Below, piece by piece: positions 1 through 45,353 of a DNA stretch of 45,353 bases. The notes beneath the pieces were generated by a model. That model saw nothing but the letters and a program-made list of their open reading frames with translations. It did not search any database and was not told the origin of the DNA. Position 1 is the first letter of the stretch; the number at the start of each line of letters is the position of its first letter. Where the stretch lies: the IMG/VR virus record IMGVR_UViG_3300036851_000092, positions 1 to 45,353 of that record; one strand, written 5' to 3'. The position numbers and the translations under genes are program-made. The stretch comes from a virus.

Positions 1-127
1 AATGACAATATTAATTGTAACGCGAGATGTGTTCAGTTGCATACATTCACCCCATTCAACCTCTTCGCAAGAGCACCTGTCCCAGAGCCAGCACAAGGGT
101 TTGCAATGGTGCAGTCACTACAATACC
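1..127. repeat. Terminal direct repeat, left copy (circular assembly overlap)
   Basis: Bases 1-127 are identical to 45227-45353. The exact length of 127 and perfect identity are typical of the k-mer overlap left when an assembler closes a circle, so this is probably not a biological terminal repeat. Removing one copy gives a circle of about 45,226 bp. The fibre gene's stop codon and the start of the fibre-tip-like gene lie inside this repeat, so both are read correctly only across the junction. Confidence 0.93.
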
Positions 128-1805
128 CTACTTCTCCATCAGCAGCTAGTACAGTAGCAATATTAACAAAGAGGAAACCTGTATGCTTTATCTTATTATC
201 TATGAGACCATTGCGTACTTTGATGTCACGAAAGGTACCTACCGTACCGTTGTTGATCTCGACAACACCAGCAGTGTTGCGAAATATACCAGTATCCCCT
301 GCTGCCCCTGTACCACCAGTCGTGAACGTTACTCCATCATTGATGAGCACACCAGCGGGGTACAAAACACGGAGATATTCGTTTCCTCCTGATGCTAAGG
401 CAACTCCACCATTTGCAGCAACATCTAAAAAAAACAGGCCAGCATTTGCATAGCTAATAGAGCTAATAGCGGAAGACGTGCGAGAACCCAAATTCGACAT
501 AAGGAATCTTCCACTACCAAGGCTATATGTGTTTAGCCCTTCGTCATAAAACTTCCACCCCGCGGTGCCTGCTCCAGCAATATCAGTGACACACACCTGC
601 CCTGTATCTGCCGGGGCTGTGGTGGGACAGGTGCCTGCGAACAGGGCGATGCCGCCAAGCATGGAGGTGCCGAAGGTGGATGTCCCAATGCCCACATTTC
701 CGACACCAGTTATCGTCATTTTTGTTGTTGCACCACTTCCGCTACCAGTCCCGAATTCTATTCGTCCTGGCACACGAGTTGCACCTGCGTTGCCGTCTTG
801 ATACACAGCGATATATGCTGGGTCATCGCTTATTGTGTTCGTTGCGCTAACACCCTGAAAAGAGATGTTTGCTAAAAATTCGTTGTTGACTGTTGTAGTA
901 AGTGTTCCTATTGTATTGCTTGCTGATTTTAGGAAATTCAGTGCTGGCTTGTGTGTTGAAGTGGCACTGTATGTACTTATATATTGCAATGCACTTGTTG
1001 CTGAATTAGCAACGTCAATACCTCCTCTAGGGACTGTTATTCCAATTCCTAGTCTGTTGTTTGTATCATCCCAGAAAAAGTTTGTGTTGTCCTGACTATA
1101 GATACCAGCAGCACCAGCAAACACGACAGAGCCCTGCGTGAATGCTGTCGCAGTGCCAGTGCCACCATAAGCCACACCTAGTGCATTGGTGAGGTTGAGT
1201 ATCCCTAGCGTCACCATGCTCCCACTGACACTACTCCCTGATACTCCACCAAGCGTTGTCCCATCTATTCTGTACTGTATATTGGTCCCTGTCCCGCCTG
1301 TTGCTGTTACTCCACTGCTACTTGGTACAAAATAGCTCACAAACTGGAGTGCATTAGCTCTTACATTGACACTGCTAACTGTGTTGCTGCTCACAACAGC
1401 TCTGAACCGTAACATGCCACTGATGGGACATCTGAATTGTAGTAGTGTAGTCCCACTAACAGTGGCGCTAGTAGCCTGGACATTATCTTTAGTGTTAACA
1501 CAGATGACATTGTTGTCACTAGCTGTACTACTCCACTTCTTGTCAGGATCACCATAAGCTTGAAAGGTAACAGTACCATCTGCACCTGCTGCTGTACCCC
1601 ACACAGCTACTAGTACAACACTGTACAAGCTAACGTTCATCTCCTGGCCATTGCCATTACCAGCAGTGTCTTGCAGTAGTACAGTACGTAGGTCACCAGT
1701 TGGTTGAGCTACACTAAGCACTGGCCACAGTAACAGTACACACAACAATGATGCTAACTGTTGCTTTAATAGCAGATTAAGGTGTCTTCTTATTAGTCTC
1801 ACCAT
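33..1805 (-). CDS. Tail fibre protein with N-terminal signal peptide
   Basis: A 590-residue predicted fibre. Residues 1-33 look like a Sec signal peptide: a basic n-region (RLIRRH), a Leu-rich core and a cut site after SVA. The rest is Gly/Ser/Thr-rich beta-repeat sequence, including a YGGTGTATAF element near residue 214 and LGIG(T/I) elements near 252 and 373, which are common in phage fibre shafts. The C-terminus carries four cysteines. ATG at 1805 overlaps the upstream gene by 29 bp. Across the circle, the TGA overlaps by 10 nt the ATG of the fibre-tip-like gene at 44816-45268. The family repeats are clear but the receptor is unknown. A signal peptide on a fibre is odd. Confidence 0.8.
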   Translation of the reverse strand: MVRLIRRHLNLLLKQQLASLLCVLLLWPVLSVAQPTGDLRTVLLQDTAGNGNGQEMNVSLYSVVLVAVWGTAAGADGTVTFQAYGDPDKKWSSTASDNNVICVNTKDNVQATSATVSGTTLLQFRCPISGMLRFRAVVSSNTVSSVNVRANALQFVSYFVPSSSGVTATGGTGTNIQYRIDGTTLGGVSGSSVSGSMVTLGILNLTNALGVAYGGTGTATAFTQGSVVFAGAAGIYSQDNTNFFWDDTNNRLGIGITVPRGGIDVANSATSALQYISTYSATSTHKPALNFLKSASNTIGTLTTTVNNEFLANISFQGVSATNTISDDPAYIAVYQDGNAGATRVPGRIEFGTGSGSGATTKMTITGVGNVGIGTSTFGTSMLGGIALFAGTCPTTAPADTGQVCVTDIAGAGTAGWKFYDEGLNTYSLGSGRFLMSNLGSRTSSAISSISYANAGLFFLDVAANGGVALASGGNEYLRVLYPAGVLINDGVTFTTGGTGAAGDTGIFRNTAGVVEINNGTVGTFRDIKVRNGLIDNKIKHTGFLFVNIATVLAADGEVGYCSDCTIANPCAGSGTGALAKRLNGVNVCN

Positions 1806-2085
1806 CTTCGCCTTTCTTCAACAGTGCTAATTGTTGCTTCAATTGTGCAATCTCTGCATCTTTTGTTGCTAGCTGTTGCTGATGTTCTATCTTTTGTCTT
1901 CTATTGTGTGTAAGGTTAGTTACTTGGCAATCAATAAAGTTGTCTAGTTCCTGTTGTAATAGTGAAGGTTGCTGCTGTTGTGGTTGCTGTAGCTGCTCTT
2001 GTCCATGAGATAGTGTTACAATAGCTAATAGTAAGCATACAACAGCATAAGCAGTTATCAGCATCCTCGTTAAGACAATGTGCAC
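1777..2085 (-). CDS. Exported or membrane-anchored Gln-rich coiled-coil protein (spanin-like candidate)
   Basis: A 102-residue protein. Residues 8-28 form a hydrophobic segment ending SHG, fitting a signal peptide or single membrane anchor. A run rich in Gln follows, then a heptad-like coiled coil (about 60-92) and a charged tail. This layout resembles inner-membrane spanin subunits, but no family was recognised. GTG at 2085 has AAGGAG six bases upstream and shares one base with the TAG of the previous gene. It lies directly before the fibre gene. Confidence 0.6.
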   Translation of the reverse strand: MHIVLTRMLITAYAVVCLLLAIVTLSHGQEQLQQPQQQQPSLLQQELDNFIDCQVTNLTHNRRQKIEHQQQLATKDAEIAQLKQQLALLKKGEDGETNKKTP

Positions 2086-2498
2086 TATTTTCTCCTTGGT
2101 GAATATGTAGCGGGCTCAGTGCTGCTACTAGTAGCAGATGCCTTGTCACTTGGTGATTGACTAGTCTGTGCAACTTCCTCAGTAACAGCTTGTTGTGTGA
2201 GTACAGGTTGTACAGGTGCAACGTGCTGTTCAGCTGCTGCTACTGCTGCTACCATAGCATCATCTACTACTAACACTCCATGCTCTAACAAGTACAATAT
2301 ATCCTCTACAATAATCTTATCTCTCCCTTGCAACGCCATGATGACAGCAGTAGCTACTTGCATCCCTTGCATGCTGAGCAGCATACCTTCCATTGGTGTG
2401 ACCTTACCATCGTGCAATGTATTAGCCACTGCTTGTGCTAGCTGTGCTAGTTTCATCTTGATATCGTTTACTAAAGATAGTGCTACTTCATGAGGCAT
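2085..2498 (-). CDS. Hypothetical protein, helical N-half, Ala/Gln/Ser-rich C-half
   Basis: A 137-residue protein of unknown function. The first 90 residues look alpha-helical, with alternating hydrophobic and charged positions. The last 45 are low-complexity (Ala, Val, Gln, Ser, Thr) and end in basic SPRRK. ATG at 2498 follows AAAGGA and overlaps the end of the small gene upstream. Its place in the fibre block suggests a structural or assembly role, which is inference only. Confidence 0.65.
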   Translation of the reverse strand: MPHEVALSLVNDIKMKLAQLAQAVANTLHDGKVTPMEGMLLSMQGMQVATAVIMALQGRDKIIVEDILYLLEHGVLVVDDAMVAAVAAAEQHVAPVQPVLTQQAVTEEVAQTSQSPSDKASATSSSTEPATYSPRRK

Positions 2499-2649
2499 TG
2501 TTGTGTATCCTTTCTCTGTCTTCTCTCACTTGTCTTAATGCTTCTGTACAACCTATCAAACTCTCTTTACTTGCTAACCGTATCTCCTTAGCGAGTTTTA
2601 ACAAGAGTAAATAGTCTTCTTTTGTCCTTGGTATGAAGCTAATCTTCAC
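2488..2649 (-). CDS. Small basic helical protein (53 aa)
   Basis: Read directly from the sequence. GTG at 2649 has AGGAG nine bases upstream, and the frame stays open for 53 codons to TGA, overlapping the next gene's ATG by 11 nt. The product starts VKISFIPRTKEDYLLLLKLA and is a charged amphipathic helix. The overlaps on both sides and the SD support a real gene. Function unknown. Confidence 0.6.
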   Translation of the reverse strand: MKISFIPRTKEDYLLLLKLAKEIRLASKESLIGCTEALRQVREDRERIHNNAS

Positions 2650-2719
2650 TTTGCTTAGCTCCTGCTGCTTTATCAGCTATTTTCTTAGCTTTCTTCTTCC
2701 CTTTGCCTAGGTTAATCAT
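2639..2719 (-). CDS. Lysine-rich mini-protein (26 aa)
   Basis: A 26-codon frame beginning MINLGKGKKKAKKIADKA. Its ATG overlaps the TAA of the previous gene (ATGATTAA) and is preceded by AGGCAGA. The strongly basic composition could bind nucleic acid or a membrane surface. It is supported only by its place in a chain of overlapping genes, so it is a candidate. Confidence 0.4.
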   Translation of the reverse strand: MINLGKGKKKAKKIADKAAGAKQSED

Positions 2720-3023
2720 TCTGCCTATGATCTTGCCATACAGCTTCTGTTTGTCTTTGGGTATTGGCATACTGCTCAACATCCCTCATTCTTTCTATAC
2801 AGTGGATACCATTAGCAGCATAGCCAAGTATATATGCTTCAACGCTTACCTTCATCTCTGGGTACTTAGGTACTGTGCCTTCTTTGAGCGACGTTTTTGG
2901 TAGTTCGAACTTGTGATACCTTGTCAATTTTCTCACACCTAAGTCATGGTACTCTTTGTGTACTTCATCTCTAATTACTTGACATGTCTTAGGAAAGCAG
3001 TATTCAAGTATCTGCCGTAGCAT
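2712..3023 (-). CDS. Hypothetical protein (103 aa)
   Basis: ATG at 3023 has GGAGG five bases upstream, a near-ideal site that overlaps the stop codon of the preceding gene. The product is soluble and charged, with three scattered cysteines and no motif I recognise. It sits between the reductase and fibre genes in one minus-strand operon. Confidence 0.65.
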   Translation of the reverse strand: MLRQILEYCFPKTCQVIRDEVHKEYHDLGVRKLTRYHKFELPKTSLKEGTVPKYPEMKVSVEAYILGYAANGIHCIERMRDVEQYANTQRQTEAVWQDHRQND

Positions 3024-3025
3024 AG

Positions 3026-3421
3026 CTACCTCCGCTTGGTAAACCTACCTTTATTATCCCTCATGCTACGCAGTGCTACAGATGCACCACCATTGAGCAG
3101 AGCTGATGTAAGTGCATCTTCATCTTGAATAGCTCTATCATAACTGTCCAAAATACTCTGCGCTAAGCTTTGTTCTCCTGCTTCATCTGTTTCATACACT
3201 GCTTCGTACACTTGCTTCACTACTTCATTAAACTGTTTGTCTGCTTCTTTATCCACAAATGCTAAGCTAAATGCATACCCTTGCTCTGTAGGCTTCAAGT
3301 CTGTGATTTTCACCCTTTTCTTAAACATGGCCTTATTAAAGTATTGCTCCATCACTTCAGCTATTAATTCAGATGACAGCATGATAACAGTGTCACCTTG
3401 TTGTGCTATTTCAGATGCCAC
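3026..3421 (-). CDS. Hypothetical protein (131 aa)
   Basis: A GTG start at 3421 is preceded by GGGGAG with four-base spacing, so GTG is well supported. The product is acidic and helical in the middle and ends in a basic GRFTKRR tail. No family recognised. Its start codon lies inside the 17-codon frame that resembles the reductase C-terminus, copying the arrangement at the reductase gene end. Confidence 0.65.
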   Translation of the reverse strand: MASEIAQQGDTVIMLSSELIAEVMEQYFNKAMFKKRVKITDLKPTEQGYAFSLAFVDKEADKQFNEVVKQVYEAVYETDEAGEQSLAQSILDSYDRAIQDEDALTSALLNGGASVALRSMRDNKGRFTKRR

Positions 3422-3464
3422 AACTCTCCCCTTTACAACTTTCTCCTTGCTGCAATGTATTCAT
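3411..3464 (-). CDS. Mini-ORF (17 aa) resembling the C-terminal redox tail of the reductase
   Basis: The frame encodes MNTLQQGESCKGESCGI. Its last 13 residues match the reductase C-terminus (HEGENCKGGICGL) at seven positions, including both cysteines of the C-x4-C pair and the following Gly. In both places the second TGT-GG contains the GTG start of the next gene, with the same 11-nt overlap. The SD upstream of this ATG is weak. It may be a translated peptide or only the trace of a duplicated gene junction. Confidence 0.35.
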   Translation of the reverse strand: MNTLQQGESCKGESCGI

Positions 3465-3508
3465 AGTATCTTATAACCTGTTGATACTATCTTCCTTAGG
3501 TACTTCTC

Positions 3509-3700
3509 TTAGTTGCTATTCACCTTATCATAATCTGTAGGGTAGCTTACATTAAAAGTGCCATCTGTCAGTACAACATTCCTTACTGCTGGTATACACT
3601 CTGCTATGAAAGCTGCAATCTTTTCTGCATCTTCGTAGTTGTTACATAGTACTATCCTGTCCTCATTACGATGTCCAGTGTATGTTATTTTATAGTCCAC
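3509..3700 (-). CDS. Hypothetical protein (63 aa) downstream of the reductase
   Basis: The frame is open from 3805, but that start would overlap the reductase by 116 bases. GTG at 3700 has AGGTGG five bases upstream and overlaps the reductase stop by 11 nt, so it is preferred; GTG at 3709 is the alternative. The product has alternating strands and helices (VDYKITYTGHRNEDRIVLC) and no recognised domain. It is co-directional and translationally coupled to the reductase. Confidence 0.55.
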   Translation of the reverse strand: MDYKITYTGHRNEDRIVLCNNYEDAEKIAAFIAECIPAVRNVVLTDGTFNVSYPTDYDKVNSN

Positions 3701-5321
3701 AGATTCCACCTTTGCAATTCTCCCCTTCGTGAAGGCTGCTGTTATTATCCTGTATGACAGTGGAAAAGTCAAGAGGTCGTACTGGTTGATTATCGTGTCT
3801 ACCATCTGGGTAGAATGTGATGCCTCGAAGCTGTGGTAGGTACTTAAGGAGGATAGGTGCTATTTGTTGTTCGATACCAGGTGTATACTGAGGTAAGTTC
3901 ACTGTGCTGCTGATGGCATTGTCTACGAACTGTTGACAGTATGCTTGAAAGGATATCCTCCGTTCGATGCCTTGTGTACTCTGTGACAATGTGTAAGCTG
4001 TATCTATGCTGTCTACTTCATACCCTTGTTGATACAACTTCATCACTACAGGATCAACAACCTTCTCCTGCCGTAAGCCATCATTGTATTGTGCAGTCTT
4101 GAGTGTGTTATATGTGCGTAAGTAAGCTGTATGGAAGATAGGTTCAATGCCTGGTGTAGTGTGACCACCTACTATGCTGATGGTACCAGTAGGTGCTATT
4201 GCTCTTGTGGCTATTGGCCTAGCTACAGATAGCTTGTTACTCCAATGGATAGCAGCATTGTCACAGTTTACTTGCCATGTCTTCATCCATTGTGGCAAGT
4301 CTTGGCTCATCTCAAAATATTCTGTGTAACCGTACGGTAATCCCCTTTGTACAAACCACTCAGCTACTCCCATCAGACCTAACCCTATCCTCCTGTTCTT
4401 AGCTTTCACTTGTGCTACTTTGCTGTGTGGTGTATCGGTGTAGAGCGTATTGCATAGTAGGAATAGTATGGCAAGATTAGTGACATCTGCTAGTTCACTT
4501 AAGCTGTCAATGGCTGCAAAGTTGATGCTACCAAGACAGCAACTGTCACAATCATCTGCTGATATTATCTCTGTGCAAGCGTTCCTTAATATCTGATCAT
4601 CATTATCAAACTGGAAACCTGGATCACCCCATTGACAAGCATGTTGTAACGTGGTAGTAAATGTATCATCTGCTATTCTATGATTGTGTAAGTTACTCTT
4701 TTGTGCTATAGCATCCTGCCATAAGTTGTCAAACCTTACACTTGTATTTGTATGCTGTAAGCTGTCATTACCATTCTTTAACTTAATGAATTCTGCGATG
4801 TCTGCATGATCCCATGCTAAGCTAGCATAAATAGCACCCCGCCTTTCACCACCTTGTCGAGCTGCTGCACCTATGCTGTTAATCATGTGCACTAGTGGTA
4901 TAGGTCCACTGCTTATACCACCACTTCTTGCTAGCTGACTACCATATGGTCTCAGTGCAGAATAGTCAACACCAACACCTCCACCTGACATGAACATCAT
5001 AGTTGCTTTGTATGCTAAGTCAGCCCAACCTTCCCGTGTATCTTCAGCTTGCAAGCAGTAACAGTTATCCGTTTGATGATATGGCCTCCCTGCTTGTGAT
5101 AATATCCTCCCCCCTGGTATAAACTTCCTCTGTGTAATCATCTCACCAATATCTAGCACAATATTCTTTGGTAAGCTACCATTCACTTGTCCTACAACAT
5201 TGTGCACTACTCTGTGTGCAATATCCTCCCATGTTTCTTTCCTCCCTTGTACAGTGTGACTATATCGTAAGTGCATGATATTCTCTGCATAATCTGTAAA
5301 GGAAGGTAAGCTTGCTGTCAT
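3690..5321 (-). CDS. nrdJ: Adenosylcobalamin-dependent (class II) ribonucleotide reductase
   Basis: A 543-residue reductase large chain, making deoxyribonucleotides from ribonucleotides with a cobalamin-generated thiyl radical. Visible elements are the N-terminal substrate-loop cysteines (NCYCL, 87-89), the segment MMFMSGGGVGVDYSALRP (108-124), the catalytic NACTE (N247, C249, E251), cysteines C258/C261/C262 that include the second active-site Cys, the ATRAIAPTGTIS phosphate-binding region, and the C-terminal redox pair C536-x4-C541. No ATP-cone is seen and no small (R2) subunit gene is nearby, which fits class II. It is shorter than the roughly 700-residue class II enzymes. ATG at 5321 follows AAAGGA. 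It is unusually placed in the fibre/lysis block rather than with replication genes. Confidence 0.92.
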   Translation of the reverse strand: MTASLPSFTDYAENIMHLRYSHTVQGRKETWEDIAHRVVHNVVGQVNGSLPKNIVLDIGEMITQRKFIPGGRILSQAGRPYHQTDNCYCLQAEDTREGWADLAYKATMMFMSGGGVGVDYSALRPYGSQLARSGGISSGPIPLVHMINSIGAAARQGGERRGAIYASLAWDHADIAEFIKLKNGNDSLQHTNTSVRFDNLWQDAIAQKSNLHNHRIADDTFTTTLQHACQWGDPGFQFDNDDQILRNACTEIISADDCDSCCLGSINFAAIDSLSELADVTNLAILFLLCNTLYTDTPHSKVAQVKAKNRRIGLGLMGVAEWFVQRGLPYGYTEYFEMSQDLPQWMKTWQVNCDNAAIHWSNKLSVARPIATRAIAPTGTISIVGGHTTPGIEPIFHTAYLRTYNTLKTAQYNDGLRQEKVVDPVVMKLYQQGYEVDSIDTAYTLSQSTQGIERRISFQAYCQQFVDNAISSTVNLPQYTPGIEQQIAPILLKYLPQLRGITFYPDGRHDNQPVRPLDFSTVIQDNNSSLHEGENCKGGICGL

Positions 5322-5340
5322 GAGAGGTATCCTTTGTTAC

Positions 5341-5679
5341 TTATTTGTGTTGCTGTTGTAAAGTGTACCATGCTCTGTGTAACTTTGCACTATCACCATA
5401 GTACACATGTTTCACTAACCAATTATACAGCGCCTTGCCTTTCTCTTCTGGGATACCCTCACTACTAACACAAGCTAACACCATTGCTTGTAGCAGTGCT
5501 TCACTAATGCACACTTGTTGTAGCTGTCTAACCCATCTCCTTTTAATAACTGCTAAGCTATGCTTTCCTTTGCGTGGTAACTGCTGCTGCCACATATACC
5601 CACCAGGAGCATGCCCCACTTGTGTGAGCAAGTTGTCAACCATTTTCACCACAGTGCGTTGATACGGTGTGAGCTGCAT
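5341..5679 (-). CDS. Hypothetical protein (112 aa), first gene of the leftward block
   Basis: A basic, helical product with many Gln, Lys and Arg residues and no recognised family. ATG at 5679 is closely preceded by AAGGAT. It is the promoter-proximal gene of the minus block that continues into the reductase 19 bases later. A role in DNA or RNA binding is possible from composition only. Confidence 0.6.
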   Translation of the reverse strand: MQLTPYQRTVVKMVDNLLTQVGHAPGGYMWQQQLPRKGKHSLAVIKRRWVRQLQQVCISEALLQAMVLACVSSEGIPEEKGKALYNWLVKHVYYGDSAKLHRAWYTLQQQHK

Positions 5680-6068
5680 ATCCTTGACGATACATTGCTA
5701 TGTACATTTCGTCAAATAGATATTTCTTATAACATAGCATGGTCTCATAGATTTTATCTATATTATCTGGTGGGTAGTCCTTTGTTGAGAGAAAAGGACC
5801 GCACCGCGAGGCTGCTCATACTTGGTGAGAGTGGGCTACTTAGTTCATTTAGTCCTGAATGGTACCGTAGTTTGTTAAAAATTAGCATGCAGGTGGTACT
5901 TTACAAATGCTCTCACGGGTGGTATATTGGAGCGTAGCGGCCTAACCTCTCAACTATAAGACCTAAGAATTAAATAAATAATAAAATAATAGTATTGTAT
6001 ATAGTATTAGGTTTTGTAGTTAGGGTTAGGAGGTGTGGAACCTAGGGGAAGAAGGAGGTATAGTACAG
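5680..6068. promoter_or_regulatory. Divergent intergenic region between leftward and structural blocks
   Basis: A 389-bp region between oppositely transcribed genes, so it should hold promoters for both. On the minus strand, TTGACG (rc of about 5709-5714), a 17-base spacer and TATCGT lie just before the first gene; the match is moderate. The plus-strand side has a very AT-rich stretch at 5970-6010. At 5777-5799 GTCCTTT and AAAGGAC form a perfect 7-bp stem with a 9-base loop. A plus-strand open frame runs 5611-5937 but has no SD and was not called. Confidence 0.5.
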
Positions 6069-6437
6069 GTGGCACCTAGTATAAGTAGTATGAGCTATAG
6101 TAGTGATACTAAAGAGATTGTAGCTAGTAAACAGCATATTCAAGCTGAACTGTATAGGTTGTTAACAATGGAAGGTTTCAACGTTAAAGCAGGTGTACCT
6201 ATTCGAGCTGATGGGAGACTTTGTCAAGTGGACCTTGTACTGTATAACAGTAGAGGAGCATATCTGCTCATTGTTGTCAAAAAGTCTACAAAGCCGAGAA
6301 AAACATTTGAGGATACGATGCAGTATGCTAAGTACACATGTATTGGTGTACCTATGAAAGTAGCGAGGGGTATTAGCAGCTTGCACCAGGTAGTACAGGA
6401 GCTAAAACAAGAATACAACGAAGTGAAGGATATTTAA
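6069..6437 (+). CDS. PD-(D/E)XK nuclease-fold-like protein
   Basis: A product of about 122 residues. GTG at 6069 has AAGGAGGT nine bases upstream and is preferred over GTG at 6033. The segment QVDLVLYNSRGAYLLIVVKKS matches the core of restriction-endonuclease-like folds (D, about 15 residues, hydrophobic-x-K). The usual Glu of E-x-K is Val here, so catalytic activity is doubtful. It opens the rightward structural block, ahead of the terminase. The fold call is moderate and the function is not known. Confidence 0.5.
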   Translation: MAPSISSMSYSSDTKEIVASKQHIQAELYRLLTMEGFNVKAGVPIRADGRLCQVDLVLYNSRGAYLLIVVKKSTKPRKTFEDTMQYAKYTCIGVPMKVARGISSLHQVVQELKQEYNEVKDI

Positions 6438-6439
6438 CA

Positions 6440-6709
6440 ATGGCTAACGTGGCAGTACCTATGTTAATACGCATTGAGGATGGCAAGGTATACACGTCTA
6501 GGAGAGCATTGACACTTGAGGAGAGTAAGCGCATAGTTGAGTGCTGTTTAGTGTACAAGGACTATGACAGGGGTAGAAGAGAGAGAAGGTGGCTGGTGAA
6601 GCATCACGGTCAGGTTATTAACAAGGTAGTAGACGAATGGATTAGGTCATTGCAAAGGAGGTTGAAGAACAGCGAACAGATGGAGCTGCAACTACAGGAG
6701 GTGAAGTAG
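6440..6709 (+). CDS. Hypothetical protein (89 aa)
   Basis: ATG at 6440 follows AAGGA, three bases after the previous stop. The product is basic and helical in its second half (WIRSLQRRLKNSEQMELQLQ). Its size and position upstream of the large terminase would allow a small terminase subunit, but no helix-turn-helix is clear, so function is left open. Confidence 0.55.
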   Translation: MANVAVPMLIRIEDGKVYTSRRALTLEESKRIVECCLVYKDYDRGRRERRWLVKHHGQVINKVVDEWIRSLQRRLKNSEQMELQLQEVK

Positions 6710-6711
6710 CA

Positions 6712-7017
6712 ATGGCACAAGGTACACTTGTAGTAGCAAAGGCATTATTGGACTCTCTTACTCCAGATGGTGTTGAACTGATAATGGAGTGGATTAAGGA
6801 TGCTGGTGTATGTACAAAGGTGGAGAATAATATTGCTAATGTTGTGTACAAGTTGGACCATCCAGACTTTCTTGAAGCTTTACAAGACGACAATGGTTAC
6901 TACAGCTTGTACATGAATAAACAATATGATGGTTACAACTTTAACTATGTGATTCAATCATTACACTTTCATAGTGCCATTGATAAGAAGGTACACATTG
7001 TTCGTAGGTATACTTAG
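6712..7017 (+). CDS. Hypothetical protein (101 aa)
   Basis: ATG at 6712 is preceded by GGAGGTGA about ten bases upstream, two bases after the previous stop. The product is acidic with a basic C-terminus (KKVHIVRRYT) and several Tyr/Asn-rich stretches. No recognised domain. It is part of the gene group leading into the terminase. Confidence 0.55.
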   Translation: MAQGTLVVAKALLDSLTPDGVELIMEWIKDAGVCTKVENNIANVVYKLDHPDFLEALQDDNGYYSLYMNKQYDGYNFNYVIQSLHFHSAIDKKVHIVRRYT

Positions 7018-7043
7018 TAACTTTGCAAGGGTGATATTATCAC

Positions 7044-7451
7044 GTGGTATGTATGGGCTACCCCTTTGCTAAGGCTACTGAATGTACTACAGCTAAGTGT
7101 GCAAAGTGTGGTAAGAGGGTACTTGCTGCTTCTGTACACTACAGATATATCAGAGATAAGAAAGCTATCACTGCTGGGTATTATGGTGTACAAGATGAGC
7201 TATTGACTGTAGATAGAATGATCGAGACTTTTTGTAGTAGGCAGTGTGCAAAGCACTTCGCTGATGTTACAGTAACAAATTTTGAAGCAGTATTTGAAGA
7301 GTGCTTGGTAGAGTTGTGTAGTAAAAGGCTACACTCTATGACAAAGGCTAATAGCTACATACACCCTGTATCTGGAAAAGTATTCTGTAGAAAGTGCAGG
7401 GTGATATCAGTGCAGCAAGGCAGATTAAAAAGACGACAGAAGGCATCATGA
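7044..7451 (+). CDS. Zinc-ribbon-like protein (135 aa)
   Basis: Three cysteine pairs are visible: CAKC near residue 19, CSRQC near 64 and CRKC near 117, with an HVH-like histidine between. This suggests a double zinc ribbon. The C-terminus is strongly basic (GRLKRRQKAS). GTG at 7044 is about ten bases from AAGGGTGA; ATG at 7053 is the alternative. It could bind DNA near the packaging genes, which is inference. Confidence 0.6.
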   Translation: MVCMGYPFAKATECTTAKCAKCGKRVLAASVHYRYIRDKKAITAGYYGVQDELLTVDRMIETFCSRQCAKHFADVTVTNFEAVFEECLVELCSKRLHSMTKANSYIHPVSGKVFCRKCRVISVQQGRLKRRQKAS

Positions 7452-7609
7452 AGATATCAGAACTGGTTACACTGCTGCAACAGTTGCAAAAAGAGCATGG
7501 TGATATTAACTGTGTATGTCATGACACTGATTATAGCAGAGATGAGGATGTTAGTCCTGATGTTGTTTTCTATGATGAAGAGTTAAACATTGTAAGGTTC
7601 ATGCCATGA
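7448..7609 (+). CDS. Small conserved-type phage protein (53 aa)
   Basis: The start MKISELVTLLQQLQKEHGD is typical of small hypothetical proteins found in many phages (helix, then acidic strand). ATG at 7448 overlaps the previous TGA as ATGA and follows AGAAGG; the frame is open from 7394, but this start is better. It overlaps the terminase start by four bases. Function unknown. Confidence 0.65.
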   Translation: MKISELVTLLQQLQKEHGDINCVCHDTDYSRDEDVSPDVVFYDEELNIVRFMP

Positions 7610-9186
7610 GCGTACCTACAGAAGCATACTTTCCCAATTGTATGCTGCCTACTTGTGACAAATATCAGCAAGGTATCGTTCATCAGCATATACTACCTAT
7701 TCAACAAACTATCCTCGACTGTTCTACTAAGTATCACTACATGCAAGGTGGTGTTGGTGGTGGGAAGAGTGTAGGCTTTGCAGCAAAGTGTGTGTATTTA
7801 TCATTGAACATAGCAAAGAATCGTGGTGTAGTAGCACGGCATAATCTTGACGATCTGTATGACAGTAGCTGGAGAAAGGTTAACGAGTGTTTGGAGAACT
7901 TAGCCAATAGAGACTTGATACCCAATCCTACCTACAGTAAGAAAGTCTCAGGTCAGTATACACAAATACTCCTGCACAATGGTAGTGAAGTCAGAGCTGT
8001 ACATGGTAAGAACTGGCGACGTGGACTAGGTGCTGACCATGGTTGGTACTGGGTAGATGATGCATTGGAGTGTTTTGAAGAGTTCTTTATTGGTACTGAG
8101 GTATCTGCTGGGCTTATATCACGCTTGCGTTTACCACATGTGCACTTTCTTCCTGAGCTATGGAATGCTACAAATAGAGAACATGGGGCATTACATGGTA
8201 TGGTATCTAGTAACCCACCACCAATAGGACACTTCTTGCATAAGCTATTCGGTAGCAAACCTGGTGTGTACAAAATTGGTGAAGATACGGTGACATGGAC
8301 TATTGGACAGACCATGGACAACCCTTTCACAGGTGCTGACTATGCGAAGGGCATCATGGCTGTCCAGCATAAGATGGGTCGTTCGCAGAATGTAGCACGC
8401 AGAGTGATCTTTGGTGAATCTATCCCTGCCTATGGTGGTGTGAAGGTCTATCCACAGTTTGATGAAGCACGGCATGTTGGCACATATCAGTATGATAGTA
8501 AGTTGCCACTAGTCAGCGGTTGGGACTTTGGCTTTCATCATCCTGCAGTGATGTTCAATAACTTATACAAGTGTGAGTATGGTACTAATCACCTGATAAC
8601 ACTCAGTGAAGTAGCAGATGCTTTCTCCTTGAATGTATATGAGCTATGGGAGAAGCATGTGAAACCACACATGAAGCAGCGCTATGGTAATGCAACTGTA
8701 TACCATAGTGGTGACAGAGCAGGCTATCGTAAGAGTAGTAGCAGTAGAGATAACAGAGGAGACATGAGAATACTCAAAGAAGAGTACAGCTTACCTTTCA
8801 AGTTCAGATTTCTTGACCTTGATAATAGCTTACAGTATATCAGGGGCTTACTTGACCCCAAGAAACCTTGTCCTTGTGGTATGGAACTTATATGCATTGA
8901 TCAGCTATCCTGTCCTGTACTGATAGCTGCCATGCAAGGTGGATACAAATATAGCAAGAGCAGAGATGGCAAGATATCTGACAGACCTGTTGAAGACAGA
9001 TACTTCGCAGACGTAGCTTGTGCTCATCGCTACTGTGCTGAGAACTTTGTGAAGTGGGGTATCCCTTACAAATACCAAGTTGAACATGAGCAGGAGCAAC
9101 ACCTAGCTAACTATCGCAAGGTACAACAGCCTTGGACCTGGATGGAGGCAAGTGACAAAGAAATGGCTACCCTCGTAACACGATGA
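7606..9186 (+). CDS. terL: Terminase large subunit
   Basis: A 526-residue packaging motor with an ATPase and a nuclease. The Walker A motif is GGVGGGKS (48-55), and the Walker B-like segment is WYWVDDALE (147-155). The RNase H-like nuclease begins at GWDFGFHHPAV near residue 305, with further acidic segments (FLDLDN, DRYFADVACAHRY) toward the C-terminus. It moves DNA into the prohead through the portal encoded next. ATG overlaps the previous stop as ATGA. The small subunit is not recognised. Confidence 0.92.
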   Translation: MSVPTEAYFPNCMLPTCDKYQQGIVHQHILPIQQTILDCSTKYHYMQGGVGGGKSVGFAAKCVYLSLNIAKNRGVVARHNLDDLYDSSWRKVNECLENLANRDLIPNPTYSKKVSGQYTQILLHNGSEVRAVHGKNWRRGLGADHGWYWVDDALECFEEFFIGTEVSAGLISRLRLPHVHFLPELWNATNREHGALHGMVSSNPPPIGHFLHKLFGSKPGVYKIGEDTVTWTIGQTMDNPFTGADYAKGIMAVQHKMGRSQNVARRVIFGESIPAYGGVKVYPQFDEARHVGTYQYDSKLPLVSGWDFGFHHPAVMFNNLYKCEYGTNHLITLSEVADAFSLNVYELWEKHVKPHMKQRYGNATVYHSGDRAGYRKSSSSRDNRGDMRILKEEYSLPFKFRFLDLDNSLQYIRGLLDPKKPCPCGMELICIDQLSCPVLIAAMQGGYKYSKSRDGKISDRPVEDRYFADVACAHRYCAENFVKWGIPYKYQVEHEQEQHLANYRKVQQPWTWMEASDKEMATLVTR

Positions 9187-9221
9187 AAGTGTGAAGCAAA
9201 TGGCTACTCAGCGGAGAGGCC

Positions 9222-11084
9222 TTGACAAGCCAACAGCAAAGTTGTACAGTTAGTGTAGTAGTGAATAGTCATCAACAGCTCACCATATGGTATATGCAAG
9301 TGCCAGTTACACAACGCTCTGACTTGAAGCAATCTCTTGGCAAAGTCTTTGCAGAACAGGCTGTTGCCATCCGTGACAGGCGCAGGCTAGTCGAACAGCG
9401 CTGGCTACGTTCACATCGTGTGTGGATGAACTACGATCTTGAACGGCACTACATCCCATCTGATACAGCTACCTCACCTTACAACATCCCTGCTGCTCGT
9501 AAGGCACTAGAGCGCACCATTGTACGAGGTGTAAGGTTACTCACTCCTAATGTCAAGTGGTTTGAAGTGTCACCAATGGGTGATGCTCCAGAGCAGAAGC
9601 TAGCCAATGTAGACAAGTTCATGTGGTATGTACTACGCAAACGTATCAAGAGTCGCAGTATCATCAGTCAGTTAGTACGCTGCGCATTGATGTATGGCTT
9701 ATGCCACTTGAAGACATCACTTGTTGTACGCAATGGTCAAGTGTGGCCTAGTCAACGAGTGGTGGACCCCTTCGCCTTCTACAGCTTTCCAGAGACTGCT
9801 AGCATATCAGATCAAGTTGAAGTGCAGTTTGAAGATTACCTTCTTAGCTATGAAAAGTATTGCACCTTTGCTAAACAAGGCAAAGTAGATGACATTGCAC
9901 GTTCTGACCTGACAAAACCAGACTGGCCTTACCACCTTGTTGAACGATTAGCCTACCAAGGCATCACTGACCCCACAGCAAATGTAGATATTAGCATAGA
10001 GAAAGATAAAGTAGGTAATCAGCTAAGCAAAACTACAGCAGGCTTTGCATCCATGACAGAAATGTGGGTAACACGTGAAGATAAGCTGTTCCAAGTGTAT
10101 ATACTATGGAACCACAAAGATGGTGCAAGGTGTGTAGGCTTCTTTCAATCGCCCTACGATGAGCCATTGTACAGAAGCATGGTGCACAGGTCCATACCTG
10201 GTGAATTGTACACTAGTAGCATGCTAGCTGACATTGATGAGCTTGACACTATACAAAACGACCAGTTCAACATGTTCATTGATGCAGTGAACTGGGAACA
10301 AGGCTTCATTGCTGCTGCTGCTAATCGTCGCCATGATAGCTGGAAGGCTAAAGGCCGTGCTGTGTGGCTCTTTGATGATGACCCACGGCAGGCTATGCAA
10401 TTTGTACAACCTCCCATTACTAGCACTAATCAGCTTCGAGCTTGGCAGATAGTATGGGGTATGATCAATAGCATGGGTGGTTCTGGGACATTAGCAGAAG
10501 GTCAACCAGGCCGTAACATGCCTCGTGCAGGTGGTGCAGTGAACAACCTTATTGAACTGAGCATGGCTGATGTTCAGGACGTAGCTGAGATTATTGAACA
10601 AGAGGTGCTTACTGCTGGATTGTCAGATATTTACAAGGTGGCAAGCAGCTTCATCCCTGATAGTCAGCTCATGCGTATACCGGGTGGTGCTGCTTTCTAT
10701 CATGGTCAGCAGAGTACTGTACTGAAGAAAACTGACATTCTTGGTGACTATGAATTTGAATGGGTTGGCTCTTTACAATTCCAGGATGATAGTCAACGTG
10801 CTCAACGACTACTGATATTCCTCAACCTCATGCCACAAATAGCGCCCTTTCTCCAGCAGCAAGGTTATGCACCTAATATGGTTGAGTTACTACGCATGAT
10901 ATGGCGGTATGGTCTTGGTGAACGTGGGTTATCAGATGTGGTGGTACCTATTCAACAGCTGCAACAGCAAACAATGGCTGAACAACAGCAACAGTCAGCA
11001 CAACAACAAGGTGGTCGACAGAGTGGTGTCCCTGGTCTCAGCTATAACTTACCAACTGTAACTAATGGCTTTGTGAGGCAGTAA
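9222..11084 (+). CDS. Portal protein
   Basis: A 620-residue protein directly after the terminase. Its length, helical middle and Gln-rich C-terminal tail (about 575-605) fit podovirus portals, the dodecameric ring at the packaging vertex. TTG at 9222 is preceded by GGAGAGG; the first in-frame ATG, at 9294, lacks an SD. A separate frame from ATG 9200 runs only 17 codons. The call rests on position, length and general sequence character; no short diagnostic motif exists. Confidence 0.85.
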   Translation: MTSQQQSCTVSVVVNSHQQLTIWYMQVPVTQRSDLKQSLGKVFAEQAVAIRDRRRLVEQRWLRSHRVWMNYDLERHYIPSDTATSPYNIPAARKALERTIVRGVRLLTPNVKWFEVSPMGDAPEQKLANVDKFMWYVLRKRIKSRSIISQLVRCALMYGLCHLKTSLVVRNGQVWPSQRVVDPFAFYSFPETASISDQVEVQFEDYLLSYEKYCTFAKQGKVDDIARSDLTKPDWPYHLVERLAYQGITDPTANVDISIEKDKVGNQLSKTTAGFASMTEMWVTREDKLFQVYILWNHKDGARCVGFFQSPYDEPLYRSMVHRSIPGELYTSSMLADIDELDTIQNDQFNMFIDAVNWEQGFIAAAANRRHDSWKAKGRAVWLFDDDPRQAMQFVQPPITSTNQLRAWQIVWGMINSMGGSGTLAEGQPGRNMPRAGGAVNNLIELSMADVQDVAEIIEQEVLTAGLSDIYKVASSFIPDSQLMRIPGGAAFYHGQQSTVLKKTDILGDYEFEWVGSLQFQDDSQRAQRLLIFLNLMPQIAPFLQQQGYAPNMVELLRMIWRYGLGERGLSDVVVPIQQLQQQTMAEQQQQSAQQQGGRQSGVPGLSYNLPTVTNGFVRQ

Positions 11085-11087
11085 CTT

Positions 11088-11261
11088 ATGAAATTAAGAT
11101 TCTTAGATACTACAGATAAAGACAGAATGGTTAAGATGCTGCAATCAGGTTATGTACAGCCGGTAGACTTTGGTGGTGACTGGGTACACATGAGTGACAT
11201 ACAAAAAGTAAATAAAGTTAAAAAGACTCATTGTAAGAGTCAGAAGAAAAGGGGTAAATAA
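11088..11261 (+). CDS. Small basic protein (57 aa)
   Basis: Read directly from the sequence. ATG at 11088 has GAGG nine bases upstream. The 57 codons end in TAA, which shares one base with the next ATG (TAATG). The product starts MKLRFLDTTDKDRMV and ends in a Lys-rich tail. The coupling supports a real gene. Function unknown. Confidence 0.65.
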   Translation: MKLRFLDTTDKDRMVKMLQSGYVQPVDFGGDWVHMSDIQKVNKVKKTHCKSQKKRGK

Positions 11262-11719
11262 TGCCTATTGAACAGTACATTGGTATCAAAGGCCCTGGTC
11301 CAACTGGCAACTTACTGTACAGCTTCGATGAACGTGGTGTGTATGATGAAGTTGTAGATGCCATCCTTACCCCATTCATGCGCATTAATGTGCAAAACAT
11401 TGCTGCTGATGCACATGTGTGGGTATGTGAAGAGGGCATCTGGGTAGTAGCTGGTGCTGCTGAGTCACACACAGTGGTAGGTGGTGCTAGCTATGCAGTA
11501 CAGGTGGTCCATTGTGCACAAGGGGTGGCTGTTGCTTCTGGTACAGCTCAGCTGGCAGCAGTGCTTGACCTTACAGTAACAGCACCTGCACACTCCTTTG
11601 GTACACTCATAGCAACACCAACACAGTTTACTAAGGGTGATGTGTTAGGTATTGATGTGTCCGGTACACTTGGTAGTTATGCAGGTGTGGTCAGTATCAG
11701 GATGAAGAAGGTAGGCTAG
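11261..11719 (+). CDS. Capsid decoration-like beta-sandwich protein, paralogue 1
   Basis: A 152-residue Val/Ala/Gly/Thr-rich protein. Its C-terminal half (VASGTAQLAAVLDLTV, then GTL, then KGDVLGIDVSGTLGSYAGVV) aligns along its length with that of the protein at 15033-15440, so the two are probably paralogues flanking the capsid gene. The pattern suits a beta-sandwich head protein such as a decoration or head-fibre subunit. No catalytic feature is seen. Confidence 0.6.
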   Translation: MPIEQYIGIKGPGPTGNLLYSFDERGVYDEVVDAILTPFMRINVQNIAADAHVWVCEEGIWVVAGAAESHTVVGGASYAVQVVHCAQGVAVASGTAQLAAVLDLTVTAPAHSFGTLIATPTQFTKGDVLGIDVSGTLGSYAGVVSIRMKKVG

Positions 11720-11837
11720 TACATGCTGAGTATAGAACGACAGTGACTTGTCATTTTGTTGAGGTATATACTTTACTATAGGAAGCTACAAAAGATGTGG
11801 AGAGATAGCTACCAATTGTGGATGAGAAGGATAACAC

Positions 11838-12392
11838 ATGGCTGAAGTAGACAACACAGGACAGGATGACTTTGCTAAAGTTCAAGGCTTCATCAAAGAA
11901 CAAGTGCAGACCTACTTCAATGAACTAGCAGAGCAAACTGCACAGCAGACACAGCAGCAGCCTAATCAGCAACAGCAAGCACAGAAGCAAGCTGGTGACT
12001 TTGTACGTTCCATTATCAACGACGACCTGAATGAAGCCAAGCTCACAGCAGCAGATGCAAAGGATGAAGTACGCTTCTATCGTAACAATCCTGACGCTCT
12101 CGACTATGAAGCTGAGATAGAGAAGACATTTACTGACGCTGTGAAAGTAGGTCGTCCATTACCGAGACAAGACATCCTTGACTGGATACGTGGACGTGAG
12201 TATAGAACAGCACCAGACAAGTTCAAAGAGAGGGAGACAGCTAGGACTAAGCAACAGTTAGCTCATGCAGAGGATGCTACTGATATTGGTACTGCTGCAT
12301 TGAACAAAGCTAAGAATGATACTACCTGGACCAACTTTGCTGATTTGCCACTTGAAGAGATGGAAAAGGCACTTGATGGGGTAGTGTTCTAA
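11838..12392 (+). CDS. Putative scaffolding protein
   Basis: A 184-residue, highly charged, helical protein with a Gln-rich run at about 32-50, encoded two genes before the major capsid protein. Size, composition and position fit a podovirus scaffold that guides prohead assembly and then leaves. ATG at 11838 follows GAGAAGGA. Scaffolds diverge quickly, so this call is mainly positional. Confidence 0.65.
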   Translation: MAEVDNTGQDDFAKVQGFIKEQVQTYFNELAEQTAQQTQQQPNQQQQAQKQAGDFVRSIINDDLNEAKLTAADAKDEVRFYRNNPDALDYEAEIEKTFTDAVKVGRPLPRQDILDWIRGREYRTAPDKFKERETARTKQQLAHAEDATDIGTAALNKAKNDTTWTNFADLPLEEMEKALDGVVF

Positions 12393-12664
12393 TGACACAT
12401 GAACACTCGGTAACCTTCTGGGGTAGACGAAGATTTGTCATCACTGTGAATATACCACAACTTGATACATTAGGAGATAAGATAATGGCTAACTTATCAA
12501 ACATTAGCAGTGCCCTTGATAGTTTATCTGCTACCCTCGACAGTGAGCTAACAGAGATACATGATGCTCTTGCAAATATGCAAGGTCCAACACAAGAAGA
12601 GATAGATGCTGTTGCACAGAGGGTCGCTGACTTGAGGGATAGGATAGCAAACATTATTCCGTAG
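12392..12664 (+). CDS. Small helical protein before the capsid gene
   Basis: A 90-residue product whose ATG overlaps the scaffold stop (TAATG). A second in-frame ATG at 12485 has AGGAG eight bases upstream, and the region after it (MANLSNISSALDSLSATL) is a regular heptad helix, so a 59-residue form may be the main product. It may be a capsid accessory protein, but no family was recognised. Confidence 0.5.
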   Translation: MTHEHSVTFWGRRRFVITVNIPQLDTLGDKIMANLSNISSALDSLSATLDSELTEIHDALANMQGPTQEEIDAVAQRVADLRDRIANIIP

Positions 12665-12729
12665 TATGTGTAGCATATGCTAGCATTTGTTAACAGTGGT
12701 GGCAATGTTTACTAACTGTGTGTACAACT

Positions 12730-12758
12730 GACCATTGTAGTACACACCTGCAATGGTC
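12730..12758 (+). other. Stem-loop upstream of the major capsid gene
   Basis: GACCATTG (12730-12737) and CAATGGTC (12751-12758) form a perfect 8-bp stem with a 13-base loop in the 127-bp leader of the capsid gene. No T-run follows, so it is not a standard terminator. It may stabilise or process the capsid mRNA. Confidence 0.5.
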
Positions 12759-12791
12759 ATCCTATGTCTACTAATTGTGAGGTAATAAGTA

Positions 12792-14084
12792 ATGGCTGAT
12801 GCATATACTACCTTTGCAGCCATGGCGAACGATGCTCCTAATGTTTACATCGCAGCAAAGATGATTGAACTACTGCAACGTATCTTAGTGCTACAGAAGA
12901 TAGCTGAACCTTACCCACTTGAACAGAAGATGAGTAAGACACTGCGAGTGGTACAAGTGAGTAGGATATCCCTGCCTAATGCACAGTTAGTAGAAGGTGT
13001 CACTCCAGCTACTACTTCTTTAGCCTTGGTCAACGTTGATGTCACTGTAGAGCAGTGGGGTATTGTTTGTACATTAACAGACGTTGTTGAACTCACTGTG
13101 AAGCATCCTATGCTCAACATAGCTAGTGAACGTGTAGCTATGGCTATGAAAGAAGCAGCGGAGAGAGAAGATGCTGGTGTACTGATGGCAGCTACTAATG
13201 TTACCTACCCTGGCACAGTTACAACTCGTTCTGGTTTAGCCAGCACAGATGTCTTCAACACAGCTCTTGCTATAACTATCAATGCTAAGCTTGAGATGCG
13301 AGGTGCACCTAAGTACAATCCAGATGGCATCTACATGGGTATCTTTCAACCACCACACAAGGCTGCTGTACTAGGTAGTGATGCTACCTTTCAGCAAGCC
13401 AGCAACTTTAGTAGGGTAGCAAAGTTAGAATATGGCTATGTTGGCCCTTGGATGGGCATTGACTGGATACTGGGTAACTTCTTACCAGTATTTGTTGGTG
13501 TTGCAGCGCCTACAACAGCAGCTGCCACAGCTACAAAAGCACAATACACAGTAGGCTTGAATGGCACATTAACCACAGCTAACTATCAGATTAAAGTTGT
13601 AGCAAGGGAGATAACTACTGACTATGAGCGTAGGTTATCTGTGCAGAGTGGTAACATTGCTGTGACTAGCCCTGGCAGCATAGCAGTGAAGTTCCCTACA
13701 TCTGCTAACTATGTATACGATCTGTATGCTACAATAGCTGGCGGTACCACAGCTTACTTGGTAGCAAGCCGTCAAGCTGCATCCTCTACATACACTATCA
13801 CTGCTGACCCTGCTGGTACAGAGGCAACTGCACCAGTGAGTCCTACTAGTGGTGTCAGTGTATACCCAGGCTTTGTGGTTGGTAAAGGTGCTTTTGGCAC
13901 ATGTATCTTAAACGGTATGAGCTTGCAAACCTTCATCACACCAAAAGGTCCAAGTGATAGTGATCCATTATCACAACGTCGTAAGGTAGGTGCTAAGTAC
14001 ATGAGGAAGTCTTTCATCCTTGACAACAACTTTATTGAACGTTTCGAGACGTCATCAGGAATCTCTGCAACTATCCCAGCGTAG
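12792..14084 (+). CDS. Major capsid protein, N4-gp56-like, with inserted beta domain
   Basis: A 430-residue shell protein. The N-terminal part (YPLEQKMSKTLRVVQVSRIS, LVEGVTPATTSLAL, VDVTVEQWGI, TDVVELTVKHPML) follows the order of conserved segments in the N4 gp56 capsid family, which has the HK97 fold. Residues about 237-357 interrupt that fold with a Thr/Val/Ala-rich stretch that looks Ig- or fibronectin-like. The core resumes at YPGFVVGKGAFGT. ATG at 12792 follows GAGG with suitable spacing. Confidence 0.85.
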   Translation: MADAYTTFAAMANDAPNVYIAAKMIELLQRILVLQKIAEPYPLEQKMSKTLRVVQVSRISLPNAQLVEGVTPATTSLALVNVDVTVEQWGIVCTLTDVVELTVKHPMLNIASERVAMAMKEAAEREDAGVLMAATNVTYPGTVTTRSGLASTDVFNTALAITINAKLEMRGAPKYNPDGIYMGIFQPPHKAAVLGSDATFQQASNFSRVAKLEYGYVGPWMGIDWILGNFLPVFVGVAAPTTAAATATKAQYTVGLNGTLTTANYQIKVVAREITTDYERRLSVQSGNIAVTSPGSIAVKFPTSANYVYDLYATIAGGTTAYLVASRQAASSTYTITADPAGTEATAPVSPTSGVSVYPGFVVGKGAFGTCILNGMSLQTFITPKGPSDSDPLSQRRKVGAKYMRKSFILDNNFIERFETSSGISATIPA

Positions 14085-14128
14085 TTAGCTTATGTACTGG
14101 TTCTATCATATTGTTGTCCCTTTTCTAT

Positions 14129-14165
14129 CAGGTGTTATCACCTGGTGTATATTGTACCTTTTTGG
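14129..14165 (+). terminator. Possible stem-loop terminator after the capsid gene
   Basis: CAGGTG-TTAT-CACCTG (14129-14144) is a perfect 6-bp stem with a tetraloop. Right after it GGTGTA and TGTACC can pair (two wobble pairs), followed by TTTTT. Both are weak, so partial termination or mRNA stabilisation are equally possible. Confidence 0.4.
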
Positions 14166-14181
14166 CATGGTGAGGTAAGCT

Positions 14182-14421
14182 ATGGCTGACTACTACATCG
14201 TCCTAGCTCACAAAGGTGAAGGTTGGATAGGTGGGCTATTCACTAGCCTTGCTGATGCCACTGCTTATGTATCCACTACCCCTAAGTGGGCTACTGAGAT
14301 CATGAAAGTGACTCTTGACAGTCATGTAGGGCAAAGCATGAATGTACACTTAGCAACTGAGAAGCCAGCAAGAGCAGGTACAGCATATCCTGGCAGCATC
14401 GTTCAAGGTGTATCACCATAA
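14182..14421 (+). CDS. Hypothetical head-region protein (79 aa)
   Basis: A compact product starting MADYYIVLAHKGEGWIG, with mixed strands and helices and no recognised domain. ATG at 14182 has GAGG six bases upstream. It lies directly downstream of the capsid gene, so a head role is likely. Confidence 0.55.
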   Translation: MADYYIVLAHKGEGWIGGLFTSLADATAYVSTTPKWATEIMKVTLDSHVGQSMNVHLATEKPARAGTAYPGSIVQGVSP

Positions 14422-14493
14422 CATTGAGGTTGTAGCTGTACTATTATTGTGTTTTATTGAACTGTTACATATGCTCCCTGTGGGTAAGTAACC

Positions 14494-15030
14494 ATGCCTA
14501 AGAGAAAGATAAGTATAGAAGATGCTTTTGCTGCACTAGAACAAGCAGGTATCCATGTACAGGTGAAGCAGGTTGACCCTGTTCAACAGTCTGTACAGCA
14601 ACAGCCTGTACAGTCTGCACACAGCAACATGGACTATACACAGTATCCACCTGTACTTAAGCAACAGCAGCTACAAAGAGTTGGTAAGGGAGCAGTACGT
14701 ATACCTCTGTATAGTAGTCATAGTGTAAGCTGTGGTGGCTATATAGCAGCAGCAGCAGATGGTAGCAAACAAGTACAAGAAGCTGGTGTGGTAACATATG
14801 GCCCTGGTTACTGTACAGTACCAGCAGACCTTGTTGAACACTTGTTGTACCAAGACAGATTAGCTAAGCTCGCTGATGAACGTATGCTGGAGAAAACAGC
14901 TCGTAAATATATAGTTGGTGAAGTATGCTCAATGGATGGTAGTGTTGCTAACATTGGATGCTTAGTAGATGATGCAGTCTTTGATGACGTTAGTAAGTGG
15001 CCTACTATGCTCATAAGAGGGAATAGTTAA
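14494..15030 (+). CDS. Hypothetical head-region protein (178 aa)
   Basis: An N-terminal helix (MPKRKISIEDAFAALEQAGI) and a Gln/Val-rich linker (about 24-60) precede a folded C-terminal region with five cysteines. No family was recognised. The position between capsid and decoration paralogue 2 suggests a head or head-completion protein. Confidence 0.55.
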   Translation: MPKRKISIEDAFAALEQAGIHVQVKQVDPVQQSVQQQPVQSAHSNMDYTQYPPVLKQQQLQRVGKGAVRIPLYSSHSVSCGGYIAAAADGSKQVQEAGVVTYGPGYCTVPADLVEHLLYQDRLAKLADERMLEKTARKYIVGEVCSMDGSVANIGCLVDDAVFDDVSKWPTMLIRGNS

Positions 15031-15032
15031 CT

Positions 15033-15440
15033 ATGCCTGATTACACTAATCCATATCCACACTTGATACCTAATGGCTTGTGGAAACTACTCACACTCTT
15101 CCTTGATGCTAATAGCGTCAGTGGCCCTATCTTTGTAAGTGATGGTTATTACATACTCCGTGATGTGAGAGCTGTACAAAGAGTAGCTAGTACTAGTGGC
15201 ACATTACAAATTGAACACAGATTAAGTGGTGTAGCTGCTGGCTCTGGAACTAATCAGCTAACTGCTACACTATCACTATCCAGCACTGCTAACACTCCTA
15301 CAAGAGCGACAGTCATCAGTGAGCCAACTATTGTAGCTCCTGGTGACATGCTTGGTAAAGTCATAGCTGGTACTATGACTAGCTTAGCAGATTGTGTTGT
15401 TAGTTTATACCTTGAACGTTTACGTAAGGGTGAGTTTTAA
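15033..15440 (+). CDS. Capsid decoration-like beta-sandwich protein, paralogue 2
   Basis: A 135-residue protein. Its second half (VAAGSGTNQLTATLSLSSTA, then APGDMLGKVIAGTMTSLADCVV) matches the pattern of the 152-residue protein at 11261-11719. Thr/Ser/Val-rich strands suggest a beta-sandwich head decoration or fibre subunit. It starts two bases after the previous stop and shares TAATG with the next small gene. Confidence 0.58.
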   Translation: MPDYTNPYPHLIPNGLWKLLTLFLDANSVSGPIFVSDGYYILRDVRAVQRVASTSGTLQIEHRLSGVAAGSGTNQLTATLSLSSTANTPTRATVISEPTIVAPGDMLGKVIAGTMTSLADCVVSLYLERLRKGEF

Positions 15441-15592
15441 TGCTCTTTATTGGTGGAGTTTTCATACAGGTCAATCCTTGGTTGCAGAGACCAGATATCA
15501 TCACAACAGCCATGCAAGATGGTTACTTAACAAATATTCATGAGATTGTTAACGTCTGGTTACGTATGTTAAGGAGCACTTGTGAGCAGTAA
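15440..15592 (+). CDS. Small protein (50 aa)
   Basis: Read directly from the sequence. ATG at 15440 overlaps the previous TAA as TAATG, and the frame runs 50 codons to TAA, overlapping the next gene's GTG by 11 bases. The product begins MLFIGGVFIQVNPWLQRPDI; it has a short hydrophobic start and no recognised domain. Confidence 0.5.
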   Translation: MLFIGGVFIQVNPWLQRPDIITTAMQDGYLTNIHEIVNVWLRMLRSTCEQ

Positions 15593-16046
15593 CCACCCAT
15601 ACTTCCGTATTAACATAGTCAGGTCAACAGGTACTGAACAAGTACAGGTAGACATGCCATCATGGAACCCTGTCACTGGTGTACCTTCACAGTCAACAGT
15701 AGATGAGGTGAAGGACAGTATAGACCATGCTCTACTCATCCTTGATGACAGAGCAAACCTAGCACACAAGCGTACACTTGATGCTTACGGTATGCTACAA
15801 TACTTCCCTGCTGAACTGCACAGCAAGGTCATAGAGATTATTGATGTGTTAACTGGCAAAGCTGACCCTGGTCTTGTAGTACAAAGATGGCAAGCAGCTA
15901 TTGAAGAAACAGCAGATCTTGAACAAGGTAGAATACAAGCACAGAAAGCACAGATACTGCGTGATCAGGGCTTCACAGATGTAGAGATTATGGAGTATCT
16001 GCACAATGGTGAAGCTGTGCAACATAGTAACGGTGACAACGTATGA
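15582..16046 (+). CDS. Hypothetical virion-region protein (154 aa)
   Basis: GTG at 15582 has AAGGAG five bases upstream, a strong site. The N-terminus is strand-rich and the rest is helical, with a heptad-like segment rich in Glu, Gln and Ala (about 105-145). No family recognised. It overlaps the next gene by four bases (ATGA). Confidence 0.58.
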   Translation: MSSNHPYFRINIVRSTGTEQVQVDMPSWNPVTGVPSQSTVDEVKDSIDHALLILDDRANLAHKRTLDAYGMLQYFPAELHSKVIEIIDVLTGKADPGLVVQRWQAAIEETADLEQGRIQAQKAQILRDQGFTDVEIMEYLHNGEAVQHSNGDNV

Positions 16047-16498
16047 AACAGCGCTTACTTAATGGTAGCTTAGCTCGTATACTGCATGAACCTTTGTACA
16101 ATCGTATCAAACAGTTTGCTCAGCAGTACACTCCAGAGATACCAGCTGATGCTATTGCTACGGCTTTCATAAAGCGCTTATACGATGGTGATGATAACCT
16201 GCACATACTTATTGAACTGCAACCTGATAACTTCGCCATTATTGGTCATGCCATCCTTGAAGTACAAGACTTCCACGGTTACAAGATCGTCATGTGCCAT
16301 CAGGCACTAGCAGACAAGGGTAAGCAAAGTAGCCTTGACGAAGGTGTAGAGTACATGGAGAAGTTAGCAGTACAAGTGCAAGCATATTGCTGCATCTTCA
16401 TGGTGAGTAAGCATATCAAAGGGCTGGATAAGAAGTATGGCTACAAAGTAAGCAGAACAATCATGATGAAGAATATTGCTGATGATACTGCTACATAA
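16043..16498 (+). CDS. Possible GNAT-fold virion-module protein (151 aa)
   Basis: The order of segments (LHILIELQPDNFAIIGHAIL, later CCIFMVSKHIKGLDKKYGYK with a YGYKVSRT end) resembles degenerate GNAT-like proteins often encoded among phage structural genes. The acetyl-CoA loop is not clear, so the activity is doubtful and the fold call is weak. The ATG overlaps the previous gene's stop. Confidence 0.45.
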   Translation: MKQRLLNGSLARILHEPLYNRIKQFAQQYTPEIPADAIATAFIKRLYDGDDNLHILIELQPDNFAIIGHAILEVQDFHGYKIVMCHQALADKGKQSSLDEGVEYMEKLAVQVQAYCCIFMVSKHIKGLDKKYGYKVSRTIMMKNIADDTAT

Positions 16499-16511
16499 CA
16501 AGGAGATGACA

Positions 16512-16760
16512 ATGTTTGAACCTATTATGGACCTGATGCAAGACTCGTGTAACTCTTGGCATGGTGTTGACATTTCACAGATTGAACGTGTAGATTACTA
16601 TATGACACGTTTAGACAGTGACTATAATAAGCCTGACCATGTTAAACTTGCTGTCCGTTGTATCATGAAAGATGAACAGTCTTTTGGTAACATCATACAA
16701 ATCCCTATTGCACAGTTGCAATCTCTCATCAAAGAAGCAGAGCAAAGCAATGTGGACTAA
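16512..16760 (+). CDS. Hypothetical protein (82 aa)
   Basis: The frame is open from 16476, but ATG at 16512 has AAGGAG six bases upstream and is preferred. The product starts MFEPIMDLMQDSCNSWHGVD, is acidic and mixed alpha/beta, and has no recognised family. It overlaps the cupin-like gene by 11 bases. Confidence 0.55.
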   Translation: MFEPIMDLMQDSCNSWHGVDISQIERVDYYMTRLDSDYNKPDHVKLAVRCIMKDEQSFGNIIQIPIAQLQSLIKEAEQSNVD

Positions 16761-17274
16761 TACAGATCACAGTCTTGAACACTTTGCTAGACACTTTCTT
16801 ACAGGGCGTATCAATTGGTGGGCTGTACCTAGGCAAGATGCCATACACAATTATGACAGCATTGTAGGTATTGTACTGTACCGTAAAGACCAGTACCAAG
16901 TTGAACTATTCATTGTACCATACAGCCCTTCTTCTTTTACACTTCATTGTCATCCAGATGTTGACACTTATGAGTTCCCATTAACAGGTGACAATGCATT
17001 GTACCTTGATGGTGAGCTTATGTTCACCACTGAACAAGTACGACAATGGCTCCAAGGTCAGTTACGTAGTCAACCTGTACACATAGCACCAGATATGTGG
17101 CATTGTGGTCATGGTGCTACACCTTATGCTTTCCTCAGCATACAGCACTGGTTACATGGTGTACAGCCCACCAGTGTTGGTTTGAACTGGCAAGGGCTGC
17201 CTAGCAGTGCTAGACATGCTGCTTTCCTCAACCGTGAGGCTACTCAGCAGTTGTCACAGCAACAGGAGGTGTAG
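16750..17274 (+). CDS. Cupin-fold protein in the structural module
   Basis: A 174-residue protein. The segment TLHCHPDVDTYEFPLTG carries the H-x-H and Glu of cupin motif 1, and IAPDMWHCGHG supplies the second histidine, followed by FLSIQHWLHGVQP. Similar cupin-like proteins occur among podovirus structural genes. The role is unknown; metal binding and structural use are both possible. ATG at 16750 is chosen because the longer frame from 16672 overlaps the previous gene. Confidence 0.65.
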   Translation: MWTNTDHSLEHFARHFLTGRINWWAVPRQDAIHNYDSIVGIVLYRKDQYQVELFIVPYSPSSFTLHCHPDVDTYEFPLTGDNALYLDGELMFTTEQVRQWLQGQLRSQPVHIAPDMWHCGHGATPYAFLSIQHWLHGVQPTSVGLNWQGLPSSARHAAFLNREATQQLSQQQEV

Positions 17275-17276
17275 TT

Positions 17277-17858
17277 GTGGGCTCTATACTTGGTGCTATC
17301 TTTGGTGGTGGTGAAAGAACAGAACAACAAACTCAAGCTGACCCTGTTAGCAGGGCAATGAATCAGCTTCGTTATGAACAACTCAATAACTTGTTCAGTG
17401 CTCAGCCATACTGGGAGTTTGCTCGTCCTGATACTACTGGTGCATATGAGCCTGCTGATATTAGCAAGTTGACACAAGGCATGATGAGTATTGATGATTA
17501 CAAAAAGCTTGGCTTGGATGCTACAAGTAACTATATTAGCCAAATAGCTACACCACAGATAATGAGCACAGCAGCACTACAAGGTCTAGAAGGCGGTGGT
17601 GCTGTTCCTGAAGCACTAGCCAAAGCTACAGCAGGGATTGCACTACCATTCATCCAAGGTCTCCCAGCAGCTTATGGTCAGTATGCAAGTAGCATGTTCC
17701 CACTAGCTGATTACAGTAGATCACTCAAAGAGCAAGACCTGCTAAGAAGGCAAGGTGTGATGGGGACTGCACTGACAGGGCTACCATATACACCTGGCAG
17801 TGAGACAACAGGTAGGAGAAGCAGTCAACCACTGTTTAACTTCTTTGGGCAGGGTTAA
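17277..17858 (+). CDS. Putative ejection (internal virion) protein, Gly-rich N-terminus
   Basis: A 193-residue protein starting MGSILGAIFGGGER, a hydrophobic Gly-rich N-terminus common in podovirus ejection proteins. Ala-rich helical segments follow. GTG at 17277 has AGGAGGT six bases upstream. It heads a run of three or four putative internal virion proteins ending with the transglycosylase and the 597-residue protein. Function assigned from context. Confidence 0.58.
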   Translation: MGSILGAIFGGGERTEQQTQADPVSRAMNQLRYEQLNNLFSAQPYWEFARPDTTGAYEPADISKLTQGMMSIDDYKKLGLDATSNYISQIATPQIMSTAALQGLEGGGAVPEALAKATAGIALPFIQGLPAAYGQYASSMFPLADYSRSLKEQDLLRRQGVMGTALTGLPYTPGSETTGRRSSQPLFNFFGQG

Positions 17859-17861
17859 CAT

Positions 17862-17996
17862 ATGATATCTACAGCTATCTGCTATTGTCGCAATTGTGAG
17901 AAGAGAACACTATATTATTTTGTGAAGGGTGAACAGAATAAGAATATATGCTGTAGTGTTTGTGGGTTACCTTACGATAACAGGAGCACAAAGTAA
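17862..17996 (+). CDS. Small zinc-ribbon-like protein (44 aa)
   Basis: Read directly from the sequence: MISTAICYCRNCEKRTLYYF with CYCRNC and later ICCSVCGLP, two cysteine clusters 20 residues apart that suit one zinc site. Its TAA shares one base with the next ATG (TAATG). SD weak. Function unknown. Confidence 0.52.
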   Translation: MISTAICYCRNCEKRTLYYFVKGEQNKNICCSVCGLPYDNRSTK

Positions 17997-18319
17997 TGGC
18001 CGCTCTTGACTGGCTCTTCTCTGATATTGGTGGACAAAGCCAAACTGTCAATGATCCTGGTGGGCTTGGTGTGCACCCTAGTGTAGGTAGCACTGGTGTC
18101 ACATGGGGACAGCTGCTGCAAGCTGCAACTGCTGGTGGTCAAGGACAAAGTAGCTTGCCTTTTGGCAATGGTAACTTCGCCTATGCACCACCAAAGCAGA
18201 ACATACAAATGTACAATATTGTACCACAGTCAATGCAAGGTAGCCAACAACAGCAAGGTGATGACTGGTCTAGTATCATGAGCATACTGATGAAAGCTTT
18301 TGGTGGCGGTGGTAGCTGA
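17996..18319 (+). CDS. Gly/Gln-rich virion-module protein (107 aa)
   Basis: The low-complexity sequence has a hydrophobic N-terminus (MAALDWLFSDIGG), a Gln-rich middle and a C-terminal amphipathic helix followed by GGGGS. It lies directly before the transglycosylase gene, separated by two bases, and is probably an internal virion component. No family recognised. Confidence 0.52.
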   Translation: MAALDWLFSDIGGQSQTVNDPGGLGVHPSVGSTGVTWGQLLQAATAGGQGQSSLPFGNGNFAYAPPKQNIQMYNIVPQSMQGSQQQQGDDWSSIMSILMKAFGGGGS

Positions 18320-18321
18320 CT

Positions 18322-20499
18322 ATGCTTACTCCTTTACAACAGCAGACTCGTTACAAAGTACAGCGTGCATCAGAGCAGTATGGTGTACCTACATCCTTAG
18401 CTACAGCAGTCAACAAGATTGAATCATCTTATGGAGCTAACACTGGCCCTAGTAGTGCTGGTGCTCTTGGCCCTATGCAGATCATGCCAGCTACAGCAGC
18501 ACAGATAGCAAGGGACCACAATAAACAGTTTGGCACAGCTTGGACACAGCAACAGGTATTAACCGATCCTGATACAAACATTGCTGCTGGGGTGTACTAC
18601 CTGAGTCAAGGATTGCAAGGGAGTGGTGGTGATATAAACAAGGCACTATTCAGATACAATCCTAGCAGCAGGTATGTACGAGATGTGCTGTCACAGAGCA
18701 ATATTGAATCACAGCAGCAGTCACAACAGGGTGATGCCAAGGTGCAAAACATGGCTACACTGACACCACAAATACAACAACAGTCATCAGTGCTACAGCC
18801 TATCCCTGTATCTTCACCTACTGAGCAAACAGATGAAGACATTGCATTTGTCAGCGAATCACAATCACTCCCTTTCAATCTGCAAACACAACGAGCACAA
18901 CAACTACAGCAGCATATAGCCAAAACACAACAGAGTATAGAAACAGGTAGCCAACGTCAGCTTGGTGTGAGCGACTTTGGTACAGGTGCAAAGATACTAG
19001 CTACTATTGCAGCTTTTGCTGGTAACTTTGGCCCTGCTATGATGATTATGGAACAAGAACGCAAGACTGCACTATTCAAACAAATGGAACCTGGCTTACA
19101 TGCTGTAGAGAAGCTACGTATAGCTGGTAAGTATGATGAAGCTGTGGATGCTGCTAACAACTTGATGAGCACATTTGGTGGCAGAGCACCAGAGATTGCA
19201 CCTTACATGCAACGGGTGATGGATAGGGTGACAAAAGATCAAGAAGATGTACGCAATCTTAAGACCTTCGTTGACATGCATAGCCCGTTAGTAGGCAAGG
19301 ATGATATTCGTAGACCTATGATGGACAGCTTAAAAGCTGCTGCAAAAGCTGGTACTCCCTTTGCTAAGGAGTTGCTTGCTGACGTAGCTAAGAAGCTTGA
19401 TGTACAGTCAAATGTTACCCCTGGTGGTGTAGTGATGCAACACATACCAGGCAGTACGCAGATACAGCAGCAGCCACTACAGGTAGCTTTTGACACTGAC
19501 CTGTTAAAAACACCTGCAGGTTTACAATTACAACAGCAACTCCGTATGACTCCTGATAACATCAGCAAGATGATGCGTGGCTTTAAAGCTACTGACACTA
19601 GTGGCAATGTTGTCTTTGATCCAGCTGATAGATCAGGCCGTAGTCAACAGAACCTACAGCAAGCACAGCAACAGTTCACTCAGCTGCAACAAAACTTAGC
19701 CTTGCAAGATATGTACGCTAAGACACCAAGACCACCAGAAGCTAATCAGTACTTGTATGGCCTTCGGAAACCAGATGGTTCACCCATGTACACAGTGCAA
19801 CAAGTAGCCTCTGGACAAATAGCTCCTGAACATATGGCCCAGAGTATAGAGATAGCTAATCAGCGTTCATACATGCAAAGTACTGGGCAAAGGCAAGCCG
19901 ATCTTGATGTGCCATCAGGGGTAAGTCAAGCTGGGCGAACTGTTATTGATAGGGCTACTGGTGCTGATAGACCTGACTTGTCACTACGGCAAGCCTTTGC
20001 TAGTCCACAACAGTTTGCAGCACCTACAGCAGCACAAGCGCCAATGGTGAAAGCTGGGTACAAACTGTTGAACAGATTGCAAGGACTAGTAGAAGTTATC
20101 AATGAACTACCTAACATTAACGACCCATTATCAAGAGCACCATCTTGGCTTAGCAGACGGCTTAACCAGGTGGTAAATATGGATGCTGACTTGAAAGGTC
20201 AAGAAGCTTTACAAACCATAGCAAAAGCAGCTATTGAAGAGTACTTCAACGCTCGGAACATACCAGCATCACGGTATGAATCATTAACAAGTGCTCTTAC
20301 TACACCAGGTGCGGATAAGCAAGGTGCCCTTCGTACATTGCAGAAGCTAGCAGAGACGGTACGTACTGACCTTGACTTATTTGTGACATATGGTGATGCT
20401 GCACCATTACCACAGAGACCTGTTGAGCAGGGCGTACCAACTAGTACAACAGCACCAGCACAGATTATGCAACCTGTACCTGGCACTGGGAGGAGGTAG
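18322..20499 (+). CDS. Internal virion protein with lytic transglycosylase domain
   Basis: A 725-residue protein. Residues about 5-120 are an SLT-type lysozyme-like domain: the catalytic Glu in NKIESSYGAN, the GALGPMQIMPATA motif, and NIAAGVYYLSQGL. The remainder is long, helical and Gln/Ala-rich. Enzymes of this layout are ejected with the genome and open peptidoglycan for DNA entry. No separate endolysin was recognised, so it might also contribute to release, though that is speculation. The gene ends 3 bases before the next ATG, whose GGAGGAGG SD lies over its end. Confidence 0.82.
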   Translation: MLTPLQQQTRYKVQRASEQYGVPTSLATAVNKIESSYGANTGPSSAGALGPMQIMPATAAQIARDHNKQFGTAWTQQQVLTDPDTNIAAGVYYLSQGLQGSGGDINKALFRYNPSSRYVRDVLSQSNIESQQQSQQGDAKVQNMATLTPQIQQQSSVLQPIPVSSPTEQTDEDIAFVSESQSLPFNLQTQRAQQLQQHIAKTQQSIETGSQRQLGVSDFGTGAKILATIAAFAGNFGPAMMIMEQERKTALFKQMEPGLHAVEKLRIAGKYDEAVDAANNLMSTFGGRAPEIAPYMQRVMDRVTKDQEDVRNLKTFVDMHSPLVGKDDIRRPMMDSLKAAAKAGTPFAKELLADVAKKLDVQSNVTPGGVVMQHIPGSTQIQQQPLQVAFDTDLLKTPAGLQLQQQLRMTPDNISKMMRGFKATDTSGNVVFDPADRSGRSQQNLQQAQQQFTQLQQNLALQDMYAKTPRPPEANQYLYGLRKPDGSPMYTVQQVASGQIAPEHMAQSIEIANQRSYMQSTGQRQADLDVPSGVSQAGRTVIDRATGADRPDLSLRQAFASPQQFAAPTAAQAPMVKAGYKLLNRLQGLVEVINELPNINDPLSRAPSWLSRRLNQVVNMDADLKGQEALQTIAKAAIEEYFNARNIPASRYESLTSALTTPGADKQGALRTLQKLAETVRTDLDLFVTYGDAAPLPQRPVEQGVPTSTTAPAQIMQPVPGTGRR

Positions 20500-20502
20500 C
20501 AT

Positions 20503-22296
20503 ATGGCTGACATCAATGCTCTACGTATGCTAGTTGACCCTCTGTATTACAGAGCTAACAGGGGTAATGTACCTCAACTAGAGCAAGTGCAAGGGCCACC
20601 TTATCAACAAGCACCAACTGTACCACCTGGTCTACAGCCTGATGTTGCTCCTGCAATGTTCAAGCAAGCTATTGATGCTCAGCAAGCTGCTCCTACAAGT
20701 GCAGATAGCACAGTAACACCTGACCAAGCTGCTCAAGCAATAGCTGCTATTCGCACTCGCTTAGCGCAACAAGGTCAACAATTCCCTACTCCACAAGAAG
20801 ATAGTAAAGACACCTTCACTCAGCATGACTTTTCAGATGCTACAGGTAGCAGAGTAACAGTATATAGTACAGATAACAAACCTCGTCCCGTAGCTGAACT
20901 ACAGCAAGCCGCTCAACAGTTTGTGAACACAGGACAGAGCCCTAAAGGTATGTTAGTGCTCAAGCCTAGCTGGATGAACACTATTCGTAGTGCTTATGAA
21001 ACTTTAAAGAAGCCTACTACTGAAGGTCTTACACAAGCTGGTGCTATCCTTGATAAGCCTTTATCCATGATACTTGGTGAAACACCTGCGCAGAATGTAC
21101 AAGTGAATAAAGGAATAATTGAGAGTGTAGTACCACAAGACCTAGCAGAGGCAGGTATGACTGCTGGCATGTTAGCTGCTGCACCATTCATGGGGCCAGT
21201 GACTGCTACAACTGCCCTTGGTAAAGCAGGTGCTCCTCTCATCACTCGCATGCTGATGAATGCTGGTATTATGGGTACTGCTGCTACTGCTGGTAGAGTG
21301 CTTGGCAAGTATGCATCTGGTGAACAACCAACTTTTAAGGAAACTATTAAAGAAGATGTTGTTATCCCTTTCATAGCTGCTACTGGTATGCAGGGTTTCA
21401 CTGGGGTAGCTTCACACTTCATTACTAGGTACATGTCACCTGATGTTGGTAATAAGATAGCTACTGAAGTACTAGACAGCATTAAGAAACAGTATCCTGG
21501 CTTAGCTAGTGACCCTATGTTACTAGAGCAGGCTGCAAGTAGTGCTGCTAACTTAGCTAAGATAACACAAGTGATGAGCAAGGGATTGCGTGGTGATCTG
21601 GATACACTAGTGAGCAGTACAGTGACAGATATCAACCAGGTGCTCCCAAGAAACCTTAGCAAAGGTACTCAGAACACTGTAAGATCACACATTAGAGCCA
21701 TTGTTAATGCTGGCAATGATATGTTAGATAATGTAGGCGATGCAAAATCTATGGCTGCTGCACAACAAGCTATGGCCACTGCTGCTGGTAAGTTACATAG
21801 CGCTGTTAACACTGAGTTTGCCGCTAGTGGTATAAAGCAGCAAACGTTATCTACAGTGGATAAGATAGTCTTTGACAAAGTAGGCAGCCTTGCTCACTTC
21901 ATCGAAGGAGCACAAGTACTCTCAGCAATGAAGAAGAGTGGTGCTGCTAATGGTTGGAATCCTTCAGCATTTATAGACACCATCAGAGGTACCTATCAAG
22001 AAACCCCAGGTTCACTTCTTGAAAGAATAGGACAAATAGCAGGACAGGGTACAAGGTTAACAGATGCGACTATGCAGTCACCAAGCAGAAGCTTAGCTGG
22101 TGGTGCTTGGAACTTAGTGAAGGATTATTTGCTGCCTAGTGGTATGAGCAGGATGCTACCGAGTGCACCTGTCAGTAGAGCAGCCACACCACTGCTCCCT
22201 TGGCAACAACCACAAGGGATATCACGAGCTATTGCAGGGCCAGCTACCACTGCTGGTACAAATGCTGCTATTAAGTCTTTCTTCAATGAGGATTAA
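20503..22296 (+). CDS. Large putative ejection protein with hydrophobic segments (597 aa)
   Basis: The N-terminal third is Gln/Pro/Ala-rich. A stretch at about 213-270 (GMTAGMLAAAPFMGPVTATT and following) is hydrophobic and could insert into membrane. The rest is helical. Position right after the transglycosylase virion protein and this composition suggest a DNA-ejection channel component. No diagnostic motif. ATG at 20503 has GGAGGAGG upstream. Confidence 0.6.
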   Translation: MADINALRMLVDPLYYRANRGNVPQLEQVQGPPYQQAPTVPPGLQPDVAPAMFKQAIDAQQAAPTSADSTVTPDQAAQAIAAIRTRLAQQGQQFPTPQEDSKDTFTQHDFSDATGSRVTVYSTDNKPRPVAELQQAAQQFVNTGQSPKGMLVLKPSWMNTIRSAYETLKKPTTEGLTQAGAILDKPLSMILGETPAQNVQVNKGIIESVVPQDLAEAGMTAGMLAAAPFMGPVTATTALGKAGAPLITRMLMNAGIMGTAATAGRVLGKYASGEQPTFKETIKEDVVIPFIAATGMQGFTGVASHFITRYMSPDVGNKIATEVLDSIKKQYPGLASDPMLLEQAASSAANLAKITQVMSKGLRGDLDTLVSSTVTDINQVLPRNLSKGTQNTVRSHIRAIVNAGNDMLDNVGDAKSMAAAQQAMATAAGKLHSAVNTEFAASGIKQQTLSTVDKIVFDKVGSLAHFIEGAQVLSAMKKSGAANGWNPSAFIDTIRGTYQETPGSLLERIGQIAGQGTRLTDATMQSPSRSLAGGAWNLVKDYLLPSGMSRMLPSAPVSRAATPLLPWQQPQGISRAIAGPATTAGTNAAIKSFFNED

Positions 22297-22299
22297 CTA

Positions 22300-22425
22300 G
22301 TGTTAGCTACTATGTTTACCATTGTAGCATTATTATTCATAGCTACAAGACCAGCTATTATTGTACCTGCTTTCATTGTAATGTTGTTTTTTACTTTACT
22401 TTACATTGTTGGGCTATTGCTGTGA
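22300..22425 (+). CDS. Small two-helix membrane protein (41 aa), holin-like candidate
   Basis: Read directly: GTG at 22300 follows GAGGA at eight bases, or ATG at 22312. The product is almost entirely hydrophobic, with two potential membrane helices split by the turn ATRPAIIVP. It could be a small holin or pinholin or a membrane-insertion aid for ejection. No charged tail and no homologue recognised. Confidence 0.45.
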   Translation: MLATMFTIVALLFIATRPAIIVPAFIVMLFFTLLYIVGLLL

Positions 22426-22469
22426 TGAGTATTGCATCGTAGTTAGTGACATGAGCGTGGGGAAAGAGT

Positions 22470-23990
22470 GTGACATACGTTCGTGATGCTGGTGCACAAC
22501 CACTTGCACAATTCACAGTGCCATTCAAGGGTACTTGGCCTAGCTTAGCTGCTCATCAAGTATCTCTTGACGCTCTGTACATGTCACAGAATGTCTTCAT
22601 CAGAGTAGGAAAGCTGCGAGAAAGACCTGGATTATCTAGGCACAATGACAGCACCTTTGACGCACCTATCATTGGTGGAGCCATGGCTGTAACACCTGTT
22701 GCTAAGCGCCTCATAGCTATTAGCAAGAGTAGAGTATATGAATTAACCAATGGTAGCGCTCCATGGTTGCAGACATCAACTGGCTCTTATGCTGCTAGTG
22801 ATAATGCCACCTTGGATATGGCTTTCATAGAGACAAGCAGCCAGTATATTGGCTTAGTAGCTAGTGAAGGACAACCACTTATGCAATGGTTAGCTGGTGC
22901 TGGGATATCAGCTATTACACCAGTAGCTGGGACTGTACCATTAGCAAAGAGTGTTTGTGTAGCTTCACGAAGGGTAGTAGCACTTGTACCTCCACATACA
23001 CTTGTATGGACACCTGTCTTTGCATACAACAACTACCCTGCTCTTGCAGTGACAAGAGTAGCTAGCACTAACGACGCTGGTATCTGTGTACGGACACTAA
23101 GTAACTTATCCTTTGTCTTGTACAAAGAACGCAGTATTTACTTGGCAAGGGCTCAAGCTGGCTCTGACGCTAATGCCTTCTCCTTGAACGAGCCCATCAT
23201 TGCAGAAGGGCCAGCAGGTGTTCATGCTGTTGTAGAGGTAAGTGGTAATCACATATACATGACAAAGAGTGGTAGAATAGCACTGTTCGATGGTAGCCAG
23301 TATCCAAAGTGGATAGCTGATGGGCTCTGGTTACACTTGCAAGCTGACATTGATCCTGCACATACTACTAAGATATTTGGTGTGTATGATTATAGATTGC
23401 ATAGTGTACTGTTCTTCTATCCTAAGCTTGGTGATGCTGGACAACTACGGGGTATGGTACTGTTATCATTCCCACTAGAAGGTAGTGGTATTGTACAAGG
23501 CATGCCAGTAGTACAAGGCGCTGCTGCTTTTCTTGGTGTAACTAGTCAATGGTGTAGCTACGGTTACACTATCCATCTGAACAATCAAATAGATGCATCT
23601 TTCCTGTTTGGTGCAGCTTCACTACGTAGTTATCTCTTTGATGAGGATGTACGTACTGATGACGGTAATAGTTTCACGAGTCAAGTACAAACAGGGCTGT
23701 TCCCTATGCCAGATATGAGGCATAATCATGTATCTATTGAACCTTTCTTAGAGAGGTTAGATGGCTATGGTAAGCTATCCATAGAAGGTGTGTATAGTGA
23801 CAGCTTAGAGAACGCTGGTGGTACTATTGACTTCAGCAATCCACTTACTGAAGACTTGAATAATGTACCAGTGCAAAGTTACCTTGCCTTTAATGTACCA
23901 ACAAGGTTCTTTGGCTTACGGTATACATGGACTAGCGATGCCATCGTACGCTATGCCGGTACTGCACTGTATGGGAGAGTTACTGCATGA
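22470..23990 (+). CDS. Putative tail nozzle (tubular protein B-like)
   Basis: A 506-residue beta-rich protein. The early segment YMSQNVFIRVGKLRERPGLS resembles the start of podovirus nozzle proteins, where a short tail-pipe sequence with ...RPG leads into a beta-propeller. Repeated strand motifs follow, such as RIALFDG and SVLFFYP. It would form the distal tube below the adaptor. GTG at 22470 is preceded by GGGG and AAAGAG. The call is moderate, by pattern and context. Confidence 0.65.
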   Translation: MTYVRDAGAQPLAQFTVPFKGTWPSLAAHQVSLDALYMSQNVFIRVGKLRERPGLSRHNDSTFDAPIIGGAMAVTPVAKRLIAISKSRVYELTNGSAPWLQTSTGSYAASDNATLDMAFIETSSQYIGLVASEGQPLMQWLAGAGISAITPVAGTVPLAKSVCVASRRVVALVPPHTLVWTPVFAYNNYPALAVTRVASTNDAGICVRTLSNLSFVLYKERSIYLARAQAGSDANAFSLNEPIIAEGPAGVHAVVEVSGNHIYMTKSGRIALFDGSQYPKWIADGLWLHLQADIDPAHTTKIFGVYDYRLHSVLFFYPKLGDAGQLRGMVLLSFPLEGSGIVQGMPVVQGAAAFLGVTSQWCSYGYTIHLNNQIDASFLFGAASLRSYLFDEDVRTDDGNSFTSQVQTGLFPMPDMRHNHVSIEPFLERLDGYGKLSIEGVYSDSLENAGGTIDFSNPLTEDLNNVPVQSYLAFNVPTRFFGLRYTWTSDAIVRYAGTALYGRVTA

Positions 23991-24241
23991 CTTTTCCTGT
24001 ACTGCCACTACGACCAGGTGTTGTTGAACAGGATATGGATACTGTGTACAGATTCTTGCAAGCGCTGTCACAACAGGCAAGTGTTATTGCTACTGCTTTG
24101 ACTTATGTTACATTTGTACCAACTGCTACAGATATTGAAGAAGGGCAAGCTATGCTTAGCTTGATAGCAGGTAAGCTAGCTATACATGTGAATAGTGGTG
24201 GCAGCATACTCACATTAAACCTTGGAGAGCCATTAGCATGA
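23987..24241 (+). CDS. Small tail-module protein (84 aa)
   Basis: The ATG overlaps the nozzle stop as ATGA and the last codons overlap the fibre start the same way, so three tail genes are coupled. The product has a helical core (DMDTVYRFLQALSQQASVIA) and a strand-rich C-terminus. Probably a tail accessory or fibre-attachment protein; no family recognised. Confidence 0.58.
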   Translation: MTFPVLPLRPGVVEQDMDTVYRFLQALSQQASVIATALTYVTFVPTATDIEEGQAMLSLIAGKLAIHVNSGGSILTLNLGEPLA

Positions 24242-25374
24242 TGCTACTCTACAGTGCTATTATTATACTCCTTTCATTAACACAAGTTGCCAGCGCTGCC
24301 TGCAATAAGGCACTCATGACAACTGGTGGCTCTGTTACTCAACCAGCATACTACCGCTGTACAGTTGACACTGATAAGAATACATTGCTTGGTGTACAAA
24401 AGGGTGACATAGCATATGCTGAAGATACTTCTGCACTGTATGTAGCTACAGCAACAACACCAACATGGGTAGCTGTTAGCAATTCTGCCCCACTTGGAGT
24501 TGCATCAGCTACATCTTTGTCACTAACAGGCACAGCCGGAGCTGGTTTCCTTGAAGAAGTTGCACAGACAAGTGTACCAACAGCTCCAGCTACAGGTTGG
24601 CGTCTCTATGCTGAGAGTAACGGACGCTTTGCATGGAGAAGAGGTAGTGATAGCTTCACACGTACACTTGATGGGCCAATGACAGCTAGCCGTGTGTTTA
24701 CACTCCCTGATGCTACAACAACTCTTGCAGGCTTAGCTGTGCCACAAACGTTCACTGCTGTGCAGACTGTTCAAGCGAACGTTAACGTTGAACAATATTC
24801 TAATGATGCTACAGGTGCAGGAACTCGTGGAAGAAAGTTTAGAGGAACATCAGCAGCACCATTACGGGTAAAGACTGATGATGTACTTGTGTCTATGCTA
24901 GGCAGTGGTGGCTATGCTGTTGATGACACTACAGCAGCTGTTGTAGGAAGCGATGTAGGCCGCTTCAGATGGCGTGCAGCACAAGACTTCACCAGCACTG
25001 AACAAGGGACATATTGGGAGCTGCAAACAACACCCATCGGTTCAACAACAGCAGCTACTGCTGTGAAGGTGTTCAGTACTACTGGCACAAACATTGGTAT
25101 ACCTACAGGTGGTGATAAAGGTAGTGGCACCTTGAATACTGCTGCTGGGCACTATGTTAATGGACAAGCAGTAGCTACACTTGTCACAGGTAATGAACAA
25201 GCTCTTGGTGATGTTAGCAGTACTACACGTGTTCGTACAAGCTTAGCAACGCCGACATCGCTAAGTAATGGTGACTGGTGGGTTGACTGTACAGGGGTAA
25301 GCCCTACACGAGTGTGTGCAATAAAGGTGCAAGATGGTGGAGCAGCTAGGACAATTGCAAGTGTTACTTATTGA
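24238..25374 (+). CDS. Tail fibre-like protein with signal peptide (378 aa)
   Basis: Residues 1-20 form a clear Sec signal peptide with hydrophobic core IIILLSLTQV and an ASA cut site. The mature part is beta-rich, with fibre-like segments such as FTLPDATTTLAGL and GDWWVDCTG near the C-terminus. It resembles fibre or baseplate-tip proteins. It is one of seven proteins here with a probable export signal. ATG at 24238 overlaps the previous stop; ATG at 24241 is equally possible. Confidence 0.7.
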   Translation: MMLLYSAIIILLSLTQVASAACNKALMTTGGSVTQPAYYRCTVDTDKNTLLGVQKGDIAYAEDTSALYVATATTPTWVAVSNSAPLGVASATSLSLTGTAGAGFLEEVAQTSVPTAPATGWRLYAESNGRFAWRRGSDSFTRTLDGPMTASRVFTLPDATTTLAGLAVPQTFTAVQTVQANVNVEQYSNDATGAGTRGRKFRGTSAAPLRVKTDDVLVSMLGSGGYAVDDTTAAVVGSDVGRFRWRAAQDFTSTEQGTYWELQTTPIGSTTAATAVKVFSTTGTNIGIPTGGDKGSGTLNTAAGHYVNGQAVATLVTGNEQALGDVSSTTRVRTSLATPTSLSNGDWWVDCTGVSPTRVCAIKVQDGGAARTIASVTY

Positions 25375-25430
25375 GCTGCTGCTGTTGCTATTGGTGATTA
25401 TTACTGTGTAGTGATGAGCATTGCTGAGCT

Positions 25431-25640
25431 ATGGTAGGCGCAGTTGTAAGGACAATGATATCATCATTAATAGTGGGATTTGTAGCTTTTGGCAACACAC
25501 TGCAAGCTGCTGTGAGTGGTGGTCAAGAGCCAACAAGGTGGCAGATATACAGTGCTGTTATTGGTGCTGTTGTGCTGATGTTGAATGACGTTAAGAGTAG
25601 GATAACACCTGCTACTGCTGACAATGTTCAGACAAAGTAA
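25431..25640 (+). CDS. Small membrane protein, class II holin candidate (69 aa)
   Basis: Two likely membrane segments are seen, about residues 8-27 and 40-56, joined by a polar turn (SGGQEPTRWQ). A short basic/polar tail, DVKSRITPATADN, follows. This layout is common among small phage holins that form lesions before lysis. The stop codon lies in the loop of a perfect 9-bp hairpin. The SD is weak. Confidence 0.55.
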   Translation: MVGAVVRTMISSLIVGFVAFGNTLQAAVSGGQEPTRWQIYSAVIGAVVLMLNDVKSRITPATADNVQTK

Positions 25641-25650
25641 ACTTTGTCTG
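25629..25650 (+). other. Perfect 9-bp hairpin spanning a stop codon
   Basis: CAGACAAAG-TAAA-CTTTGTCTG is a perfect stem with the UAA stop of the holin-like gene in its loop. No T-run follows, so it is not a standard terminator. It could limit mRNA decay or modulate translation of the adaptor gene 37 bases downstream. Confidence 0.6.
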
Positions 25651-25686
25651 GCTGCTTGTAACGGCTTGAAGTGTTGAGAAAAGAGT

Positions 25687-26451
25687 ATGCCTAACCGCTA
25701 CACCAGAGATGAACTCATCAGCATAGCCTTGGACATGGTACAGCTACCTAACCTGCAGCAGCATGACATGCCTGCTGGTGTAGTGCAACCTGATGCTTTC
25801 TGTATACAATGGCTACAAGATATACTTGACTTCTGGTATCATATGATGCCATTCTCTGCCACTGTTGATGAGGTGGCCATCACATGTGTAGCTAATACTG
25901 ACAGCATAACACTCCCATCAGACTTCATTCTTGATGTGCGTAATGGATACCTTGTGCAGACAGTAGCAGGTGACACTAAGAGTTTGCGTAGAGTGTTCAG
26001 GATGCCACTGCAGAAGTTCATCAATAGACAGCTACAAAGTCAACGTACCACCAGTGTACAGTATCCACGATTCTATTGCATAGTAGGTGATGATGAGAAT
26101 ATCAAAACACAGTATCAAACTATGCGAGTGACACCAATGCCTACTATTACCGTGCTAGGGAAGCTATGGTATTACAAACTACCACCTGTTTTGTACAGTG
26201 AACAGAAGCCTAAGTTTCCTAATGATTATGTGTGCATAGAGTATCTACGGATAAGAGCACTGGAATGGAACAGGATACTAGAACCTGGTACTGCACAGCG
26301 CTTCTGTGAAAAGGTAGTTGCAGGTATGAAAGCTGCTGGACTGATGAATGAGCCGGAGGATGATGAAATACCAATGGATGAACTTACCTTTAGGAAGGGT
26401 GGATATGACAGTGTGTACATGAATAGTTATGGCTGGATGGGGGCTCTTTGA
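25687..26451 (+). CDS. Head-tail adaptor (tail tubular protein A / gp4-like)
   Basis: A 254-residue protein. N-terminal helices with ALDMVQL and WLQDILDFWYHMMPF precede a beta hairpin region with ITLPSDFILDVRNGYLV, then a C-terminal helical part. That helix / LPSDF strand order is typical of podovirus head-tail adaptors that sit below the portal. It pairs functionally with the nozzle encoded just upstream. Family call is moderate. Confidence 0.65.
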   Translation: MPNRYTRDELISIALDMVQLPNLQQHDMPAGVVQPDAFCIQWLQDILDFWYHMMPFSATVDEVAITCVANTDSITLPSDFILDVRNGYLVQTVAGDTKSLRRVFRMPLQKFINRQLQSQRTTSVQYPRFYCIVGDDENIKTQYQTMRVTPMPTITVLGKLWYYKLPPVLYSEQKPKFPNDYVCIEYLRIRALEWNRILEPGTAQRFCEKVVAGMKAAGLMNEPEDDEIPMDELTFRKGGYDSVYMNSYGWMGAL

Positions 26452-26657
26452 TGTTGCACTGGTTACACAGCTGGTTACACAATGTCATCTTCTATGCAAA
26501 GGGTGTAATGGGCTTATTAAAGGTACCTGACGTGTGTACATTCTCACAGGAGTATTTTGATATTCATGACTATCAAGTGTCAAAAGGTGGTGATGGTTAC
26601 CCTTCACACTTCTACACTTACAAGTGTTATCACTGTGGTAAAGAATATGGGATATGA
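26451..26657 (+). CDS. Small protein with C-terminal CxxC (68 aa)
   Basis: ATG at 26451 overlaps the adaptor TGA (TGATG). An N-terminal hydrophobic helix (LHWLHSWLHNVIFYA) precedes a possible zinc-binding end, YKCYHCGKEYGI. Only one CxxC is seen. Function unknown. Confidence 0.5.
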   Translation: MLHWLHSWLHNVIFYAKGVMGLLKVPDVCTFSQEYFDIHDYQVSKGGDGYPSHFYTYKCYHCGKEYGI

Positions 26658-26791
26658 ACTATGGTACAAATACAAAGAAGAAGCTGGTTGCAGTATCAGT
26701 TAAGAAGGCCACTGCTTATGTGGTTGCATATGCAGCACTTGCAGCATGTGTCACTACGAACAAGGTTAAAGCTTGCTTGGTTATTCACTAG
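26654..26791 (+). CDS. Small membrane peptide (45 aa)
   Basis: Read directly from the sequence: ATG at 26654 overlaps the previous stop as ATGA. A basic N-terminus (TNTKKK) is followed by one hydrophobic segment that includes AYVVAYAALAACV. The frame ends 12 bases before the next gene. Positive charge before a single helix suggests membrane insertion. Weak evidence. Confidence 0.42.
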   Translation: MNYGTNTKKKLVAVSVKKATAYVVAYAALAACVTTNKVKACLVIH

Positions 26792-26803
26792 GTACATAAA
26801 GCC

Positions 26804-27502
26804 ATGACAGTAGCTATTCGAGCATTGACAGTTCCTCGTATGCATAGAAGAGTGTATCAGGGCCAGTCTGTGAATATCATGGCTACTATTGAAGATGCTG
26901 GCGTTACTACGCCATTGCTAGATATCCCTGACCCACCCACCATTCATGTGTTCAACCCATCAGATGTGAAGATTGTAGATAGTAAGGTCATGACCAGAAT
27001 AGCAACTGCTATCTTCATGCAGACTGTACAAACAGCTAATCAACCTCTTGGCGTGTACACAGCGTCAGTTATTGCTCATTATGGTGCTGATATTGCTGTT
27101 GTAGAAAAGGAAGTAGTATTCAAGATTGTCAGAACTGTACTGAGTACTGAGCTACCAGTGTTCAACGTGTTAGCTATCAAAGATCAATCAGGTGCTATCT
27201 GGTATTGGTGGATAGCTGCCGATGATACTATTGACTGGGATGACCAGCAACCAGTAATACCGGGTTATCAAGGAGTAGATATTAGCACTGTATTCATCCC
27301 ATTCTGGTTACAAGGATTGAACCCTGATGCTGTATTACGCTACCTGTACCCATCACTAGATGGTGCACCTACTGTATCAGCAACTCAACCTGCTGTAGGT
27401 ACAGGGCTTACTACTATCCCATCTTTTGTTGGGTTGAATCTTGGCAAAGTATACCAGCCATTCATAGCTGCTGATGACACTGTAAATGTGAAGATTATCT
27501 AG
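26804..27502 (+). CDS. Putative tail protein with Ig-like N-domain (232 aa)
   Basis: Residues about 10-110 show alternating strands typical of an Ig-like or macroglobulin-type sandwich (YQGQSVNIMATIEDAG, PLGVYTASVIAHYG, EKEVVFKIV). The second half is also beta-rich. It lies just before the tailspike gene and ends nine bases from it, so it may anchor or accompany the spike. No family name can be given. Confidence 0.52.
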   Translation: MTVAIRALTVPRMHRRVYQGQSVNIMATIEDAGVTTPLLDIPDPPTIHVFNPSDVKIVDSKVMTRIATAIFMQTVQTANQPLGVYTASVIAHYGADIAVVEKEVVFKIVRTVLSTELPVFNVLAIKDQSGAIWYWWIAADDTIDWDDQQPVIPGYQGVDISTVFIPFWLQGLNPDAVLRYLYPSLDGAPTVSATQPAVGTGLTTIPSFVGLNLGKVYQPFIAADDTVNVKII

Positions 27503-27511
27503 GAGGATACT

Positions 27512-29524
27512 ATGTATAAGTATGTACTGTTACTCGTTGTGCTATTATCACCTGTCCTCTGCTTTGGCCAAGCTCTCGACAGAGCACATTTGAACATTAT
27601 ATCACCTTTATCCTATGGTAGTGCTTGTACTTTGGCTACATTGAATAGTGCATTAACTGCTATTGGCAGCAGTAACGCTACCCTAATGCTACCTAAGACA
27701 GATCGCGCTAAGGCTGCTTGCACTTGGGCTATCACTGATAACCTCACTATCCCCACAAATGTGAAACTCTGGGTGCCTTTTGGAGCGGCAGTATCTGTAT
27801 CCGCTGGGAAGATATTGACCCTCTCTGCTTGTCCTATCATTGATGGCCCAGGTTGGCTAACACTTGGTAGCGCCTCAAAAGTGACGCAGAATGCTGTAGG
27901 GTGTCCTGTTGATGTACATTTGTACAGTACTGCTGGAGCTGGGACCAATGCTAGCCCTTGGACTGGTTGGGAGCATGCTATAGATGGGAGATCAAGTATC
28001 ACAGTGCAGTTTAGCCCTGGTATATATCAAACTGCAACAGGGGTAATATTCCCTGATGGTCTTATCACAGTTATCGGCTTTGGCCCTCGTATTAGCCGTG
28101 TACGTTTGTTACCTACAGCGCATGATAAGGTGTTGATGACTTTTGGTAAGTGTACAGGCGATCCTTGTAATGGGACTGGCCCAGATACAGATAACTCCTT
28201 CAACAACACCTTGAAAGATATCACACTAGAAAGCTATGATACAACCTACCGTAAGACTGCTCTGCACCTGATTGATGTGAGAGGTTCTACCTTTCACAAT
28301 ATCCACACAGGTGATGTAGGTTGGCATGATACTTCTAATGTATCTATTGGTGTATTTATTGAGGGAAGAGATACGAGTACTATCAGCAGGTCAATATTCA
28401 CTGCTGATAGACCAATGGTTCTTGGTGGGAGCCCTAATAGCGATCTTAATGCAGCAAGTCGTAACCTTGATCACTTCGTCTTTAGGGATATTGACACAGT
28501 AGTAAAAACAGGTGGTGCTGGGAAGAATGTTGAGATATTGCCTACTACTTATCTTACTAATATAGTTGTTGACGGTCAATTCGATATGAACTTCGGTGAT
28601 TACGGCGTGTATTGGGCTGGTACATCACCACAAGGGAGCTTTAATAATCACTTCTCTGGCATGCGTCATGAGCAGCAGTTTGGTACGGCTGGTTGGGCTT
28701 TCTACATGACAAATACTGGGTTATATCAACAACAGCTCATAATCTCTAATTTCCTGTGTTGTGCTGGGGGGAATGGCATTTATCTTAGAGGAGCACTAGG
28801 CGTTCATATCTCAGATTATACCTTTACCGGAGTTGGTGTTGCACTCAATATTGCTGGTGCCACTGGCCCACCTTTTACACATGTTTATCCTCTCGTTTGT
28901 GATAGGTGCTTTGCACAAGAGGGTGCTACCTTAGCAACTGGGTCAACAATGGTTCTTTCATCAGATCAGAAGGTTGTCGCAAATGACCCACCAAGCTTCT
29001 ATGGTAACAATCCAGCACTCTTCGCTGCCTTTCCTTCATCATCGCGTTTTGTTGTTAGTGTGCCTGTTGCTGCTGATGCAGCTGAGAATGTCATTACAGC
29101 TTATACACCCCTGCTTCTTGGTTCTACAACAGCAGGAGCAACAACATATACTTTAAATAAGGGATATTGGTTTAAGATAGGTAAGCTTGTCCACTTGTAT
29201 GGACATATGATTGTTAATGTTTATGACGCTGCTACAGCAGGGCAAATATATATCGGAGCAACATCTAACTTTCCTCCACCATCAGACAATCCTGAGACTG
29301 GTAATAATCAATTCTATGCGTGTGCATTATCTCGTGTAAAGAATATATCCCTTCCGACAAACTACACTCAGTTGGTTGCAGATATACCGTATAGTAACAC
29401 TAATGTTAATTTGCTAGCAGTGGGTAGTGGCCAAGTTTCTGTCATTCTCACTTCAACATTGACCCCTGTCCCTTTTGCAAATGGTAGTGAGTTAGCATGG
29501 GCATGCAACTATTTAGCAGATTGA
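27512..29524 (+). CDS. Tailspike-like beta-helix protein with signal peptide (670 aa)
   Basis: Residues 1-19 are a signal peptide (LLLVVLLSPVLCFG) by pattern. After it, repeated short strands with many Asn, Gly and Asp turns suggest a right-handed parallel beta-helix as in pectate-lyase-fold tailspikes that cut surface polysaccharide. Segments such as GVIFPDGLITVIGFGPRISR and GNGIYLRGALGVHISDYTF are helix-coil like. The C-terminal 150 residues look like a separate beta domain. AGGAGG precedes ATG at 27512. Catalytic residues cannot be named. It ends the rightward structural block. Confidence 0.7.
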   Translation: MYKYVLLLVVLLSPVLCFGQALDRAHLNIISPLSYGSACTLATLNSALTAIGSSNATLMLPKTDRAKAACTWAITDNLTIPTNVKLWVPFGAAVSVSAGKILTLSACPIIDGPGWLTLGSASKVTQNAVGCPVDVHLYSTAGAGTNASPWTGWEHAIDGRSSITVQFSPGIYQTATGVIFPDGLITVIGFGPRISRVRLLPTAHDKVLMTFGKCTGDPCNGTGPDTDNSFNNTLKDITLESYDTTYRKTALHLIDVRGSTFHNIHTGDVGWHDTSNVSIGVFIEGRDTSTISRSIFTADRPMVLGGSPNSDLNAASRNLDHFVFRDIDTVVKTGGAGKNVEILPTTYLTNIVVDGQFDMNFGDYGVYWAGTSPQGSFNNHFSGMRHEQQFGTAGWAFYMTNTGLYQQQLIISNFLCCAGGNGIYLRGALGVHISDYTFTGVGVALNIAGATGPPFTHVYPLVCDRCFAQEGATLATGSTMVLSSDQKVVANDPPSFYGNNPALFAAFPSSSRFVVSVPVAADAAENVITAYTPLLLGSTTAGATTYTLNKGYWFKIGKLVHLYGHMIVNVYDAATAGQIYIGATSNFPPPSDNPETGNNQFYACALSRVKNISLPTNYTQLVADIPYSNTNVNLLAVGSGQVSVILTSTLTPVPFANGSELAWACNYLAD

Positions 29525-29566
29525 TACACTGTTAACAGCGTCTGTATCTTATACTGTAGTCACAGA

Positions 29567-29773
29567 TTATGGGTGCTTCCTTTGCAAGTAATAACTGATA
29601 ATTACTGTGTTAAGTGCATTATCAAACCTTTGTTGTTCTACTAGTTCAACTTCTTCCATGGTATAACCAGTAGCAGAGAGGTATGCAGCAATGTATACCT
29701 CTTTCCATTGTGCTCTGTTGAGCATGATATGGTCAATGAGGTGAGCTATGTTGTCTTGGTTAGTGTTAGCCAT
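29567..29773 (-). CDS. Small helical protein (68 aa), end of replication block
   Basis: ATG at 29773 follows GAGGGA about eleven bases upstream. The product (MANTNQDNIAHLIDHIMLNR) is helical and acidic, with no motif recognised. It is the last gene before the convergent boundary with the tailspike; only 42 bases separate them and no clear terminator is visible there. Confidence 0.5.
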   Translation of the reverse strand: MANTNQDNIAHLIDHIMLNRAQWKEVYIAAYLSATGYTMEEVELVEQQRFDNALNTVIISYYLQRKHP

Positions 29774-29776
29774 GCT

Positions 29777-29974
29777 TTACAGTCCCTCAATGTTAACATA
29801 GGTCAATGATTCAAGGATAGCTGATGGGTATTCTCTTACTAATAACGTTACCTCAGGATCACTTATTAAGCAGACTTCTGTGTGATCTTTTACACGTACT
29901 ATAAAGCTAATGTCTTCAACATTAACTAACACTTCCATACGTGTTTCATAGTCTGTACACTTGGCAAATTGCAT
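29777..29974 (-). CDS. Small protein (65 aa) coupled to polymerase C-part
   Basis: ATG at 29974 shares one base with the polymerase stop (TAATG). The product is strand-rich and acidic (EVLVNVEDISFIVRVKDHTE) and soluble. No recognised family. Its tight coupling suggests co-expression with the polymerase; a direct interaction is speculation. Confidence 0.52.
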   Translation of the reverse strand: MQFAKCTDYETRMEVLVNVEDISFIVRVKDHTEVCLISDPEVTLLVREYPSAILESLTYVNIEGL

Positions 29975-31041
29975 TATGCTATAACCTTTATCCCAGCTGT
30001 TAGTAGTATAGATCGCCCTTGATAGCTTATCTCTCTTTCAATAACCTGTCTCAGTTCATTTATGGTTGGTACATTATCCTTCTTGATACAAATCTTATCT
30101 CCATCATGTGCGTTTTGAACGATGCGTATAGAGTCACCTAGCATATCTTCAAGCATGATGAGGGTTATATTGTTGTAATCACTCACTGTGCCACTAATCA
30201 TGTGACTAAAGCCTTCATGGCCTGTTTTCTTGCTGCTGTCATAGAATTGTCTACGACCACCATACAGTGTCCTAGCTACCTTTGTAAGTTGAATGTGCTT
30301 CATGATGGCTAGCTTAGTAGCCCATGCATCACCTTTGCTAGCTATGTAGCGCTTGGCTAGGTCTGCTAGGTGCTGTCTACTGACACCGTATTGTTCAATA
30401 GCTGGTATAGTGTACACAAAGCGCCAAGTGTCTGTGTACTTGGAGCCATGGTTGAAGTTCTTAGCTAGTACTCGTTGTTTGGTGTCTTTGCCTTGCCAGT
30501 TGTACTTTGATCTCCAACTGGTATCCACTTCTGACTGGTGCGGATTTCTAAGGTCTTGAGGCATGTCATAACCAAAGATACTACAGCAGGTGATTGTGTG
30601 TAAGTCAAACCCTTGTTTATGTGCTTCAATAGCTTCTCTGTCATCCACAATAATATCATGTATCCTCCCTTCAATATTATCATGATCCCATGTTATTAAC
30701 ACTTCATCACTGTCTGCAAGCAGTATATCTCTCACACTCCAACAAACATCAGTCCACTCATGTTCCCCTCTGATGCAGTTGGTGTTGATGCAAGCTCTTG
30801 GCCAGTTAGTTATTGGTGGGTCAAAGGTTGACCATCTGAAGGATGCTTGTGTAGGTAAATGACGAGGGTATATTCTGTTAATGTTGACTAACTTATTGAT
30901 GTAGCCTGTGAGTAGCTTAGCATCTTCACTGTATTGTAGGCGTAGCTGGGCTAACTGTTTAGCTACACTGCTGATGTGTTTGCTACTTTGTAGCTTTCTT
31001 AGTGTATCACGAGTGAGATTTTGTGCTGCTTTGATAGCCAC
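29974..31041 (-). CDS. Family A DNA polymerase, palm/fingers polypeptide (split C-part)
   Basis: A 355-residue polymerase core. Motif A is WDHDNIEGR (D119, E124), matching DYSQIELR. Motif B is RVLAKNFNHG (R190, K194), with His198 where E. coli Pol I has Phe762. Motif C is AHDGD (H312, D313), where most enzymes have HDE. The N-terminus (about 10-80) corresponds to the region just after the thumb, including IYPRHLPTQASFRWSTFDPP, the HTxFxxxxTxTGR segment. GTG at 31041 is preceded by AGAGGA. The missing exonuclease and thumb are encoded by the gene at 31259-32680, so the polymerase is split. Confidence 0.85.
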   Translation of the reverse strand: MAIKAAQNLTRDTLRKLQSSKHISSVAKQLAQLRLQYSEDAKLLTGYINKLVNINRIYPRHLPTQASFRWSTFDPPITNWPRACINTNCIRGEHEWTDVCWSVRDILLADSDEVLITWDHDNIEGRIHDIIVDDREAIEAHKQGFDLHTITCCSIFGYDMPQDLRNPHQSEVDTSWRSKYNWQGKDTKQRVLAKNFNHGSKYTDTWRFVYTIPAIEQYGVSRQHLADLAKRYIASKGDAWATKLAIMKHIQLTKVARTLYGGRRQFYDSSKKTGHEGFSHMISGTVSDYNNITLIMLEDMLGDSIRIVQNAHDGDKICIKKDNVPTINELRQVIEREISYQGRSILLTAGIKVIA

Positions 31042-31044
31042 AAC

Positions 31045-31266
31045 TTATCCTCTTAAGCTCATGCAGTATGTACACATACATTGTGGTAACTGTTGCTTTG
31101 TTGGTTTGTAGCTGCTATCGCTTTGTTTACAATCATGGCATAATCGTGCTAACGGATCATAAAGAGTAGCATTGTATAGCTCACGATCTTTATATTCACC
31201 ACACTTACTACATAACCACATTCTTGTTGTAGGCCTTTTACTATGCTTTGTTGGTTGCTCAGCCAT
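31045..31266 (-). CDS. Zinc-ribbon protein between the polymerase halves (73 aa)
   Basis: Cysteine pairs at CSKC, CHDC and CMCTYC suggest one or two zinc ribbons. The first, WLCSKCGEYKDRELYN with CHDCKQ 15 residues later, resembles ribbons attached to phage HNH endonucleases, but no HNH motif is present. Its ATG overlaps the exonuclease-part stop by eight bases (ATGGCTGA), and the polymerase C-part starts three bases after its TAA. It may be a remnant of an inserted mobile endonuclease or a subunit bridging the two polypeptides; both are inference. Confidence 0.65.
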   Translation of the reverse strand: MAEQPTKHSKRPTTRMWLCSKCGEYKDRELYNATLYDPLARLCHDCKQSDSSYKPTKQQLPQCMCTYCMSLRG

Positions 31267-32680
31267 ATATCTGCTCCATCATTTTCTTCCTACCGCCAAC
31301 ATTAAACTTATCATCACCTGTTAGCTGCCGTGCTTGTTGCTGATACTCTTGTAACCGTTGCTGCAGTATCCTCTGCACCTCTGTGAGTCTGCTAGTGTTC
31401 ACCTTAGCACCTGTTAACTGAGCTTTGTTAATAATGTTAATGAGTGGTAGACGGTATTGTTTATACACTTTCCAGCTTGTAGGGTCAGCCTTGAACTCAG
31501 GAATGAAGTGTGTACGCCACATATGCATAGGCTCATATGCATCAAGGGCACTGTACAACTGTGGACTGTCTGATGACAGATGCTTGTACCTGTTAAAAGC
31601 ACCATACATACTAGCTATGTAGTTCAGATTATGTGGTTCACCAGTCCAGAGAACACTGTGAGCTAGCATCATATCTTCAATATTCACTTGCGATATATCA
31701 ATAATGTTAGCAAGATATCGAATATCAGCAAGAGCATTCTGAATGAGCACTGTACTGCCAGAGCGTACAGGTATTCTGGAGTCAAATGACTCAACACAAT
31801 AAAGGTTATAATCTGTATCACAGAGGCTCCACCTTGTGAGTTCATTAGTATCTGGTATGTACTCAGTGTCAAAGGCTGCATAGTGTGGCCATGCTGCTGG
31901 TGGAGTGGTACTCCATGTTGGTAGTGGTTGTGGCCACTGCTTAGCTAACAGCCTCTTAACCTTGTAGAAGTCTTGCAAGGTTGCATGCATGAAGCGTTTG
32001 TTGTCACCTTTGTACAAGGCTGCAATGTGCATAGTAAACAAGATAGGAATGCCAGAGGTAAGCCCATCATAAACACTAGTATTAATGGTACTGTAATGAT
32101 TAACATTATGAAGACTTGCAGCATACCCTCTCCAACTTTCCATAACTCCTTGTCTTTTACCATATTCGCTTTCTTCATTTTGTATACCTGTTAGGCTGAA
32201 CATAGCATGACGACCCATGGTTACTATCAGCTGAGTGCTATCAGGTATCTGTAAGTATGCATCTCTACAATGTTTGAGTGCTTTCACTATGTCAGCATCA
32301 CTATGTTCAAGCTTCATTTTTGTTGTGATGGGAGGCAAGTCATCACTACGCATGTTTAAAGAGGCGCCTGGTCTACAGCGGATGGCATTGGCTACGCTAA
32401 CATCTGCTCTAGTTAACCCTGACAGTGGTAGATATTTGTTAGTAAAGTCAAGGCCAGTAGCACCTATGAGTGGCTGTGGTTGTACTTGTTGGTAGTCAGC
32501 AGTGTACTCACCATAGCCATGATAGTGCCTCTTGATAAGTAGCCTGCCAGCTTCTTCATCAGGTCCAGGATTCTGAGCGATAAAGAGTACTTTGCTACCC
32601 TGCACAATATGGTCAGGTGTGAAGTACTGTCCATGCTGGTAGAACGGGCATCCAACGCATTTACTAGGCTTAGTTATCAT
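31259..32680 (-). CDS. Uracil-DNA glycosylase / 3'-5' exonuclease / thumb polypeptide (split polymerase N-part)
   Basis: A 473-residue fusion. Residues 1-220 are a family-4-like uracil-DNA glycosylase: IAQNPGPDEEAG (motif 1 region), and four cysteines C8, C11, C102 (AIRCRPG) and C138 spaced like its [4Fe-4S] ligands. Residues about 265-390 are a DEDDy exonuclease: FDTEY (D271, E273), IQNALADI (N315, D319) and YSALD (Y376, D380). The rest is the polymerase thumb, ending FNVGGRKKMMEQIYG, where Pol I continues into the palm. ATG at 32680 is chosen because the longer frame from 32743 overlaps the upstream gene. UDG in a replicase may remove uracil or tether to uracil-bearing DNA, which is inference. 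Confidence 0.82.
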   Translation of the reverse strand: MITKPSKCVGCPFYQHGQYFTPDHIVQGSKVLFIAQNPGPDEEAGRLLIKRHYHGYGEYTADYQQVQPQPLIGATGLDFTNKYLPLSGLTRADVSVANAIRCRPGASLNMRSDDLPPITTKMKLEHSDADIVKALKHCRDAYLQIPDSTQLIVTMGRHAMFSLTGIQNEESEYGKRQGVMESWRGYAASLHNVNHYSTINTSVYDGLTSGIPILFTMHIAALYKGDNKRFMHATLQDFYKVKRLLAKQWPQPLPTWSTTPPAAWPHYAAFDTEYIPDTNELTRWSLCDTDYNLYCVESFDSRIPVRSGSTVLIQNALADIRYLANIIDISQVNIEDMMLAHSVLWTGEPHNLNYIASMYGAFNRYKHLSSDSPQLYSALDAYEPMHMWRTHFIPEFKADPTSWKVYKQYRLPLINIINKAQLTGAKVNTSRLTEVQRILQQRLQEYQQQARQLTGDDKFNVGGRKKMMEQIYG

Positions 32681-32684
32681 ACTG

Positions 32685-32936
32685 CTACTCTTTCTCAGCC
32701 TTCTTAATAAACTCAGGATTAAAAGGGCACATGTCTCCATCACTTAAGAAGCTCTCTATATGGTCTCTTATTGCTTCAAATGCTGATTTCATCACTGTGA
32801 ATGGTACGTCATGTCTTGTATGTGCCCACATGGATACTTTATTATTGCTAAAGACATCAAACTCCAGTGAAAGAGTAGGTTGACCTTTCTTTTTGTACAT
32901 TATGGAGCGCTGTCTGTTGGTGAATACATTGCTCAT
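32685..32936 (-). CDS. Hypothetical protein (83 aa)
   Basis: ATG at 32936 has AAGGAG six bases upstream. The product is mixed alpha/beta with a helical C-terminal half (MKSAFEAIRDHIESFLSDGD) and no recognised domain. It ends four bases before the UDG-exonuclease gene, in the same operon. Confidence 0.58.
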   Translation of the reverse strand: MSNVFTNRQRSIMYKKKGQPTLSLEFDVFSNNKVSMWAHTRHDVPFTVMKSAFEAIRDHIESFLSDGDMCPFNPEFIKKAEKE

Positions 32937-32939
32937 TTG

Positions 32940-33122
32940 TTACTCCTTACTTTGTTGTACTTTTTTCTTACTTGTCTTTGTCTTTACAGTGTGCTGTTGT
33001 TGTGTAGGTACAGCAGATAACATTGTGAGTATACCCTCATGACGGTGGTAGATCATGGAAGTAGCACTGCTGACACTTTCTGTAGTGTCGCAGATGTTAC
33101 AGTAGAAGAGTTGTTCAGCCAT
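32940..33122 (-). CDS. Small zinc-finger-like protein (60 aa)
   Basis: An N-terminal CNIC and a downstream HRH pair suit one zinc finger, followed by a basic Lys/Gln/Ser/Thr-rich tail. A 15-base stretch encoding HEGILT (33023-33039 region, AGTATACCCTCATGA on the plus strand) recurs at 33499-33513 in the upstream intergenic region. DNA binding is possible. Function unknown. Confidence 0.52.
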   Translation of the reverse strand: MAEQLFYCNICDTTESVSSATSMIYHRHEGILTMLSAVPTQQQHTVKTKTSKKKVQQSKE

Positions 33123-33128
33123 ACTTAC

Positions 33129-33347
33129 TCAACCTCTCATGGTGTAAAAACTTGCTAATTCTCTATCTTCTTCTATCTCTATCTCCTGCATGTAGTCATA
33201 GATGTCTTCTACTTGTAGTGCCTGTTCCAGTTGCTCTTTGTGATTGTTTACTACATGTATTGTGAGCTTCTTGTAATTCACTTTACCTTTGCCAACAGGG
33301 CGTAGACACTTGTATGAGCAGTACTTACACTTTATGTACTTATTCAC
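33129..33347 (-). CDS. Small C2H2-type zinc-finger protein (72 aa)
   Basis: CKYC near the N-terminus and HVVNNH about 22 residues later give C2H2 spacing; the rest is an acidic helix. TTG at 33359 is in frame, but GTG at 33347 has GGAG six bases upstream and is preferred. It is the first gene below the structured intergenic element at 33370-33528, so that element may act in its mRNA leader. Confidence 0.55.
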   Translation of the reverse strand: MNKYIKCKYCSYKCLRPVGKGKVNYKKLTIHVVNNHKEQLEQALQVEDIYDYMQEIEIEEDRELASFYTMRG

Positions 33348-33369
33348 AGCTATCTCCAATAGCTAAGCA

Positions 33370-33528
33370 AGTACTCACCTCTCCACAGCTTGAATTGCAC
33401 AAGCTTTAAGCATGGTTATGTCTGCAAGATGAGAGTACAGGAAGGAGCCTTGCAGCATGCTGACACATCGTGGTGTACTAGTACACCAAACAATGCTAGT
33501 ATACCCTCATGAAGGAGAGGTGAGTACT
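33370..33528 (-). other. Nested inverted-repeat element (multi-branched RNA/DNA structure)
   Basis: The outer arms AGTACTCACCTCTCC (33370-33384) and GGAGAGGTGAGTACT (33514-33528) are perfect 15-bp complements. Inside are AGCTTG/CAAGCT (33388-33406), CTGCAAG/CTTGCAG (33422-33428, 33449-33455) and the perfect 18-bp palindrome TGGTGTACTAGTACACCA (33471-33488). Together they can fold as a closed stem with three hairpins. It lies in the 200-bp noncoding gap within the minus-strand replication block, so it may be a transcribed RNA element, a replication origin or a regulator-binding site. Confidence 0.65.
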
Positions 33529-33555
33529 GCTATTTAACTATCTGTTATTTACTAG

Positions 33556-33726
33556 TTATCTCTGCTGTTGTTCTAGAATATTCTCTGCTGTATCATCAGT
33601 CCATGCTTCATCGCAGATGTTGCACTGCCATACTGGTCCTATAATGCTATCCTTATCGCTGCCAATGTAGTCATTGAACACTGTTGCCTCATTCATTGCA
33701 CCACAGAAAGGACATGTGATATGCAT
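33556..33726 (-). CDS. Zinc-ribbon protein (56 aa)
   Basis: CPFCG near residue 5 and CNIC about 30 residues later form a classic zinc ribbon; the rest is acidic. ATG at 33726 has GAGG five bases upstream and directly follows the stop of the small gene at 33729-33869; the frame itself is open from 33750. Function unknown; such ribbons often bind nucleic acid or host polymerase. Confidence 0.6.
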   Translation of the reverse strand: MHITCPFCGAMNEATVFNDYIGSDKDSIIGPVWQCNICDEAWTDDTAENILEQQQR

Positions 33727-33728
33727 AG

Positions 33729-33869
33729 CTACCTCAAGTATTGTGTCCATGAATAGTCGAAGAGGTTATAGCACCAGTAGGTATGACCCATGTGTACAAC
33801 CGTTGGTGTTTTTGCCTTTATATAGCCTACTCTTGTCATGTAGCTTTCAAAAGCTCTCCAGTTGTACAT
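33729..33869 (-). CDS. Small aromatic-rich protein (46 aa)
   Basis: Read directly: ATG at 33869 has GAGG six bases upstream, three bases after the previous gene's TAA. The 46 codons start MYNWRAFESYMTRVGYIKAK and are rich in Tyr and Trp. The stop is followed two bases later by the zinc-ribbon ATG. The strong SD and coupling support a real gene. Function unknown. Confidence 0.6.
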   Translation of the reverse strand: MYNWRAFESYMTRVGYIKAKTPTVVHMGHTYWCYNLFDYSWTQYLR

Positions 33870-33872
33870 GTG

Positions 33873-34463
33873 TTACCTCTGCATAACCCTCTTAGGTTTA
33901 ATATCCAATGGGAATGGCCCATTGTCACCATTCATAGTGCGTACAACGTAGCTATCTTCAGCGAGCATAGCAGCTAACTGTAACTCATTCTTTACCTTCT
34001 CACCATTGATACTCAGATATGTTTCCTTTGCTTTGAGGAACAGCCTGTACAACAGATCATTCTTCGTAGGGTCATCTTGTTTCTTACGGACATCAGGTGA
34101 TAGCCTCATGAACAGCATAGGCTGATGTTCAATGCCATCTACGGTACGAGGCTCAGGCTTGCCAGCTACAACATAGATAGTGCGGCCATCACTGCTCCTA
34201 TCGCCAGGTTGGCTATCGCCGATATTGATACGTTTCTGCACTGTCCAGCGGTCTTCCTTAGTCCAGTCACCTACTGGTGGTGTCATTTTGCGAAGTTCAA
34301 CTTCATCTCTGGCATCATCGAAGGCTGTTTCTGTCAGTTCTGCACTGCTCAGTGTTGCTGAATGTTCGCTATTAGTAGCAACATCATCTTTGAACTCTTC
34401 AGGGATTTCTGGGATATCGTCATCTGCTGCTGCAAACTTGCTGGGTTTGTTAACTGTAGCCAT
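33873..34463 (-). CDS. Hypothetical protein (196 aa), possible ssDNA-binding partner of the ATPase
   Basis: An acidic N-terminal region (about 12-60) is followed by a charged alpha/beta domain with WTKEDRWTVQKRINIGDSQP and a basic C-terminal KPKRVMQR. In many phages a single-stranded DNA-binding protein sits beside a Sak4-like ATPase, and this gene lies one small gene downstream of it. No OB-fold motif could be confirmed by eye. ATG has AAGGAG ten bases upstream. Confidence 0.48.
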   Translation of the reverse strand: MATVNKPSKFAAADDDIPEIPEEFKDDVATNSEHSATLSSAELTETAFDDARDEVELRKMTPPVGDWTKEDRWTVQKRINIGDSQPGDRSSDGRTIYVVAGKPEPRTVDGIEHQPMLFMRLSPDVRKKQDDPTKNDLLYRLFLKAKETYLSINGEKVKNELQLAAMLAEDSYVVRTMNGDNGPFPLDIKPKRVMQR

Positions 34464-34675
34464 TATTCATGTTCTCCTTGTTCTTGTACCTGTAATACAC
34501 CTCGCTTGAAGCCGTCTTCCGAGCCATCTTCATGGCCTATTTGATAACCTGTATCATAGCCTGCTCCATATGCTGATTCATATAGTAGCTTATCCATAGG
34601 ATCCATAATTGTATCAGGAAACTTTCTGTTGTACCATTGTTCAAATGTTAGTGGCTCATCTATGTTACCTTGCAT
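34463..34675 (-). CDS. Small acidic protein (70 aa)
   Basis: The ATG overlaps the ATPase stop by 11 bases with GGAAG upstream, and its TAA shares a base with the next ATG. The Gly/Tyr/Asp-rich helix (YESAYGAGYDTGYQIGHEDG) has a regular 4-residue pattern. No recognised family. Coupling suggests a role with its neighbours in recombination or replication. Confidence 0.55.
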   Translation of the reverse strand: MQGNIDEPLTFEQWYNRKFPDTIMDPMDKLLYESAYGAGYDTGYQIGHEDGSEDGFKRGVLQVQEQGEHE

Positions 34676-35576
34676 ACACTTCCATTAACTCCATCAAATC
34701 AGGTGCTGACTGGTGTATCCATGGTTGCTGCTTCATCTTTTGTGTGACTTGCAGACCTTTGATACTGCAACCCATGACATCATTCTTGGGGAGGAATTGC
34801 CATACATAGTGTAACTGGTTATTCTTGCTGTCTTCACATGTATTATCTAAGCACCTCTTTTCTAAGCGAGCACTGATACGTGCGTCAAACTGACCCACTA
34901 TTTGCATAGCCATCTTCCCTGGTATAGCAGGCCATAGATACCTACGTGCTTCAATACCTTGCTGCTTCCCTGCTTCACTCTCTTCAATACCAGCTTGCCA
35001 GTCTTCCCATGTTGTACAGATGACTAACGGGACGCTACTATAGTAGAGTGCGCTGATATATTGTGCAAAGGCATTGTGTGACCTGCTGTAAAAGCCTGCA
35101 CTTTGGTAAGGGTTATATCTGCCCGTCTTTTCATCAATGTTCAATTCCAGGCCTTGCAAGAAGAGGCCATTAGTTGTTCTGTTCATGATATGATCGTAGA
35201 GTGAGTGAAAGCCATCACATACTAAGATGTCAGGCTTATCTACTTGGAGGACATGGTTAGTGATAGCGTTGAAGTCTGCAAGAGCAGTGGTGGACCACTT
35301 CGCACTTGTTATATCAGTGTCAGGTGCTGTTTGCAGGTAGTAGTTGGTGATGTGTGGTGCTGTTAGCAAGCTACGAGTGCCCTTCTCACCTGGGCAGGTC
35401 AGCACAACCATGTGCTTGTCACCTGCATAAGCTAGTGCAGCTTGCCTTTGCTGGTCATCACGATAGTCATGCTGGCCATAGATAAAGGTGGGAAGGGATG
35501 TCGTTTTGCCGCTATTCGACATCCCACTAATCAGCAAACGGAAGCGAGTGTTAGGAGTGTACTTGATGTAGGGCAT
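34665..35576 (-). CDS. RecA-fold ATPase, Sak4-like recombination protein (303 aa)
   Basis: Walker A is GMSNSGKTTS (18-27) and Walker B-like PDILVCDGFHSL lies near residues 113-124. The order (early P-loop, TCPGEKG, D-G-F-H-S-L, then VVICTT-type sensor strand) fits the AAA_24/Sak4 single-strand annealing ATPases of phages. It probably acts with a ssDNA-binding protein in recombination or replication. ATG at 35576 follows GGTAAG. Confidence 0.72.
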   Translation of the reverse strand: MPYIKYTPNTRFRLLISGMSNSGKTTSLPTFIYGQHDYRDDQQRQAALAYAGDKHMVVLTCPGEKGTRSLLTAPHITNYYLQTAPDTDITSAKWSTTALADFNAITNHVLQVDKPDILVCDGFHSLYDHIMNRTTNGLFLQGLELNIDEKTGRYNPYQSAGFYSRSHNAFAQYISALYYSSVPLVICTTWEDWQAGIEESEAGKQQGIEARRYLWPAIPGKMAMQIVGQFDARISARLEKRCLDNTCEDSKNNQLHYVWQFLPKNDVMGCSIKGLQVTQKMKQQPWIHQSAPDLMELMEVYAR

Positions 35577-35665
35577 GGTATCTTACCCTTATGTGCTGTG
35601 TGCTTGTGATAACTAAGCATGTGAACAAGAACAAGATGTTGTAGATATATTACACTAGTACAAGG

Positions 35666-36085
35666 TCATCCTGCTTGGTCCATATCAATGTGCTTCTGGA
35701 TAACAGCAGCAATGATATCTTCTTGATTGTCATAGCTATCATAATCAATACCAAATAATGCACAATGCTGCCGTAGTCCTTGTGTACTCAGTGCTTCATA
35801 GAATCGTTGTGCAGTGTGACGTAAGCTGCGTACCTTATCACCTTTCTTCTGTGCATAGCTACGGATGCCATTGATACGGCTTGCTATTTTGTATGCTTGT
35901 TCTTTGAAACGTTCAGCAAGGTCTGCATGTGTGGTAGCTTTTACAACACTGTGAATCAGCTTCTTCATGCCGAAGATATCTTCATGCAGGTGAAGCTCTG
36001 CTAAGAGGACAGTAATTGCTTCACTATCTTCAAAATCTGGCATTGTTACTGTGTACTTGTCTTCAGCAACTGCTGTGTCAACCAT
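35666..36085 (-). CDS. Hypothetical helical protein with SAP/HeH-like C-end (139 aa)
   Basis: The first gene of the replication block. A helical core (about 25-100) is followed by LRQHCALFGIDYDSYDNQED, which resembles helix-extension-helix (SAP/HeH-type) DNA-binding motifs. Function is inferred only. AAGGA precedes the ATG at about ten bases. Its mRNA leader would include part of the structured element at 36127-36220. Confidence 0.55.
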   Translation of the reverse strand: MVDTAVAEDKYTVTMPDFEDSEAITVLLAELHLHEDIFGMKKLIHSVVKATTHADLAERFKEQAYKIASRINGIRSYAQKKGDKVRSLRHTAQRFYEALSTQGLRQHCALFGIDYDSYDNQEDIIAAVIQKHIDMDQAG

Positions 36086-36126
36086 GTGAGTTGTATCCTT
36101 TGCTTTGCTATGTTATCATTTGTGTA

Positions 36127-36220
36127 GCATGCTGAGCCCTCTGCAACTTTTACCATGACATCATTGCAGAGCTGTTGGTTGCTACTAGGTCACAGTACAA
36201 CAGGTTAGCACTCAGCATGC
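36127..36220. other. Three-way-junction inverted-repeat element
   Basis: The outer arms GCATGCTGAG (36127-36136) and CTCAGCATGC (36211-36220) are perfect. Inside are CTCTGCAA/TTGCAGAG (36139-36146, 36164-36171) and CTGTTG/CAACAG (36172-36177, 36198-36203). These fold as one stem opening to two hairpins. The CTGCAA/TTGCAG core also occurs in the element at 33370-33528. It lies between the divergent replication and early blocks, where an origin, operator or leader RNA would be expected. Confidence 0.65.
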
Positions 36221-36380
36221 CTTTGGTTGCTATGCTTTGCCTTGCTTGGTGCTTTGTATACTCTCAACTAGTGGACAACTACAGAATAGCATCACCTCCC
36301 CTTTCTATAATACTCAAGGTACTTTAATTGGCCTACTAGGACTATTAACAGTAAGACCATCAAGTAGCATCACCCCTTTT

Positions 36381-36418
36381 CATGCTGAGTATTTTTCTTG
36401 CATTACCCATGCTGAATA
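36381..36418 (+). repeat. Repeated CATGCTGA(G/A)TA motif, operator-like
   Basis: CATGCTGAGTA at 36381-36391 and CATGCTGAATA at 36408-36418 lie 27 bases apart in the divergent control region. CATGCTGAG is also in the arms of the element at 36127-36220, CATGCTGA is at 33456-33463, and the exact 11-mer is at 11722-11732 in another intergenic gap. The second copy falls in the spacer of the candidate promoter at 36398-36427. Confidence 0.4.
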
Positions 36419-36427
36419 CACTATACT
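36398..36427 (+). promoter_or_regulatory. Candidate sigma70-type promoter for early block
   Basis: TTGCAT (36398-36403), 18-base spacer, TATACT (36422-36427). The -10 is good and the -35 only partial. It would start mRNA about 75 bases before ATG 36509. A TATAAT at 36306-36311 lacks a matching -35. The rest of 36221-36508 has two similar AGCATCACC-type stretches (36287, 36366) and no gene. Confidence 0.4.
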
Positions 36428-36508
36428 CCACATGTGCAATGGTGTCAAGTGGGGTAATACAGTTTTCTCACATGTGATAGTGTCACAGAGGATAACTAGG
36501 AGGTAATC

Positions 36509-36763
36509 ATGGCTAGCGGACCTGGTATGCCCTTGAAAATGAAGCAGTTACCAAAGGCTGAGTATAAGCTGATGCGGCTGCTGATAGCAGAGTACAGTTT
36601 GGACAAAGACCCAGCTGAGCTATTTGCCTGTGCATTGAGGCTGGTGTATGAAGTGCTGCATATGCAGGGTGGTCATGTGAGTGATGGCCAGCAGTGGTGG
36701 GTACAGATTATTAATCAGTACCGCTCAGCACCTGATGAGCAGAGGGAGTACACTTTGGACTAG
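36509..36763 (+). CDS. Small helical early protein (84 aa)
   Basis: ATG at 36509 has AGGAGGT six bases upstream, one of the strongest sites in the window. The product is helical (YKLMRLLIAEYSLDKDPAEL) with an aromatic WW and acidic end. No family recognised. It is the first gene of the rightward early block, so an early host-directed or regulatory role is plausible. Confidence 0.65.
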   Translation: MASGPGMPLKMKQLPKAEYKLMRLLIAEYSLDKDPAELFACALRLVYEVLHMQGGHVSDGQQWWVQIINQYRSAPDEQREYTLD

Positions 36764-36784
36764 GTTGCTGTCCTCACAGTTGCA

Positions 36785-36861
36785 TACATAGTACACTATG
36801 TACTAGGCAGTAATACAGGCTGCTAGCTTGGCTCAGGTTGAGTGCAGGATGGTAGCCTGTA
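36785..36861. other. Two perfect inverted repeats in early noncoding region
   Basis: TACATAGT-AC-ACTATGTA (36785-36802) is a near-palindrome with 8-bp arms. TACAGGCT (36814-36821) and AGCCTGTA (36854-36861) form a second perfect 8-bp stem around a 32-base loop. They lie in a roughly 500-bp stretch (36764-37285) with no strongly supported gene. Another sign of structured spacers in the early region. Confidence 0.5.
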
Positions 36862-37032
36862 CCTTTGATGGGTTGTGGTAAGATAGCTAGGTCAGCTTGG
36901 CAAATAGGCAGGTAAAAAATACAGGTAATAGGAAAATCTCATGTGTGTATGTATGTGAGCTGGTGTGCTATGGTATGGGTTAACACAAGAGGTTAGCTCA
37001 TCATTCACTCTGATAGCGTAGTTAGTACTGGT

Positions 37033-37227
37033 ATGCCCAGTGTTAGTACAGTTGGCAATAGTACAGCTGCTATTAGTACTCTTCATCCTGATGTGGTAGC
37101 ATCGCAGTGTATTAAGGTCTTTATTGCAATAAGTGTGCCAGCTATAGCTACATTTGTGCCGGTAGAGATAAAATATATATTATGGGCAATGGTGATTTTT
37201 CTTTGCTATACCTATCGACGTTTTTGA
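37033..37227 (+). CDS. Possible membrane protein (64 aa)
   Basis: The frame has two hydrophobic segments (CIKVFIAISVPAIATFV and KYILWAMVIFLCYTY) with a basic end, a two-helix membrane protein pattern. No good SD precedes ATG 37033, so expression is uncertain. If real, it could be a holin-like or superinfection-related early protein. It is kept because it is the only coding candidate in a 500-bp gap. Confidence 0.35.
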   Translation: MPSVSTVGNSTAAISTLHPDVVASQCIKVFIAISVPAIATFVPVEIKYILWAMVIFLCYTYRRF

Positions 37228-37285
37228 GGGTAGAACGTATATTAGCTTTTAGGAGATGGTACAACCCTCATAGAGGAGAGGAAGC

Positions 37286-37462
37286 TTGCATCAGACTGAT
37301 AGTAGAGATGATTACCAGAGTGAGATATGTCCATTCTGTTCCATGGAGAGAGGAGGATTAAATATTAGTAGTTGGGAATTTCACCTTGCTGTTTGTGTAT
37401 CCATTACAGAGGATATTGACAAAAATGAAGTTGACATAAGTAGTGAGATAGAGGATAATTAA
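37286..37462 (+). CDS. Small zinc-binding acidic protein (58 aa)
   Basis: Read directly. TTG at 37286 has AGGAGAGG upstream and a stop codon in frame just before it. The product contains SEICPFCSMERGGLN and a later Cys, then an acidic tail (VDISSEIEDN). The CPFC motif and SD support it, although TTG starts are less common. A sigma70-like promoter overlaps its 3' end. Confidence 0.5.
   Translation: MHQTDSRDDYQSEICPFCSMERGGLNISSWEFHLAVCVSITEDIDKNEVDISSEIEDN
37431..37459 (+). promoter_or_regulatory. Strong sigma70-type promoter sequence
   Basis: TTGACA (37431-37436), exactly 17 bases, then GATAAT (37454-37459). The -35 is perfect and the -10 matches five of six. It points into the early block, with ATG 37507 about 40 bases beyond the expected start. 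It lies within the small frame at 37286-37462, so it is either an internal promoter or argues against that frame. Confidence 0.6.
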
Positions 37463-37506
37463 CTCAGTTGAACAGAGTAAACACTAACCAGGAAGGAGTA
37501 CAGACT

Positions 37507-37932
37507 ATGAGTCAGCATGAATATTGCCAATGTTGCGAAAGAAGTAATATAACACTGAAAGAAGTCGCCTACGTCGATAGTGACCATCAAAGAGAACTAC
37601 ATTCAGTATTGATGTGCAAAGATTGCCTAGTACAGGAAGAGGAACAAGGGAACACATATGTTGACATGGTTAATGAAGACCAGTCTGTAGTGAATTCCCA
37701 TGTGGTTAGTAATACTATCTGCAATCATTGTGGCATTGCACCTATCTGCTTTGCTAGTGCATTCTTCTGCACTATCTGTAAGGACAACATTGAACACTGG
37801 CTACTACAAACCAGGTGTGCTTGCTGCTTGGAGACACCAGTTGACCAGGATGGCGACTATTGTGATGACTGTGTAGAGGCTATTTGTGCAGCATTGGCAG
37901 AGCAGCAGTTGGCAGATGGAGGATTGTATTAA
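37507..37932 (+). CDS. Multi-zinc-ribbon protein (141 aa)
   Basis: Six CxxC pairs are visible: CQCC, CKDC, CNHC, CTIC, CACC and CDDC. They would form about three zinc ribbons in an otherwise acidic protein. ATG at 37507 has AAGGAG eight bases upstream; the frame is open from 37468 but this start is better. Its TAA shares one base with the next ATG. It may bind host transcription or DNA machinery, which is inference from the ribbons and early position. Confidence 0.7.
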   Translation: MSQHEYCQCCERSNITLKEVAYVDSDHQRELHSVLMCKDCLVQEEEQGNTYVDMVNEDQSVVNSHVVSNTICNHCGIAPICFASAFFCTICKDNIEHWLLQTRCACCLETPVDQDGDYCDDCVEAICAALAEQQLADGGLY

Positions 37933-38255
37933 TGAACATCCAGCAAGCATACTTAGTTGTCAGTGCTAAGATACCCTCTGATGACATTAAGGTAAAACAA
38001 CGTCTTGACCGTGGATACGATATCTTGCAGAGCTATGGTTATACCATTCAACTCCTAGATGAGGAGAAACAAGTATATAGTGTCCATAGAGCTAGCACAC
38101 AACTATTGGAGGATAATAGCATCACTTATGAGGTGTCAGTGAGCAGTTGCACCTGTCCCGACTTTGACACAGCTAGAGGTAACTTGTGCAAACATAGGCT
38201 AGCCATTATGATGCTCGTGGAGATGAACAAAGATGGCTCACAGGATAATACTTAA
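37932..38255 (+). CDS. SWIM zinc-finger protein (107 aa)
   Basis: The C-terminal CTCPDFDTARGNLCKHRLAI has the CxC...CxH pattern of SWIM domains, which bind DNA or proteins, often in recombination factors. ATG at 37932 overlaps the previous stop as TAATG with GGAGG nine bases upstream; an upstream in-frame start at 37884 is rejected. It sits in the early block, so a role in host interference or DNA metabolism is possible. Confidence 0.75.
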   Translation: MNIQQAYLVVSAKIPSDDIKVKQRLDRGYDILQSYGYTIQLLDEEKQVYSVHRASTQLLEDNSITYEVSVSSCTCPDFDTARGNLCKHRLAIMMLVEMNKDGSQDNT

Positions 38256-38430
38256 TGCATCTAAGGCAACAATATATGTAAGCCATATAGACAAGGCTAA
38301 GATATGTTGGATTAAGTCTTGGAATGATTGTGAATTATATATCTGTGACAAGGAGCACATTTATAAGTATGAGGTAAGAGAGTGGTTAACAGCTAATGAA
38401 TGCAGAGCTACACTGATGGAGGTTAGCTAA
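38233..38430 (+). CDS. Small early protein (65 aa)
   Basis: ATG at 38233 lies 23 bases inside the SWIM gene's end. The product starts MAHRIILNASKATIYVSHID and has an aromatic, charged core and three cysteines. SD weak. No family recognised. Confidence 0.45.
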   Translation: MAHRIILNASKATIYVSHIDKAKICWIKSWNDCELYICDKEHIYKYEVREWLTANECRATLMEVS

Positions 38431-38444
38431 TAGGTGATTAAACT

Positions 38445-38606
38445 ATGAAGACAAATAGCACTTGTAACACCTGCAAATACTGGGAGAGAGATGACAGTAA
38501 TGACCATATTCATGGTTGTAGTTATCCAAACCATCGTTATGGTTATCACATTGATGAAGCTACAGTACCAGAGAACAGTATAGTCGTTGAAAATGATGAG
38601 GGCTAG
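38445..38606 (+). CDS. Zinc-binding early protein (53 aa), possibly truncated by in-frame TAG
   Basis: ATG at 38445 has AGGTGA eight bases upstream. CNTCKYWE begins a ribbon seen in small phage proteins. The frame meets TAG at 38604 after DEG. If TAG is read through, it continues CWYAGPKFGCVHHV, which looks like the natural C-terminus of that protein type (GPKFGCVH), up to TGA at 38699. So the TAG is a premature stop, a sequencing error, or an amber codon that is suppressed. The shorter form alone may still be made. Confidence 0.55.
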   Translation: MKTNSTCNTCKYWERDDSNDHIHGCSYPNHRYGYHIDEATVPENSIVVENDEG

Positions 38607-38676
38607 TGTTGGTATGCAGGGCCAAAGTTTGGTTGTGTGCATCATGTGACGTTAGCACAAAATAGAGGGGTTAGTT

Positions 38677-38982
38677 ATGATCGCAACATTTATAGGTGAC
38701 AAGATTATTAACGAAGTAGGAGCACGTGCAAAGATATACCATTTAACAGTGCCTGTAATGTATGAATGTTGTGATGAAAATGGCGACAGAACCACATGCT
38801 ATGCACAGTATGTAAGAGTAAGTGCAGTTGGCGCTAGGTATGGTAGTCCAGAAACATATATTTTCCCCAGTGATCGCGCAGGAAATGCATTATCATGGCT
38901 TAAGTTAGGTGGTTCACTCGAGGGAGAGTTAGACCATAACCGAGCGTTGCAAAATGCTGGGTATATTGTGAGGGAGAACTAA
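38677..38982 (+). CDS. Early hypothetical protein (101 aa)
   Basis: The segments GSPETYIFPSDRAGNALSWL and GSLEGELDHNRAL resemble a hypothetical protein common in many phages (pattern ETYIFP...G...W...GS...DH..AL..GY). Function is unknown. ATG at 38677 follows GAGGGG. Confidence 0.65.
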   Translation: MIATFIGDKIINEVGARAKIYHLTVPVMYECCDENGDRTTCYAQYVRVSAVGARYGSPETYIFPSDRAGNALSWLKLGGSLEGELDHNRALQNAGYIVREN

Positions 38983-38986
38983 GGTT

Positions 38987-39451
38987 ATGAAGACAAGTAA
39001 AGGGACTAGTTACACTGAGTTAATGAACATGGACATCAGCAATGATGTATTAACAGTGCGTATGAAGATGGCTAATAATCTGTTAGGCGATATTACACCT
39101 GCATACATAGATAAAGCACTGCCAGTTATCACTGAGCGGATACAAACAGGGCAGAAGCCAGCTGCTACCTTTGAAAAGGAGCTATCTAGGATAGAATTGC
39201 ACAGGCAACAGTTGCGTGATGCATACTTATCACTACTACAAAGCTATGCCTATATCATCACTCCGCAAACCAGACAGTCACCTAAAGACAAGATTATCCT
39301 GGATATGTTAGAAGCTATGCCAGATAAGATGTTACGCCAATATGCTGAGATGTACCTTGCCAATGGACAAGCACAGGAGTATGTGTTGCCTAGTGAGAGG
39401 GATAGGTTAATAGAGGCGACGATGGTAGCTATTAAGGAGAAACAAGGATGA
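38987..39451 (+). CDS. Helical early protein (154 aa)
   Basis: The product is predominantly alpha-helical and charged (KALPVITERIQTGQKPAATF and following), with a leucine-containing helix near 73-90. No recognised domain. It overlaps the next gene by four bases (ATGA). Confidence 0.58.
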   Translation: MKTSKGTSYTELMNMDISNDVLTVRMKMANNLLGDITPAYIDKALPVITERIQTGQKPAATFEKELSRIELHRQQLRDAYLSLLQSYAYIITPQTRQSPKDKIILDMLEAMPDKMLRQYAEMYLANGQAQEYVLPSERDRLIEATMVAIKEKQG

Positions 39452-39687
39452 CATTGAGAGAAAGGTATATTAGGTTTCTTCAGGCTCATGATTACACAGT
39501 AGTGAATACAAGAACAAGTAAAGCTATTGTGCTCAAGCATCCGGTTATTGACGCCTACTATTTCATAGGGAAGAGAGGTTCTGTCAGAGTTGCTGTGACT
39601 AGTAATTACACACAGTCAAATAGTTGTGACATAAAGGCTTCATTAGAGAGATGGGAGAATGAGCAGTCACTAGCTAAGGAGAAGTAG
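39448..39687 (+). CDS. Early hypothetical protein (79 aa)
   Basis: The pattern KAIVLKHPVIDAYYFIGKRG followed by SVRVAVTSNYTQS resembles a small phage protein seen in many genomes (VFKHP...YYFLGK...RVG). Function unknown. ATG overlaps the previous stop as ATGA. Confidence 0.62.
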   Translation: MTLRERYIRFLQAHDYTVVNTRTSKAIVLKHPVIDAYYFIGKRGSVRVAVTSNYTQSNSCDIKASLERWENEQSLAKEK

Positions 39688-39760
39688 CTTATTATCAGTG
39701 TGACAGTTAGTAAGCAACGTCGCGCTGCGTGTTTCTTTTCAACTCATGAAGTGAGCGATT

Positions 39761-39991
39761 ATGAAAGCAATACTGCACTTGGAGATAGTTGTCAACATGG
39801 AGTCGCCAGAAGATATGGAGGAGGTGGTAGATAGACTGGTACATCACTCAACATTTGCTCATGCTAGTAGAGTATATTGTGAATTGAATGATAACAAGTA
39901 TATCTTGAAGGATAGGTATACAGGTTACTACGGCTTCGTCTGTCAAACTAAGAATAAGGTAGTGTATGAACACAACCAAACCACGAGCTAA
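39761..39991 (+). CDS. Early hypothetical protein (76 aa)
   Basis: The acidic N-terminal strand (MKAILHLEIVVNMESPEDME) is followed by a helix and a Tyr-rich end. ATG at 39761 has a poor SD (GTGAGCGATT). It overlaps the next frame by 26 bases. Function unknown. Confidence 0.45.
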   Translation: MKAILHLEIVVNMESPEDMEEVVDRLVHHSTFAHASRVYCELNDNKYILKDRYTGYYGFVCQTKNKVVYEHNQTTS

Positions 39992-40142
39992 TCCACACAG
40001 ACATATCTGTCCAGCTTGCAGGAAGCTGTATGTGCATTGTACTGATGACTGTACTGAGCAGAGTAGGATATGTTTGCAATGTGTGCTGTCTGGTAGATGT
40101 AGGTTAAATACATATTCACATAAGAGAAAGGTGGAAGTATGA
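39966..40142 (+). CDS. Zinc-binding basic protein (58 aa)
   Basis: Read directly: CPAC, HCTDDC and CLQC supply cysteines for one or two zinc sites, with a basic C-terminus (SHKRKVEV). Its TGA overlaps the next ATG (ATGA). It is part of a chain of overlapping early genes. Function unknown. Confidence 0.55.
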   Translation: MNTTKPRANPHRHICPACRKLYVHCTDDCTEQSRICLQCVLSGRCRLNTYSHKRKVEV

Positions 40143-40312
40143 AACACAGTATACAAGCTGATTGGCATGAGGATAAGCAGCAGTATTCTTTATCATTCTG
40201 GGTAACACTACCTAGTAGTGAGCATGTATCGTGCTGTATCTGGTTAAGTAGAGACAGCTTTAACAGCTTTATGTATAATGCTCAACAAGAGCAAGAGAAG
40301 GCAGAAGTATGA
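40139..40312 (+). CDS. Small early protein (57 aa)
   Basis: Read directly: ATG at 40139 overlaps the previous stop, and TGA at 40310 overlaps the next ATG. The product starts MKHSIQADWHEDKQQYSLSF, with strand-like segments and a Glu/Gln-rich helical end. The double ATGA overlaps support translation. Function unknown. Confidence 0.52.
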   Translation: MKHSIQADWHEDKQQYSLSFWVTLPSSEHVSCCIWLSRDSFNSFMYNAQQEQEKAEV

Positions 40313-40512
40313 GCACACTGTTAACCATTAGTGATCAATTGGAGGATATTGTTGACCGTAGCACTTTTAAGCACATTTTGGAGACACTTGCTACTATCTG
40401 CCAAGAGAAGGCACAGCACATCAGAGAGAACTGGCAAGATAGAGACCTCGCTAAAGAGTGGCAACATACAGCAATGTGGATTAATAGCATTGTGCAGAAG
40501 GTGACAGTATGA
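40309..40512 (+). CDS. Early helical protein (67 aa)
   Basis: The helical pattern (MSTLLTISDQLEDIVDRSTF, then HIRENWQDRDLAKEWQHTA) is seen in small hypothetical phage proteins. ATGA overlaps on both sides. Function unknown. Confidence 0.58.
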   Translation: MSTLLTISDQLEDIVDRSTFKHILETLATICQEKAQHIRENWQDRDLAKEWQHTAMWINSIVQKVTV

Positions 40513-40700
40513 TTGCTGTTATAGAGATAGCATGTCCAACTATTGACTGTCCTTACACGATTAAGACTGCTGTCAATGTTAATAGACACGTCGACAATAT
40601 TAGCAATATGCAAGAGAGCATGTATACAAACATGCAATGTCCTACTTGCAATCAATTATATGCTGTCAAGGTGACAGTACATGATAGAGGGAAGGTGTAA
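40509..40700 (+). CDS. Zinc-ribbon-like early protein (63 aa)
   Basis: CPTIDC near the N-terminus and CPTC near residue 45 form a likely zinc site. ATG overlaps the previous stop. The last residues are basic (VHDRGKV). Function unknown. Confidence 0.55.
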   Translation: MIAVIEIACPTIDCPYTIKTAVNVNRHVDNISNMQESMYTNMQCPTCNQLYAVKVTVHDRGKV

Positions 40701-40703
40701 CAT

Positions 40704-40802
40704 ATGACACTTGCTAAACTTCGTACTGTTATCTATTGCTATGCTGACGGTATACCTCGGCTGGAAGCATATGGTGACTGTAATAGTTCTGATGAAGAGT
40801 GA
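40704..40802 (+). CDS. Small early protein (32 aa)
   Basis: Read directly from the sequence: ATG at 40704, three bases after the previous stop, with GAAGG upstream. The product starts MTLAKLRTVIYCYADGIPRL and ends acidic (SSDEE). Short, with no recognisable family; position in a dense operon is the main support. Confidence 0.4.
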   Translation: MTLAKLRTVIYCYADGIPRLEAYGDCNSSDEE

Positions 40803-40813
40803 GACTATAAAAT

Positions 40814-41542
40814 ATGCCATCCTTCCCCGGCAGAGCTGTTCCTGTTATTACATTCGTTAGGGAGACCACTACTGTACAATGGCTCGTTGCTGACTTGTTA
40901 CCTAATGTAGGATGGACACTATTGGTGGGTAAGCAAGGTCTTGGGAAGTCAACCTTTGCAGCACAGATGTGTAATGCTATTGCTAAAGGGGAGATGTTCT
41001 TAGGCAAGAAGACATTACAATGTGAGGTACTGTACATACAAGCTGATTCACCTACCGTTGAATGGCGAGAGATGTTGAAGAGGATAGCGCCTAGAGGTGT
41101 CTGGTACACAATGGTAGAGGTACCTAGCAAATGCTTGGCCAACCCTGATTATATTACAGGCATGAAGAACCTCATAGATAAGGTGAAACCAGGGCTATTA
41201 GTATTTGACAGCTTGTATAACCTTACTAACCTTCCTATCAATAGTGAAGGAGTGCTAGTACATATTAACCTGATGAAGAAACTAGCTGGTGACACTCCAT
41301 GGATACTTATCCATCATCCTCCACATAATGAAAGCAGAGCAGCTGGTCATCATAGCATAGCAGCTAATTGTAGCAATGAATGGGTACTGCTTAAGAACAA
41401 GTTGAAGATAGAGAAAGGTAGGTTAGTAAAGGATAAAGAGATATTACTAAGTAGAGATGAAGATGGATTGTGGATACTGAAGGATGATGGTGATAACGGT
41501 AGTGACAACTTAGTAGGCTTTGATAGTACACCTTACCTTTGA
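40814..41542 (+). CDS. RecA/DnaB-fold ATPase, RepA-like helicase candidate (242 aa)
   Basis: Walker A is GKQGLGKST (about 39-47), Walker B is PGLLVFDSL (about 129-137), and a sensor-like strand ILIHHPPHNESRAAGHHSI follows. This order fits AAA_25/RepA-type hexameric helicase ATPases. It could be the phage replicative helicase or loader, since no DnaB-like gene or primase is otherwise seen. It sits in the early block, away from the polymerase halves. Confidence 0.68.
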   Translation: MPSFPGRAVPVITFVRETTTVQWLVADLLPNVGWTLLVGKQGLGKSTFAAQMCNAIAKGEMFLGKKTLQCEVLYIQADSPTVEWREMLKRIAPRGVWYTMVEVPSKCLANPDYITGMKNLIDKVKPGLLVFDSLYNLTNLPINSEGVLVHINLMKKLAGDTPWILIHHPPHNESRAAGHHSIAANCSNEWVLLKNKLKIEKGRLVKDKEILLSRDEDGLWILKDDGDNGSDNLVGFDSTPYL

Positions 41543-41551
41543 GGAGGAGTT

Positions 41552-41740
41552 ATGTATCTGTATGTTTTATCAAATGGTTCGATGTTCTTTACCCATAACA
41601 GATTGCAGAAAGGAGTAGGCATTGCAGAGAAGGTGTATGTGCTAACTTATAACAAAGGACAGCTTATTCTTGATGTTATTAAGTCAACAGCAGGAGGCGA
41701 AGTGGGTAGTAGTTATTATGTGGGAGATGTCAATGGATGA
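41552..41740 (+). CDS. Early hypothetical protein (62 aa)
   Basis: ATG at 41552 has GGAGGAG upstream. The product (MYLYVLSNGSMFFTHNRLQK) is a small beta-rich protein with no cysteine motif. Function unknown. Confidence 0.5.
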   Translation: MYLYVLSNGSMFFTHNRLQKGVGIAEKVYVLTYNKGQLILDVIKSTAGGEVGSSYYVGDVNG

Positions 41741-41778
41741 GCTATTGATGCAATACAGCATCTTTGAGGGTACTACAA

Positions 41779-42024
41779 ATGACAAAACATGATGTAGATA
41801 TGTTGATACAAGTCTTCAGCGATGCTATTGTTCAAGCAGATGCAGTGAACATTGTATACACAAAGACACAGCATGGCGGGGTTAGGTTAGTTGCCGATAT
41901 GTTAGTGGATAAGCTGGCAAAGCAAGGTTACAATGCTGATAATATAATTGCAGAGATGTATGGTATAGTTATCAAGAAAAGAACAAAGCTGAATGAAGGT
42001 GGTAAGACATGGATGAACAGCTGA
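41779..42024 (+). CDS. Early hypothetical protein (81 aa)
   Basis: The frame opens at 41764, but ATG at 41779 has GAGGG about nine bases upstream. The product is mixed alpha/beta (MTKHDVDMLIQVFSDAIVQA) with a Lys-rich end. No family recognised. It overlaps the next gene by 16 bases. Confidence 0.5.
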   Translation: MTKHDVDMLIQVFSDAIVQADAVNIVYTKTQHGGVRLVADMLVDKLAKQGYNADNIIAEMYGIVIKKRTKLNEGGKTWMNS

Positions 42025-42257
42025 TACAACATAGCATCGTTGAATCACACCTGCGAATGGGTGTACGTGGCTGCACTAGTTGTCATATTGTCATAGCTGC
42101 ATCTGTTCGTGGTGTACTGGTTATTCATGATACATATACTTATGCTGATGGAGGATTAGCAGACTGTGTACCAGAGGTAGCAATGGCAGATGCTGTACAG
42201 CTAGCGTTGTATGGAGTGAATGAGTGTGTAAGGATGAGAGGAGGAAGAATACTATGA
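42009..42257 (+). CDS. Early hypothetical protein (82 aa)
   Basis: ATG at 42009 follows AAGGTGG. CTSC is present, but no second pair, so zinc binding is uncertain. The product is partly hydrophobic (CHIVIAASVRGVLVIHD). ATGA overlap with the next gene. Confidence 0.5.
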   Translation: MDEQLIQHSIVESHLRMGVRGCTSCHIVIAASVRGVLVIHDTYTYADGGLADCVPEVAMADAVQLALYGVNECVRMRGGRIL

Positions 42258-42430
42258 CAGCTACATTACAAGCAGGTGACAAAGCCATGCGTAATATTGT
42301 AACATTAACACTATCACAGCAGTATGCAGTATACAAGAGGATGGCAAGTATCTGTGTACTGTGTGCCATGTATGGTCTGTACAGGTATCACAATGACCTG
42401 GCACAAGCATTGTTAACTGGTGTTGACTAA
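42254..42430 (+). CDS. Early hypothetical protein (58 aa)
   Basis: ATG at 42254 overlaps the previous stop and has GGAGG upstream; the frame is open from 42224. A hydrophobic stretch (ASICVLCAMYGLYRYH) could be a membrane helix. Function unknown. Confidence 0.45.
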   Translation: MTATLQAGDKAMRNIVTLTLSQQYAVYKRMASICVLCAMYGLYRYHNDLAQALLTGVD

Positions 42431-42471
42431 TGTAGCAGTGCTATGAGTAACAGTTAACTAGTGGTACAACT

Positions 42472-42810
42472 ATGCCAAGAAGTGGTACAGGTTGGCGCTT
42501 TGCTGCACCTTCACAGGAAGCAAATATTGTGCGTAGTGCTTATTGTCCTGTTTGTCGTGTCAAGACTGTGGGGATATAAGGACTTGGTAAGCTGGTGTTG
42601 CAAACAGAGATAGCAGGCTATGAACGGTTAGAGGGGTGTATTCCTTTGGCTATGCTCTGTTGTAGTGATATTTGTGCAACTGTGTATGGACAGAGAATAG
42701 ATAGACTCAACCGTAACTATGTATCATCACATGAGGTGGACACCTTGCATCAGCTAGGCGCTGTCTGTGATGTTGCATCCTTGCATGCTCTTGACAATGA
42801 GCACATGTGA
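42472..42810 (+). pseudogene. Zinc-ribbon gene interrupted by in-frame TAA
   Basis: Reading from ATG 42472 gives 35 codons (MPRSGTGWRFAAPSQEANIV ... YCPVCRVKTVGI), then TAA at 42577-42579. The same frame continues past it to 42810 with CCSDIC about 40 residues later. CPVC and CCSDIC would make one ribbon in a full protein, so the stop looks like an interruption. GTG at 42595 could restart the second half. Pseudogene, recoded gene or sequencing error cannot be separated here. Confidence 0.45.
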
Positions 42811-42948
42811 TAGCTGTGCATATGACATATGTTGTGTAGCTATGCTTCATTGCTCCATGAGCTTGGCAAGGTAGATGGCTTAGGAATGGTGAGAAAGAGC
42901 TGTGTTGCACGTGGAACATTAACTGCATTGTCTTCACCACCACTACCA

Positions 42949-43020
42949 TGAACCATAGCTAGTATCCTCAGCATTGGCGCCCTTTGCACTCTGTGACCTA
43001 GGGTGGTTAGCTATGGTTCA
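42949..43020. repeat. Perfect 13-bp inverted repeat
   Basis: TGAACCATAGCTA (42949-42961) and TAGCTATGGTTCA (43008-43020) are exact complements around a 46-base loop containing GGCGCC and CCTAGG palindromes. It lies in the convergent region between blocks; a possible transcription end, origin or regulator site. Confidence 0.6.
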
Positions 43021-43064
43021 AGCTGTACTGATGGCTACTGTCTCTGCTAGGCCTGCTAGTTATG

Positions 43065-43140
43065 GTACAGTGAGTACTGTACAGTGTACACTTAGCCCTG
43101 GTACTGTTAGCCACTGCACACTGTACCTTTGTACTGTTAG
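43065..43140. repeat. Overlapping palindromes and direct repeats (GTAC-rich)
   Basis: GTACAGT-GAGT-ACTGTAC (43065-43082) is a hairpin with 7-bp arms. GTACAGTGT (43079-43087) and ACACTGTAC (43118-43126) make a second stem that shares bases with the first, so the two are alternatives. GTACTGTTAG recurs at 43101-43110 and 43131-43140. Competing stems of this kind can act as a switch or termination signal, but the role is unknown. Confidence 0.5.
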
Positions 43141-43501
43141 TACTATGTAGCACAGCTTGGTGACTAGTACTGAGTAGCCTGGTACTAGCTTGCCCTTGTT
43201 AAGCAGAGTGCATCATCCAGGGAACCCTGCTCATGACCAAGTATCCCCCTTTACATCCCCCAATGTTAAGCATAAAAAACAAAAACAATGTTCAACTTGT
43301 TGGTGATAGTTATTGCATCTGCTGGTTATTTTTTTCATGCTTTGGTAGCAGGTGTGAAGGTGAGGTGAAGTTAGCTAAGAGAGCAAGTGTGTAATAAACT
43401 GCTCAGAGTAACAAAACTGTTTGTTAACTTTGTGGTTGTTTTTGAAGCGTAGTAGCAGATGTGAAGATGGCTAGATATATCAGTAGTTGTTACAACAAAA
43501 G

Positions 43502-43864
43502 TTACGAAGATGTTGGCTTACTCTCGGCATTTGCTACTGCTTTATCCTGTTTCAGTTGTGCTACTTGTTCTGTAAGCATAGATACTTTATCCAACAATTG
43601 CTTAATCATCTTATCTTGCTTGCTTACTCTGCTATTAGTGTTCTTCTCTACAGTGTCAACAGTGTCTCCTACCGTTGTAACTTTATCAGCTACTGTTGTA
43701 ACTTTATCAACCATCTCTGTAACGTTGCTTGCTATTACACTCTGTTGCTTAACCGTCCTAACTTGTTGTAAGAATGTAGCTAACGTAATCAGTGTTGGTG
43801 GTATAGCAGCTACTAATATCACTACCGTTGTGTCTTCCATCGTACTACCTGTAAACCTTCTCAT
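43502..43864 (-). CDS. Holin-like protein: one membrane helix plus coiled coil (120 aa)
   Basis: Near the N-terminus VVILVAAIPPTLITLATFLQ is a membrane helix. After it, a long coiled coil with repeated DKVTTV(A/G)D units runs to about residue 105. This layout is common in small phage proteins often annotated as holins or membrane-linked accessory factors. ATG at 43840 has AGGT upstream and may be the start instead of 43864. It is the last gene of the leftward block. Confidence 0.6.
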   Translation of the reverse strand: MRRFTGSTMEDTTVVILVAAIPPTLITLATFLQQVRTVKQQSVIASNVTEMVDKVTTVADKVTTVGDTVDTVEKNTNSRVSKQDKMIKQLLDKVSMLTEQVAQLKQDKAVANAESKPTSS

Positions 43865-43865
43865 G

Positions 43866-44099
43866 TTAACTACAAGTGTTCAATAGTACAAGCTGATGTG
43901 TGTAACAGATATACTGCTCCCCTGTCACATCAGCAACAGTAACAAACTGTCCTTGCACTTGCTGCACCTTACCAACACTGTAATACTTAGTATTCACTTT
44001 GAATGACAGGTGCTTACTCCATGATGGAATAGCTGGTACAAATAGTACAGTATCCCCTACTGCTACAGCCCTCACCATCACATCCTCTGCTGCTGTCAT
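43866..44099 (-). CDS. Hypothetical protein (77 aa)
   Basis: A beta-rich soluble product (VGDTVLFVPAIPSW, then KYYSVGKVQQVQGQFVTVAD), which could be a small SH3- or OB-like barrel. ATG overlaps the previous stop as ATGA. It sits between an exported protein and the holin-like gene. Function unknown. Confidence 0.52.
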   Translation of the reverse strand: MTAAEDVMVRAVAVGDTVLFVPAIPSWSKHLSFKVNTKYYSVGKVQQVQGQFVTVADVTGEQYICYTHQLVLLNTCS

Positions 44100-44440
44100 G
44101 GTAAAGCATCCTTCACCACTGTATACACACAGATCATGCTCTGCCTAAGCATAGTACACCTGTACCTAATCATGTCCTTACTCACAGCAACTCTTCCACT
44201 GCTATCATGAGCAGAGATAGCATAACAATAACTCACTCCTACTTCACCTTCTGTATCTGTGTACATCCTTACACCACTAGGCAAGCTATGTGCATGAACG
44301 GCCCATCTGCCTTGACAGCTTGCATCCTTCAGTATGCTAAATGTCCCTGTAAAAGCTGGATAATCCCACTTAAAGCTGATAGCATGTGCAATGTAAGGTA
44401 TCATTAACAACAACCACAGAGCTAACATCACTGCGGACAT
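44096..44440 (-). CDS. Secreted Ig/Fn3-like protein (114 aa)
   Basis: The hydrophobic N-terminus ends AHA, a typical signal-peptidase site. The mature part has a VSYCYAISAHDSSG segment like the strand turns of fibronectin type III domains and four cysteines that may pair in the periplasm. ATG at 44440 has GGGAGG nine bases upstream; GTG at 44458 adds an Arg that would give the signal a basic start. One of seven exported candidates. Confidence 0.6.
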   Translation of the reverse strand: MSAVMLALWLLLMIPYIAHAISFKWDYPAFTGTFSILKDASCQGRWAVHAHSLPSGVRMYTDTEGEVGVSYCYAISAHDSSGRVAVSKDMIRYRCTMLRQSMICVYTVVKDALP

Positions 44441-44805
44441 GGACTGAAGCCTCCCCACTCTGCTCTGGCAATAACTGCTGCTTGCTGTGCTGCTGTGAGG
44501 TTACCAAAGCGTGTACAAGCATCTTGATGATCATTACCAGCAGTCTGTTGCTTATATCCTCTCAACATATCCACAATAAGATCACTCACAAATAGCTCCA
44601 AAGTGAGGGCTGGTAGTGGTGGTGTCAGTGCTGCTCTCCTGTTATTCTCCCTTATTAACATCCTATTCAACAGTGCCTTATTCACTGCATTAATACTGAG
44701 CACAGAAGGTGTCCCACCAAGGTCAATGGTAACTGTGTCAACTGCATTTGCAGTCAATGAAGTAAGTAACACTAACACAATAACACCAAGATATCTCATG
44801 CTCAT
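44428..44805 (-). CDS. Secreted protein of unknown function (125 aa)
   Basis: Residues 1-21 are a near-ideal Sec signal (MRYLGVIVLVLLTSLTANA, cut after ANA). The mature protein is mostly helical with two C-terminal cysteines (DACTRFG, FSPCPQ). ATG at 44805 has AAGGAGG upstream. It may act in the periplasm, for example in lysis or superinfection control; no catalytic motif is visible. Confidence 0.62.
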   Translation of the reverse strand: MSMRYLGVIVLVLLTSLTANAVDTVTIDLGGTPSVLSINAVNKALLNRMLIRENNRRAALTPPLPALTLELFVSDLIVDMLRGYKQQTAGNDHQDACTRFGNLTAAQQAAVIARAEWGGFSPCPQ

Positions 44806-44815
44806 GTCCACCTCC

Positions 44816-45268
44816 TTATCCTACTCTGAACCATTTGTTAGCTACTGCGTTATATTGAAAGCGAGCAAATCCTGCAATACTGAGTGTACTTAGCGTACCT
44901 ACAATTGTACCACTCCCAATGGTCAATGCTGTAATAACTTGTGAACTACTCATAGTTACAATGTCACCATCTATTGGTGTCAATGGTAAGTTAACAGTCA
45001 ATGTAGCTAATGTCCCACTTGGGTTAATAAGCAATGTAGTATTCCTGCTACTTGTTACAGCAATCGTATCACCTGTAATTGGTGTCACATACTGTGTTGT
45101 GAGTGGTGCAAAGTAATCAGTGCTGGAGTTAGCTAATGTACCATCAACTTTTGCTATTTGTGCAAATGGTGTTAACGTAAACAAGAAGATGACAGCTATA
45201 GCAGATAGAGACATCAGATATAAGACAATGACAATATTAATTGTAACGCGAGATGTGTTCAGTTGCAT
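44816..45268 (-). CDS. Fibre-tip-like beta protein with N-terminal membrane/signal segment (150 aa)
   Basis: ATG at 45268 follows GGGGTGA and overlaps the fibre stop across the circular junction (ATGcaacTGA). Residues about 11-37 are hydrophobic and end in PFAQ. The rest shows the pattern GDTIAVTSSRNTTLLINPSG, then PIDGDIVTMSSSQ and FQYNAVANKWFRVG, common to small tail-tip or receptor-binding domains of phages. Translational coupling to the fibre suggests the two act together. The long frame to 45322 has a worse start. Confidence 0.65.
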   Translation of the reverse strand: MQLNTSRVTINIVIVLYLMSLSAIAVIFLFTLTPFAQIAKVDGTLANSSTDYFAPLTTQYVTPITGDTIAVTSSRNTTLLINPSGTLATLTVNLPLTPIDGDIVTMSSSQVITALTIGSGTIVGTLSTLSIAGFARFQYNAVANKWFRVG

Positions 45269-45353
45269 ACATTCACCCCATTCAACCTCTTCGCAAGAGC
45301 ACCTGTCCCAGAGCCAGCACAAGGGTTTGCAATGGTGCAGTCACTACAATACC
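45227..45353. repeat. Terminal direct repeat, right copy
   Basis: Identical to bases 1-127. It carries the start of the fibre-tip-like gene and the last codons of the fibre gene (the fibre stop recurs at 45259). The fibre fragment here is not a second gene. Confidence 0.93.

Follow-up and report, generated by a model that had tools for sequence, protein, structure and literature searches.

Family A DNA polymerase is the textbook single-chain polymerase. In the phage genome analyzed here, a stretch of 45,353 nucleotides (IMG/VR record IMGVR_UViG_3300036851_000092, referred to below as the window), the parts of such an enzyme and a UDG-like domain are spread over two genes with a small zinc-ribbon frame between them. 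This raises the question of whether the locus encodes a polymerase that works as two polypeptides, a chain that is joined after all, or two separate enzymes, and what part the ribbon plays.

Re-reading of the sequence agreed with the three frames, coordinates and overlaps described in an earlier note on this DNA. On the minus strand, a 473-aa gene (31259..32680, ATG at 32680), a 73-aa Cys-rich, zinc-ribbon-like frame (31045..31266, GGAG 7 nt ahead of its ATG) and a 355-aa gene (31041-29974, GTG start) follow each other head to tail. The ribbon overlaps the 473-aa gene by 8 nt, and the 355-aa palm gene begins 3 nt past the ribbon stop; ribbon and palm gene share a reading frame, with a single TAA between them. 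An alternative in-frame GTG at 32743 would extend the first protein to 494 aa.

Going by its identical direct terminal repeats of 127 bp (1-127 and 45227-45353), the window is probably a complete genome. Its other genes are of the tailed-phage type (terminase, head proteins, AAA proteins and a B12-dependent, class II ribonucleotide reductase at 3690-5321). A search across the window for family B polymerase (PolB) and PolIII alpha found neither, and the split family A pair was the only polymerase detectable in it. In principle, the phage could be replicated by a host polymerase instead. A 154-aa ORF on the plus strand (37468-37932), with 16 cysteines and six CxxC motifs, had no match in PHROG or Pfam.

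Domains of the two genes and position of the break

The 473-aa protein carries a UDG-like domain (residues 1-245), a DEDDy 3'-5' exonuclease (about 265-400) and a first thumb half with helices 413-423, 429-454 and 464-471 in the AF2 model (mean pLDDT 86.8); it ends with FNVGGRKKMMEQIYG. The earlier description of a family-4-like UDG with four iron-sulphur-type cysteines held: C8, C11, C102 and C138 are present and invariant in a 20-sequence alignment, and Foldseek placed 4zbx (family 4 UDG) and 1l9g at the top for this model, along with Pol I exonuclease/thumb. The Pfam UDG score of the window protein (22.9) was just under the cut-off of 24.3, while the L003 protein was over it. Canonical motif A of family 4 UDG is GEAPG. 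The phage domain shares the fold and the four Fe-S-type cysteines with family 4 UDG and UdgX, but differs from them in its invariant Q (AQNPG in the window, with Q36, P38, G39 and E42 invariant in the alignment) and in its fusion to a polymerase part; we regard it as a putative UDG. The exonuclease is complete, as had been claimed, since D271, E273, D319, Y376 and D380 (DxE ... D ... YxxxD) are all present and invariant in the same alignment.

The 355-aa protein begins with a second thumb half (residues 1-51; model helices 11-19 and 25-51), followed by palm and fingers with motif A (D119/E124), motif B (R190/K194/Y202) and motif C (H312-D313). D119, E124, R190, K194, H312 and D313 are invariant in a 24-sequence alignment, and Y202 is conserved in at least 90% of it. 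Pfam DNA_pol_A was matched at 44 bits, above the cut-off, and Foldseek matched the AF2 model (mean pLDDT 86.7) to Bst/Klenow/Taq thumb-palm-fingers (E ~1e-13), indicating a right-hand fold. Both proteins matched one PHROG polymerase family at adjoining positions (548-902 and 929-1195). Motif C is usually HDE in family A; residues 312-314 are HDG in the window and HDS or HDA in relatives, which lack the second carboxylate alike, and because the E is replaced by G, S or A throughout the family, split and single, catalysis may be atypical. Before motif A, the alignment revealed an insertion, C84-x4-C89-x4-H94-x5-C100 (30742..30792, minus strand), kept in that part of the split clade to which the window belongs, similar in L027 and missing from single-gene relatives. 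It likely gives the polymerase subunit a zinc site of its own. At palm residue 68, the window reads QASFRWS, whereas G precedes RWS in nearly all relatives.

Both halves are maintained. Beyond the invariant residues, codon position 3 in each varied about twice as much as positions 1 and 2, with pairwise differences to the window of 0.57-0.62 at the third, 0.29-0.35 at the first and 0.23-0.27 at the second position.

The second gene had been thought to resume at the palm/fingers. However, the second thumb half occupies its first ~50 residues, and the break lies inside the thumb. Alignment with single-gene relatives and E. coli Pol I mapped it to about Pol I residues 592 and 601 (Klenow chain position + 323), which is the thumb tip. 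In the AF2 models, the first chain contributes helices 429-454 and 464-471 to a single thumb, and the second chain adds helices 11-19 and 25-51. The deletion made by Minnick et al. in 1996 reportedly took out the Pol I thumb tip around residues 590-613. As summarized in the part of PMC10061031 that cites Minnick et al. 1996, Pol I with a truncated thumb was still active, with lowered processivity and fidelity.

Relatives and history of the split

Relatives were collected by scans of viral contigs, their gene architecture was read with HMMs, and near-identical contigs were counted as one lineage. The identical thumb-tip break was found in 20 distinct lineages (the window, L003, L004, L005, L006, L007, L009, L010, L014, L024, L026, L027, L029, L038, L046, L056, L059, L061, L062 and L063), metagenomic contigs throughout with no cultured member, whose palm identity to the window goes down to about 27%. 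A break shared this widely is not chance. Among related phages we also found single-gene polymerases lacking the ribbon, for which the earlier note had suggested a search (e.g., MW202742, L011 and L015). The UDG is fused in six of the single-gene relatives: L002 (Podoviridae sp. ctVRi840, MW202742), L011, L015, L033, L035 and L037. These have the domain order and motifs of the window at about 25-30% identity, but consist of one unbroken gene with an intact thumb loop and about 20 more residues in the thumb. Fission of the UDG part also appears to be recurrent in the family, as L012, L013, L019 and L040 have the UDG as its own gene, which either adjoins the unsplit exonuclease-polymerase gene or lies several kb away from it. 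L041-L043 have a single-gene polymerase and no UDG match nearby. In L061 (4398-5735), the UDG domain itself lies in two frames (4398-4685 and 4689-5735), which may stem from another break or from a frame error.

In a maximum-likelihood tree of 28 rows (15 split), the split sequences formed one clade (support 100/99). A 36-row tree with all 20 split lineages and three outgroup polymerases again gave 100/99 for this clade, with the single-gene relatives and the outgroups outside; the outgroup branches are long, making the root less certain than the split clade itself. Since the same clade was recovered in the 28-row set by the exonuclease part alone (100) and by the palm part alone (99), the halves were inherited together. 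Polymerases outside the clade are unsplit, except for the differently and independently split one of phage MEP401 (see below). The simplest history is therefore a single fission long ago. No reversal to a single gene was seen among the split lineages. The last palm-alignment scan still added five lineages, all of them split, and further split lineages may therefore exist; a search with the N-half alignment gave nothing new, and a scan of host genomes found no relatives.

We propose that the pair is very probably a two-subunit family A DNA polymerase arisen by gene fission. A single ancestral gene for UDG, exonuclease and PolA would have been cut once, at the flexible thumb tip, leaving UDG, exonuclease and the up-going thumb helices to the first gene and the down-going thumb helices, palm and fingers to the next. 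The two genes start separately, each behind a ribosome-binding site of its own (e.g., AGAGGA ahead of the GTG at 31041 and GGAGG ahead of the L029 palm start), and their location in one gene row would make joint production possible. Because each chain holds half of one thumb, with two long helices side by side, the chains most likely reassemble into an ordinary Pol I fold, long thumb helix packing on long thumb helix. At the sequence level, the earlier claim of a polymerase working as two polypeptides thus has strong support from an ancient fission retained by each of the 20 split lineages, the conservation of both halves and the lack of a detected intron.

Both halves consist of folded domains, which would also suit genes acting separately: the UDG-exonuclease would serve in repair or clean-up, and the palm half would polymerize by itself despite having half a thumb. 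We consider this improbable, because a single thumb subdomain is shared out between the halves, and in 20 lineages the two conserved, separately started genes are neighbors in unchanged order.

The gap between the halves and the zinc ribbon

Once the gene had been opened, the junction would have become an ordinary intergenic spot that small phage genes, the zinc ribbon among them, enter and leave without being part of the enzyme. Indeed, the gap ranges from 0 to about 1,000 nt across lineages, and the small genes inside are mostly unrelated. Apart from the ribbon in the window, they encode 80+74 aa in L003, 70+65+64 in L004, 61+75+59+81 in L007, 47+102 in L005, 52 in L010, 68 in L009, 86 in L061 and 71+92+151 in L027, where the 151-aa product is a nucleoside deoxyribosyltransferase; the gap of about 1 kb in L063 holds several ORFs, and the sisters L062 and L063 have one Cys-rich gap gene in common. 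The halves abut or overlap in 6/20 split lineages, with geneless gaps of 17 nt (L006), -1 (L014), -56 (L026), -1 (L029), 2 (L046) and -38 (L056). Homologues of gap genes occur outside the gap: that of the 70-aa L004 gene lies directly after the L007 palm gene (E 5e-20), and in L012 and L013, homologues of an L027 gene lie at a distance from the polymerase. The gap genes thus behave as ordinary small phage genes.

The ribbon itself was found in the gap of the window alone, and the three nearest relatives carry other genes there. Searches of viral contigs and phage records yielded no homologue; among the loci, its one relative is weak (E 0.005) and belongs to a sister genome, where it sits some 4 kb upstream of the polymerase. 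We conclude that the ribbon appears to be the current occupant of the gap, one of many small genes coming and going. The earlier suggestion that the ribbon gene split the polymerase was not supported: relatives with the same break have other genes or none in the gap, and therefore the split came before the ribbon. Upstream of the polymerase (window 32940-33750, minus strand) are several more small zinc-finger-like (CxxC) ORFs, so such proteins are common around it.

Homing endonucleases and introns are known to insert into phage genes, polymerases included, and such an element might have split polA and left the ribbon behind. The ribbon has weak PHROG matches to HNH/endonuclease VII families (E 0.006-0.018), and an ancestral first cut could have been made by an endonuclease since lost. 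We nevertheless regard this origin as very improbable. The split is older than the ribbon, and the ribbon matches (E 0.006-0.02 at the widest) cover the zinc-ribbon portion only, a kind of element common in these families. Apart from this weak similarity, no endonuclease family was found among the gap genes scanned, and Rfam scans of the window and nine relatives detected no group I/II intron or other RNA element. The mobile-endonuclease remnant of the earlier note thus comes down to generic zinc-ribbon similarity, with the catalytic part absent.

The position of the ribbon, exactly between the halves, overlapping the first and almost touching the second, would also suit a third subunit that bridges them, and small Cys-rich ORFs recur in the gaps of L004, L007, L010, L062 and L063. 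However, the gap showed no significant excess of ribbon-type ORFs (3/18 versus 10/124 nearby small ORFs, p=0.22, with a crude ORF caller). With no homologue in the gaps of relatives, other genes in the three closest and none in six lineages, a bridging role is highly improbable.

That the ribbon and palm frames of the window phage are set apart by one in-frame TAA might point to halves joined after all as one chain, by intron splicing, an intein, ribosomal bypass or stop readthrough. This can hardly be the case, as gap content changes between almost all lineages, the genes overlap and start separately in several of them, the starts have ribosome-binding sites, and the frame relation is not conserved; since the halves abut or overlap in six lineages, there is no room for an intron in these. 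Frame errors from sequencing or assembly are a negligible explanation, given that 20 lineages, drawn from many metagenomes, have the same break and conserve the gene ends and starts at it.

Known split polymerases and implications

In the OM43 phages MEP401/MEP402 (Zobellviridae; PMC10580990, OP830906), PolA was described as encoded by two genes that flank a small ORF, and the authors suspected an intron. The MEP401 PolA has no UDG domain and is broken just before motif A (...LFLSRYGE, stop / MILNADAKALEW), in contrast to the thumb tip in the window clade, and it lies outside the split clade; its split is thus an independent fission. In L044 (5482-8101), a related polymerase is broken at the end of the thumb, between thumb and palm (...HYVLPLVKGDSNDG..., stop / MATIKTLTELKARL...), with a good ribosome-binding site, and this probably represents another independent fission. 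Split family A polymerases therefore show three different break points (the thumb tip; thumb to palm in L044; before motif A in MEP401). The Klenow fragment of E. coli DNA polymerase I, Taq and Bst share the exonuclease, thumb, palm and fingers fold with the phage pair, but they are one chain, lack UDG and have HDE in motif C. In the literature searched, which included few subscription papers, we found no report of a split PolA fused to UDG. Split family A polymerases were thus already known, while the thumb-tip, UDG-fused clade is new as far as the literature searched shows.

The thumb of T7 polymerase docks thioredoxin. By analogy, the open thumb tip could be under selection because it does what a closed thumb cannot, for example docking a processivity or regulatory partner, or allowing on-off exchange of the UDG-exonuclease subunit. 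We consider such selection unlikely; if it were true, these phages would have a family A replicase made of two subunits, from which the proofreading and uracil-sensing arm could be detached.

Under the preferred reading, a two-subunit enzyme arisen by fission, both the assembly of the halves and the removability of the UDG/exonuclease half are testable. For annotation, "interrupted" polymerase genes that hold a small ORF need not be introns or broken genes. A whole old clade seemingly replicates with a cut thumb tip, which shows where the family A fold tolerates breakage and offers a natural design for split polymerases.
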